Below are positions 1 through 64,000 of a stretch of 64,000 bases of DNA, piece by piece. Position 1 is the stretch's first letter; each line of letters starts with the position of its first letter. The stretch is from Trachythela sp. YZ-2020 (Eukaryota; Cnidaria; Anthozoa; Malacalcyonacea; Clavulariidae), in contig JADLSH010000395.1 of NCBI GenBank assembly GCA_016169945.1, positions 568,501 to 632,500 on the forward strand. Direction: 5' to 3'. The translations under genes and the position numbers were made by a program. The notes under the pieces are model-generated. The model saw only the letters and a list, made by a program, of their open reading frames with translations. It was not told where the DNA came from and did not search any database.

Positions 1-3000
1 AGGATTATCATCAAGTTGGGCCTCCTTGGCTGTATTTGGATGTAAAATGGCATCTTTGGCAACTTTACCAAGCTCCTCCACTTTACTTTGAAGAAAGGCA
101 TGACAAATTGGGCAGAAAGTAGTGCCATTGAGACATTTAACATGGAATGAATGCCAACACCCTTGAAAAATTCTCCATGGTTCATCGTCGTCGTTAATGG
201 TGCACGAGTGGAGGTCACATATGCAATCTTGGTTTGGTTCCTCCTTTGCGCTGAAGCCAAGAGGAAGAGCTGTGTATTTAACTTCTGCTTGTCCAAAAAT
301 GTGTGGTAAGCGGACATATTTTGTTTTCCTTCTTATAAAACTAGAAGCACAGCCAATGTTATCATTTATCACAATGAAAATGTTTGTCAAAAATTCTGCA
401 CATCGGACCTTTAGGTACTTAAGTTGCTGCTGTGAAAAACTGAAGTGTTTTGGAGGGGTGAAATTTAATCGAAAGTTAGCTTGTTTGGTCTTGGATTGAA
501 ATATACCCTTTGCCCTTTCCTGAAGTTTAGCGGCAGTGTCGGAAGGCTGAGTTTGGGCTCGGATGATGCTGTGTGTATTCTCCACTGGATATTCATCAAA
601 AATTGTGGGCCACTTAAAATTGTTCATAAAGCTCATTGTACTTGCTTTTCCAGTGGGAAGTGTTTGATAACCACACAAGGAGCTTATTGTAATGACGGCG
701 CTTTAGGCACAGGAACATTACCCATATCCGGATCATTGAATTGTAGTATTCTTTAAAATTGTTTCTTTTGAAAGTGATTGTATAAATTGTCAAAACCAGT
801 GGGATATAGTTTTCTAACAAATTGAGTAGTGTACCATATTGAGTGTCCTTGGAATTTTGAAATTTGATCATCACTTGATCTCGTATTAATGTCCAACTAC
901 CATACACTGTTTCTAGTATGAGATTTATTCTCCAGGGTTTGGGTGATTTTGTCAGCTTACTGTTTGGGAACAAATAACTATAAACTTGGTTGAAGAACGG
1001 TCTAAATGTATGAAAAATGTCTTCTCTACTATTTAGGGAAATGTGCAATGGACCCATAGTGGGAATGAGAGATGTTATGGCAGGGATTTGACCACTCCTA
1101 GAGTTGCAATTTTCCACAGTATTGGAGGATGACTGATGCTCCTGTTGAGATGCACATGATTGCTGATACTGGATGAGAGATTCGTATATCAGTTGTCTAC
1201 AATAAAATTGGCATGGCCAGTCACCAGGCTGAATTATGACAAACTTCTTCAAATAAGCTGCTAAACCTGATGCCACAATTGTATCATATGCTTTGGAAAA
1301 ACCACCCTTTGATTTCAACTGTAACTCGACAAAGTCATTTAGATGCAAATCATCCATTGTTCTCATCATTCGAACTCCAGACTCGTCACCATAGCCATGT
1401 TCTTCTAGAATGTGTCGTTCAAGATCCGGTGTAAAAAACAGCGTGGTCAGCCAATTTGGCATAGTTGAGGCGTAGCTATTGCTTAACAGTGCAGCCTGTT
1501 CAGGGGAGGTTATAGCATCTACACAAGCTGGTATGTCAACACCATCTGTGCAATGGATTCTGGAAATATTTGATGGTACCTTTATTGCTCTCAATTGCTT
1601 GAATGCCTTTACTACAATTGTACACATGCTCATTGGATTGCAAGTTCTCAGAATGGCTGGTCTTCGATAGGTGTGAATTTTGGTGAAGTCATCGATTATA
1701 AGTACCAAAACCCATTCATTTTGGATTGCTTGGTTGAAAAAAATTTTCAGACTTTCCTCATGATTTCGCGACAGTTGGCTGCGGATTATGTCAGATGTTT
1801 TACGGCTGCATGTATGTCCCATCCGATATTGTGTATCTATGCCTTCTTGAGTCATCCTATTGGAGTTAAGATAGAGTGCATTATCTACTTGCATAACATT
1901 ACACATCTGGCTGCGGCAGTAGCACATAGTATAAATTATCGACACTGTTCTTACTCGGTTGAGATCCTGACGCCTGTGGGAATGACGGTCCTCTGAAACT
2001 GCTTGCAAGATGTGTTCAAATATATTTGGAGCACCTGCCTGACGACAAAAATCGATGAATTCATTTGGTTGATATATTGCTGGTTGGTTTCAAGAACAAA
2101 GTTCTCATATATGCTCTGTTTTATTTTCTCCAGCTCCAATTTGAGATCACATCCTGCAAGAAAAGCATTGACTTTGTCATTTGTTGTTATTTACTTGTTA
2201 ATTTGTAATGTTATGTTAACCAGGATAATGGCAAGAATTCGGGAGACCAGGGCAAATGTTTCACTGGGGCCTCTATAACAACATCATAGTATCATTGGGG
2301 CAATTTGACCACAATTTGTAAAGCCTCCTCTCAAGGAGCTCACAACATGCATGTTGTCCAGGGCAAGTACCCCATTCCCTACTCATGGAGTATTGTTACA
2401 GTCTGTTTACATTTTGTGCATGTAATATACAGTACAGTATGTACATACTTCCAGACAGGGAGTTGAACTGCGTCTTAATATCATCATACATTTCTGCTGG
2501 CATAAGCACATCTCCATTGGCCCCTCTCCGTAACACTCCAAAGCATGTGTCTTCTGCCACCCATACCTCGTTATTGGTATCCGACGAAGTTCTAGCTGGG
2601 ACAGTTCGTTGTGTTTTCTTTGGTCTTCCTGCTTTATCTTTTTTATTTGATTTAACCAACTAGCATATTAATAAAACCAAAACAAATTAGACACTGTGCT
2701 TTTTAGTATAATTTGAATTTTACTTGCCACTTGGCTTATTAAAAATTGTAAAAAATTACCTGAAAGGACGTTTTTCCTGTGGTTCTGTATATATACAAAG
2801 CTCTTCGACAAGTAGAACATAATATCCCTGTCCCTTCGTGCGAAACACCGAAGCAACTCTCCAGAAGAGCGCTTTGTGGAAGGCTATTTCTTGTAGAATT
2901 TAACTTTTGTTTGCAGCATTTGCCACACACGGCACAATAAAGGTTCTTTTTATTTGGAAATGCAAAAACAGCGTTCAAAACAAGCCAAAGAAACAAGACA

Positions 3001-3089
3001 CAGAAAAAAAATTGGCCGGACATGTTTTTGTTTACGAATTTAAAGGCCCCGCCACCGCGCGCGAAAATAATTGCGTGGTCTCCACGCAA
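1..3089 (-). CDS. Spliced gene of an uncharacterised multicopy invertebrate family (zinc cluster, IDDF region, C-terminal RING-like domain); partial, one frameshift
   Basis: Three exons fit with matching phases. Exon A ends at 2760 (CAG|gtaat) and carries CAVCGKC..CSTC cysteine pairs. Exon B is 2659-2449, basic (KSNKKDKAGRPKKTQ). Exon C starts at 2079 after an AG and reads to about 614. Exon C holds VLIIDDFTKIHTYRRP, then PGDWPCQFYCRQ, GPLHISLNSRE, RINLILETVYGSWTLIR and CLKRRHYNK. I know this segment from uncharacterised proteins repeated many times in coral and sponge genomes. At an AAAA run near 615 the frame shifts by one. The alternative frame continues without a stop (FDEYPVENTHSIIRAQTQPSD) to position 1 and contains C.C..H...C...GCWHSFHVKCL..TTFCPIC, a RING-like treble clef. 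The start is unclear. The first methionines give a hydrophobic stretch (FFFCVLFLWLVLNAVFAF) that may be a signal peptide or merely upstream sequence. Molecular function is unknown; a transposon origin is possible. Confidence 0.6.
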
Positions 3090-3330
3090 GCCAGACTAGC
3101 GCATGCGTAACAAATTTCCCAGCTGCTCGGTTTTTATGCAAAAATATGCAGTTTACTGGCCAGGAAAATGGCAGATCAGCCAGTTCAGCTTGCTTATTGG
3201 CCAGAAAAAGCAATTGACTGGCCAGAGAAATGGCGGCCAACATGCGTAATGCGATATGCGCGACCCCAAAAAATTCAAAGGTTCCCAAGAGAGTGAACCC
3301 TCTATATAATATATACTCTATGGCGTCGCT
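3090..3330. other. Intergenic block with GGCCAG-containing short repeats
   Basis: Between the minus-strand gene and rightward sequence lies a GC-richer block with several diverged copies of a motif like ACTGGCCAGRRAAATGGC (about 3154-3237). It could hold the promoter of the leftward gene, but no core promoter element is clear on that strand. A TATATAAT stretch lies at about 3302-3310 in plus orientation. Confidence 0.25.
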
Positions 3331-3453
3331 TTGAAAATTGAAATTTTTGTCTTTCATCTGAAATATTTTATGGTCGGCATTTTTCCGATTTATTATTGTA
3401 TGAAGAAGAAATCTTTTCCCTCGAAGTGCAGAATGATATTCAAGAACTCACAG
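3331..3453 (+). other. Possible 5' exon with strong donor
   Basis: An open frame (MKIEIFVFH...IFKNSQ) ends at a good splice donor, CACAG|gtaaga at 3453/3454, about 25 bp downstream of a TATA-like stretch. No downstream exon with matching phase could be assigned. The candidate exon at 5779 needs a different phase. It may be a chance ORF. Confidence 0.2.
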
Positions 3454-3540
3454 GTAAGATTTATTTTCTGTTTAATTTGTTATTTACGTTTTTTAATTGC
3501 AAAAATCGGCAGTGATATTTTGTGTATATTGTCACTGTGA

Positions 3541-4463
3541 AATTCCGTTAAATATTTGAATTAGCCGCGTTATATTTGCATATAAAACCAACGAACTATC
3601 GCTTCTTAACACCAAAAGAAAGATTAAAACATCAATTTGAATTGATCTCTAGGAATTCCATACCAAATTGCGTAATAAAGTAATGTATTTTGGCAATTGT
3701 TTATAAATCTTATAAATAGATGGCACTGACATCAAGTAAAGTCTTTGTTAATAATGCTATGTAGTGACTCACACTTAGGCAAATAAGTGAAATAACATTA
3801 CTTTAAATACAACCTTTAACATCAAAATAAGTTTTAAAGATAAGTTAAAACAGTAATAAGAATTGGAATAACAGAGTGCAGCTAGTGTTTAGTGTAATTT
3901 ATGCTTAATAGAAGAATTTTACCTGTTTTTACATGAAACTGTTCAGATCGGGTGGTAACCCCCAACCTGGCCCTAATAATCCCTAATGCCTATTTCGGTT
4001 GCTCATATATCGAGAAAGAGCCAAAACACCTTGGCTGACTTATGTAATATAAAAAAAATTCCAATTAACCTGAAATCATAATTTTGTGAACAAGTTTCAC
4101 CATTATAACCCACAGAAATGATTATACAGAGATCTTTCAAGATTGAAATGTATCTAAACAATTTTAACATAAATTACTCAGTCCAGTATATGCCTTATAC
4201 AACCTAAAAAGTCTGAAACAAATAATCCCCAAAAGTTTTTGCCATATTTACAAATTAGTAATTCATTTTATTATATAAACATAAGTGTTATATAGAGTTT
4301 TATGCCACTGAGAAAAATCGTATTTAAACACACGTAAAAAATACGATATTTTTCGTGTGAAAATATCATTTTTGCAAGCCGATCAACAAATTTACATATT
4401 TGTTTTGAGTTTCTACATGAATTGTCGTTTGTTTATAATTTGTTTATAAAATAAACAGAATAG
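3541..4463. other. AT-rich intergenic stretch, no gene seen
   Basis: No coding region, RNA gene or repeat structure that I can defend. Stops are frequent in all frames. Confidence 0.5.
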
Positions 4464-4598
4464 TACATGGTTGCTTGGAAATATGGAATTTATTTCTCGT
4501 GTTGAAGAGAATATTGCTCACTCGTTCGCTGCGCTCACTCGTGAGCAATATTCTCTTCAACACTCGAAATAAATTCCATATTTCCGCGCAACCATGTA
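4464..4598. repeat. Palindromic foldback/MITE, about 57-bp arms
   Basis: The left arm (4464-4521, starting TACATGGTTGC) is matched in reverse complement by 4541-4598 (ending GCAACCATGTA) with a few mismatches. The loop contains CTCGTTCGCTGCGCTCACTC. It could form one long hairpin. The sequence looks like a short foldback element; no target duplication is clear. Confidence 0.65.
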
Positions 4599-5214
4599 AT
4601 ATTCTCTATATATTGTATATGCTGTCTATTCCAGTTGCCAAGGGCTAACCACAAATTCATGTGAATTTACCAGGATAATGCTAGTGTGTGTTATTGTTGT
4701 CAATGTGTGCATGTGTTATTGATGCCAATGTGTACTTGATTGTTGTTATCATTTGGCAACTGTACTGTGTAGCTTAGATACCCAAATTTGCAAAATTTAG
4801 AATATTTACCATCTTTCGGTTAACCCATTAAGGTGCAATACACATCTTTGCATCATACTACACTATTTCAGTCATTCTAATGCTAGTTGCTGGACAGTTT
4901 AATTTACTTGTCAAGTGGAGATTGTTGCATGTGAACCTTTGCATTGTCAATATTAACAAATGTGCATTTAGCCTAATATTCATAATCATTTTTTTAATGA
5001 AAATTTTAAATAGCAACCCTTATCAGAAAATGTTTGTTCACCAAGTCCATGGTTGAAAGCAAATAAAAGAGGCAGATCAGCAGAGAAAAACATTAAATTT
5101 GGTTGGAATCAGTCCTTTGAATTTCCAGATGAGGTTTGTTGTATATTGTGCTAAATATTGTTTCTTAGCCTTACCCCCATGCACCTGTACAAAGGTACCA
5201 TTGATGCACCTTAC
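4599..5214. other. Intergenic stretch, no gene seen
   Basis: AT-rich. It contains a short TGTGTTATTG/TGTGCATGTGTT-like tract around 4681-4745 and nothing else that I can name. Confidence 0.45.
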
Positions 5215-5412
5215 TTTAGCATCCGGAGAGTACCCGGAGAAAACCCCTCGAAGTACAGGAGAGAACCAACCAGACTCTACTTACCCTGTACATGAGTTGA
5301 TAAGCGCACCGGAAGCAACCTTACCGAGGTAACTAACGTGTTCAGACCTGCAGTAATAGGCTTAACTCACTGGTAAGAGACAAGCGCGCTTAGCCACTCG
5401 GCCACCCGTGAT
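5215..5412 (-). mobile_element. tRNA-headed SINE-like repeat
   Basis: Read on the minus strand from 5412, the sequence begins GGGTGGCCGAGTGGCTAAG, which matches the 5' end and A box of a tRNA-Leu/Ser-type gene (TGGCCGAGTGG). A non-tRNA body of about 180 bp follows and runs leftward to the GGAGTACCCGGAGAAAACC block near 5226. The body lacks a clear full tRNA fold and B box, so it is more likely a tRNA-derived SINE than a tRNA gene. I recall similar blocks as dispersed repeats in corals, but that is memory, not a search. Confidence 0.45.
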
Positions 5413-5778
5413 TCCCACCTGTTGATAGTCCTGGTATCCATAATGGGTGTTAGGGAAAATCTCAAACCCTGTTCACTCACAGTGATGGTTTTATATTTTC
5501 AGACCCATAGGTTTGAACAGGGTTAATAATAATAGGTAGCAAAATTTCATAAATGTTCCAGATTTAGAAGGCAGTGCTATTAAGTTGAAAAAAGCTCGGA
5601 ATGCTCAGCATGCTCATAATGAGAATTTGTGTTTCTATAACATTAATTGTATAGAAGCAAGGCTTTGTATTGTTTTCTATAGTTTAAGTGTTGCCATGAC
5701 ACATTGACTCATACATTGCCACAGGTCCGAAGGTGGTGGGTGTTGAGAATTACTTTTAGACAAATACCTTGTTTTTAG

Positions 5779-6456
5779 AATGTCGTCAACGAGCTGCAAT
5801 TTGGACATTGTCCCAGACCTTGCTACGAGGCAGTGGTGGAAGAAAGAATAGTGGCTGTGAGAAGATTTTGAAGTTGTTAAAGGTAATATATCATGGAAAT
5901 TACACACTATACCAGGATAAAATTCCTCTTCTCTGGTATAACTTCTCTGTCGATATGTTGATATCAGTTGTTATACACTTTAACAGTTAATGCGAGAGTC
6001 AACCATGCAGAATTGTCAATTTTTGAGTAAATATGCAGGGTGTAGTTTAATTATTTGGTATATATAGTGTATAGTAGTTTGATTAAATTTAATTTTACAT
6101 GTCTGACCCCAGGTCTAGAGCAAGTGTCATTTGTATAAATTATTCAAGTTTGATTCAACATAAAAAGATCATTCATTTTAGACCTCTCCCCATTTTCTGC
6201 CAAATGTTGTGGTAATTAATTGTCGGTATTCAAAGTTTCAAACCTAAAGTTGAGTAGGGTATATTAACTGTTCTTGTAAGAATGGTGTCAGAATATTTAT
6301 AATTGTGAATACTATGCACTGATTAATAAATGTAATTATATTTTGTAGGGAACTGATGATGTGGACTGCCAAGTTAAAGCGACAGTCTCACCTGCAATCT
6401 TTTTGTGTGATACTTCGGTTATGTATGTTGTTGGGGAAGGAAGAGTGCTGTCTTAG
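5779..6456 (+). other. Possible two-exon gene fragment
   Basis: Exon candidate 5779-5882 (after tttttag, ending AAAG|gtaata) reads CRQRAAIWTLSQTLLRGSGGRKNSG. A second candidate starts at 6349 after tttgtag and reads GTDDVDCQVKATVSPAIFL to a stop at 6456. The two join in phase 0. The second exon, with the same acceptor, recurs in the duplicated copy near 8275. No family is recognised. The pair could be a host gene fragment or chance. Confidence 0.2.
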
Positions 6457-6665
6457 CTTCACGTGAAGACAAACTTCTAGACTGTCTAATTCTGTTATTT
6501 TGCGTTCATTACACGTACAATTTTGATTATAAAGTCCAGAGAAGTGCAATGATATTTTTAGAGAAAGCAACCTTTGGAATCAACTATAATAACCAAATCC
6601 CTCTTAGCGTTACTCAAGTTTTTACTCTGTTGGGTCAGTGAAGGATTAAGACTTTAGTGCATTCT
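6280..6665 (+). repeat. Segmental duplication, copy 1
   Basis: About 380 bp that recurs in the same orientation at 8200-8560, with roughly 80% similarity by eye (shared GTAGGGAACTGATGAT, TTTTGATTATAAA, CTGTTGGGTCAGT). The conserved start includes a splice-acceptor-like tract. Confidence 0.6.
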
Positions 6666-6887
6666 CTTGGTGTATTTTTAATTGTATATAACTCTAGTGA
6701 CGTATTAAATCCATTTATTAAAAAGGAGAGCTTTGTCTGTTTAATACGTCCCAAGGCCATGTTACACGAAACGATATTGAACGACGATTTATTGATATAT
6801 AAATGTTAGAAGTTCATTTACATATCAAATCTTCGCTAAATTTCGTTCTGTGTAACAGCTTACGACTAAATTTGTACAAGGAGTAGA

Positions 6888-7130
6888 GAATAGCTGAAAC
6901 GACCCTTTTGAATAGCTGAAACGACCCTTTTTAATAGCTGAAACGACCCTTTTGAATAGCTGAAACGATCCTTTTGAATAGCTGAAACGATCCTTTTGAA
7001 TAGCTGAAACGACCCTTTTGAATAGCTGAAACGACTCTTTTGAATAGCTGAAACGACCCTTCTGAATAGCTGAAACGACCCTTTTGAATAGCTGAAATGA
7101 CCCTTTTGAATAGCTGAAACGACCCTTTCG
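6888..7130 (+). repeat. 22-bp tandem repeat, 11 copies
   Basis: Eleven units of GAATAGCTGAAACGACCCTTTT, with one or two changes each, run head to tail. Downstream to 7307 the same words (GAAACGACCC, AAGGGTA) continue in a looser, partly inverted arrangement. Because 22 is not a multiple of 3, all three frames cycle through each unit, so the long minus-strand open frame here is a by-product of the repeat. Confidence 0.9.
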
Positions 7131-7310
7131 AAGGGTAACGTTCCTACCCTTTGAGGAGTTAAAACTACCCTCTGAAAGGGGTAAAATTCTACCCTTTCGA
7201 AGAGTAAGCACCAAAGGGACTGAAACGACCCTTTTGAAAGGGTAGTCCTGCGGTCAAAAAAACTACTCCTTTCAAGGGGTCAAAACTACTCTTTTGAATT
7301 TACAGTGCAC
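7131..7310. mobile_element. Terminal part of a CACTGTAAATTC-ended repeat
   Basis: The sequence up to 7307 (GAATTTACAGTG) matches the end at 9346-9435, including GGTCAAAAAAACTACT and a preceding CGACCCTTTTGAAAGGGTA. Only one terminus of each copy is seen, so the element boundaries are incomplete. Confidence 0.45.
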
Positions 7311-7719
7311 GTTTGCGTTTTGGATCCGTAATTCCAGAGGCCAAAATGAACATTTCGAAGTCGGATAGCCAGTTACCCCATCGTGTTGCGATGCTAGCAC
7401 CAACATGTGCTTCGGGTCGAAATTCAGGCATTGGCTGAATAGTGACTGGAATCGCATTTAGATTTGCCAATCCTACTTGTTCGACCGGCTCTGGATGTTC
7501 TGCCATACTTAAATATACTTTATTCTCGTCGCCAATATAATGTAATATTCTTATGTTTTATTAATTAAATAGAGTCTACAAAATACAAGTTGCTTTAGCT
7601 TCCAATACAGTCTCTCTAAACCCGTCCTCCAAGCACATGCTCCATACCATATATGGTGATGCCTATATATGGCACTGTTCATTATCTAAATACAACATAA
7701 AGTATAACATCACTTTACT

Positions 7720-7950
7720 ACAGTCAGTTTTAGATTTAGCGGTCATATTGGAGGGACCACCAATGGCCGTCGTACAAGGAAGGAATGCAGTACGAGGAGA
7801 TATTTTCAATTTGCGCTGTGTTGGGCGATGGAATTATTGAAGTTTAATTGGAAATATGTAAAGGAGTTGGTCACCGATTTGGTTTGATTTCGGGCGTTTC
7901 TCGGCGAAAATTTGTTCGCGTGTGTATGTTGTTGTCAGCCATGAGTGAGC
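7720..7950 (+). repeat. Dispersed repeat (inverted partner at 17.8-18.1 kb)
   Basis: About 230 bp present in reverse complement at 17821-18060. Landmarks are TTGGAGGGACCACCAATGG, TCGGGCGTTTC and GTCAGCCATGAG. No coding signal. It is probably a dispersed transposon fragment. Confidence 0.65.
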
Positions 7951-8199
7951 ATATTCACTTGAAAACTTTGGAATAAATCACCGTACTGTGCCTCTCGGCG
8001 TAGTAATCAACGAAATGACAAGAAAGGAGACAGTTCCACATCTGAAAGTAATACTGAGCAAATAGTGATGGCGAAAGATCGGCCGTTACCAACATTACTT
8101 GGAAATTTGGTTACATTAAGTGTTCAAATTTAAAATTAACTATAGTTTACTATAACCACATTCTTCTTCCTCAACTGTTCTGTTATACCAATATACCAG

Positions 8200-8560
8200 C
8201 ATGGTGCCAGAATATTTGGAAATTGTTAATACTATATGCACTGATTAATATGTATGTACAGTATATAATTTGTAGGGAACTGATGATATGGAAAACAAAA
8301 TAGAACAGGCGATCTCGCCTGCAATATCCTTGAGAGAAAATGATGTGTTCGACACCTTGTTCATCTATGTTGTTTGGGGAAAGAACGGTGTTCTGTGATG
8401 CTTCATGTGAGACAAACTTTTAGACACTTCAATATTAATGCTTTGCATGTAATTTTGATTATAAAAGGCAAAGAAATGTTGAGAAGTCATGCATAACAAA
8501 TCCCAGAACAGTGTAACCGAACTTTTTAGTCTGTTGGGTCAGTTATAAGGAAAAGTGTTT
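8200..8560 (+). repeat. Segmental duplication, copy 2
   Basis: Second copy of the 6280-6665 segment. The open frame after the acceptor at about 8274 reads GTDDMENKIEQAISPAISL before stops. The intervening sequence between copies is unrelated. Confidence 0.6.
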
Positions 8561-8754
8561 AGTAAATTTACATAGGTGATTATTGAAAATTCTCAATGCT
8601 GATTGGTTGCACTACCTCAAACTAATATGCGATAATCACCTACACGATAAAAGCGGCTTAAAAACGCTTTAGGTGATTATCGCGTATTAATCCGAGGTAG
8701 CACAACCAATCAGCGTTGAGAATTTTCAATAATCACCTATGTAATTTTACTAAA
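8558..8754. mobile_element. 197-bp palindromic MITE
   Basis: The ends TTTAGTAAATTTACATAGG and CCTATGTAATTTTACTAAA are reverse complements with one mismatch. The arms stay complementary for about 80 bp each around a short centre near 8640-8670. Compact size, long inverted arms and no ORF fit a non-autonomous foldback element. Confidence 0.8.
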
Positions 8755-8989
8755 TGGTATTGTTGCATTTTAATTGTAACATTCCCTTAGCTTGATTTGT
8801 ATATTGTGTGTATGATATTTGCGATGTTCAAATCTATTGTTTTAAAACAACAATACTGTCTGTTTGTAATACTTCCTATATATATAATATTTGCTGTATT
8901 TTACTTATTGGTGGCCTGAACATGCATCAAATAATCATTAATCAGTCTAACAGCAAAGTGTGTAAAAATGGTTAAACGGTAACCGATCG

Positions 8990-9435
8990 GAATAGAAGTA
9001 GCCCTTTACAGGAGTTTGATGACTCTTTTGAAGAGCTGAAACTACCCTCTGAAAGGGCATAATTACTCCATGAAGGAGTAGAAACTACGGCATAATTACT
9101 CCATGAAGGAGTAGAAACTACGCCTTGCACGAAAGCTACTCTAAGTTACAAAGCTGAAATGAACCCAAATAGGATGCGAAATGATTCTTTGGGAGAGCAG
9201 AAATGGCTCTTCAAATGGGTAATTTTTACTCTGTCAGAGAGTCAAAAGACCCTTTGGAAGGGTAACCTTGTGCCCTTTCAGGAGTTTAAATGACTCCTTG
9301 AAAAGGTTAGAATCTACCCTTTGGAAGAGTAACCTCCGAATGGACGGAAACGACCCTTTTGAAAGGGTACTAGTTCTATGGTCAAAAAAACTACTACTTT
9401 GAAGGGGTTGAAATGACTCCTTTGAATTTACAGTG
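8990..9435. mobile_element. CACTGTAAATTC-ended repeat, second copy
   Basis: Made of shuffled GAAACTACCCT / AAGGGTA words like those at 6.9-7.3 kb, and ends in GAATTTACAGTG at 9435. The motif CATAATTACTCCATGAAGG is duplicated in tandem at about 9058-9122. No ORF. Confidence 0.5.
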
Positions 9436-10099
9436 TACCATTAGGTTCCAGATCTACTTGTCGGCTAAGGTGTCATTAATTCCTTGGCACAAAAAAAAAC
9501 TTGGGCTAAATATATTAGGCCATCCTTTTAAAGCAAGGTCTGAAATTTGCAGTATCCTGATATCAGCAAGACACTAAAATTTGGTGTTGGATACTAAACA
9601 GTGAATTAATTGTATTCTGACTGATTAATGTCTTTAATCAACATTCAAGACAAGTGCATAGAAGCTTGCTTAAGGTTTATATGCATCTTAGTGTATCATG
9701 ATACCAAGTTATTTAGTGTCTATGACTGTTGTGCCTTACTTTGTTATTGTTACTTGTAACAGTGAGATGGGTCAGGAATGGATAACCCTGTTGGATGGAT
9801 ACTGAAAAATAATTTAAATTTCAGATTCTGGAAAGGGGGTCTATAAATGGTATAGTCATGAATATTTTTTCGAACACATCCAATCATCAGAAATTTTTTT
9901 TGGACGGCATATGTACGCATGGTATTTTTTCTCCGTACAACTCTCTTCTTTTACTGTAAAACAGTTTAATTGTCAATTTAAAATATTATTTATTTAAAAC
10001 AATATTTATATGTAATTAAAAGAGTACAACATGGTGAAACCACATGTTTGTCTCACATTTATTTTATTACTATATATATATAGGCCTATATAGTCAAAT
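9436..10099. other. Intergenic stretch, no gene seen
   Basis: AT-rich, with homopolymer runs and nothing recognisable until the ribozyme at 10100. Confidence 0.45.
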
Positions 10100-10143
10100 C
10101 TGCAGACATGCATGTTTCGCCGTTCAACGGCTCGTCAGTGCAG
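10100..10143 (-). ncRNA. Hammerhead ribozyme, type I (PLE-associated)
   Basis: On the minus strand all core parts are present in order. Helix I 5' strand is CTGCA. The core CTGACGA follows, then helix II GCCG/CGGC with loop TTGAA, then GAAA. Helix III is short, CAT/ATG with loop GC. The TC cleavage context comes next, and the helix I 3' strand is TGCAG. Helix I pairs 5 of 5. Hammerheads of this type are known in the terminal repeats of Penelope-like retroelements, where they are thought to process the RNA. It sits about 50 bp outside a PLE inverted pair and probably marks the end of a second PLE copy. Predicted cleavage is after the C that follows helix III. Activity is inferred from fold only. 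Confidence 0.75.
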
Positions 10144-10246
10144 CTTGTAACGCAGTCTAGATGCGAGTGACTTCGTATTTATATATATATATGAACTTGT
10201 TGTATTGATTTCTTCAGACATAAAATTAACTATTTATTTGTTAATA

Positions 10247-10281
10247 TCCAAACGTTTCGCCGGTCAAGGCTTCTTCAGTGG
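10247..10281 (-). ncRNA. Degenerate hammerhead-like motif
   Basis: On the minus strand: CCA, CTGAAGA, then AGCC...GGC, then GAAAC and TTTGGA. Core words match a hammerhead (CTGANGA, GAAA) and CCA/TGG could be a short helix I, but helix III is missing or tiny. Probably a relic or minimal PLE ribozyme. The same motif is in the right arm at 11751-11785. Confidence 0.45.
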
Positions 10282-10489
10282 AATGGTTAGTAGCAATATT
10301 AAGATCCTAGTGTATATACAGGCGTGTCTAATTACAAATTCTAGCTTAGTTCTATTATAAACGGAAGTAATAAAATACTAATCATGCATTAGTAATAAGT
10401 TGTTTTAGGATATAATTCTTCTTTAGGGAACATTATAAATTCTTTAGGTTAAACACAGTTTCTATATAAAATACTAGGTTCAAATCTAT

Positions 10490-10930
10490 CTATCTACAAA
10501 TTGTTCTCCCAACGCAACTGTTCATAATGTCTTCAGGTTGGTTCTGTATTTCAAAAGCCTCTATATATCTTCGTTCCTCGTCATTTCGGATATTTGAATG
10601 CAAAATCCTCCAGGTGATCTGATTTCCTTTACGATTCTTATGTGATGATAAATGTTTAAACACAGTTTGCTTCTCCATTGTTAAATGTTCTTTAATTCGT
10701 GTACCTATTGTTCTGCTAGTCTCTCCTATGTAGATGGTTCCGCATGTTACACACTTAATTTCGTAAATGACATTCTTCTTCAAGCAGCGATTCGGTTTGG
10801 TGGCTAATTTACATGTTTCGCAGTTACGTGGGCAGTTTTGTTTATTCTTCGGCGGGCCAAACACTTTTGATAATGATCTGCCATTAACAAAGTGTATTTT
10901 AACATTCTTTATACGCGATCGATTTAACAC
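10490..10930 (-). CDS. GIY-YIG endonuclease domain of a Penelope-like element (C-terminal fragment)
   Basis: An open frame of 146 residues. A cysteine cluster (CPRNCETC, RCLKKN) precedes VIYEIKCVTCGTIYIGETSR, which carries the YIG motif. TRIKEHL (conserved Arg and His-type positions) and NDEERRYIEAFEI (conserved Glu) follow. This matches the endonuclease that PLE reverse transcriptases carry at the C-terminus to nick target DNA. The reverse transcriptase is absent, as expected for a 5'-truncated copy. It differs from the right-arm copy at four residues (G/V, Q/K, S/G, R/I). The start methionine is arbitrary because the true protein began upstream. Confidence 0.8.
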   Translation of the reverse strand: MLNRSRIKNVKIHFVNGRSLSKVFGPPKNKQNCPRNCETCKLATKPNRCLKKNVIYEIKCVTCGTIYIGETSRTIGTRIKEHLTMEKQTVFKHLSSHKNRKGNQITWRILHSNIRNDEERRYIEAFEIQNQPEDIMNSCVGRTICR

Positions 10931-10987
10931 TTCTAAGGCCCGTCGTTTATATTCTTCATTGATAAATGGGAGTTTGAGGTAAATAAT

Positions 10988-11036
10988 ATCTTGTTGATCG
11001 TCGATCGTTGATAATATCTTGTTGAGGTAAATAGTA
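10988..11036. other. Spacer between PLE arms
   Basis: About 50 bp with two copies of ATAATATCTTGTTGA and a GATCGTCGATCG palindrome. It repeats pieces of the arm edge (GAGGTAAATAG), which suggests a junction formed during inverted insertion. Confidence 0.5.
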
Positions 11037-11094
11037 TCTTATTTACCTCAAACTCCCATTTATCAATGAAGAATATAAACGACGGGCCTTAGGA

Positions 11095-11535
11095 GTGTTA
11101 AACCGATCGCGTATAAAGAATGTTAAAATACACTTTGTTAATGGCAGATCATTATCAAAAGTGTTTGTCCCGCCGAAGAATAAGCAAAACTGCCCACGTA
11201 ACTGCGAAACATGTAAATTAGCCACCAAACCGAATCGCTGCTTGAAGAAGAATGTCATTTACGAAATTAAGTGTGTAACATGCGGAACCATCTACATAGG
11301 AGAGACTAGCAGAACAATAGGAACACGAATTAAAGAACATTTAACAATGGAGAAGCAAACTGTGTTTAAACATTTATCATCACATAAGAATCGTAAAGGA
11401 AATAAGATCACCTGGAGGATTTTGCATTCAAATATCCGAAATGACGAGGAACGAAGATATATAGAGGCTTTTGAAATACAGAACCAACCTGAAGACATTA
11501 TGAACGGTTGTGTTGGGAGAACAATTTGTATATAG
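11095..11535 (+). CDS. GIY-YIG endonuclease domain of a Penelope-like element (second copy)
   Basis: 146-residue open frame, 142/146 identical to the left-arm copy, with the same cysteine cluster, YIG, Arg and Glu motifs. It begins at a position equivalent to the left copy, and the frame is not interrupted in either arm. Near identity implies recent insertion, or gene conversion between arms. Full-length PLE proteins are several times longer, so this is only the C-terminal domain. Confidence 0.8.
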   Translation: MLNRSRIKNVKIHFVNGRSLSKVFVPPKNKQNCPRNCETCKLATKPNRCLKKNVIYEIKCVTCGTIYIGETSRTIGTRIKEHLTMEKQTVFKHLSSHKNRKGNKITWRILHSNIRNDEERRYIEAFEIQNQPEDIMNGCVGRTICI

Positions 11536-11750
11536 ATATAGGATAGATTTTAACCTAGTATTTTATATAGAAACTGTGTTTAACCTATAGAATTTATAAT
11601 GTTCCCTAAAGTAGAATTATATCCTAAAACAACTTATTACTAATGCATGATTAGTATTTTATTACTTCCGTTTATAATATAACTAAGCTAGAATTTGTAA
11701 TTAGACACGCCTGTGTATACACTAGGATCTTAATATTGCTAGTAACCATT

Positions 11751-11785
11751 CCACTGAAGAAGCCTTGACCGGCGAAACGTTTGGA
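11751..11785 (+). ncRNA. Degenerate hammerhead-like motif (right arm)
   Basis: Same motif as at 10247-10281, in plus orientation: CCACTGAAGA, AGCC..GGCGAAACG, TTTGGA. It lies about 215 bp downstream of the endonuclease stop, the expected place for a PLE terminal ribozyme. Confidence 0.45.
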
Positions 11786-11880
11786 TATTAACAAATAAAT
11801 AGTTAATTTTATGTCTGAAGAAATCAATACAACAAGTTCATAATATACCCGATATGTTTCCACAAGCACATTCATATATA

Positions 11881-13305
11881 CACTGCAAATTTTTCAAAAC
11901 TTGTTTTAAGAAAAAAAAACTTGTTTTAAGAAAAACAATCTTGTTTTAAGAAAAATTATCTCGTCCCTTCTACAAGATAATTATCTTGATAAAATATCTT
12001 GACAAGAAAATATTCTTAAAACAAGAAAACGTTTCTAGGCTAGAAAAACTAATTTTAAGAAAAAATATCTTGTTTTAAGAAAAATTATCTCGTCCCTTCT
12101 ACAAGATAATTATCTTGATAAAATATCTTGACAAGAAAATATTCTTAAAACAAGAAAAGGTTTCTAGGCTAGAAAAACAAATTATAAGAAAAGTAATCTT
12201 GAATGAAGATTTCTGTTAGTCAAATGAAATTTTTCACAGAAGTGGAAGTTAAAAGTGTGCAAGTTGGTTAGGTAGATATCATGCTAAAATATCAAATTGG
12301 AGATTATTCCTTTGATTTCCTGAGTAATGCCAAGTACTAACCTGTGAACAGGCAAACTCTGGGTACAAGATCAAGCACATTCAATTTTAAACTATGATTC
12401 ACATTCAGTAACTGCATCCTGGACGTATTTAATTAGATAAATGAATTTGCTGCATGAATCTAATGAGCTTCATGCCCATGCATATAATACTCTCCTCTGT
12501 CCTCCACAGTGGCTTTTTTAATAAATATTTGATAATGAGGTTTCTCGTGAGGTTTCTACCGCACACTTCCTTACTGCTCTGGTGACCCTTCATTTAAGAA
12601 TTATAGTCAACATGCTCATGCTAATTAAAATGCTTGATACTCTCAGTATGAAATAAATTATTTAAAAAATCCTAGAGCTGCAGAGCAGACTGCATATTTG
12701 CCAGATTAATAATTTTAAACCCTTGGAACAAGATATTTTACTTCTGAAAGCAATATAATTTTTTTTAAGATTATAATTACTTTTACATTTCAATAGGAAG
12801 TGGAAAGTCTTAAAACAAGATAATTTAGTTCAGAAGGCAAGATAAGTTTTCTTGCTAAGAATAATTACTTTATATTTATGAGGAAAAAATCTTAAAACAA
12901 GATATTGCAGTTTTGAAGGTAAGATAATTTTTCTTGGTAAGATTAATCATTTGCGTGAGAGAAAAAAAAATTGAGAAAATATATATCTCAGTTCCGCGAC
13001 CAAGATATTTTTTTCTTGCCAAGAATAATTATCTCATGTTTTGAAAAAATAATCTTGAAACAAGTTATTTCACTTTCGCAAGCAAGATATTTTTTTTCTT
13101 GCTAAAAATAATTATCTTATACACAAGAAAAAAATCTTGAAACAAGATATTTCAGTTGTATGAGCAAGATATTTTTTCTTTTTAAGAATAATTATCTTAT
13201 GTATAAAATTTTTTATCTTAAAACAAGATAATGTTTCTTAAAACAAGATAATTTTTCTTGAAATAAGAAAAAATTATCTTGACAAGTTTTGAAGAATTTG
13301 CAGTG
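11881..13305. mobile_element. CACTGCAAAT-ended DNA element (non-autonomous)
   Basis: Termini CACTGCAAATTTTTCAAAACTTG and its imperfect reverse complement (CAAGTTTTGAAGAATTTGCAGTG) bound 1,425 bp flanked by TATA-rich DNA, so the target duplication cannot be sized. The inside is dominated by variants of CTTGTTTTAAGAAAAA and ATTATCTTG. A 130-bp unit is duplicated in tandem (11940-12200). No ORF. Animal En/Spm (CACTA) elements can begin CACTG, which is the family I would test first. Confidence 0.6.
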
Positions 13306-14269
13306 TATATATATATATATATATATATAGTCAAATAAGATATATATATAAGAGAGCATTCATAATTTATGTGGTGGGGGGGGCTATGAGAATTTTATGG
13401 GGGGTCAGCTATTTTTACCAGTAATCTTTAGGGGGGGAGGCTGTAGAGAATAAGTTAAGAATATGGAAGGGGGGTCATCAAGAAACGCTATACTATTCAC
13501 ACTTAATGTTGTGTTTTTCATGATTGTTGAAATATCGCAAAAATAAAGACTTTCGAATTAAATTTCTTAACCCTTTCCATTTTAAGCTTTGTTTCATTGT
13601 CGGCATATCGAAATCACAAAAATATAGCCCCGTGAAATATTTTGTCGAAAAGTTGGAAAAATAAGCAAGGCAAACTTGTCTGCGAATATGAATGTCACGA
13701 ATATACTAATAAAATAGTTATATATAGTCAGGTAACCACAAGGGTTGATACTCAACAGTTGTGCAACACTAACACATAGATAAATTTGTTACCCTATATA
13801 TACTGTACAATATATACAGTTAATTCAAAAAAAATTGTTCTGAAATAAGTCAAAACCTTAAACTTTAAACCTCGAACGCTTAGCGTGCAAAGCGTCATGG
13901 GCACATGGATATATAGGTTAGGTTGTGTTGTAAACAATAGCATATATACTACATTATTCACATTAATGGTATTTTTCATCATACAACTCAAAGAATTAAA
14001 AAATAGCCAATTTTTGCCCGCCATATTCACGATGCTTTGCACGCTTAGAGTTTAAGGTTTATATTTCAAGATTCTGACTTTTTTCAGGACAACCTTCTTT
14101 CAATCATTAAGACTAAACCACTACGCTCCCACCATCACGTATAAACATCACAGCAAAAGTTCCTGGATTTGTAGCACTGAAATTGGTTATTGCCATGAAT
14201 TGCAATGAATTGGTTATTGCAATGAATTGCAATGAATTGCGTGACGAATCCAACATAAAATAAATAATA
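13306..14269. other. Simple (TA)n tract, G-rich runs, no gene
   Basis: (TA)n at about 13304-13328, G runs near 13374-13436, then AT-rich DNA with no coding signal. A GAATTGCAATGAATTG-type small repeat is at 14186-14240. Confidence 0.5.
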
Positions 14270-15300
14270 TCTACTTAGAAATACATGCTTGCAGTAACCC
14301 CTCGCCCCAGCTGAACATTGCCAGACATTACATTCCAAAACATTACTATTGCTAACCTTTTTTATCAAAAAATCTGCCATGCAAAGGTTGTAGGCGAGTC
14401 GGATATCTGCGTTCAAAACAAATTTTGGCATAGAAAACAGAATTGGATCCTTGGCTCACACCCCTCTTCACGACGCAATCAAAGGCTATCGCCAAATCAA
14501 ATGTTTTACCTGACGTAATCACTGTGGCTTCCTTCATTTTAAATTTGCCCTTAAAATTTTGATCATTACTCTAATAGTTTGGAAAGAAGAGTGGAAGGAA
14601 ACAATATTGTTTTGGGAAATATATTTTGAAAGAATAAAAAATGGAAAGTTTGTTTCAAGAAGAGGAAGCACAGTAGCCATGGCAACACGATAAAATAAAC
14701 TTCTTTTCTGGAGTACAAAACAACAGGTTACAAAACTACAAAAATAATTAAAATATTAGTTGTTTTAGCCATACAAATCTGAGATATATGGTGTAGGTAT
14801 GTTCTTATGCATTCTATAAGCTTCAAATTAATGTTTAAATGCAACCTTCCGTTTACTAAAACGTTGCCAAACTGTCTTTTACTTATAAATTAGTTTTTGA
14901 AATGAAATCAGTTGAAAATAAACAAATTCTCTCGTGTGAAACGTTTGAAACTTGCCATATTTTTTCGACCATCTATCTCTATTTATCCTTTTTTTATAAA
15001 GTATAAACGATAAATTTGTTCCGCCGCTTTTCCTGATGTCCCAAAAAGCTATTTATAAGTTATAATTCAGACTTACTGATATGACTTACTCGTGTTTTTT
15101 TATAATTCGCTCATTCCACTCCTAACAAATATTAGTGAGATGACCACCCATCACTCCCATCACACCCATGAAACATAGCCATGCGCCCGCAAAACTTGAT
15201 GAACTTTGGTCTTCCCGTTGCTTTCCTTTTTTTCGGGTGTAAATATCCGCGCGGAATTAGTACCCTCGCACGGCGTTTCGCGCCGGCTCGAGGATTATAG
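14270..15300 (+). repeat. Segmental duplication, copy 1 (uninterrupted)
   Basis: Matches 18960-20105 plus 23666-23760 in the same orientation with patchy conservation. Landmarks are AGTAACCCCTCGC/AGCAACCCCTCGC, GAGATGACCACCCA, TGATGAACTTT and TTCGGGTGTAAAT. No ORF survives. This copy lacks the 3.5-kb foldback insertion and so shows the pre-insertion state. Confidence 0.6.
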
Positions 15301-15568
15301 TTTGCTTATATATCGCATAGTCGGACACGTGGAGGAAGCGTGTCTTAGAGTAGAAAACGTGTCGAGTTTCGTATACCGTCATGAGATTTCAAATGCTTTA
15401 AATTAAATAAAAGTTGACCACAACATGAAACAAAGGAAAACTAATAGTTTTATTCGTATATTTTTTTTGGGGGGGGTCATGATTTTTTTGTAACTATTGA
15501 ATGTCTGTTGTTTGGGGCGCTCACTAAAAATATGCCAGGTACGTAGGGGGGCTTGCCTAAAAAATACT

Positions 15569-16198
15569 TCAAAATGCAAAATCCTCATAGCCCCTCACCA
15601 CATAAATTATGAACGCTTCCTGCCGGAACGTGGGGGTGTATGTGGGAGACAATGTGTGCATCCATGGCTTTGTTTGTGTGTTGTTTACGCGAAATTTGTT
15701 ACGATGACGACACCGTGAAATTATTTCAGCTCTTTTGTTGAGTAAGCAAAAGAGTTTGTTTTTTTCTTTCAAAATACAAAATTTTTCTTCTAAACATAAA
15801 TTACATCGTTTTGATCCTCCTGTGTACGAAATAGAATGTTTTAAAATTTGCCAATTAATATTGAAATCCTTATTGTTTTCTTTCAATGTCCAAATATATT
15901 TCGAAAGTTCTGTGTCGTTTGCGTAATTTTTGATCGTGTTTCTATTGTTTACTGTGACTGTTGCTTTGTATACTATGTCCCTATTCATGCATTGTTTTTG
16001 AAGCGGGAAAATGGTGTTTTCTCTACAACTGCAATTGGTAGTGTCCCTATCCTGTGGCTTGTTATTCCTAGATATGCGTGCATTGTGTTTAGTGATTACT
16101 GACTTGACATTGTTCATACAGCTGTAACTTACTTTAACAGTATTTCTGTTAAAAATTTTATGGAGCATGTGGTGCGGTGGAACTGAAATGTTTGTCAA
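15569..16198 (-). pseudogene. PLE C-terminal region with GIY-YIG core deleted
   Basis: 209-residue minus-strand frame. The N-terminal half has the PLE linker style (SYSCMNNVKSVITKHN, CSCRENTIFPLQKQCMNRDIVYKATV). The text then jumps straight to YANDTELSKYIW, FNINWQILKHS and CNLCLEEKFCIL, typical of the region after the nuclease core. The segment that should carry YIG and the catalytic Arg is missing without loss of frame, so the nuclease is dead. It follows the reverse transcriptase piece at 16411-17055 in the right order for one PLE. The terminal tail (TLSPTYTPTFRQEAF) runs into noncoding DNA. Confidence 0.7.
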
Positions 16199-16410
16199 TT
16201 AGACTGAGGAAATTACGTCCTATGTTTGTGCCAACAGTCTTGCTAAATGGTTGGTTGAACCAAATGATATTGCGTTGCCTATTCCTGCCTTGTTGTTGCG
16301 GTGTGTGCTGAGTGTAGCTAAGTTCATGATTAAAGTTGCTATGCTTAAGATATATGGGTGCAGATTCCTGAAAAGTTTGCTCATCTGATGAAAAAAGTGC
16401 GATGCGCTTG

Positions 16411-17055
16411 TTAATTGATGCAGGTAGTTGCCTTGTGATGCTCGGTAGAGTGGATATTTATGTATAGTGGATCGTCATTGGGCTTCCTATAGGGCCTATA
16501 TTTTCCATTGTTAAAGTCGAAAGTTACGTCTAAAAAGTTTACTATACGTAAATTTGATTCGGCGGTAATTTCTAGGTCAAACTGCTCGAAAATTTTGTGG
16601 ATGTCTTTCCTTGTTTTATCTGCTAAACGTGCTGATTTACTTTTTATAATAGCCAAACCGTCATCTCTATATAGGCCGATCCTTTCTTTGCCAAATTTTT
16701 TACTCAGGTGGTTTAAAATGAAAAGGCCTACTAACTCGCAAATTTCCGCGCCGTCGAAACTGCCCATGGTAACGTCAAACAAACTCTTGTTATCTTTTTT
16801 TATCCATAAAATTCCGGTATTGAAAAGGAGAGATTTTCTAGCGTGTTTTATTATTGAAATATCGTTTTCAGTTATAGTAGCCAAATTTGAGGCCCAACAT
16901 AAAGCTTCGTCCAATAGTTTTTCAGAAATGGATGGGTAGAAATCGACAATGTCAAACGAAATAAAACTGTGTCTGTCCTTATCTTTTATATTGCCAAACC
17001 ACTGAATAACTTGTTTTGTATTCCTCCATTGATTTAAATTCAGTTTTTGTCTCAA
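16411..17055 (-). pseudogene. Penelope-like reverse transcriptase fragment
   Basis: The 214-residue frame holds RT motif A (FISFDIVDFYPSIS), motif B-like TMGSFDGAEICELVGLFIL and motif C GLYRDDGLAII. NLRIVNFLDVTFDF and KYRPYRKPNDDPLYIN follow, the usual PLE thumb region. YRDD is the PLE form of the catalytic Asp-Asp box. The N-terminal fingers are missing because the copy stops near 17060 (5' truncation). It is separated from the endonuclease piece by about 210 bp with stops. Together, 15569-17060 is one decayed PLE on the minus strand. Confidence 0.85.
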
Positions 17056-17060
17056 ATTAG

Positions 17061-17820
17061 AATTAATTTTAATATATAAAAGAAAAGTTAATATATTTTT
17101 GTATTAGTATAGTTATACTATATAATTTTAAGCACAAACATTTTAATGGGATGGTTAAAGTTGACAAACATTCTTAGTGTTCTAATACTTTAAGATTTGT
17201 GAAGTTTTGTACATTTTTATATATTTCCTTCAATTAATATATATATACCCACATACATGTTCTGAATATATAGGTGGGCATGGATGACCCCATTAATTTT
17301 ATTTTGGGACATACTTCATGCTCAATAGGTGATGGTTTGTCTTAAATATATCTTAAAAACAATTCTCCAAATATATTTACTTGCGGTTTCTTACCAAGTG
17401 TTAAATGTGGGGATTGGAAGATGAAGTGAATGTAATTTTTTTTCTGCCCAAATTATGTGCATGCTATTTTTTTCCGACTGTATTCTTGTGTCAGATATTT
17501 TTTCTCATATAACCTTCTTGCATGATATTTATTTGTAAAAACGCCCACCCCCCTCAAAAATCAAATTGTCGGCCCCTAACTGAATATGAAAATCCATGAT
17601 AAATTGGTGTATTTCCCCAATGGAGCCTGGGGTTCCCAACAGAGCATGTATTCCCCAATTGCACCACCCCTTCTTCCTCTTAAAATACATGTCGTAAATA
17701 AATTGTTCATTTAATTCATAAGGAAACTAAATGCCACATCATGATGTTTTATATAGATGGCCTGTAATCAATCTCTTGAGACACAGTAGCCAAATTTGTG
17801 ACATACTTTCTTGGTTGGTA
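17061..17820. other. Intergenic stretch, no gene seen
   Basis: AT-rich with short TA tracts. No coding or structural signal. Confidence 0.45.
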
Positions 17821-18060
17821 ACTCATGCTCATGGCTGACAGCAACATAAACACGCGAACAGTTTTTTCGCCGTGAAACGCCCGAAATCAAACCAAATCAG
17901 TGACTTTTAACAATATACGAACTCCTTTACATATTTCCAATTAAACATCAATAATTCCATCGCCCAACACAGCGCAAATTGGAAATATCTCCTCGTACTG
18001 CACTCCTTGCACGAGCGCCATTGGTGGTCCCTCCAATATGGCCCGCAAGTCTAAAACTGG
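17821..18060 (-). repeat. Dispersed repeat, inverted partner of 7720-7950
   Basis: Reverse complement of the 7.7-kb copy, including CCATTGGTGGTCCCTCCAA and GAAACGCCCGAAATC. Its outer part diverges after TAAAACTGG. Confidence 0.65.
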
Positions 18061-18809
18061 CTTCAATTTTCATAGGTATAGAAGCTCGATCCACGTACTA
18101 TATTTTCATATCAGTGGCGTAGCTGGCAAAACTGTAGTGGGGGGGGGGAGACAATTTATGACGTGACTCGTGGGGCTAACGATCGTTGAACGCGTTAGTT
18201 TACTAGGTGGTCTGGGTCACGCTGCCGCAAAACATTTTGATTTCTACAAAGGTCTTTTAGAGTTCCGGAAATACAATTAAAGTTGCTAGCTGCTGTTATA
18301 TATTGTGCACATTTCCCCCAACAACTCTCATCGATTATAAACATATTTCGAAGGTGGTCCTGAAGGATAGTGGGAGGAGAAATTGTCCCTTCCATCCGCC
18401 CGTTAGCTACGGCCCTGATAGTAAGCTGCTTCTTGTTCGATAAAACGTTTTGGTGACAATACCCTCAAGTCTTCCCCAAAGTGCATGAAATGGTATTTTA
18501 GGAACAAAGGGGCGTTCCTCCATACCCCCTAAATGTCTCGATCATTGAGCGTTCGTTACTAGTACCACCGCGCCCTCTGAGGTCCTTAGCCCCCAATGGC
18601 AAAAAATGCTCTGCGATTCCTGTGCCGATAAAATTGATTTAAAGCATAATACTCACGTAAACAGGGTATTAAGGCTTACTCCGGTTGGCAATCTAGGTAT
18701 ATAATTCTGGATGAAAGTTTCACACTCTCTTGTAAATGTAGCAAAACACAATTTTTCAACATCTATTTTATTTAGTTTTGAAAAACTGGTTCGGATAACT
18801 AAATAAATC
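18061..18809. other. Intergenic stretch, no gene seen
   Basis: Contains a G run (18140-18150). No defensible ORF. Confidence 0.4.
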
Positions 18810-18950
18810 TTGTATGTATGTATGTATATACTATGTGTGTATGTATGTATGTGTGTGTGTATGTGTGTATGTATGTATGTATGTTTGTATGTATGTATGT
18901 ATGCATGTTCATGTATGCATGTTCATGTATGTATGTTCATGTATGCAATT
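18810..18950 (+). repeat. (TATG)n microsatellite
   Basis: Imperfect TATG/TGTG tetranucleotide repeats. Two open frames here (MYVCMYV...) are artefacts of the repeat. Confidence 0.95.
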
Positions 18951-18959
18951 TTATTGTTC

Positions 18960-20105
18960 TACTAGAAATACATGCATGCAGCAACCCCTCGCTACAGCTA
19001 AACAACGACATTTTCCAACATTATACTAAGCTTTTTTGTTGCAAAATCTGCGATGCAAAACGCAGGAAAAAGGCCGTTACACCAGCAGTCTTTCTGCTGG
19101 AAATGGGATTCGGTAAATCAGTGGCCGCGTGTTTGGTATCTTCGATTCAGGCATAATTTTCGCTAAAAAACAGAATTGAATTATCTAACCCCCCCCCCCC
19201 ATTTATGACGCACTCAAAGGACAGGGTCATATAAGTGAACTTCTATACATAAGTGTTTTCGTTCATTTCAAATGAGTTTGAAGGAAAACAATACTCTAAT
19301 AGCTTGAAAGGAAAACTGCAAAGGAAACCGGGAAATATATATACATGGTTTCTTGAAAGATACGCAACGGAAATATTTCTTAAGTAGTGGAAGCACTGTA
19401 GTCATAGCAACACTGATACAAAATAATACAATTTTTAATTTTAGCGTACAAAACAGGATACAAATCGGCCAAAAATAATTAAAAAATAGTTGTTAGAATT
19501 CCCGAATTTATGATGTAGGTATGTTATTATTCGTTATATGAGCTTTAAACTAATGTAAAATTCAACATTCCGTTCAAATATAACGTTTCGAAATGTTCAC
19601 AAAACTTAACTGCATTTTACCGATAAAAATTCTTTTTTGAATTGAAATCAGTTTAAGATATAAGCGTAAAAATGATTTCGTTCTCCTTTTAATTTAGACC
19701 TTTTTCATCATATAAAATATACGATACTTTAACCGTAAATAAATGAAAAACTATATATATAAAGCAGGAGTTTTTAGAACAAAAATACATCAACACTTTT
19801 ATTGTTTTAATAATATAACAAACCTGCCTCTATAGTATATTTTACTTTTTCTCGTTCAGGTGTCGCTTGGACTCTTCTTATCTTTTTTGCTAAAGGTAAA
19901 GCGATAAGATCCGTCCCACAGACACAGCTCTTCCAATAAAGTTCCAAAAGCGATATTTAATTCAGACTTTCTCAAGTTTTTCTATAATCTCACTCACTCC
20001 ACTCCTGACAATCTGCCATACTTTTGAGATCAGTGAGATGACCACCCACCAACCTTGAACCACGCGCCTGCGATTATTGATGAACTTTAGATCTTCCTTG
20101 GAACG
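18960..20105 (+). repeat. Segmental duplication, copy 2 (interrupted)
   Basis: Similar to 14270-15230. The homology stops at TAGATCTTCCTTGGA (about 20103) and resumes at CTTGGATTTCC after 23665, where it matches the TTCCTTTTTTTCGGGTG part of copy 1. This defines the insertion site of the foldback element. Confidence 0.6.
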
Positions 20106-21177
20106 ATGAGCCAGTTGGCTCCAGGTTGGCAGCTCCAGTTTCGCGAACCTGGAGCCAGCTCCAAATTGGCTCGAAACTGGAGCTGGGACGAAAGTTTGTA
20201 AACAAAGCGTTTTGGCCGCTTAACCAGTAATGTAAATGAATTTTTTTTGAAAGACCATTTTTACCTGTCATATTTTCTAGTACGTGACCGAAAATGAGAA
20301 CTTTATTACGTTTCGTTTTTCCACAGTAGCTTGTGAAATTTGACTATTTGTTTTGACGAAAGGCCTGGTCAGCGGCCCGATTGATCGTATAGCTTTTTAA
20401 AACTTTATTTTTTTACCTTTATAATGGCAAACTGTAAAATTTGATTTATGACCGTTCTAGAGAAAGTATTTAAATATAATGTCAAGGAATAAGCGTACTT
20501 CTACATTGCGAAACCGCGATAAATAACTCTGGCAAAGTCGAGCCATCTATTTCACGCGCGGCCCGCTTGTATTAATTTCACACTTCCGTGAACACACAAC
20601 TTTGGTATCGGTAAATTTGCGTTTTGGAGAAATAACCTATTGAACGTTTAATGATATATTATTATTTATTGCACTTTTTTAAAGACTAAACGATCGAAAC
20701 ATCTTCCATATCTGCAACACACAGATATGCGGCTTAGATTGTCGAACTTCAAATACGTCTAGCATAGTACAAATTGTTTCGAAAAATTTCCTCTTAAACT
20801 CGCCTTTCTGCGATTTTTCAAAATATGACCATCTAGATTAATTGTCATTCTACCATATCCTATAGTATTTAAAATTTTAGGATGTATATCCAGCATGGAC
20901 AACTCATGTGAACACTGGCATTCGTGACCGACATGAGAAATCAACTTTCAAGAGATGTAAAATCAACTTGTTTACTTAATACGGTTTTTCCTGAGATTAT
21001 CAAATGACGTCACGTGCCAAAGTACCTGCAAAGACATGAATTATTGTTTTGGTTGTCAATTACGTTAATATATTACATCTCTTGAAAGTGGATTTCTCAT
21101 GTCGGTCACGAATACCAGTGTTCTCGTGAGTTGTTCATGCTGGATATACACCCTAAAATTTTAAATACTATAGGATA

Positions 21178-22258
21178 CTGACGCATCATTGCTACAAGAA
21201 GATCTCGCAAACTTTGAACTGTGCTCCAACAACGCCAAGCTAGAACTCAACGCTGATAAATGCAAGGTTTTAACAATAAGCAGGAAGCACAACGAAATTG
21301 AATACCCGTATAAGCTGCACGATACTGTCTTGGAAAGTACCGACTACGAGCGTGATCTGGGAGTGTGGACTTCATCAAATCTGACCTGGTCTAAACATGT
21401 CGAGTCTCAATGCGCACAAGCCACCAGAATGCTAGGATATATAAGAAGATCAACACTGGACATAAAATCTGTCTCAGTCCGTCGCACTCTGTATTTGACT
21501 CTAGTCCGTTCCCAACTATGCTACAGTTCTCAAGTCTGGGCTCCTCAATTAGTAAACTTGATCAAACGAACAGAAAGAGTCCAAAGACGCGCAACTAAGT
21601 TCATCTTAGATCTGCCCTTTTTCTGCGACATCAGTTACAGCGAGAGACTCGTGGCGTTAGATATCATTCCTCTGTGCTATTGGCATGAATTTCTAGATTT
21701 GATTTTCCTGTTCAAATGTATTCATGGGTTGATAGACATCAACGCAGAGTTACTGCCAACACAACAGAACCGGGAGAGGATTACAAGATCAGCCGATCCT
21801 GACTGCATGCTGTTTACAACAACAAAATGCAAGACTGTGACATTCCAGAAGTCCTTTCTGACAAGATCAACGAGAGTGTGGAATATATTGCCAAAAAACT
21901 TGACGAACAAAGACGCCACTTTCAATGCATTTAAAAACGGACTTTACGAGTATTATAGTTCAGCTTTAACAAACGTTTACGATTCCGAGAATCCACGAAC
22001 ATGGAAGTCAATATGTCTGTCGTGTAATAAGTCTCGTACCTTGTCTTCGTCCAAGTCATGTTGTTTTTAATTGAATATTGTATGTTTGTGTTGTAAATGT
22101 AAAGACTAAAGGGCCGCTGTAATTGGCGAAAGCTGTAGCGTATACCCTGCCATTTGAGTTTGGTGTGTATTGTTTGTCTAAATCATGATGTAATATAAGA
22201 TGTAACTATACGTGTATATTTGGCAAAGCTTAATAAATAAAATAAATAAAATAAATAA
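21178..22258 (+). mobile_element. 5'-truncated non-LTR retrotransposon in foldback element
   Basis: The insertion is bounded on the left by ATACTATAGGATA and on the right by a (AAAT)n tail followed by TGGTAGAATGACAATT. The neighbouring arm copies show these two sequences joined as GGATATGGTAG, so the empty site can be read directly. The tail of AATAAATAAA units marks the 3' end. Confidence 0.8.
21189..22070 (+). pseudogene. C-terminal reverse transcriptase region of a CR1/L2-like element
   Basis: 293 residues with no stop. It starts just after the catalytic box (LELNADKCKVLTISRK), then VRRTLYLTLVRSQLCYSSQVW, LIKRTERVQRRATKFIL, LPLCYWHEFLDLIFLFK-type thumb sequence and TRVWNILPKNL near the end. 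This is the standard end of a non-LTR RT ORF. YADD and the endonuclease are absent because of 5' truncation. The first methionine is not a true start. The intact frame suggests a fairly young insertion. Confidence 0.8.
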
Positions 22259-22430
22259 ATATGGTAGAATGACAATTAATCTAGAAGGTCATCTTTTGAA
22301 AAATCGCAGAAAGGCGAGTTTAAGAGGAAATTTTTGCGAAACAATTTGTACTATGCTAGACGTTTTTGACGTTCGGCAATCTGAGCCGCATTTAACACCA
22401 TTTTTCGCGATCTTGTTTGCGTTGCACTAA

Positions 22431-22829
22431 CCTTAACTAACTAACCCTCGGAACCTTTCTCAATTGGGTTGTAAAACCTGTTAAGGCTTTCCGTCCACCT
22501 CAGAGTGGTAAGCATAATAAAAAAAAGCCAAGATTATTTTATCAGACCATTTTCACTTCGTGCGACTTGTGTTTCGTTAGTGGTTTCTGCAGGCCTACGC
22601 AAACCTAGAACAAAGGACATCCTATTGCGTAAACAGAGTGCTCACGAGGTAACTCTACTATATAACCAAGGCTATTAAGGGGTTCATTTCTTATCTGGGA
22701 GGGGGGGGAGGGGGGGTGGAATTTAGTGAGCTCTCTTAAATCTTTGGCATGGTCCATCCCCATGAAAAACTTTTCCCCACCCCTAAATAATGATATTTTT
22801 TTCATAAGACCCCCCTCCCAACCTCTCCT
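22431..22829. other. Unassigned filler inside foldback element
   Basis: Sequence between the third partial arm copy and the right arm. It has a G-rich run (22695-22720) and shows no coding signal. Confidence 0.4.
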
Positions 22830-23760
22830 TGTTCATGCTGGATATACATCCTAAAATTTTAAATACTGTAGGATATGGTAGAATGACAATTAATCTGGAA
22901 GGGTCATCTTTTGAAAAATCGCAGAAAGGCGAGTTTAAGAGGAAATTTTGCGAAATAATTTGTACGCTATATATGCTAGACGTATTTGACGTTCGGCAAT
23001 CTGAGCCGCATTTAACACCATTTTTCGCGTTCTTGTTTGCGTTGTGTGTTGCAGATATGGAAGATGTTTCGATCGTTTACTCTTTAAAAAAGTGCAATAA
23101 ATAATAATATATCATTAAACATTCAATAGGTTATTTCTCCAAAACGCAAATTTACCGATACCAAAGTTGTTTGTTTACGGAAGTGTGAAATTAATACAAG
23201 CGGGCCGCGCGTGAAATAGATGGCTCGACTTTGCCAGAGTTATTTATCGCGGTTTCGCGATGTAGAAGTACGCTTATTGCTTGACATTATATTTGAATAC
23301 TTTCTCTAGAACGATCATCAATCAAATTTTACAGTTTGCCATTATAAAGGTAAAAAAATAAGGTTTTAAAAAGCTATACGATCAATCGGGCCGCTGACCA
23401 GCCCCTTCGTCAGAAAAAAATAGTCAAATTTCACAAGCTACTGTGGACAAACGAAACGGAATAAAGTTCTCATTTTCGGTCACGTACTAGAAAATATGAC
23501 AGGTAAAAATGGTCTTTCAAAATAATTTCATTTACATTACTGGTTAAGCGGCCAAAATGCTTTGTTTACAAACTTGTCGTCCCAGCTCCAGTTTCGAGCC
23601 AATCTGTAGCTGGCTCCAGTTTCGCGAAACTGGAGCTGCCAACCTGGAGCCAACTGGCTCATCGTCTCCCTTGGATTTCCTTTTTTCCGGGTGTGATAAA
23701 TAACCGAGCGGAATTAGTATCTTCGCCCGGGCTATCGCCTTGCTCGGGGAAAATTTCTAA

Positions 23761-25194
23761 TCTCTTCTTGAATATTTTGTTTAGATATCGATGAATGCAT
23801 ATCATCGCCATGTAATCTTGCAGGTTTTGTCTCATGCAACAACACCCTAGGTTCTTACACGTGTATGTGTAAGAATGGGTCCGCTTCTTATGGAGAGGGA
23901 TGTATTGGTATGTATTCTCGTATACATTAGCATGCTAACATAAATATCCTTTATGTGCCCCCACCTCAACATTTGTACTCATCCTCACAGCACTTGCTTT
24001 CTCTTTGCGTCGAAATCTCTTTCCACGGTATGACATCGAGCACGTACGGAGCGATTGCAAATGACCGACTTTTCCCTTATCCAGTGGGAGAACTCAAGAA
24101 CACGTCTTTCCCAAGAGCATACGCTTCGACCACTTCGTGTTGTGGGCCTCTCAATTCCTCATACCCAAACTTTGAGAGACCAATTTTATTGCATGTTCGA
24201 GAAGAACCATATGACTTTCTTTTATTTTTAATTTATAAGTCGAAAGCCTTAAGGAGCATTTATTGGCTAGAATAATGACACACCTCCTGTCACACCCCGG
24301 TCAAAAATTCCAACGGCAGATTTTGCGCGCTGTAAGTGAGAACAGTCCTTTCCAGCGTCCATCCCAACCGCGAAAAAAAATGGAAAGGACTTTGGGAAAG
24401 TCTAGGAATGAGTAAATAGAGTACGTAACTGTATTCATGCAAATCAGTAAACTAATGTATATCATTTCAAAGTATAGTTTGTAACTAAGCATAATAAAGC
24501 TGTTCTCTGGTTTTTGTACAGCTTATGACTACTGTATCCTTTTCTACGTGACTTTGTCTAATGAAAATCTGGAATTTATTGCTCGCATTGAATCCAGACA
24601 TTTTCAAGTATGGAATGTTCTATTTTTCGCGAGTCGCAAGTTGCTAGGTAGGGTACCGAAAAAAGATAAACTGATAAACTTTATTGGGTAAATACACAAT
24701 TACTGGTGAACCAGTATTTTTCATTGCGGCGCGAGTAATCAAATTTGGCAATGGCAAATGGCTCTGGAAATTTCTTAGGGGACTACTTGCCTGTCAAAAT
24801 TTTGGATGAAAAAGGAAAATCGAATATTTTCCCTGTTTTACAAGTTAGGTTTCATTTTTGATTAGCTTTAATTTCAAACGTATTAGGTCTGACTCGGACA
24901 TTAAGATTTATCGAAGATCTTACGCTGCAAAATTCGTGACATTCAATTCACCGCTGTAAATGGGACCGATTTACATCTTGTATGATAATATTTATATGTA
25001 AGTAATTAATACACATAAAATCTGTTTTCAATAATGGCACATATTTAAGTCAGCAAACTCCAGGTTTGTGATTTGATTGAACATTGACTGATTTATAATT
25101 ATACGATTGACAAATATATTTCTAAAATAAGGCAATTTCTATATGGCAGTAAATGACAGCAAAGATCAAGGGTGCACGGCTGTGCGCATTTTGA
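23761..25194. other. Intergenic stretch, no gene seen
   Basis: No reliable ORF beyond about 100 residues and no repeat structure recognised. Confidence 0.4.
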
Positions 25195-25475
25195 TCAATT
25201 TTAGGAGTAGATCGTGACACTAATTCTCATTTCTTACCTGCAATAATCTGTGAATTATTATTATTTCATCTTTGTCTTCTCTAGTTGCAAAATACTGTGG
25301 AAAAAACGAATATTTAGATTAGCTTCACGTTGTTTATATATTTAAATTTTGTGTTTTAATTTCTACTCTCACATGGACATCCGCTGACTTATTGTATTGA
25401 ATTGCCGTTTGTAAAATCCAATAATTTTCAATAATAAATAGAGATGAGTGAAACTGTCGACACGTGATACAAATT
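25195..25475 (-). repeat. Inverted duplicate, left member
   Basis: Matches 27815-28090 in reverse complement. Shared words include GTGACACTAATTCTCATTTC, TTCATCTTTGTCTTCTCTAG, CTCTCACATGGACATCCGC and GTGAAACTGTCG. A short insertion or deletion separates the copies. They flank 2.3 kb and may be terminal repeats of an unrecognised element. Confidence 0.65.
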
Positions 25476-27053
25476 AACCAATGGTATTTAAGGATTTGGA
25501 ATATCGCTTCTCCACATGTCGTAGCAAAACCAGAGGGGGGTTTCGGCTCATATTTTGGAACCTGGAAACGAATGCAAGTCTTTATAAATAAAACAATAAA
25601 ATATTTATTGTGGGAAATCAGATCTACAATGAATTTTTCTGCGATTTTGTTCTTTAAACTGACGAAAATGATTCTTCATGTCATTTGAGTTTTGGATTAC
25701 GAAGTATTTGCTCAGAAATGTATAATTTGAAGCGGAATTCAAAGTAAATCGCTATCTCGAGGCATAGGAGATATAAAAGTTTGTCAAGATGTGCTGCTTG
25801 GATGCTGCTTGGATTGTTAATTTCTCATCACCTATAAATTGTCAGAATAAATCTTGCCAAAGCGGTTAACAAATAGTTTTATGTACCTGTTGTCAAATAT
25901 AAAATACAGATAATGGTCGTCGCGTGTAAAATTTTGGACTTTTGTGGACTGTAGCCTGTAGGTGTAACCAAGTGAACGCCGATGGCTTGGTCTGTGTTGT
26001 ATGTCTTTGTTGTCTGTGTTGTACGTTTTTCTACTCATTAAATGACACTGGTAGAGCTACTGACAAAGGGTTTTGTTGTCTTTGTTCGTGATTTGAACTA
26101 TTTTGATAACTATTATGGAGAACAGACTATCAAATTGTAGAAACGCTTCAAGAAATTTGTATGTACATGTGTACAAAGACGTAAAGTGTAAAGTTTTGAC
26201 TTCATCTAATCTAGGCATAATGCATCTATAAAAGGTCTAACATCCCCAGGAGGAAGTTCCCGGGCATTTCAATGATCAAATTTCCCACCCCCTATCAAAA
26301 ACTGTTATTCAAATGCTGGTCCAAGACTTAACTCATACTGCTATGGAAGATCAATTAAACTATAGAGGGGATCAAATCCCCCACCACAATAAGTTTTAGC
26401 AACAAATGCTTGCATCCAGGAATTGATTGGTGCATACTGTATGCATAGTCAACATACCCCAAACATATTCGAACATGCTGTTAAAGTAATTCCTTCCTGT
26501 TTAGCAGACGATAGCTCCACTCGATTATAAGTTTAAAAACAATTTAATATAACACGATTGACTTAATCTCAAAAATATATAAACTGTCTGTCCAAATATC
26601 AATCTCTCACACATGTCTTTTTCCCAGTCCTTTTTCCTCATGCAAAACCTAAATTATGCTAATTAATTATGTAACAACAACAAATATATTATTCGCTCTC
26701 CTAAACACTTCCAATATATAAACTAGAAAATATAGATATCTGCCACATACAAAAGTACTACACCATACTTCTCTATTACAACGATTGTGTTTTCAAAAGT
26801 AAAGCGTTAAAAGCTAAAATGTCGCCATATTGAAACGTCATTGTTACCATAGCAATTGTGAACAATTTCCGACTCTTAGAATGTAGCTCAATATATGTGG
26901 TACAATTTTTGTTTTCTAACAAGTAACAGTTCTTCAAAAAATTCAATCTAAATCATAAATTTACCATATTTCAAAAATTGTAGGGAGCCACCTTAAATGA
27001 AATAATTAACAATTCATTCTGGTTGGCTGAGAACCAGTGGTTTGGGGGGGGAT
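25476..27053. other. Stretch between inverted duplicates, no gene seen
   Basis: AT-rich, with no ORF longer than about 75 residues and no recognised family. Confidence 0.4.
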
Positions 27054-27118
27054 TAGCCTGTGCCACAGCCGCAACACATAAGCACTTTACTTAACACGTA
27101 AAGCTGTGGCACAGGCTA
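27054..27118. repeat. Short perfect hairpin
   Basis: TAGCCTGTGCCACAGC and GCTGTGGCACAGGCTA are perfect 16-bp arms around a 33-bp loop, next to G runs on both outer sides. It looks like a very small foldback element. Confidence 0.7.
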
Positions 27119-27814
27119 GGGGGGATGGACTCAGCCCAAAACATCATAGGAAAGGGATGCATGGTAACTGAAGCCCTGGTTTAGACAATGGAATTTACGA
27201 ATTCCTTCATGGGTCTCATGGTCATGATTTATTTTGTGTTTTCATCATGAATTAGTAATAGCTAATTAAAAATTGATATTTATCACCGCGCAAAATATTG
27301 ATTTTGTGTCGTTATTCAGGACAAAAGTGTTTGTTAATAAAGGCTTAAAACAAACAACGATACTTGAACTATACTACAAAACAAGTTTCGGGAACGTAGA
27401 GAGGTATTAATTGGTTGTCTCAAGACGATGTAAGATTATTTACATCCAAGAATGTTGGAATCTACTAGATATTTTTAGTTTTTTTACGTTTCGTTATTTA
27501 CGTAGGCAGCGAATTCTGTAATAGCCGACCGAAAATTGCTTTTCTTATATTTCGCAGACGGGGCAAATTTATCGTACGCTTCTTCAACTTCTAAAATATT
27601 GCCACTAACATATTCGAACGTTGCTTCAATTCTATTTAAAATAAAACAAAATATGACACCAATATATCGAAATTTGACTCAATTGGCAAAGTTTGAGCCC
27701 TTGAAATCTACTAATATCATTCGAATTGCGCAATTCCATATAGATGGCAGTGTACCTAGCAACAGCTGCTGTGCCTAGCTACTTGCTACAGCGTCTGTCG
27801 AAAGATTTTACATG

Positions 27815-28090
27815 ATTTGCCGACAGTTTCACTCGCCTCTATTAATTATTTTAAAATTCGCGCGGATTTTACAAACGAAAACGGTGATACAGTAGTCTGC
27901 GGACTTTACAAACGGCAATTCGGCGGATGTCCATGTGAGAGTAGAAATTAAAACACAAAATTTAAATATATAAACAACGTGAAGTTTTCCCCTCAGTATT
28001 TTGCAACTAGAGAAGACAAAGATGAAATAATAATAATTCACAGATTATTGCAGGTAAGAAATGAGAATTAGTGTCACAATTTACTCTTAA
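27815..28090 (+). repeat. Inverted duplicate, right member
   Basis: Reverse complement of 25195-25475. It contains ATTATTGCAGGTAAGAAATGAG, which reads like a splice donor in this orientation. Confidence 0.65.
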
Positions 28091-29191
28091 AGTGCACCTC
28101 ACCCCAAAAATATTTTTACCTGTATCAAATCTTGACATCATTTCTAGTGTATCCGTGAAAATTTTAATTTATTTGGTCAAATCGTTCGATTTTTATGGCA
28201 GTTTAAAGTTGGCAAAAAGGCACTTTTTGATGGACCTTGTCCGTCGTTACGAGGAGTCTGGAACGAGTAAATTTCGTGACGTCACGCAAGGGACTCGTCA
28301 AAATAAACTCTCGGCCCACATGCAAATCCCCTGTATACTGTCGGCCATCTAGATATGATATTGATATATCAGACGTACAAGCACGAAACTGTACGTAAAA
28401 TGTTTCTCTTGAACAGAGCTTTCGATCTACGCATTTTAGGTGTATGAAACGTATGTAGTTCTCAAGGAAATGTGCACGAAAATCGATGTATGTTTCGCGG
28501 GTCAAACGACGAAAATATATCGTGTGTACTAATTGTGCTGTAGTAGGGGTAAACTTTTTTGACGCGCCTGAAATGAATAATCAAGATATGTTCTCATGCT
28601 TCATACCAAAAGATAGCCGAGAAAAAGGCGATTATTTGGTATATATAGCAGTGACCTATATCGTGTAAACAAAGTTGTAGTTTTAGATGCCTACACGCAT
28701 GAGAAATTGGATTTTCAACGTGCTCTAACTAAATAATACAGTCTTACAGGTATAGCTTAATGCGGCATATTGTTAGATAGCTCTTCTAAAGCTGATTCTA
28801 TCCATATATGGCAATTATATATATCCTGTGTACTAGTCTGTTTCAGGGTTAGACATGATAGCCAAGGCAACAAAGCCGAAATGGCGAACTGAATACAAGC
28901 CGATCAAAGCTAAATGCCGACTACCTTGCGCGACGTCAGAAAATGGGCTAGACCCAGGCTCTTTTTGGTTAGAAAATACGACGGCCAAGGTCCATCGAAA
29001 GCTACGTTCAAAACGCCATAAAAATAGAACGATTTGGCCAAATTAAAAAATTCGTTTCCATATTTTGCCACAGATTCCAATCCACAAGCTCTAAGATTTC
29101 ATTGCATGGTCATTGGCTTAGCTAGATGCATGGTTAATAAATATCTTTAAAAATTACAACAGGGTGCGTGACGTGTATTTTACATTTACAT
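28091..29191. other. Intergenic stretch, no gene assigned
   Basis: Includes CGTGACGTCACG near 28276 and a basic ORF at 28855-29046 that I do not recognise. Nothing ties it to the element that follows. Confidence 0.4.
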
Positions 29192-29201
29192 GACATACTG
29201 G

Positions 29202-29272
29202 TAGGCTCGATCCAGCCGTTGTGTGAGCCCACGGTCCCTTGCCCCACACACCGGCTGGATCAATGCTCGAAC
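29202..29272 (+). repeat. Left terminal inverted repeat
   Basis: Starts TAGGCTCGATCCAGCCG and ends AATGCTCGAAC. It contains its own hairpin: GATCCAGCCGTTGTGTG against CACACACCGGCTGGATC. The asymmetric centre (CCCACGGTCCCTTGCC) fixes orientation. Confidence 0.8.
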
Positions 29273-30243
29273 CTGCTTGTCCGTGACGTCATTCCGTATT
29301 TTCCCATCTAATTAGTATTTATGAAATCCCTCTCTATTTGGCGTGACATTTTTAGCGCTTTTTACGTTGATTTTGACATGTCGAAAGTGTTCGATGGCTG
29401 AACCTGTAAAAACTCCAGAAAAACTTGTGAGGGAGAACAAAAACGCCTGCTTCTTGTGTGGAAAGAATTTGCCCGACGCCAGGAAACGGGCGAGAATAAA
29501 TAGTTCTGTTGCCCTATTGTTATCTGATCTTGAATGCGAACTTGACACCATTGACGTCAGAGGATATTGTTTGTGCAAGGATGATTGCTACAAAAAGGTG
29601 AATAGATTCGGAACTCTGAGAACGACAATGGCAGAACTGTCCAGGACAATAAAATAGATTCATGGTAAATCTAAGGCTTCCTTGCGATGCAAGCGCGGAG
29701 TTCCAAACGACGTAAACGAACAGGTTCTATCACAGCGCCTAAAAAGTTTTGAGAACTCTGATCGAAATTCAACGTGTGTTTACTCCAAAAAGACGCCTTC
29801 CGTTAGGCTTGTGTTTCAACCGGCTACTCTAAATTATAACAATTTGCCACCGTTTCAAGGATGTTCAATCTTACTGCCGAGACTTACGAATATCCTTAAG
29901 AACACACTTCACGCTGTTGTTAATACTAACACAGACGAGTCTGTTTGTAAAGTCGAGGTAAGTTCACCAATTAATTTAATACTTGAATTTACCTTCAATC
30001 AAACGGATTTTATGTACAAACGACGTGTGAATAAATTCATGTTTACTCACCTTTGTTCTAATTTGAAGTTAATTGGTGACTAGTGTTATTACTGTTTATG
30101 TTATTGTATACAATTGTGTTTTTTTCAATTATCTTGTAATTTAAAATGTCTTAACTATAAATGTCACGTTAAATGTCATAAATATAGAAATAATCTGTAT
30201 TGTGATTTTGTGTAAACTATGAAGTTTGTACAATACTCAAAGT

Positions 30244-30358
30244 CATAGGCATACGGGGGTGGACCTCAGTCGACATTCTCGAGTACAAATGGCCCGACAT
30301 GTCACCATTTCTGGCCAAACTGGGGGGCTATTGCCCCCCCCCCCAGCCTTGTATGCCT
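30244..30358. mobile_element. Small MITE in intron 1
   Basis: The ends CATAGGCATAC...GGGGG and CCCCCC...GTATGCCTATG are imperfect inverted repeats spanning about 115 bp, with a C run near 30337-30348. It lies wholly within the first intron of the zinc-cluster gene. Confidence 0.55.
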
Positions 30359-30857
30359 ATGCCTATATGTAAGTCTAATTACGTTTGGTTTATCTCTCAA
30401 GGTTTCTGTGACATATGTAAGTGGTAAAAAGGTATATTCCCTCCCACAAAACATGCATGGTCTTCGCAAAGCTTTAGCAAGAGGAAGTATGAAAAGTGTT
30501 GCCCTATCAGCATTCAATTGCAAGAGTCTGCGGCATTTCATAGAAGATGTGGTAGTACAAGAAATATCAAAGGAATGTAAAAACATTTGTTCTTTGAAAC
30601 AACCATCAGGATTGCGCTCTTTAACCAATGAAGCAATAAATGGGGTTTTCTGGACAAGTGTTGGTAAAGAATTCAAGGAAAGAACACCCTTCTTCTATAA
30701 AGTACTGCAGGCTGGTTCTGGAACAGACGAGAAAGCTGAGTTTCATCCAACTATTGTCAATGCCGAATCAATTATTTTGAACAAACGTGATAAAGCTATG
30801 AGTCTTGTACAGCATATTAAAGGTCTACTCCTTAAAATAGGGAAAACCTCCAAAAAG

Positions 30858-31633
30858 GTATAAAATAATATGTATAAACTGTATTGTTAATAGTATAATT
30901 ACACAAAATTTATCCTTGAAATGTTTTTAATATTCTTGATTCCTGCCATTTTATGAACTAATACCGCAGAATTTCGAAAGTAGCCACCCCCTGAAAGTAA
31001 CCGCTCCCTTGAAAGTAGCTGCATTTTAAAATAATTACTGTACTATGAAAACCCAAATTTAATTAAAATTTTAAAATAGTTGACTCGTTGTGAAAATGTA
31101 AAGTAGTGTTTATAACTTGGCCAATGCTAAAAAAATAAACCCAAACATAAGGGCCCTCTGAAAGTAACCGCCCACCCGAAAGTACCCAACCCTTAATCAC
31201 AAATAAATCAAAGCATTTACTTTGCCACATGAACACAGGATAACACAGTTTATACATTTGGTTGTTGCTTCTATTATGTAGTATGGATATTATACATGTA
31301 TTTGATAGCATTTGAGCAGTCAAATCAAAAAGAGGAACTCCAATTTCAATATACCATCTATATATGATTATAATTTATGCACTAGTCAATTGAAATCCCC
31401 CCTATCTGTGAGTGACTTATATTGTACAAATGAAGTCAAAGCCCCCAGCCCCTTGGGAATACTTATGGGTAAAAAATCCCCCACAAATGGAAGTCAAGTG
31501 CCTGACTACAATGTAATTACTATATATGAATACTGTGTCTGGGGGTCAATTGACAAGTGTAAATCATTGTGTTCATAAAGCTGTTAAAACAATTATTTAA
31601 ATGGTCTTTATTTTGTTGTGCATTTTTTTGTAG
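30858..31633. other. Intron 2 of the zinc-cluster gene
   Basis: 776 bp between AAG|gtataa and ttttttgtag|GGA. AT-rich. A CCACCCCCTGAAAGTAACCG-type short repeat occurs twice (about 30983-31020 and 31155-31185). No coding feature. Confidence 0.55.
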
Positions 31634-33760
31634 GGAATTATCAGAATGAACCATTTAGGTGTGAGTGTCTCACCGAACAGCATAACTAAGACACTTGATT
31701 GTGTTGGTGAAGAATTTGAAAAGCAAAGAAAAGCTTGGAACTTTGAAGTGGCCGCACATCTTGAAAAAGAAGTTGAAACAATATCTAGAATAGAGAGATT
31801 TAAGTAGGTGTAAGTAGCCAGTTAGCGAAAAAAAATTTACAGTTACACTTACTGTAAATGGCGAGTGAAGTTCACTGTCATAGAGGGTAACTCTGACAAC
31901 AAACATTAGCGAAAGAAAGACACCTCATGTAAAATAGAATATGAACTCATCTGTACAGTAATGGTCATATTAAAATTCCAAATGCTGGTAAGTACTATAA
32001 ATCTTTGGAAATATTGCATATTAACACATCCAGTTATGATAACCAACACATCCTGAAGGTTAATTGTACACATATATTTAAAACAATCTACACCTCGGTT
32101 TCACATTCTTCAACATCAATACTCTCTGCAATTTCAATAAATTCTAAAGGGATACTCGCCAAAAATTCATCATTCTGATCAGTTCCCCATGACCAAAAGT
32201 TTAGAAAGTCAGCTGAGTCGTCATCTGAGTCGTCATCTGAGTCACTGTTGTCTTGATAACTAGTGTCTCCAAAAACCTGTGTAATTGCCACGAGAATTTC
32301 GACAGCAACTTGTGGATCCCATATATCAACAAATTTATGTATATCACTAGTTGTAAACAGCTTGTCACAATTGTCTAGTACTTGTTGTACTTGGAGTGGA
32401 CCAAAACCACACACAAGATCAAGTGAAGTGAATAATATGGACTTCTTGTCAGATACATGGAATATAACGTCTTTTACAACAGATTGTTGAATATAGTGCA
32501 ATTTATCTTGCAGTTTATTCTTCTGGGCAGGTGTTACATTTCTCAAATTATTACTGGTAAATGTAATAGCCACATCAAATTTGCCTGATGGAAAGTAACA
32601 AAACTTACAAATATCACCACCACAATGACATTGTCTCTGGCATATGTCACAGCATTCATGAGGCATATAAGGTTTCTTCACATTATTTGCTTGAGAATGA
32701 AAATGAGAAAGCAACATGATCCGTCTGCAGACTGTACTGTTTTGGGCATATTGTTTGATTGCTTCATCACAATGTTTCAACATTACATTTGAATATAGCA
32801 TGATGGCTTTGCACAGATCAGGGGAATCTCTACCAGCTCTCCCACTCTCTTGAAGATATGCTTCTGCATTCCTAGATGGTCCATAGTGTATGATTTATCT
32901 TACACCTTGACAATTAATACCCATTCCATAAGCTATTGTGGCAATCAAAACCCTTATATTTCCACTTGGGTTTGAAAAATCTTTCATGATAGTATCCTGA
33001 TTGAATTCATCAATCCTGGAATGGTACATCTCGACCATTCCATTTGTAATATCCCCTTCTGAAAGATACATATCTGCACCCAATCCGTCTTTGAACACTC
33101 CATATATATGGGAAACAATTTTTATTGTTTGACAATAAATGATGATTCTTTCGAAACAGACCTTCTTTTCTTTCAAAGCCTTGATGATTGGTCCAAATGT
33201 ATGATTTGCACCTCCAGTAACAGCTTGGACAGCATAGGCAATGTTTTTTCTATTAGGACTCTGATTTATAACCACAGGTGTATTCATTTCCAATGTACGT
33301 ACTATTTTATTTTTCGTTGACAATGTTGCAGTTAGAGCAAGTATTGGAACTTTCTTCAGCAGGGAACGTATTTCATTTATTCTCGAAAAACACTTTCGAA
33401 ATGCTTGCTCTCCTTTCCTGAGTGCATATCCCCTAAAAAAATGCAATAACAATTGTACATAAGGATGGCAATGGTAGAACTTTTCTACATATTTTAGGAC
33501 TACTTATAACTACTATTGCTGGGCCAGAGGAGACCCACAGAATTTGACAATTCACATGGAAATCTTGGTCAATTTCATACTGTGGGATTTAAGTCAAAGC
33601 CTAATTATCTACTCATTACTATCATTAGGGGCCATTAGATAGATATTTAGTGGAAAATAAAAATATTCACAGGTGCATATAATTGTCAAAGTGTCGACAC
33701 AAGGGAAGCAGTTAGTTGTCAAATCTTATGGGGATGCTGGACAAATAAATGACTTCTGTA

Positions 33761-36140
33761 AGGCATGCTCTGGGATCTTAACTCGCCTTAACTCGCCGCG
33801 AGATAATGCGAGTTAAGGCGAGTTTAGGCGATTTAAGAAAAAACACAACTTTTAGGTAATGCGTTTTAAGGCGTTTTAGGGCGATTTAAGGCGATTTAAG
33901 AAAAAATACATGGTAATAATTAAATATGCAAGTATAGTACTTTAAGCAAAATACAGTAATAACACATAATTAATAGTGCATAGTAAATGTATTTTGAAAG
34001 AGCACCACTCCCCCCTCACACCCCCACGGGGTCTGGTTAGACTGTCATGTAAACAAGACCCAGTTGAAACTTATTATTAATTAGCTTGTTATTTTGCCGT
34101 ATTACTAATTTTAAGGTTATACCACCAAATTGCTGGAATTAATACAATGAAGAACATAAACCAGTATATAATAACATGTATTTTTAAATTGAATTGCATA
34201 CTAATACCTATTACTAAGTTCAGTCCTGGAACCACAATCAATTGGAAATCTAAAAAATCAGGGTTGTGGCTGTAATGTAGGAACGAGAAGATTTAGTGCA
34301 TCCTATATTTTGAGGGTTGCTATCCTATATTTTGAGAATTTCCAAATGCATGAATGCCTTGTCAATATCTTGGAAATTCCAAGGGTACAGAATATATTAA
34401 AACTGTGACCATGCATGTTCCAATGTGGCAATACATTGTAGTTATTCAAACGAATTTACATATGTGTTAAACTTACCAAATAAGCTTGAATTTACGTTGC
34501 AAATATAGTGTTTCATTTCCATGTGTTCATTTAATAACTAAAACTCAACATTGATTGGTATTTATTTCAATTCCCCTCGATATATAAAGTGCAGTATTTA
34601 TAAAAACTCACTAATGTTAAAATTTAGTTTATATAAAGTTTCCCAGACTTGAATAATAAATTTCCGCTGGATAGCCTGAGAGAAGGCTCCCTCCCCGCAG
34701 TGGCTAACATGAAGTATTTAACTGAATTAATGAAAATGCCAGGTTTTGTTATCGACCCAAGATCGTACGCTAAAAATGTTAAACCTCGGTTATTAAAACG
34801 ATCATGGATCTTTATATAAGTCGATATGAACCGGACAATGCTGACTATAAAAGTTGACCAGGATCATGCTGTGGTTTATCAATTTATGTAAGTTTGAACA
34901 CTGTTGATATAAAATATTAAATGTTGTGCACTACAGGCACTGCAATTCAGCACTTGTATATAAGGCCGTCGGAATTATTAAAAGTATCAGTTTATATTAC
35001 CGTCACTTAAAATTTCGAAAGTTGATAAGCCCTCTACCCTGTAATTTATAGGCCCCGCACTATTTTCAATAATGGAAAACGAAACAATTTATGAATTGTT
35101 CTGGAAGTTCATATCACAATATTGGCATATTAATTATACTTATCGAAATAGATAAAATGTTGAAAACAGACTGATTCTTGCCATCCTGACTTTTTTCTGT
35201 TTGAATATAAGGGTTCCTATGTCATATTATATACCTATAAGCTTGATAGTATGTAACTTATGCACCAGTCATGGAAAGCCTTGCACCCCCCTATCCGGGA
35301 CATGCCGGGGAAATAGCGGGGATTTATTTGCAGATTAGCCTATCTGTTATGCCTGGGTACTCAGGGCATTAGACAGCGTACGTTGGCTATGTGTCATGAT
35401 GGCCAGGGATTATGGGCTGGGAATCAGCGGGAATTCGTCTGTTCGAGATGTATTGTTAAGCCTTGTTCATCGACCTTTACCCTATACTCTATAGACATTG
35501 TTTTACTAAAAATAGCTTTTACAGGATAATGTATTGACTTTGTGTAAATTGCAAGATACAACTAACAGACAAAATGCAAAATATTTACCTACTTTGACAA
35601 ACTCTGGATTGCATGTTTGGCCTCCAATGATCAAAATTGGGGAAATTTTAGAATAGTTTGTTGCCCGGGTAGCGGGGGACTTTAGTCATGTTTAGACTAG
35701 TAAGAAGGCCATGTATAGGTGGGGGATTAGAATGATTTAGGACACAACCTTTATCTAATGTCCGCTGTTCCCTGGGTAGGGGGGTGCAGGGCTTTCCAAT
35801 TACTAGTGCATTAGTGTGTTTCGGCTTTTATCAATAGGCATGTAACTTCCCTTGTTTCGGCTAAGCCCTCTCTTCAGCAAGCCCCCTCGGATAAGCGCCA
35901 TCCTAATCTTATCTGAAATAAACAACCAGAACCCCCCTCTCCTGGGGAAAGGGTGTTTACACTGTATATAGTATTTACTATTTTCAGCATTTTAATTTGG
36001 TTGGCGAGTTTAGGCGATTTAGTGCGAGTTTAAGCGATTTAAGAGAATCGTTGCCAATGTTTATCCGCGATTTAAGGCGAGTTAGGGCGATTTAAGGCGA
36101 TTTAAGGCGATTTAAGGCGAGTTAAGATCCCAGAGCAGGC
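33761..36140. mobile_element. hAT-like insertion in the helicase intron, perfect 8-bp target duplication
   Basis: CTTCTGTA occurs at 33753-33760 and again at 36141-36148. The element between them has ends AGGCATGCTCTGGGATC and GATCCCAGAGCAGGC, near-perfect inverted repeats. Subterminal blocks at both ends are built from TTAAGGCGA/GCGAGTTAAG words (33781-33905 and 36003-36127) in opposite orientation. There is no transposase ORF, so it is non-autonomous. An 8-bp duplication is typical of hAT, although the terminal bases are not classic. Confidence 0.8.
35260..35811. mobile_element. MITE nested inside the hAT-like element
   Basis: ATGCACCAGTCATGGAAAGCC at the left and GGCTTTCC..TACTAGTGCAT at the right are imperfect inverted repeats, followed inward by GCACCCCCCTA/TAGGGGGGTGC. 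It spans 552 bp with no ORF. This gives a third nesting level: TIR unit, then hAT-like element, then MITE. Confidence 0.6.
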
Positions 36141-36743
36141 CTTCTGTATTTATACAACACTATATCAGCTTTGAATACTAAGGACAGACAGTGTATATAA
36201 ATTCAAAAGTCTAGCAACATTTTGATTATAATACAGAGATATGTAGCATATACATTACCAATGCTGAATGCAATGAGCTTCGTCTACTGCAATTAAGCAT
36301 ACTCTGTTGCGATAGACATCACTTGTAAGGACATTTCGCCCCACTGACTCAAGGAACAAAACTTGATCTTGCATCAAAGATGACAAGGGGGAAATTACTA
36401 AACAAATACTGGCAATTTCAGACGGTTTTGAATGAACAACATCGAAGACTGTCGGAAAGCATTGGAAAATCAAAGATTTCCCCGATCCAGTCGGCAATAT
36501 TACCAACACATCTCTTCTCAAAAGAAGGCTCCTAATTCCTTCTTCCTGATGTTTTGTCAGATTCTGAATTTTAAACATAGTTTTAATTTTATCTTTTATA
36601 GCTTGTAAGTCAAGAACCTCGCACACGACTCGCCATTTTTCTCGAACATTTGTTGAACATATAACATGTGATCTGCTTAACCAATCACTACGTTACCTGC
36701 GAAATACTGCAGGCTGCGTTTCTATTGGTCAAATAAAACAATC

Positions 36744-36814
36744 GTTCGAGCATTGGTCCAGCCGGTGTGTGGGGCAAGGGACCGTGGCCTCACACAGCGG
36801 CTGGATCGAGCCTA
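36744..36814 (-). repeat. Right terminal inverted repeat
   Basis: Reverse complement of 29202-29272 with three mismatches. It lies about 120 bp upstream of the first recognisable helicase codon, mirroring the spacing at the other end. Confidence 0.8.
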
Positions 36815-36824
36815 GACATGCTGG

Positions 36825-38228
36825 TGGCTTTCACAGTTTATCGCGCGCAAAAAAATGCCAAATTCTAAACAACAAGACATGCCGCCATGTTATTATCCAC
36901 TTTGATTACAACATTTTCGTTTCTGTCAAAAGTGGCGTGCCGGCGAATAATTCCCGAAGAAATTAGTCGCGCCATATTTAGCTACCTGCTATTTTTGCAC
37001 GCACCCACGCCTTTTATCCACGACTAGCCCAAATTAGACAATCTCGACGATTGTAAATAGTTAAACATTAGTTTTTCACTTTGATTGCCAGAGCAACTGT
37101 GTTCGTTTCGTTGATTTATAAATCTTTTTCTGATTGATCCTGGTGTCAGAAATAATAAAATATATTTGTATTATTTCCTGAGAGACGAAAGATAATTTAA
37201 TTGAGAATTTTAGCGCTTGCTTCAGTATAACAAGGTAACAACACACCGAGCCAAATAATCATTTTTCAACCTATCAGATCAATTTTCTATTGTTCCCAAT
37301 CTGTTTTGGAATTTGACTCAACTGTCACTCAATACTCAAGGTCTTGTGCCCAAATTTAAAAACTCGATATAGGTATTGAATTCAAAATTCAAAATCTAAA
37401 ACAGGTCTAGTGTTTGATATTTAAGAGATTGGAAGAAACGAAAAAAGATATAGAATAAACAACAGATGATTGCTAGATAGGTTCAATGCGAAATGATTAC
37501 TGCACTAAACTGAATATAACACATATTTATTGTCGTTAATTACACTGTTAATCGTCTCATTATGCAGTTCTAGGTAATGCATAATTTCTAAATAGAGCGC
37601 ATCTATCTCAAATGTTCAAATTAATTTATCAAGCAATATAGTCAAAGCAAACAAATATGTCAATATGAAACGTGAGAACAAAATATATTAAAACTTTGCT
37701 CACATGTTCGTCTCTCATCATATAACTGTGGCGGCTAAGAATCTAACTCCGTCCAACTTACGCTTCAAAGCGCAAGAGGGATATCACTCCACCACAGTAG
37801 TGTCTATTATTTTATTCATTATACGTCCATAACGTAACCACATAAAAATTGACCTGCAAACATTTTGTTATCCAATTAATTTGTTTTTGAGAACGTATAA
37901 ACCGGACATTTTGAATACTATAAAACAATGGTAGACCAAAAATTATATAATTTCGACACGTCCTGCCGGCAAAGGAAGGGGTGGGGGGAGGGGAGATGGG
38001 AGATGGGAGGGAGAAATCGGGGGTGGAAGGATGGGGGGAGGCTTTTTATCAATCACTTTCATTGTGCGATTTACAATCCATCAAAATCTGAGAATGTACT
38101 TCAGTTTACCTGTAAGGGCAAAAAAGCAAACTAGTAGAGCACACTCAAGCAGTGATAAAAACAAAAAAAAATATTCAAAAATTTTCTGGCAGCGAAACTG
38201 ATTTCGAACTCCTGAGGACAAGAAAACG
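36825..38228. other. Intergenic stretch, no gene seen
   Basis: AT-rich apart from a G-rich patch at about 37975-38045. No recognised feature. Confidence 0.4.
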
Positions 38229-38325
38229 CGGTCCCCTCAGACCCCTCAGTCCTAGGTATAGAACAGACCCCTCAGTCAACAGACCCCTCAGATAACAGAC
38301 CCCTCAGTCCTAGGTATAGAACCGA
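38229..38325 (+). repeat. CAGACCCCTCAG short tandem repeat
   Basis: The word CAGACCCCTCAG occurs repeatedly with spacers AACA, TAAC and CCTAGGTATAGAAC. It lies just upstream of the CR1/L2-like element and could be part of its 5' region. Confidence 0.7.
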
Positions 38326-39249
38326 ATCTAACAAATATAATTCCTGTGCGAATTACTCAACGTCAACCAACCATTAACAGAAGAAAATCACATGGTAAGT
38401 GACAGAGCAGGAGAAATACTAACTACCGGGAGTTTTTTCGGGAGGAAACTCGGCGGTGTCAGAGAAAGGACTGGCTCAACTATCTAGAGTTGGTCCGGTG
38501 CAGGATGAGAACAGAGATAACTTTGGTCTAAATCCTACCTACCGTCATGGGAAACATCACGGGCCGAACCATGTAGATGCTAACGTTCATTTTCCTCAAC
38601 ACCCGATCCCTGTACTTATAACAAATCATACCCGGCCAAATAACACTGCTAGAAAAAACGGCAATGTGGTCAATAGCAATAATATTGCTGTTAAAATAAC
38701 CTCCATTGACGAACTTGCAATAACAACTCCTATAACTCATTCAAGCCTAAAGATTGTTCACTTAAATATTCGCTCATTGAGGAATACAGCCCATCTTGTT
38801 CAACTTAGGGATCTAGCCATATCATCAAATATCGATGTCCTTACAATCTCCGAAACATGGTTGAACACAACGGTTACCAACTCTGAAGTCGGCGTCGAGG
38901 GCTATAAGTTGTTCAGGCTCGATCGCCTTCATAAAAGGGGTGGCGGCGTTTGCGCCTACATTCGAAAAGAAATAAAAGCCTCCGTATTAAAATAACTTTC
39001 ACAAATATCCGAAACTAATTTCCACCAACTCTGGATATAACTTCAATGCAATAAATCCAAATCTCTTTTAATAATATGTGTTTCGTACCGTCCACCAGAC
39101 TGTCCTTTGGCCTGTTTTGAGAACTTCTTCAAACCTAATTACATGCAAGCTCTTCTATATGGAAAACCGATTTTCATTCTCGGTGATCTGAACTGCAATT
39201 TGTTAAAGACTAGCCGTGACCAGAAAGTTCTAGCTGACGTACAGGAAGG

Positions 39250-40859
39250 CGAGCAGAATTTTTCTCTTACTCCAAAGGTGTACGTCAAGGATGTATACTA
39301 AGTCCAATTCTTTTTAACTTATACATAAATGAATTAGCTAAATTATTCGAAAACACTAATTCAGACCCTTTCATACTTCCAAACGGCGCAAGACTGAGTT
39401 GTCTTCTTTACGCTGATGATTTAATTATATTATCAAGATCAAAATTTGGACTCCAAAAATGCCTAGATGAACTCAATAACTGGTGTAAAAAATGGCTGAT
39501 GGAAGTTAACTTAAAGAAAACCCAAATTATGATCTTTCAAAAAGGAAATAATAAAATACAGAAACCAAAATTCATGTTAGGTAATAAAAACGTAACGATT
39601 GTACAAGAATATTGTTACTTAGGAATCAAATTGAATTCAAATGGTAAATTTACTCCAGCTATAAAACAGCTAAGTGAAAAAGCACTACATGCACTATACA
39701 GCATACGAAAACATCTCAACTTACACAACCTAAAACCGAAACTAGCTATAAAAATATTCGATAGTATAATATCACCAATTCTTCTCTACAACTCAGAAGT
39801 GTGGGGTGCATACCTCAAAAATGATTTTAATAATTGGGATAAACTTCCAATTGAAAAAACACACTTGAGGTTTTGTAAATTATACTTGGGAGTTGGGAGA
39901 AAATGCACTAACATCGCCTCCAGAGGTGAACTTGGAAAATTTCCACTAATAATAAATATATTTAAACGATTATTTAAATATATTATACATTTAAACACAT
40001 TGCCTGAAACAGCAATTGCCAAACAAGCCTTTTTAATATCTAAAGATTTGTATTCTAAAAAGAATACTTCATTTTATGGAAATGTCACAGATATTTTAAA
40101 ATCATACAATTGTAACACGCAAATACTAGATCTGGAATCAATATCCAATCATTCGGTAAATCTAATCTCAAGCAACATAAAACAAAGTTACATAACATTC
40201 TGGAAACACACACTAGAGAATTCATCGAAACTATGTTTCTACTCTGCTTTCAAAAGGGAATATCAGTTAGAAAAATATCTTACCACAATAAAAAATTCAA
40301 ATCAAAGGAGAACTTTCACACGATTCCGGATAAGTAATCATAACCTATTGATTGAATATGGTAGATACCAAAACATTCCTCAAGCAGAACGACTATGTAC
40401 GATCAGTCAGTCAGGCGAAATAGAAAATGAGTCGCATTTTCTCACATCATGTGAAGCCTACGACAGCATTAGAGAACATTTTTTAAACAATTTACCAAAT
40501 GTTCTCAATAGCACAGATCAAAGAGAACAAAATTTATCCGTAGAAATAATGAAATCAAATGAAACTGAAACGATTTTATTATTATCGAAATTTATTTCTT
40601 CCTGTTTTGTGGAAAGAGATAAATGCCTTGAAACCAGGAATGCTGAAAATCTAATTATTTAAATTCTATATTAGCATATATCTTTGTATTTACTTTTATA
40701 CTTTATACCACATACTTCCACGTAAATAGCACGTATTTTATAGCACATAGTTATCTATACCGTACTTAGTTTAGCACCTATTTCATAGCTTTAGCAATAC
40801 CTGTAACTAGAGGTCATGCCAATAAAGCAATTATTTACTGTTACTGTTACTGTTACTGT
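39250..40859 (+). mobile_element. Non-LTR retrotransposon B inserted in element A
   Basis: 5'-truncated copy that starts inside the RT and ends with a (GTTACT)n tail at 40840-40859, after which element A sequence resumes. Its clade is not assigned. The C-terminal RLCTISQSG..ENESHFLTSC zinc-type motif differs from the end of element A, so the two belong to different families. Confidence 0.85.
39255..40662 (+). CDS. Reverse transcriptase C-terminal half of element B
   Basis: One open frame runs from the truncation point to TAA at 40660-40662. It begins FFSYSKGVRQGCILSPILF (motif B), then LLYADDLIILS (catalytic YADD intact), WLMEVNLKKTQIMIF, YCYLGIKLNSNGKF, SPILLYNSEVWGAY and a C-terminal Cys/His cluster. 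The first methionine, at 39499, is internal and not a real start. No stop in about 470 codons implies a recent insertion. The fingers and nuclease are absent, so it cannot move alone. Confidence 0.85.
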
Positions 40860-41327
40860 ATCTGCTGAACGTACTAAACCTCACACAAATGATCAATAGT
40901 CCAACTAGAATAACACATACTTGCCACTCATTAATTGACGTTATTCTCACCTCGTCCTCGAAACTTGTGCGCGAAAGCGGCGTGTTAAATACCCCAATCA
41001 GCGACCATCTACCTGTTTACGCCATACTGAAGTTGAGATCACCATGCTTCATTACTGTACGGAGCTACAAGCACTATAACCCCTTGTCATTCTCCTCTGA
41101 TCTCGCTTCGAACTCAAACCGTCTCCTATCTATTTTCTCGGAACGCGACGTGAATTCGAAGTTAAAAACCTTCAACGACATACTTCAGTCTGTCCTTGGT
41201 GTACATGCACCAATAAAGACCGTGAAAGTTCGTAGCCGACCATGCCCGTACGTCACGCACGAAATTATAAACCTTATGAGAGGTAGAGATCGACTTCACC
41301 GCCGTTACCTACAGACCCGCGACAATA

Positions 41328-42956
41328 ATGATTGGAATCATTACAAAGATTATCGTAAGTAACAAAGTCAAATCTACACTAAAAAGTGCTGCCAAAATTC
41401 ACGCATTTAATGAAGTTCAGAAACATAAGAACAACCCCAGCTCTCTTTGGAAGACAATAAATCGATATATTCCAACCAAAGAAAAGGAATCGCAAGTACA
41501 TGCCAAAGATAAAAAAGTAGTGGCTGATGATTTCAACCAATACTTCACCTCGCTGGGAAAGAACACCGCTGAAGCAGCAAGACGTGTAGCTGAAGACAAT
41601 AACATTGAATTAATTAGTCCATTATCTACTGTAATTTCTTACCCAACAAGTGAGCTATTTTACTTCGAATCAGTTACCTGCACCGAGGTGCAACGTATTA
41701 TCCTCGCTATGACCACTAACAAGTCCCCTGGACTAGATAAGATAAGCCTTCGTGTTATTAAAGACAGCCTTCCTGTAATATTAGTCCCCCTCACGGACAT
41801 AATAAACTGTTCACTCGCTTCATCGACGTTTCCTGATGTTTGGAAATTAGCCGAAGTAATACCATTGCTGAAGGAAGGCGATCACGAGTTGGCATCGAAT
41901 AATCGACCCCTTTCACTTCTTGTAGTTGCTTCAAAAATCTGTGAAAAAGTTGTCCTTAATCAATTTGGTGCTTACTTATCTAACAATAATCGTTTATCCT
42001 CTCATCAGAGTGGAAATAGAAAATACCATTCCACTGAAACCGTCAACTTTATGGTAAGCGACTGTATTCTGGAAGCTATGGACAAGAAGATGGTGACCGC
42101 TTTGATCTTGTTAGATTTATCCAAAGCATTTGACAGCGTCAGCCACTCAATCTTGTTGCATAAACTAAGTTGCGTTGGTGCTTCTCCTGAGGCATTGAAA
42201 TGGTTCGACAGTTATCTCTCTGGTAGATCTCAATCTGTACGTATTGGATCACAAATGTCTTCTTCACTCCCCATTACTCATGGCGTACCACAAGGTGCAA
42301 TCCTATCACCTCTATTGTTCTGTATCTACACAAATGACCTACCATCAACCACTCACAAATGACCTACCATCATTGACTCACACCTATCATATGACTGTCT
42401 CATTACTCAACTGGTTTCATCATGTATGTCCAAATTAGTTCAAATCTACCGAGTCAAGGACAGCTTCGACAGTGATACGCTCTTGTTAGTTATTGAAGCT
42501 CTTGTTATTAGCAAGCTTTTATACTGCTCCTCCGTCTGGTCTAATACTTCCTCTGTGAATTTGAAAAAACTCCAGGCAGTACAGAAGTCATCACAAATAC
42601 CAGAAAGTTTGACCATATTACACCAGTTTTACAAGAACTTGGAAGGCTACCTGTCGAACAACTGTTATTGTTTAGAGATACAGTAATGGCCTATAAGTGC
42701 GTTAACAACCTAGCCCCCAATTATTTATGCGACAAGTTTAGTAAACGTGCTGAGTTACACGATCATCCAATGCGCTATCAAGATCTGCTCCACATTCCAT
42801 TTTACAGAAGGCAGCAGGACAGAGAACGTTTCACTACAGAGGAACGAAAATCTGGAACGATTTAGAAGACAAATTTAAAAACATTCCTACAGTAAGAAGT
42901 TTTAAGAAGAAACTTAAATCACATATTCTAGATACGTTTTATTCGAATCCATAATT
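41328..42956 (+). pseudogene. Reverse transcriptase of element A, catalytic box deleted
   Basis: 41328-42362 has NPSSLWKTINRYIP, SPGLDKISLRVIKDSLP, FPDVWKLAEVIPLLKEGD, NRPLSLLVVASKICEKVV, ALILLDLSKAFDSVSH (motif A) and GVPQGAILSPLLFCIYTNDLPST (motif B). Then comes a stop. A short duplication (CAAATGACCTACCATCA twice, about 42331-42372) replaces the region where YADD should be. The frame at 42426 continues with RT thumb text: LVIEALVISKLLYCSSVW. The tail, near 42840, has RNVWNDLE-like remnants in another frame. Loss of both catalytic aspartates abolishes RT activity. Confidence 0.85.
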
Positions 42957-43118
42957 TTTATCCTTTTATCATAAATTGACAATTTAGAAAGTCCTATAGA
43001 TATATAGTTTAAATTATCTTAACATAACATTTTAAATTAGCTGTTATATTAATATTTAAATTGTTGCAATTTTATGCTGAAGAGCCCACTTGGGAGCATA
43101 TCATTAAAGTATCAGTAT

Positions 43119-44636
43119 CAGTTCAAAGGTATGAAAAGGCTGGCGGGGGCATTTAATGTATTTCTGGCAAGGTTTTGTACATTAAACATTTAAACCTTTA
43201 TTAAAACTACAAGCTTTCTACAGTCAGTCTATAACAATGAATACTTCGCAATGATTTGTTAACAATTGCTCCAGATCTTCAATTTACCATACTTTCGAGG
43301 GTACCTCAATACCGAGCCAAGGATTCGAGCCCGGACTCTAGCTCTAGCTCAGGACTCGAGCTCGGACTAGCGCTCAGGACTGCATTTTTAACATTAATTC
43401 TTATACGAACAGAATGATTAAATTTTCGATGCAATTTTTGACACGTGACAACTTGCACGGAGGAATCAGTGGAAGTTTGTTCGAGTTTTGTTTGGAATAT
43501 GTTTACTTCGGTCGTTTCTCTTGCCGTTGCCGTCGCCCGCACTCGCAACACCAACTATAACTTCGAGTGAAAACCTGCACTTTCCCTAGTAGGACAATAC
43601 TATCACCAAGAGTAGGGCAACACCTAGTCACATCATTACAGTATTGTTATGCATATGTCGTTAAATGCTTTGGCTGCCCCGTGGGTCCTTAAAACCTGAA
43701 CAAAAAGTTTCTTGTGTTCCAGAAGACCTGTAGCTATGATGTCAAGACAATATACCGTTGCAGGAGAAATTCGTATGAAAATGAGCAATGCATATTTTCA
43801 TGCCAACGAACGGTGTATAAAATACAAATTGCCAAACTTTTCAAATACCCTTCTAAAATCATTAATTATTCATATGCGAAACATAAAGGAAACTCATGAC
43901 CCGTAGCGGATCTATATATTTGATATAGACTTGCTCAAATTTTCTCCTTCAATTTTACAGCGTAGATAACATCAATCTTCAAAATTCCAACACCATGCAG
44001 TGAGCGTACAAAACGAGTCATTTTAGAAGTCATATACAAACCTTGCAGTTCGGCCTTTATCAGATCTAAAACTCGGCTGCGCCTCAATGTTTTAAATCAG
44101 ATAAAGACCTCTCACGTGGTTTGTATATATTACTTATAACCTTATTTTACCGTTCAGCCTGGTTTCCTCCATTAACTCATGCCGATAAAGTGTACTTGCT
44201 CAGCAATTAAACTAGTCTGTGTAGAACAATAGCCAAAAATTTCAAAATATTTGATTCATTGTTGCTGATTGTTGATTTCAGCTGATATACATATTTATAA
44301 TATAACATTTATAGTACGCGCGTGCTGATTGGTCGAGAAGCGTGTTTCTATAACTGTACAGAAACACGGAAATTTTCCCGCCAAAATTTAAAATCATAAA
44401 AAAAACAAATTAAAATGCGAATTATTTAAACACAATTTTAATGATCCAAGCACGTTATATACTAAAATACACCAGGTAATTAAATTAAACAAACGCTAAA
44501 TTTGTGAGAGAACGGTTCTGGTTGAAGACTGAAGTGAACCAATATTTATACTCTGGTCAACTCAAAGACTCATTCTAGCCTGATGTTTTCATCCCGCGAG
44601 GGTATACATGAGACCCGCTAGGAGAGACTAAATGCC
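43119..44636. other. Intergenic, with GAGCTC-rich patch and palindromic repeat
   Basis: 43311-43381 is a run of CTAGCTC/GAGCTCGGACT words whose inverted relative is at 54536-54597. 44031-44130 is an imperfect palindrome (TATACAAACC..GGTTTGTATAT) containing CTTTATCAGATCTAAAAC, related to 54758-54845. No gene. Confidence 0.55.
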
Positions 44637-44939
44637 CTAGGGGTAAAAACCCCGATAGAGCCCTGTCATCAAGGTTGCGACCCTCTCCGACATTACCTGA
44701 ACCAATTGCTGATAATCCCCTTGGACAGTCCTTACGATTCGACTGATTATATTTCCATGAAATAATCTGTGTCTATGGGCAATGAAGTTGACAATTTGGA
44801 ACACTTCAACCCCACAAATACGCTGCGAGTGTATTTCCCCATAGAAGAAGAAACACATCTCCCACAAAGCTGTAGTCATAGAGAAGACAGCTTTTTCCAG
44901 ATGATAGTTGACTTCCATTTGAGCATTACCATCACTCAT
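44637..44939 (-). other. Unassigned 100-residue open frame
   Basis: The frame from MSDGNAQMEVNYH to GLYRGFYP has protein-like composition and contains GEIHSQRICGVEVFQI and IISRIVRTVQGDYQQLV. The last segment faintly resembles the helix-turn-helix stretch of Harbinger-type transposases, but spacing does not fit and I do not assign it. It may be a transposase remnant or chance. Confidence 0.2.
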
Positions 44940-45181
44940 ACTACAGCTGAGATGTTAGGGAGGCCAGGAAAAACCTGCAGTACAGGAAACCTCGATGGGG
45001 CCCAAGACATACAGCAGCTCCCCCACGAAGCTTTTTATCTCACAAATTCATAATTGGAGTGTTGGTAACACGAGAAACAGAGCTGACTAACAAAGCATGT
45101 ACATGTTTATTTTGTAACAAGCCGAGAAAGCACGACACGCAACGTTGTCAAGATCCAACTCAACTTTATTTTCTTTTACAT

Positions 45182-45312
45182 TCCATTTTCAGCCTCGTAC
45201 CCAGGCGCAACTACTCCTGTGTTTTATATAGATCAGTGGTTATGCGGAGCGAGCGCGCGGGGGTGCTTGGGGAGGACGTGACGGGAATTAGTTGCGCCTG
45301 GCAGAAAATGGC
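45182..45312. mobile_element. Short MITE-like inverted repeat
   Basis: CCATTTTC..CCAGGCGCAACTA at the left and TAGTTGCGCCTGG..GAAAATGG at the right are imperfect inverted ends about 130 bp apart. Confidence 0.5.
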
Positions 45313-45428
45313 CGATATCTGATGAATGTATGTCGATAAGTGAAGAGTCGAATATATCCGCGTAAATCAACCCGGTATTTATGCGTTTAAGCAATTTCCT
45401 CGTTTATTTACTCATTCTTTATCCATCC

Positions 45429-45860
45429 ATGGATGATATGGACCAAGAACTATCATCTGAAGGTAATTTTTTTACTTTATATTTTATACGAGACTCTAGA
45501 AATACAACATGTCAACAAGCTATTGCTGCATGTCTTCACTGCTTAATTTTCTCTGCCTACCGCCACGGCGCCACACAATTTATCTATGAAGTGGATATCT
45601 ATAACTGTCGAATAATAAAGGCTAATCCTTATTTATATTTTACTCTGTATTGGCGTATTTTAATACTCATAAAATGTAGTCTGTCCATTTGCTATATAGT
45701 ATATAAACCTTGATTATTAAATGAATGGTGCTTATTAATTGTTCAATTGTTTGTTTGTCGTTTATGACTTACTTTGCTACAAAAAAAATTCTTTTAACAG
45801 AATCAGTAAATTCAGATGATGAATTTAATGCATCATTTCAAAAACTTGATGTTCAAGATG
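45429..45860 (+). other. Two small acidic exons of an unidentified gene
   Basis: Exon 45429-45462 (MDDMDQELSSE, ending GAAG|gtaatt) and exon 45801-45860 (after ttaacag, ESVNSDDEFNASFQKLDVQD, ending GATG|gtaaat) join in phase 1. The next exon is not found. The gene points toward the RecQ fragment on the other strand, the same convergent arrangement as in the 29.2-36.8 kb unit. Function unknown. Confidence 0.35.
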
Positions 45861-46171
45861 GTAAATTAATAAATTAATATCTATATTTCTATTTTCATAT
45901 CATTATGCTTTATAATTTTTATTCTTCACTTGCAACCAATCCCCAAAGACAATTGAATTTGGGACCAACATTGCTGCCATTCAATAGAAGATTATGAGAT
46001 TATTTTGTTGAAACGGGGACCAACATGGCCGATTGCAATTCAAGAATACAATATATTACATGTCTATTTGACAGTTCAAAGATATTTTGTCATATGTATT
46101 TATTAATTATGTCAATCCTTCAACTGTGCCCCCATGCACATGTCAGTTCATTAAAGGTAATGTCTCTCTCC

Positions 46172-46543
46172 TCAGCCGACATAATAAGTGACATAGCATA
46201 CATTAATTCCATAGTTCCTCAATTTAGAAACTTGGTCATTTAGAAGTGCCAATAATGGTGTTATTACAACTGTGACTCCTGTAGTTGCCAGACCCGGAAT
46301 CCAGTAGCAAACAGATTTACCTCCTCCTGTAGGAATAATGGTTAATGTATCTTTATTGTCCTTGCTACACTCAACCACTTCTCTTTGCATACCCCTGAAG
46401 GTGTCATGATGAAACACATTTTGAAGAATGTCCAAAAAAGGGTCTCCAGAAACCTGAACACATGCTCCCTCACTTGTTGGCTCTTGTAATGTTATAACAG
46501 CACCAGACGGCGTAACCATATTTGATCTATGATCCGATCCTGA
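46172..46543 (-). pseudogene. RecQ-like helicase, N-terminal fragment
   Basis: The exon begins after atcttcag at 46543. It reads FRGMQREVVECSKDNKDTL (Q-motif region), Walker A PTGGGKSVCYW, then VVITPLLALLNDQVSKLRNYGI (motif Ia). At NVCYVT the frame shifts. Another frame continues MSAEERDITFNELT, the text expected next in this RecQ subfamily, then stops. DEAH and all later motifs are absent. It is a different paralogue from the 32-36 kb copy. Confidence 0.8.
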
Positions 46544-46895
46544 AGATAAACAAAAATATTACTTACATATTATTAATATCATATCCCTCTCATCAATGCC
46601 CACTAGTACTCAGACAGTCAACACATTTTGCCACAAGATCTGTAATATCATTAACAATCAATTGCAACCCGTATTCAATACAACTAATTAGAATTAAATA
46701 TATTTCAGAATATACTGTGCACAAAAGCCTGTAAATACGTTGTAAAATAGGAATATTATTTTATTAAAGCCAGACATTTATTGTTTAATATTTTGAACTG
46801 TATGAAGTGATTAACAAACCACACAGTTTCCCTCTTGCAGTCACTGGACATGTTACTAATAAACTGTTGCCTCTGGCTTATAAAATAAAATTATC

Positions 46896-46950
46896 AAAAC
46901 AATACAATACAATACAATACAACACAATACAATACAATACAATACAACAT
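46896..46950 (+). repeat. (ATACA)n microsatellite
   Basis: About ten pentanucleotide units, AATACAATAC..., with one AACAC variant. Confidence 0.95.
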
Positions 46951-47544
46951 GAGCAAGTGTTTCGTCAAATACAGTATCCAGACACTAACAGTGTCTGTTC
47001 CGTCAGAAAACAGACTGTCTTGGAGTTTGGACTGGCCATTTGTGCCAGAACAAGGCCAGCCACTGTGCTGGGACAAAATGGCCATGAAAGTTGTCAAAAT
47101 CAATAAATCATATACTAAATAACTTGCCTGCTTTATAAAGTAATTATTCTATCTGAAAGGATACTTCAGTCCCATCATTTTTGTTTACATACAAGCAGTG
47201 AAATTTTGCTCGTGAACCATCACATACAAGCTCAACATCGCAAGGTTTATTTCCTCTGCTATATAAAGGTTGTATTGATTCGTGCCGCTCAGAACTTGAA
47301 AATTCGCTCTTGTGTCTAACAAACACGATAATGATGATCAATGCCGCTTTCGTAAAATAATTCTCTTGTAACAATGCAACCTTCTCTAGGACACAAGATC
47401 TTTCCCTACTCTTACACCTTTTTGACTTTTAATTTTCAAACAGAGTTGTTTTCTTGCAGCGAAATTGACGAGTAAATTGAGAATTTGTAAAGTAATCGAG
47501 TTTAAAAAATGTCTTTTGAGTTATATACACTTATAGAAACACGC
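46951..47544. other. Intergenic stretch with a possible short exon
   Basis: A minus-strand open frame at 47144-47374 (SEFSSSERHESIQPLYSRG) has no recognised homologue and lacks clear splice or start signals. Nothing else seen. Confidence 0.3.
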
Positions 47545-47637
47545 GTGGGAGTTTGGGAGAACGAGAAATAATCAATGGGAAAACGAGCCCGTGGGGCGAG
47601 TTTTTCCACGTTATTTCGATTTCTCTCAAACTCCCAC
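47545..47637. repeat. Imperfect palindrome
   Basis: GTGGGAGTTTGGGAGAACGAGA at the left is matched by TCTCTCAAACTCCCAC at the right, with an inner GAAAAACTCGCC-type match. It could be a foldback element. Confidence 0.6.
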
Positions 47638-48106
47638 AAGAATGTTTTCTATTTCTTAATGTTCTATCTCTTTAAATAAATGTTTCTATTTATATTGTTT
47701 TCTATTTCTTGATTGTTAACTGAAAACGTTTTCTATTTCTTAATTGATGATTCTATATTCACAAGACTATCTAGGTTGATCAACCAGTTATATAGTGCTC
47801 CATTACGTGTCATACATTTCATTACTATGTTAAATTTGTCCAGCTAAACGAAATATTCAGATTATCAAACTGTTTCAGTTGGAGCGCTCTGATCACTAAG
47901 CTACAGAGTCCAGTTGCCAAGCGTTAACCACAAGTTCATGTTGTAAGAATTTGTGTGACGTATGACACATTATCATTATTATTATTCAAATAATGTTAAT
48001 TTATGTGAGTTTATGTTTTTGGAGCGAACACGTTGCGGGGTAGAAAGTCGGTAATAAAGTAAACTAATTGTAATAAAGTTAATGTTGTTTTTGGAAAGAA
48101 AGTGGT

Positions 48107-48472
48107 TTGTGTGTGAGTTATTCAGTGTCTCAAGAACTGGAAGAGGCTCAAGAACTTGTTGAGACTAACAGTGAGGATGATGTATCCTTAGCTTATGAAA
48201 AAATTAGTGAATCTATAAAGCGATTGGAATTGTCAAAGGATAGCACCCTTCAAAGTTTAGTTGACAATAATAAGGATATAGAATATATGAAAGAGTGGTC
48301 AGCAAAACAAAAGGATTGCATTGCACAATTACGCAAGCAGGGAGATCGTTGTAGGGAACAGTTAGATGAATTGAAAAACAAAGGACGAGAGGAAGGGTTA
48401 CAAAGGGACATTGAAGATCGAAGGAGAATGAATTTGGAACAATCAAAGTTTCGAGAGCAGCAGCAAAGATAA
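48107..48472 (+). pseudogene. BEL gag N-terminal coiled-coil part
   Basis: A highly charged, probably helical segment (SQELEEAQELVE, SIKRLELSKDSTLQSLV, RRRMNLEQSKFREQQQR) with coiled-coil composition. TAA at 48470 ends it, but the same frame is open again just beyond (MEEAMIRQPKTEEEW). A frameshift then occurs before the main gag frame at 48607. No motif by itself; the assignment rests on position. Confidence 0.55.
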
Positions 48473-48606
48473 ATGGAGGAAGCGATGATACGGCAACCAA
48501 AAACTGAGGAGGAATGGTTTATGGGAAAGATTGAGTTACAAAAGCAAAGTGTGGAACCGGCGGCATCGAGAATGCTTCATCCAACAAGTCACAACCAACT
48601 GTAAAG

Positions 48607-50289
48607 TTGCAAAGGTACACTATTACACCATTTACGGGGGATTATCAAGACCGGCTCCGGTTCTGGAACCAATTTACCGTGGAAGTTGACGGATCGGCCT
48701 CGTCAGAGATCAGTAAGTTTCATTACCTATTGGAATTGGTGAAGGACAAACCTAGAGATGACATCATGGGGTTGTCGCGTTCAATTGAAGGTTACAAAGA
48801 AGCGGAGCATATACTGCAAGAAAATTATGGAAAGGATAGCAAGATCCACAGGGCATTGATAAAATATCTAGAAGGCCTCCATAGTATTACAAGCATCCAC
48901 AAACTTGAGTCCATTCACGACTTTTACAACAAGGTATCTAGAATTGTCAGAACGCTAGCCAAAACGGATAAATTAGCATCAGCACAATCGACTGTTTATA
49001 CCCTTATGGACAAGTTAGGACCAGTTCGAGAAGTCTTAGTCCAAAAAGATGATGATTGGGAAGAATGGGATCTTAAGCAGCTTGTGGATAACTTGAGGAA
49101 ATATGTTGATCGACATCCGTTACGTATGGAGGAGAAGGAAGGCAGGGATGATCGAAATGGCAGCAAACCTAAGTGGCGCAATCGGGACAAACTCTTGTTC
49201 GGTAATGGGGGAGAAGGACACAGGCGACCTAAATGCATCTATTGCGATTCCCCTGAACATTCTGCTGTAACGTGCACTAAGGTCCTGAGTGTTGCTGATC
49301 GTCGGGGCATATTGAGGCGAAAGAAAGCTTGCTTCAACTGTGGTTTACCAGGACAACTTGCATCAACCTATCGGGCTCGAGGGTGCCACGAATGTGGGTT
49401 GAAGCACAATACCTCAATATGTCAACAACAGGCCAAATCGTTAACAGATGGTATGAATTACAGTTGGAATGAAAAGGGTATGAGTACTACCCTTCAGAAC
49501 ACTTCTGCAATTCACCCAACGTTACTAGCAAAAGTCGGAGGAGAACAAGTGCGGCTGATGATTGACACAGGAGCGAGCAGTTCGTATGTATGTACTGATC
49601 TGATTACAAAGTTAGGATTGCAACCAGTCAGGAAAGAAAGACGATGCATTGAACAGATGTATGGAACAATGACCAAAATTATTGAGATTTACAATGTAAC
49701 TGTCGACTCAACTATCGGGAACGAATTCAAGATTGCATTGGTGTTCATCAATGCAGAGAAAGCCATCCTAACTCATTTTCCGAATCCTAACGTTGGGCTA
49801 CTGAAGAGAAAACAACCACGACTGCGTCGTCTAAATATTAGCGAAGATAAGTCAACCGGAGACAACTTGCCTGTTAACATTAAGCTGGGAGTTGCTGATT
49901 ATCAACGCATCAAGTCTAGTGAGCCACAGATATTGGGTAACCAACCAGAGAAGGATCCAGGGGCCGAATTCACGATGTTGTGGTGGACATTGTACGGAGG
50001 CGTTCGAGCAAGTGAAGAGCCAGATAAGCAGTTCCTACTTAGTACCGGGCAAGACGAGTTCGAGCGATTATGCAGTGGAGACGTATTTGGGGTGACTGAC
50101 CCTGTCGATATATCATCATTTGAACACGAACAGTTTAAGAAACAGCTTGTGCAAAACCAGGACGGATTGTATGAAACGAGATTACCATGGAAGGTCGGAC
50201 ATGTGCCTTTGCCAGACAACAAGAATCAGTCAACTGCTAGATTGTACAGCGTGACCCGAAAACTTGAGAGGATTGGAAAGATCGCTTGA
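48607..50289 (+). pseudogene. BEL/Pao gag-protease (DUF1759/DUF1758-like)
   Basis: 560 residues without a stop. Residues about 1-180 are capsid-like (ITPFTGDYQDRLRFWNQF, FHYLLELVKDKPRDDIMGL). Three cysteine knuckles follow (CIYCDSPEHSAVTC, KACFNCGLPG, GCHECGLKHNTSIC); the second has lost its final Cys because the text reads LASTY. The aspartic protease has LMIDTGASSSYVC, the retropepsin DTGA box. The last third links toward RT (EKDPGAEFTMLWWTLYGG, FERLCSGDVFGV, YETRLPWKVGH). The protein would cleave its own polyprotein. The end overlaps the next frame, so the original single polyprotein is frameshifted here. Confidence 0.85.
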
Positions 50290-52003
50290 AGAAAGGTGTG
50301 ATTGAGCCAGTCCCAATACAACCAACGGGAGAGATTGTGCACTATGTTCCACATCAACCAGTTATCAGAGAGCAAGCAGAGTCGACGAAAATGCGCATTG
50401 CATATTACTGTTCGTCCAAACCAGATGCCACTACCCCATCTTTGAATGACTGCTTGGAAACCGGGCCTTCCCTGCAGTCTCTTTTATTCGATGTCCTTCT
50501 TCGCAACAACCGTTTTCGAAGATATTTCATCACAGGAGATATGGTGAAGGCGTTTCTTCAAATCATGCTTCAAGAATGTGATCGTGATGCCCAACGGATT
50601 CTCTGGTATGATGATTTGAGTAACCGGAACGTACTCGAGTACAGATTCACACATTGTGAATCAATTTCGATTGTGGTACAATTTCGAGAAGAAGCAACAA
50701 CGATTCTGGCCAGTGCTGGGTTCCAGTTACACAAGTGGCATAGCAACGTGACATCAGTCAACACGAACAGTAATGAGAAGGAGGTTGGACGAACCTATGC
50801 CAAGACGGTAGTCGGAAATCCTAAAACAAATCAGACAAAGATTTTGGGGATTCCATGGGACAAGTCGAATGACTGCATGATGGTGTCATTCGAACCTTGC
50901 CTTAACCTTAAACCACCTATGACGAAGCGAAAGATGGTGGCAGCAATTAACAGTGTCTATGACATTCTTGGATGGTCCTCCCCAGTGATGATAATCGTGA
51001 AGTTGATGTTCAGCGATGTTTGTTTACTGAAGTTGCATTGGGATGAAATCCTACCACCGGACATTGAACAATCATGGTGGTGCTGGATCAACGGATGTGC
51101 AACGACAAGAGCAGTTCATCTGAAGCTGAGTAAAAGAATGGATGCGGACGAGTTTAAGAGAGGGTTGAAAGAGTTCGTCGCAAGACAAGAAACACCAGAC
51201 AATATTGTAAGCGACAATGCGCTGACATTCAAGGCCACCATGAAGTGGCTCGAATTGCTCATCAAGGACACGGATTTGTTTAACTACCTAACAACTCAAC
51301 GGATTACTTGGCAATTCAATTTGTCTAGAGCCCTGTGATGGGGTGGCTTCTTCGAGAGGCTAGCTGGTGTCATGAAGTCGAGTCTGTCAAAAGTAATCGG
51401 TCGGGCCTTACAGACGTTCCCAGAGCTTGAAGAGGTTTTGCTGGATGTCGAGTGCTTTATGAACAACCGCCCCTGTGCTATCAAGGAGAGGAGTTCGAAG
51501 AACTTGTCATTACCCCAAATATTCTGCTCAGAGGTCAACCAGAAAATTTCTTGTAGGAAGATATTGAAGCGATGGACGAAAATATGGCTGCTACGAAACG
51601 AATGAAATACCTTAAGGTGTGTCGTGATCACGTTAAGAAACGTTGGCTAACAGAGTATGTTCACGCGTTAGAAAAGAAGCATCGCAAGGTATTTAGCGAC
51701 GGAAAAGGGTTGCCTAAAATTGGTTCGATCGTGCAAATCACGGATACCAGCAAAATCAAGACCAAATGGCGTATCGGACGTATTGTCGGGTTCATTCGAG
51801 GTCGCGACCTAGTCGTAAGAGGATACAGTGTCAAGACCGGAACGGGTTACATCATCGAAAGGTCTCTTCAGTTGGTGTGTGATCTGGAGATAAGCGGGGC
51901 AACGAATAACCAGTTGTCAGAGAAAAAGTCGATCATTCAGGAAATGCCGAAGATCGAGAACGACCTTCGAGGAACGCAAAAACAGAGGCGATGGACAAAA
52001 TAG
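50286..52003 (+). pseudogene. BEL/Pao RT-integrase remnant, multiply deleted
   Basis: 50286-51338 starts with RT text (VHYVPHQPVIRE, YFITGDMVKAFLQI, motif A). It then jumps at FTH-CESISI to post-catalytic text (ILASAGFQLHKWHSN), so the YxDD box is gone. DILGWSSPV is the Pao A17-type signature. Next it jumps to integrase (TRAVHLKLSKRMDADEF, VSDNALTFKA), losing RNase H and the zinc domain. TGA at about 51336 interrupts integrase, whose text continues in frame (WGGFFERLAGVMK, ECFMNNRP). After another frameshift, 51572-52003 carries the C-terminal module (YVHALEKKHRK, GSIVQITDTSKIKTKWRIGRI) like DUF5641. Not functional. Confidence 0.85.
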
Positions 52004-53676
52004 TCGGACTTACGTTGAACGAAGAAGAAGATGAGTAAACGGACGACATTAGCGGCTAGTTGTCGCTAATGGGGGGAGAGTGTAAGAATTCGAGTGACGT
52101 ATGACACATTATTATTATTATTATTCAAATTATGTTAATATGTATATATATAGATGCGGGTACTGCGGGTTGTGTCATAAGGTAAATAACAAGATGTTTT
52201 TTTCTGCATCTCACTCAACTAAAATTGATGTAGAAGGTTTAGGTGGATGGATATTTCGAGTGAAATATTATATACAATATTTTAGACCTGAACGGAAACG
52301 GTTGCGAAAAATGCAACTCTAAGTCCTCCGACAGGAATTGAACCTGCGGCCCTGCGATTCCGGTGCAGCGCTCCGACCACTGAGCTACAGAGTCCAGTTG
52401 CCAAGCGTTAACCACAAGTTCATGTACATATGTACATGCGGGTACTGCGGGTTGTGTGATAAGGTAAATTACAAGATGTTTTTTTCTGCATCTCACTCGA
52501 TTGAAATTGATGAGAAGATTTAGGCGGATGGATATTTCGAGTGAAATATTATATACAATATTTTAGGACTGAACGGAAACGGTTGCGCAAAATGCAACTC
52601 TAAATCCTCCGACAGGAATTGAACCTGCGGCCCTGCGATTCCGGTGCAGCGCTCTGACCACTGAGCTACAGAGTCCAGTTACCATGTGTTAACCACAAGT
52701 TCATGTATATATGTAGATGCGGTTATTGCGGGTTGTGTGATAAGGTAAATTACAAGATGTTTTTTTGCATCTCACTCGATTTAAATTGATGTAGAAGGTT
52801 TAGGTGGATGGATATTTCGAGTGAAATATTATATACAATATTTTAGATCTGAACGGGAACGGTTGCGAAAACTGCAACTCTAAGTCCTCCGACAGGAATT
52901 GAACTGCGGCCCTGCGATTCCGGTGCAGCGCCCTGACCACTGAGCTACAGAGTACAGTTGCCTAGTGTTAACCAGACGTTCATGTATATATGTAGATGCG
53001 GTTATTGCGGGTTGTGTGATAAGGTAGATGACAAGATGTTTTTTTCTGCATCTCACTCGATTGAAATTGATGTAGAAGGTTTAGGTGGATGGATATTTCG
53101 AGTGAAATATTATATGCAATGTTTTAGACCTGAACGGGAGCGGTTGCGAAAAATCCAAATCTAAGTCCCCGACAGGAATTGAATCTAATGCCCTGCGATT
53201 CCGGTGCAGCGCTCTGATTCTGATTGAACCTGTTGCTCTGCGATTCCGGTGCAGCGCTCAGGTGCGCGCTCTTCTACATCATTTTCTATCGAGTGAGATG
53301 CAGAAAAAAACATCTTGTAATTTACCTTATCACACAACCCGCAGTACGCGCATCTACATATATACATGAACTTGTGGTTAACGCTTGGCAACTGTGCTCT
53401 GTTGCTCAGTGGTCAGAGCGCTGCACCGCAATCGTAGGGCCGCAGATTCAATTCCTGTCGGAGGATTCAGAGTTGCATTTTTCGCAACCGTTCCCGTTCA
53501 GGTCTAAAATATTGTCTATAATATTTCACTCGAAATATCCATCCACCGAAACCTTCTACATCAATTTCAGTCGAGTGAGATGCAGAAAAAAAACATCTTG
53601 TAATTTACCTTATCACACAACCGGCAGTTCCCGCATGTACATATATACATGAACTTGTGGTTAACGCTTGGCAACT

Positions 53677-53748
53677 GGACTCTGTAGCTCAGTGGTCAGA
53701 GCGCTGCACCGGAATCGCAGGGCCGCAGGTTCATTTCCTGTCGGAGGA
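53677..53748 (+). tRNA. tRNA-like block (best copy of the array; probably not a functional tRNA)
   Basis: Good A box (TAGCTCAGTGGT) and T-arm/B-box region (GCAGGTTCATTTCCTGT). An anticodon-type arm CTGCA..CGCAG has a 7-nt loop. The acceptor ends pair poorly (GGACTCT against CGGAGGA), and the block is repeated six or more times inside larger units. This fits a tRNA-derived repeat better than a tRNA gene. Confidence 0.35.
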
Positions 53749-54033
53749 CTTAGGGTTGCATTTTTCGCAACCGTTTCCGTTCAAGTCTAAAATGTTGTAT
53801 ATAATATTTCAATCGAAATATCCATCCACGTAAACCTTCTACATCAATTTAAATCGAGTGAGATGCAGAAAAAACAGCTTGTAATTTACCTTATCACACA
53901 ACCCGCACTACCCGCATCTACATATATACATGAACTTGTGGTTAACGCTTGGCAACTAGACTCTGTAGCCCAGTGTTCAGAGCGCTGCACCGGAATCGCA
54001 GGGCCGCAGGTTCAATTCCTGTCGGAGGACTTA

Positions 54034-54338
54034 AGGCCGGTTTACAGTTCGCGCAATCTCGTCGCGCGAATGAGCGAATTTGTCACTGAGCATGCGTGCG
54101 GGTTATTTATGGCAAATTTTGTCATTCTCCTTGATTCGCAGCGACTGGCGAAAGAGTTGAAAATTTTCAACTTTTTCGCCAGTCGCCAGCGAACGAATTA
54201 AAATTTAGCCAATCAAGAGCCAGGATTTTTGCAATTTTGCAAATTTTCGAGCGAGTTTTAAAATGTGTAAACCCGATTCGCTATGTTCGATAATTCTCCA
54301 GTTCGCGCGACGTATTCGCTCGAACTGTAAACCGGCCT
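54034..54338. mobile_element. 305-bp Harbinger-like MITE with TTA target duplication
   Basis: Ends AGGCCGGTTTACAGTTCG and CGAACTGTAAACCGGCCT are perfect inverted repeats, flanked by TTA at 54031-54033 and 54339-54341. Sister units of the array read GGACTTAGAGTTGC at this point, which is exactly the empty site. TTA/TAA duplication is typical of PIF/Harbinger. A central CTTTTTCGCCAGTCGC palindrome is present. No ORF. Confidence 0.85.
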
Positions 54339-54440
54339 TTAGAGTTGCATTTTTCGCAACCATTCTCGTTCAGGTCTAAAATATTGTATATAATATTTCA
54401 CTCGAAATATCCATCCACCTAAACCTTCTGTTTCAGTTGG

Positions 54441-55196
54441 GACTAGTTTGTCGGTGATATATTAGTATATTACTATAATAATTAAGTAATTATAATAATA
54501 TATAGTAATAGTATTATAGTAATATTGAATTATAATGTTAACCGAGTCCTGAGCTCGAGTCCGAGCTCGAGTCCGAGCTCAGATCCTTGGCTCTGTGTAT
54601 AAATCACTACCGTGTCAGTGGTTTTATATGTGATAAAAGATCATGTTAATTTCCATAAACTTTAGCTTTGATTTTCTCGGCTTAGACATTTTTATTTTTA
54701 AAACTACTTCGCCAATGAACTCATAAGATGGGTCTTTTTAAGCCATTTAAAAAACTCACAGTTCGTGCTTGATCAGATATAAAACACGCGTGCTGCACGC
54801 TCGTATTTTATATCCGATAAAGCACTCCTGCTCGTGTTTTAAATAGTACATCTCGCGGCTTTCTTGTAAATTATTTATATTCAATTCTATATTTAAATTA
54901 TCGAATTATTAATTCAAATTTAGATTCTAGCCACGCACTTTTGCAACGAAAATGAATATTAACAAAATGCAGTGTACTCTATTAATCAACATACTTCAAC
55001 TATTGATACAAGTAATTACCAAATTACAATATATTTAATTGTTTATGGAATATTTTTACAGAGAACTAAACTACAGACATATCCATACTATATCTTCAAA
55101 TTAAATTTAGTATGTCTGCGTATGTAAAGTAAACACTCATTTGATCACTGTTGAGAATAATTAGTTATGGTAATTATGATGTCAATTGTATATATA
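54441..55196. other. Intergenic, with GAGCTC patch and palindromic repeat
   Basis: 54536-54597 (GAGTCCGAGCTC words) is the inverted relative of 43311-43381. 54758-54845 holds TGATCAGATATAAAACACG and its partial inverse, related to 44031-44130. No gene. Confidence 0.5.
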
Positions 55197-55914
55197 CAGG
55201 GTGTATAAAAATTTTTTTATTAATATAGATTGTTTGGGTATTTATAATGTAGAATAAACGAAAAAATTCTGAAAGTTAAATTTTCAAAACGCAGCGGGGT
55301 GCCTTGTCCAACATATCAAAAATGGCTTGCGCACGAAATTTGAATGCTTAAAAGTTATTTTCAGTTAGTGGGTGGAAAATTTGTTGGTTGTTGCATTGCT
55401 GTTCAAAATTTCAGAATATTTCCTTAAGTGTAAACCCTTCAAAACGTCGCGCAAACTTTAATTTTTTAAAAACAATCAGATTTTGCATGCTTAATTTACG
55501 CCTTTACCTAATTTGCATATTGTCTCTTGGAACAAAAGCGAAATAGCAATATGCAAATTAGGTAAAGGCGTAAAATAGGCATGCAAAAGCTGATTTTTTT
55601 TTTAAATGAAAGTTTGCGCGACATTTTCAAGGGCTTACACTTAAGCACATTTTCTGAAATTTTGAACAGCAATGCAACACCCAACAAATTTTCCACCCAC
55701 TAACTCAAAATAAATTTTTAGCATTCAAATTTCGTGCGCAAGCCATTTTTAATCTGTTGGACAAGATTTTGAAAATTCAGAATTTCAGAATTTTTTCATT
55801 TATTCTACATTATGAATACCCAAACAATCTATATTAATAAAAAACTTCGTACCTGGAGCCGCTTCGCGAAGTTGAGAGCAATTTCAAATTTGTCCAGTTT
55901 TTTTATACACCCTG
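55197..55914. mobile_element. 718-bp palindromic element, TA-flanked
   Basis: Begins CAGGGTGTATAAAAA and ends TTTTTATACACCCTG, with TA on both sides. The arms are complementary over about 320 bp, from the ends to ATTTGCATATTG/CAATATGCAAAT at the centre (near 55515-55555). The right arm has an extra block of about 55 bp (TACCTGGAGCCGCTTCGCG). TA flanks and the CAGGGTGT end suggest a Tc1/mariner-type non-autonomous foldback. The ORF at 55508-55696 lies in an arm and is not a gene. Confidence 0.75.
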
Positions 55915-56014
55915 TATAAGCAACACCCATTGAAAAAAAGCAGTCTTTTAATTACCCAAAGTCGAGTGCACAACATGGAGTCAAGAGTGGGATAGATCGA
56001 ATTTATATATCGAA

Positions 56015-56914
56015 ATGGAACAACTAAAGCCTCCAGGTGAACTTTGTCTAGAAGGAAACCCAGCAGAAGACTGGAGGAAATGGATTCAAAGCTTCGAACT
56101 CTTCCTCGTCGCTAGTGAGATCAGTGAAAAAAGCGAGAAGGTTCAGTGTACAACGTTTTGTCCGCGTCGCCGGAGAAGAGTCTCGTGCCGTATTTAACGC
56201 TTTCGACTTAGCCAAGGTTGGTAACGAACACAAAATCGATATATTAAAGGAGAAATTCAAACAGTACTGCGAACCACGAATGAATTTAACGCATTTTTCG
56301 CCATCCAATTTTTCGCACGATCGCAAGGATCGATTGAAACAATTGACGCTTTCGCTACTGATCAGAAAAACAAAGCCAAGCATTGCGAATTTAGTACATT
56401 GACCTACAGCTTTATCCGAGATAGAATAGTTGGAGGAATCAGAAGTGATCAACTTCGAGCCAGACTGCTTCGCGAAGCGGACCTTCCTTATTCAAAACCC
56501 ATTGATATATGTCGTGCGAGTGAAGCAAGTTCAAGCCAGTTGAAAGAATTTAACGATGACAACGACAAGTCTCTTCATACATTGCAAACATCTAAATTTA
56601 CTTACCCGAGCAAGTTTCAGCCTCCGAGATTTAATCCGAAGCAACAGCAGTCAAACTACATGCCGAGTAAGTGTGAAAATTGCGGCCGAGAACATCCTAG
56701 CTATCAAAGGGCCTGTCCCGCCTACGGCAAGACTTGTAACAACTGTCGAAAGGAGAACCACTTTGCTCGAGTCTGTCGATCGAAATCGACGGCAGCGAAT
56801 AAACAGGTATTCGAAGTTGAAGAAATGGACGAAATGGACGAATTTTTCATCGTAACTGTGAAAAATTTTAGCGATGGTGACTGGAGCGAAAATATTATAA
56901 TCAATAACCACTGA
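56015..56914 (+). pseudogene. Gypsy gag, two frameshifts
   Basis: Starts MEQLKPPGELCLEGNPAEDW at 56015. The frame moves near 56140 (FVRVAGEESRAVFNAFDL) and again near 56399 (TYSFIRDRIVGGIRSDQLRA). It ends with two zinc knuckles, CENCGREHPSYQRACP and CNNCRKENHFARVC, the second a good CCHC. Together about 280 residues, a normal gag length for cnidarian gypsy elements. Nucleic-acid packaging is the family role. The acidic tail (EVEEMDEMDEF) leads to the protease. Confidence 0.8.
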
Positions 56915-56926
56915 TCTGAAAATATA

Positions 56927-57516
56927 GTGTCAATAGCAATTAACAAACCTATTGAAGTGAAATTTTACACTGGCGCTCAGTGCAATGTGATGTCACGCAA
57001 TGTTTACAATACCATCGTCCAAAATAACATCGCTCAAAAAACATTGTTCAAAACAACATCGCTCAAAATAATAATTCTCTTATTGTTGCACCGTCTGCAT
57101 CGAATGCTTGATTGACAAGCTACTCAGGGCACAAAATCATTCCAGTTGAGAAAGCAAGATTTCATTGTCAACACAAAGACACAATCCATCAAATCACATT
57201 TCAGATAATTGACGAAGATGCTCCATCTCTTCTTGGCCGTAAAACCTGCTTAGATTTGGGAATAATCCAAAGAATCATGACCATAGATAAATCTTCCAGT
57301 GCCAACAAAAACGGTGATGACATTCTCGATCAATATCCAGACTTATTTACTTGTCTTGGTTGCATAAGGTCAGCTGGAAAGCATCACATTGACGTAGATC
57401 CCAATGTAAAGTCGTTTGTACACCCACCGAGAAAGGTTCCTGCTGTATTGCGCCCCAGAATACTGAAAGAATTGCAACGGATGGAAGATCTCGAGATTAT
57501 TGAGAAGCAGTCATAG
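56927..57516 (+). pseudogene. Gypsy protease and RT N-terminal connection, active-site Asp changed
   Basis: KFYTGAQCNVMSRNVYN occupies the retropepsin position, but the catalytic D of the DTGA box reads Y. After a stop and frameshift at about 57114, IPVEKARFHC, DAPSLLGRKTCLDLGII (second protease motif), DILDQYPDLFTCLG and HIDVDPNVKSFVHPPRKVP follow. This is the classic lead-in to RT. Stops at about 57514 end it. Confidence 0.8.
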
Positions 57517-57577
57517 CCAACCAGTTGGGTAAATAGCATGGTAACTGTCGTATAGCCCAACAAGTTGAGAATATACA

Positions 57578-57838
57578 TTGATCCGACAGGAGCATCATCC
57601 ACTACCAACTGTTGAAGAAGTTGTATCGCGACTCCCAAATGCCCGGGTATTTTCCATCCTCGATGCCAGTTCTGGTTTCTGGCAAATAGAGCTTGATGAC
57701 AGCAGCTTCACATTGTGCACCTTCAATACACCATTTGGAAGATACCGTTTTAAGAGACTTCCGTTTGGTATTTCCTCGGCTCACTTCTTTGAAATGTTGA
57801 AAAGAATACACCAAGCTCATTTGGGAATCACTAAGTGA
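57578..57838 (+). pseudogene. Gypsy RT fragment, catalytic YxDD deleted
   Basis: PLPTVEEVVSRLPNARVFSILDASSGFWQIELD is RT motif A (shown in part), followed by TFNTPFGRYRFKRLPFGISSA. After FFEMLKR the text becomes HQAHLGITK, which belongs to the integrase zinc domain. The deletion therefore removed YxDD, thumb and RNase H. TGA at 57836-57838 stands where the HHCC domain normally has Cys. Confidence 0.85.
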
Positions 57839-58648
57839 AAGAAGAGGGCGCGGGAAATACTCATCTGGCCCGGAATGGGAAAAGAAATCGAAGAAATGGT
57901 TTCAAAGTGTTCTACGTGCCAAGAAAACAGAAGCAGCAATACTAAACAGCATTTGACTCCTCATGAAATACCAGATCGGCCATGGGCAAAGATAGGAGCT
58001 GATTTTTTCGAGTTCAATAAAACAAACTATCTTCTATGTGTCGACTACTATTCCAAATACCCAGAAGTGGCCAAACTTCCGAGCCTAAATAGTTCAGCAA
58101 CCATCACTGCGTTAAAGTCCATCTTTGCCCGTCATGGAATACCAGACGAGGTCGTCAGCGATAACGGTCCACAATTCGCCAGTGCTGAATTCAACAACTT
58201 CGCCAAAGTCTGGGAATTTCGTCATACTACTTCAAGTCCTGGTTACGCTCAGCCCAATGGACACTTTGAAAGAGCAGTTCAGGCAGTGAAGAACTTACAG
58301 AAGAAAGCGAATAAAAGTGGCCAAGACAAAGGAGATGTAGCAAGAATGCAAAGACAAGGTAAGTGGTTACCAGTAACATTCACTGCTCAATATGGAACTG
58401 CACCACAGTCGTATCTGGTTCAGACTCCAGATGATCGCATTTACAGACGAAACAGACGGTACCTCCTGAAGACGACGGAAAGTAAGAATGACATGGTCAA
58501 CGATGATTCAGCAAGCGAATTCAACGAACAAGATGCCCCGGGAACCGAAAACCTGCAAGTTGAAGAACCCATTAACAATTCTGAAGGATACCAGGTCACG
58601 CAATATGGACGTCAAGTACGTAAACTGCAGCGTTATGGGTATGAGTGA
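57839..58648 (+). pseudogene. Gypsy integrase
   Basis: The frame reads on from the stop as KKRAREILIWPGMGKEIEEMV (in part) with KCSTCQENR, the second half of the HHCC zinc finger. The DDE core is visible: GADFFEFNKTNYLLCVDYYSKY (in part, first D), VVSDNGPQFAS (second D) and PNGHFERAVQAVK (E). The C-terminal chromo-less tail has RNRRYLLKTTES and ends at 58648. The catalytic triad is intact, but the domain is cut off from its polyprotein. Confidence 0.85.
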
Positions 58649-58744
58649 ATTCCAATGGACGGATATGAGTGAATTCTAGTTAGGATTTATTTCAGAACAA
58701 TTCTAAGATTTCAAAAACACTAAAAGAAAAAATAGAACATTACA

Positions 58745-59134
58745 CTAATAATTTAGTTCGCATTTCCTGAAAAGAGAGGTGTTGAGAAAATGTTTTACGG
58801 CTTGCATTTTGGCTTCAACATGATAAATGCCTTTCCCATCAATTTGAAAACCTTCACATTCAAGGACGCGTGACATGGAACGACACTTGTAATTCTTCCC
58901 ACGTAAGCACGCTTCCGAAAGACGCTTCATTGCTTCCTCGAGAATGGGCAGATGCTTTTCATCCGTAGGTTCACAGATTAGAATGTCGTCAAGAGAGCTA
59001 TCGCAAAGGAAATTCCATGCAATAAGCCTTCCATTGTTCCATGCAATACGCCTTCCATTTTCCATAAAGTAGACAATTATATCTATACAAGCCACCACGA
59101 GTATTGATCCTAACGGACGTGGCATCCGGATCAC
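58745..59134 (-). pseudogene. Second gypsy RT fragment (opposite strand)
   Basis: SSLDDILICEPTDEKHL is the RT catalytic box, with the usual Y replaced by S. ILEEAMKRLSEACLRGKNYKC and VLECEGFQIDGKGIYHVEAK follow, which is post-catalytic RT sequence. The N-terminal 50 residues do not look like RT and include a 25-bp direct duplication (GGAAGGC..GCATGGAA words). It ends at FRKCELNY without RNase H. Confidence 0.75.
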
Positions 59135-59699
59135 AATAGACTAAAATGTTAGCTTCTATAATATGTATGAAAGGTCACTTTACTCTCTTTACCTTTGGCA
59201 AAGATATTCGTATGTTTCACGGTCTATTACTATCCCCACGGCAATTTCAAACGCACATTTTAAATTGATAGCAAATGCCTTTGTATGACTTCTTCGGTAA
59301 CTTAACGCTCGATACGATACCATTTCAGTGAGCTTCGGGTCCTTAGGATCAATCTACCTGAAAAATTCAACAAGATATTCGACGCTTCGAGTGAAAGCCC
59401 TTTGTCTTGAAGCTCCCATCACACCATAGGTATATGTACCTTTAATAAACTAAAGGATGTCATTAGGAAGAATTTTTATATCTTGAAAAACCACCCTGAA
59501 ATATCTTCCATTTACACCGATAACCCTTTAGTCTCTTTTTGACATAGTATAAACATTCGCGGAACCCTAGTCAATAACTCCCTACCACAGGATTTGTCGT
59601 CACCTAATGGCGCGTTACCTTGTCGTGTATAGTGCAATGTGAAACCTGAAAGTTCATACATTCTTCAACTACTATTTCGGCACCAAAATCTAAGTATGC

Positions 59700-59990
59700 T
59701 ATCAAGCACCGTTCCACGTGTGCTTCCTCTCATCTCATCTACTGCATCTGATGTGGTAGTTGTGGCATTCTTTACATTGGTAAAACCGGCCAAGGTTTGG
59801 TGAGTCGTGCTGTCACTGACGATGCTAAACTGCCTGTTGCCAGACATTTCAATGGTGGAAATCACAGTGTTTCAGACATGAAAATTCGAGCTCCCTGTCC
59901 TATTTCAGGTAGTAATGATGAAAGAGGAAATGAGACAAGAAATGCGTCTCATTTCCTGACTTGGCACCATTCATCATTTCGGTATTAATG
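59700..59990 (+). pseudogene. PLE GIY-YIG endonuclease fragment
   Basis: SHLIYCI, a TGA stop, then CGSCGILYIGKTGQGL (YIG motif), PVARHFNGGNHSVSDMKIRA and HFLTWHH. This is the GIY-YIG form with a PVARHFN..NHS segment seen in a PLE lineage different from the 10-kb copies. Only about 95 residues survive. Flanks show no RT. Confidence 0.7.
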
Positions 59991-61428
59991 AGCTCTTCAC
60001 ATGCTCTTATCATTGCATCCATTGCATTGCAGCAGACATGGACAGATATTCTACACCTCATTAATATTACATTTTGTAATGTGATTTTCATATTTTGTTT
60101 ATACCTCGTTTTGACTAAATCCAACTGAATTGTATATTTTTTATCAAGTGATCGCTTTGGTATACACTAAAAAAAAATTTCCGACCCACCCTACTACCGT
60201 CCAGACGAAGGGTTTTCGATCGAAGCTCCAATGCAAGCAATTATTAAGTTATATGGCCGATGTTTGAAAAGCGTTTCCCATTAATAAAGGCAAGAACGTC
60301 ATCACGTGACCCCTCGTTCATGTCTCCTCTCGTAAATCATCAGTGCCTTCAGCGACCCTTGCGAGATAAATGCTCCGTTGTTTGTTTAATTTTATTTAAA
60401 TTTTAATATATTCTATTGTCATATTTTTAAATTCTTAACTTACTGAAAATAGCCATATTTTACCTATGTAAGTTTTGTAACTAACTATTCTTCTTGCAAA
60501 CTCAGAAGGATGCTTTGTGTATTGAACAAAGGCTATTATTACTAGGAGTTACTATCGCAAGGAAAGTGCTGCCTTGACGCACAAACTGCATGGAAAATTC
60601 CCGAACATATTTAGTATTAAATATAGAACTCATTGAAATTGCTAATGATACACTGTATGTATTGATTTATTTTGTTGTCAAAACGTTGAGATTACAACAC
60701 TATACCATTGTAAATGGTATATACTGTACAGTATTAAGCAAGATATCTGAGTGTGCTATCGTTAATGGAACTCTTGCTACCAACATCAAATGTTAATTTA
60801 CTTCAAAGTTGTTAATGCTTCTTGAATAACTAATTTGAAATCATAGAGGTAGTGTCTTTTAATATTTTTGTGGTGCAATTACCTGGTTGTTTGTGTTCAT
60901 AAGATATTGATAATGCATTTGCCATGTGCAGTCTATCAGAACAGTCTTCGACCCTTTGTTCTCATCTGTAGATGTTTCATACATGTATTTAGTCAACATT
61001 TGGTTCCATCAGCATTCATCTGTACTGCCCAGTGAATTGTCGAAATACATGATTATACAGCAAACGCAAATAATGGTGTCTCTCTCCAAAACAACTTTGA
61101 AACACATTGCACAGGATCCACACCCACATGACATGTTGGAAATACATAATTGCTCATATAGCAGATTGCACCACTTAGGATATGATGTAATATATTTATT
61201 ATTTTGAGGAGGGGATACAGAAAATTTTAAAGAACAAAACTTACCATCTTATCTTGCCAACAATAACGTTTTCATACATATAGTGTCAGTGATAAAGAGT
61301 AAAATTGATTAAAATAGATTGATAAAATTAATTTGAAAATGAAATGTGTTAAGCATTTCATTAGGGAGTATATATACTTACAGTACATACTATGTTGTAA
61401 TAGGGATCCATGATTGTAACCTCATCTC
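59991..61428. other. Intergenic stretch, no gene seen
   Basis: AT-rich. Several ORFs of 60-95 residues have no recognisable content. Confidence 0.45.
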
Positions 61429-61977
61429 TTATTCAAATTCAATGGTTTGTTTATGTGAGTCAAATAAAAAGAAATCATCCATTTGCTTTATTAAGGCCAT
61501 CATATGACCTTCTAATATTAAAATAGCATGACTACCATTCAAAAAAGTATCCAAAAGATCATCATAGTGAGACTCAATTCCTCGATCAGTTATAAGAAGA
61601 CCTTGAAGCTCTTTTTGATAATTTATAAACCAAATTTGGTTTTCATTTTCTGCCTCAGCAGGTTCTACCACAATGTCTATGGGCAGATTAATATTATTTT
61701 GTTCCTCAATGGGCTCTACCACAATGGGCAGATTGTTATATTGTGCCTCAACGGGCTCTACCACAATGGGTAGGGCAATGTTATTTTGTGCCTCAATAGG
61801 ATCTATCACAATAGGCAGATCAATATAAACTCATAATCTCATAAACTTTAATACATATCCCTCCCTCGAAAGGATTTTTCAGTGATACAATACAATACAA
61901 TAAATTATTTAAATATGGTACAACTATTCTATAATATATTTAAAATCTATAAAAATCTAGTTAAATATAATTTAGGT

Positions 61978-62508
61978 TTAAGAAGTCAGAAGGTGTTTGT
62001 GAAGTTTATGTTTAAAATACTTCAATGACTGTTCGGATTTAATCTCCGGCAATAGCGAGTTCCACAATTTAGCCTCTCTAAAACTAAAAGTTCGCTGTCC
62101 CGTAACAAGGCGACAAAGTGGTAAGTACAAATCGTTAACGTTTCTTGTAGCTCTGGTATGCACCTCGAAATTTCTTTTAAACTTTTCAGACAGATAGTAT
62201 GGTGTCAGATGGAGTAGCGATTTAAATGCTAGTACTGCATCTCGGAGATGCAATTGGTCTGTAATGTTCAGCCATTTGAGTTCTTTCAGGGCAGGAGAAA
62301 CATGATCATGTTTTCGTAAACGTACAATAACACGAGCAGCAAAATGTTGTACAAGTTGCAACTTTTTAACATTTTCTTTAGAAGTGTTGCTCCATACGGA
62401 AGAACAATAGAATAATCTACTAAAAACTAAGGAGTGTATAACAAGTGAAAGGGTCTTTCGGCTAAAAGGTGTTTGACACGATTTATTTGAAATAATGAGT
62501 ACATGCAC
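61978..62508 (-). pseudogene. RT thumb/C-terminal region of CR1/L2-like element
   Basis: LVIHSLVFSRLFYCSSVWSNTS (in part), KLQLVQHFAARVIV, HVSPALKELKWLNI, YYLSEKFKRNFEVHTRATRN and FSFREAKLWNSLLPEIK are the usual order at the end of a CR1/L2 RT ORF, to a stop at 61978. 176 residues are uninterrupted. Upstream text about YADD lies near 63000 and is damaged. Confidence 0.85.
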
Positions 62509-63056
62509 GAAGATACCGTTTTATCAACATGGTCTGTATACGAAAGATATGAATCCAAATGAACACCAAGGTCTTTGGCAACACGAGTAGGTTCGATTGG
62601 TTTGGAGAGAAGTTTAATGGAGAAACTTGGTAGCTGTTATAGGCGCTGACGAGTACCAAAAGCAAGGACTTTAGTTTTCTCTGGGTTGATTAGAAGAGAG
62701 TTACCGCAGCACCAAGACCATCAAGATCTTTGTTGATTTGGCCAATAGCTGAAACCAGGGGCCGGTTGTACCAAGGCCGCTTAGCTTAAACGGTGGATAA
62801 GCCAAAATTAAAAAACACTTTCACACATTTGGTGAATGACTGAACTTAAATCTTATGCCCTCAATATGAAGTTCCAAACATAATTATTCTATTCAAGTTG
62901 AAATATTTTAGCTTGGTTGTTCGATTAATGTATAGACTTGATCTATATTTTCGAGTTATCCGCCGTTTAAACTAAACAGACTTCGTATAACCGGCCCCAG
63001 GTCGTTCAAAAAGAAACTAACGTAAAGCTTGCTTTCGTCGTAACACTCTGGCTTAC

Positions 63057-63140
63057 AGTTAACAACTGACGATGGTAGGTCGTTGAAATACACTGTGTTT
63101 ACAGTGTATTTCAACGACCTACCATCGTCAGTTGTTAACT
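63057..63140. repeat. Perfect palindrome, 40-bp arms, 4-bp spacer
   Basis: 63057-63096 is the exact reverse complement of 63101-63140, with GTTT between. The 63057-63096 arm, read on the minus strand, supplies the expected RT codons (FNDLPSSVVN), so the other arm is an inverted copy added on the upstream side of the ORF. Confidence 0.95.
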
Positions 63141-63212
63141 TATCAAAGGTCCCAAAATAGACCCTTGAGGTACTCCGTGAGATAGTGGGAGTCGTTGCGA
63201 TAGAGATTCTCC

Positions 63213-63597
63213 TTAACGAACTTTTTGAGATCTATTTGTCAAGTAACTGGAAAACCATTTCAAAGCATTTGGAGCCATTCCAACATTCCATAATTTGTTT
63301 AGAAAAGTGCCATGATTGATGCTATGAAAGGCTTTCGAAAAATCAATAAGGACCATGATAGTGATCAATTTATTCTCCATTGCTTTCAAAATATTATCAG
63401 TTACTTTGATCAAGGCTGTCTCAGTTGAATATAATTTCCTGTTTTCATTTTGATGCACAGAGAGTTTACCTTCAGAACATAGGAAGTTATTGTATTGACA
63501 GTGAGCCAGCCTTTCGCAGATTTTAGACATAACTGGCAAAAGTGAAATTGGACGATTATTACACGCTAACTAATCTCCTAACTTGGGGATAGGTATA
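63213..63597 (-). pseudogene. RT fingers/palm of CR1/L2-like element
   Basis: NNRPISLLPVMSKICERLA, QNENRKLYSTETALI, IMVLIDFSKAFHSINH (motif A) and SSYLTNRSQKVR, then TAA. The same frame goes on to HGVPQGSILGPL (motif B) down to about 63150, where the palindrome at 63057-63140 interrupts it. Just past the palindrome the text reads PECYDESKLYVSF, so the YADD box is also damaged. Confidence 0.85.
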
Positions 63598-64000
63598 GGG
63601 ATTATTTTGTGCCTCAATGGGCTCTGCCACAACTGGCAGATCAAGATCAATGTTATTTTCCGCCACAATGGGCAGCCGCAGATCAATGTCATTTTCCGCC
63701 ACAATGGGCAGATCAATGTTATTCTGTGCCTCAACGGGAAATTCGATGTTATTCTGTACCTCAACGGGAAAACCAATGCCTTTTAGTGCCTCAGCCGACT
63801 CTACAACAACAGATAGATCACTATTTGTCGCCATCACAGATAATGCAGCTGTTTTTGCCTGTACAGGCGATATCACAGATCCACAGATCTCGTAAGAAAA
63901 CATGTTCTTACCACATGAAGCACTGACAACTGTTGGGAAGTTATTTATAGACAAAAATTCCACACCTGGGTCTCGTGAAATTAAGCCCTTATCTAATGCT

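Follow-up and report, generated by a model that had tools for sequence, protein, structure and literature searches.

Terminal inverted repeats (TIRs) are a trait of the Academ superfamily of DNA transposons. Within this superfamily, the AcademH lineage was reportedly defined by Kojima in 2020. Two of the Academ lineages are set apart in the consulted portion of PMC10045372: AcademH elements encode a helicase and are flanked by target duplications of 9 or 10 bp, whereas AcademX elements carry a nuclease in place of the helicase and have duplications of 3 or 4 bp, so that the length of the duplication is tied to the type of the encoded enzyme. The accessible part of a 2013 paper (PMC3627910) speaks of a "RecQ Helicase in Academ", and fungal AcademH helicases appear in an excerpt of PMC10799480. 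The Academ material in the consulted parts of PMC5753468, PMC12210899, PMC8290104 and PMC9970103 consists of classification lists or citations only.

The locus described here lies in a stretch of 64,000 nucleotides, referred to as the window (C385:568501-632500), of a genome of 578 Mb in 396 contigs. It contains a unit of 7.6 kb (29192-36824), a broken DNA transposon copy which is probably non-autonomous and very likely belongs to the AcademH lineage. This placement follows the published description of AcademH.

Boundaries of the unit

The unit is delimited by two TIRs of 71 nt, located at 29202..29272 on the + strand and at 36744..36814 on the - strand. The two repeats are identical at 68 of 71 positions (3 mismatches), and their pairing scores 115 bits, compared with the top score of 46.4 bits among 20 window-sized first-order Markov sequences. 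Each of them abuts one copy of a 10-bp target-site duplication, GACATACTGG at 29192..29201 on the left and GACATGCTGG at 36815..36824 on the right. The copies agree at 9 of 10 positions, a level attained by 17 of 200,000 random 10-mer pairs drawn from the window. Each TIR is in addition an imperfect palindrome (in the left one, the arms are 29209-29234 and 29236-29261), with a hairpin fold z of -4.3 for the left and -3.4 for the right repeat. Within the window, a blastn search with the TIR found no occurrence outside the unit. The repeats enclose two convergent spliced genes, and the distance from the left TIR to the start of the + strand gene is 122 bp. The first-pass annotation, which had placed 71-bp inverted repeats exactly inside a 10-bp direct repeat and two convergent spliced genes between them, is thus borne out, with the direct repeats matching at 9/10.

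Other repeats and genes are distributed along the window. A 3.4-kb unit at 20192-23575 has inverted repeats of ~530 nt that are 96% identical, and a near-perfect inverted duplication at 10190-11842 has arms of 503 and 301 nt (98%), each bearing a similar ORF; the ORF on the - strand matches GIY-YIG (E 2.3e-5). Tandem units of ~281 bp, in which tRNA-like genes are contained, occur in both orientations at 52140-54438; the Rfam search of the whole window gave five tRNA matches, all in this region, and none in the unit. A reverse transcriptase ORF is found at 39238-40662 (RVT_1, E 7.7e-22).

The + strand gene and its lost DUF6589 region

The + strand gene is preserved as the remains of a predicted transposase gene. 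Exon 1 (29394..29957) has 53% identity to the protein P0001, contains an in-frame TAG at 29655-29657 and shows a CxxC...CxxxC motif recognized by eye. Exon 2 (30402..30857) matches P0002 along 30402-30836, with 33% identity and an E of 4e-18. The third exon is represented by its start (31634..31807, 73% identity to P0127), which ends with a stop at 31805-31807 after 57 codons. An internal-deletion scar follows at 31803..31847, where ~2.59 kb of the copy on contig C390 (L010:3215-5801), including the DUF6589 exons, are missing in the window; the window copy also has no counterpart of about L010:7955-8073.

The identity of the lost region is indicated by the relatives of this gene. P0003, P0004 and P0006 begin within its third exon and continue into PF20231 (DUF6589), with scores of 25.0, 24.8 and 26.9, just under the Pfam cut-off of 27. 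In contrast, none of the pieces of the window's + strand gene has a DUF6589 match in Pfam, and a tblastn search of the window for a remnant of the domain found none. The earlier description of a DUF6589-type gene holds through the relatives which continue into the domain. The DUF6589 region, proposed earlier as the first candidate for the transposase, remains the predicted one, though it is deleted from this copy. Within the window, the sole background examined, transposase queries in sets of 23 and 8 match only the unit.

The - strand gene and its nested insert

The - strand gene encodes a RecQ-like helicase in two exons. Exon 1 (36259..36692) is an open frame with the DEAD domain (E 1.8e-12), and exon 2 (32088..33432) contains Helicase_C (E 1.6e-7) and RecQ_Zn_bind (E 1.2e-4, slightly under its cutoff) and has 71% identity to P0007. 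The GT-AG intron between them (33433..36258) was placed by reading the sequence, and P0012, P0014, P0017 and P0018 read across the junction. One of these relatives, P0012, matches the PDB entries WRN, BLM and RecQ1 by sequence. Compared with four relatives, the window helicase has lost 40 residues between SPL and DEAHC in exon 1, its ATG is out of frame, and a TAA (32895-32897) stands in frame before IIHYGPS in exon 2. Both genes of the window copy thus carry in-frame stops. A search of viral contigs with the helicase gave no matches.

The intron of the helicase gene holds a second TIR element of 2.38 kb (33761-36140; 33753..36148 with its duplications). It has inverted repeats of ~38 bp, 10-bp subterminal repeats resembling GGCGATTTAA, and an 8-bp duplication, CTTCTGTA, at 33753-33760 and 36141-36148. 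Two further RecQ-like helicase fragments lie on the - strand outside the unit, at 23996-24226 and 46187-46501 (DEAD, E 4.4e-10, in 46190-46519), and the window searches found no transposase match near either of them.

Copies and hairpin elements with the same TIR

The TIR is repeated in the host genome, where it has at least 48 matches. Both ends are present in the window copy, in L009 (C385:1000822-1006138), in L010 (C390:8666481-8674458) and in a copy on contig C82 (C82:405997-416932; L011, L012). L009 is situated ~0.4 Mb from the window copy on the same contig, and its region (C385:1000500-1006500) corresponds to window positions 28838-37123 in inverse orientation, with 93.8-99% identity in pieces. 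It is regarded as a duplicate of the window insertion because it has the flanks and the target duplication of the window copy, in inverse orientation. Like the window copy, L009 has the internal deletion in the transposase gene; no stop interrupts its helicase match, and the nested element is absent, leaving an empty site with one copy of CTTCTGTA.

The elements on C390 and C82 are independent insertions bounded by the window's TIR. The first, of 8.0 kb, contains both genes and has TTATTATAT on either side (9/9); the second, of 10.9 kb, contains the remains of both and has GCTTAACTG on either side (9/9). TIR pairs of this kind, 5-12 kb apart, with 9-10 bp direct repeats and both genes inside, were what the first-pass annotation had suggested looking for, and the RecQ-like and DUF6589 genes are consequently flanked by the window's TIR at other sites as well. 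The C390 copy retains the DUF6589 region, in which L010:3354-4049 corresponds to PF20231 positions 16-154 (E 9.3e-7) and L010:4388-5572 to positions 194-410 (E 4.1e-32). The match to the DUF6589 exon shifts frame near L010:3378, and for this reason no copy seen in the TIR family of the window is intact.

Further copies have a single end. C19 contains both genes (the helicase with 5 stops), C116 the N-terminal part of the transposase, and C11 the remains of both genes, with a right flank that it has in common with C82. The four best helicase matches in the search with P0007 (66-72% identity; 99 scored of 728 candidates) are all in copies with the window's TIR, and C19, which is one of the four, has just one TIR. 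The best matches of the protein search, P0001 for the transposase and P0007 for the helicase, are listed on contigs of identical size (1,028,607), and the named protein relatives are mostly anthozoan (Paramuricea, Montipora, Oculina, Actinostola), which makes a cnidarian host likely.

Thirteen further TIR matches, L016-L028, were read as short stretches. Five of them (L018, L019, L020, L021, L024) are hairpin MITEs, palindromes 66-89 bp long in which both ends read TAGGCT and which are flanked by perfect 9-bp duplications. The duplications of L022 and L023 match at 8/9 and 7/9, the left end is altered in L016 and L017, and L025-L028 are partial. L016, L017, L019, L022 and L023 are counted as one insertion, as their flanks are common to all five. 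The TIR might have turned out to be always a solitary hairpin; such short hairpins exist, but it also bounds gene-bearing elements.

Divergent RecQ-like loci

The association of the two genes extends beyond the TIR family of the window. Twenty loci of ranks 5-26 among the 99 scored (728 candidates; C124:230153 and C119:96624 excluded) were sampled by rank rather than at random, with helicases of 33-51% identity in the P0007 search. The stretches read were 9.9 kb long, with more room left 3′ of the helicase, where the transposase was expected. A DUF6589-type transposase lies tail-to-tail with the helicase in 19 of these 20 ranked loci (best E per locus <= 2e-30), limited to its C-terminal part in L034 and L036; the remaining locus, L044, gave no transposase match. 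As the loci were taken by rank and their stretches were biased towards the layout that was expected, this proportion is not a genome-wide estimate for RecQ-like loci. It does support the earlier proposal that joint carriage on a mobile unit explains the abundance of both gene types.

An inverted repeat pair surrounds the helicase in 9 of the 20 loci, and the other 11 have no TIR pair within the 9.9 kb read. In eight (L034, L037, L038, L039, L040, L042, L046, L048), repeats of 76-148 bp starting with TAGGCT or TAGCCT enclose both genes. Their exact duplications measure 9, 8, 9, 9, 9, 9, 10 and 9 bp, respectively, so that 9 bp occurs six times and 8 and 10 bp once each. Duplications were accepted solely where they abut the TAG[G/C]CT ends; for L048, the automatic reading gave 11 bp with shifted ends, and placing the end at TAG gives 9 bp. 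In the ninth locus, L047, the TIR pair has no detectable duplication. Together with that of the window, six TIR families are represented. In six of the eight elements with exact duplications the TIRs are 100% identical, which indicates recent movement.

The sampled loci also show conserved residues in the DUF6589-type transposase. D109, N110 and D112 (15/15) and G263 and D264 (16/16), in P0006 numbering, are invariant, as is E232 of the C-terminal exon (17/17), and a C2H2-like set (C126, C131, H145, H149) is conserved alongside them. Judging from this conservation, D109 or D112, D264 and E232 are likely the catalytic residues, a putative assignment; other acidic residues are equally conserved, e.g., E269 of P0006 and, in the C-terminal exon, D204 and D271. 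Two structure predictions, each covering only part of the DUF6589 region, had pLDDT values of 44 and 39 and gave no confident fold. Among viral contigs, 28 stretches fit a search pattern for DUF6589 and none was a relative.

Probable assignment to the AcademH lineage

Several of the properties listed above correspond to those published for AcademH. The - strand gene of the window combines DEAD and Helicase_C domains, in line with the helicase described for AcademH and the RecQ helicase noted for Academ in the consulted parts of PMC10045372 and PMC3627910. The duplications of 10 bp in the window (9/10) and of 9 bp at C390, C82 and five MITE loci (9/9 each) fall within the 9 or 10 bp of that lineage, and TIRs are present in the window copy, the further copies and the sampled divergent loci. 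The candidate for an Academ-type DDD/E transposase is the DUF6589 region of the relatives, with invariant acidic residues of which several could be catalytic. The window copy differs from AcademH in having no catalytic region, and the likeness is one of descriptions rather than of compared sequences. AcademX belongs to the same superfamily, but the nuclease and the 3 or 4-bp duplications given for it in the consulted portion of PMC10045372 are at variance with the helicase and 9-10 bp found here.

The first-pass annotation knew of no transposon superfamily defined by the RecQ/DUF6589 pair. A new superfamily was considered as the main reading, and it was dropped because a helicase with 9-10-bp duplications is already in print for AcademH (consulted parts of PMC10045372 and PMC3627910). 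A weaker form of this idea is a separate superfamily convergent on AcademH, with the same helicase type and stagger and an unrelated DUF6589 transposase. The coincidence of two published AcademH marks, the helicase and the 9-10-bp duplication, in the same excerpts makes such convergence improbable. It would nevertheless agree with the descriptive nature of the likeness, with the Pfam entry, which gives DUF6589 as a family of unknown function, and with the absence of the term DUF6589 from the literature searched.

Kolobok elements duplicate the target TTAA, and no such duplication is found at the unit, its copies, the MITEs or the divergent elements, where the duplications are mostly 9-10 bp and varied in sequence. 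This makes a KolobokH-like element highly unlikely, even though KolobokH likewise encodes a DDD/E transposase alongside a RecQ helicase and one rhodophyte Kolobok has RecQ on the complementary strand; moreover, KolobokH is reported from fungi only, in the accessible part of PMC9587614, and the genome here is likely that of an animal. It is scarcely credible that two host genes were trapped by chance between opposed short MITEs, as the palindromic TIR and its 66-89-bp hairpin forms might suggest, since the target duplication surrounds the entire unit and the C390 and C82 elements, inserted elsewhere, carry the same TIR around the two genes or what is left of them.

Under the AcademH assignment, the DUF6589 protein of fuller relatives would act as a predicted DDE-type transposase, which would bind the palindromic TIRs and cut at their shared TAG[G/C]CT ends. 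Insertion with a 9-10-bp stagger would then produce the observed duplications, and the RecQ-like helicase encoded tail-to-tail may help by unwinding the DNA at the excision or repair step. The window copy has lost the predicted catalytic region by internal deletion and has gained the stops and the nested insert. Because its TIRs are nearly intact, it could in principle still be mobilized in trans, which has apparently happened to the palindromic MITEs of 66-89 bp that share its ends.

Implications for the RecQ-like and DUF6589 genes

The finding that 19 of the 20 sampled RecQ-like loci adjoin a DUF6589-type gene makes it likely that AcademH-like elements explain much of the abundance of both gene types in this genome. 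We consider it probable, taking both parts together, that AcademH transposases have DUF6589 as their catalytic domain and that much of the genome's RecQ-like/DUF6589 expansion consists of a single AcademH population, diverse and active until recently, with the hairpin MITEs it mobilizes. The connection of DUF6589 with the AcademH transposase, and of the RecQ expansion with AcademH, is possibly new. The term DUF6589 did not occur in the literature search, and the titles and abstract beginnings of papers on Academ or RecQ expansion in cnidarians contained no report of the link; this set excludes the defining work of Kojima (2020), in which cnidarian copies or this transposase may have been reported already.

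If this reading is true, it ties DUF6589, whose function is unknown, and a helicase family present in excess in a likely cnidarian genome to one transposon lineage, and the numbers of RecQ and DUF6589 genes in genomes of this kind are consequently likely to be largely counts of transposons. The recent movement indicated by the six elements with identical TIRs would allow the helicase's part in transposition to be tested.
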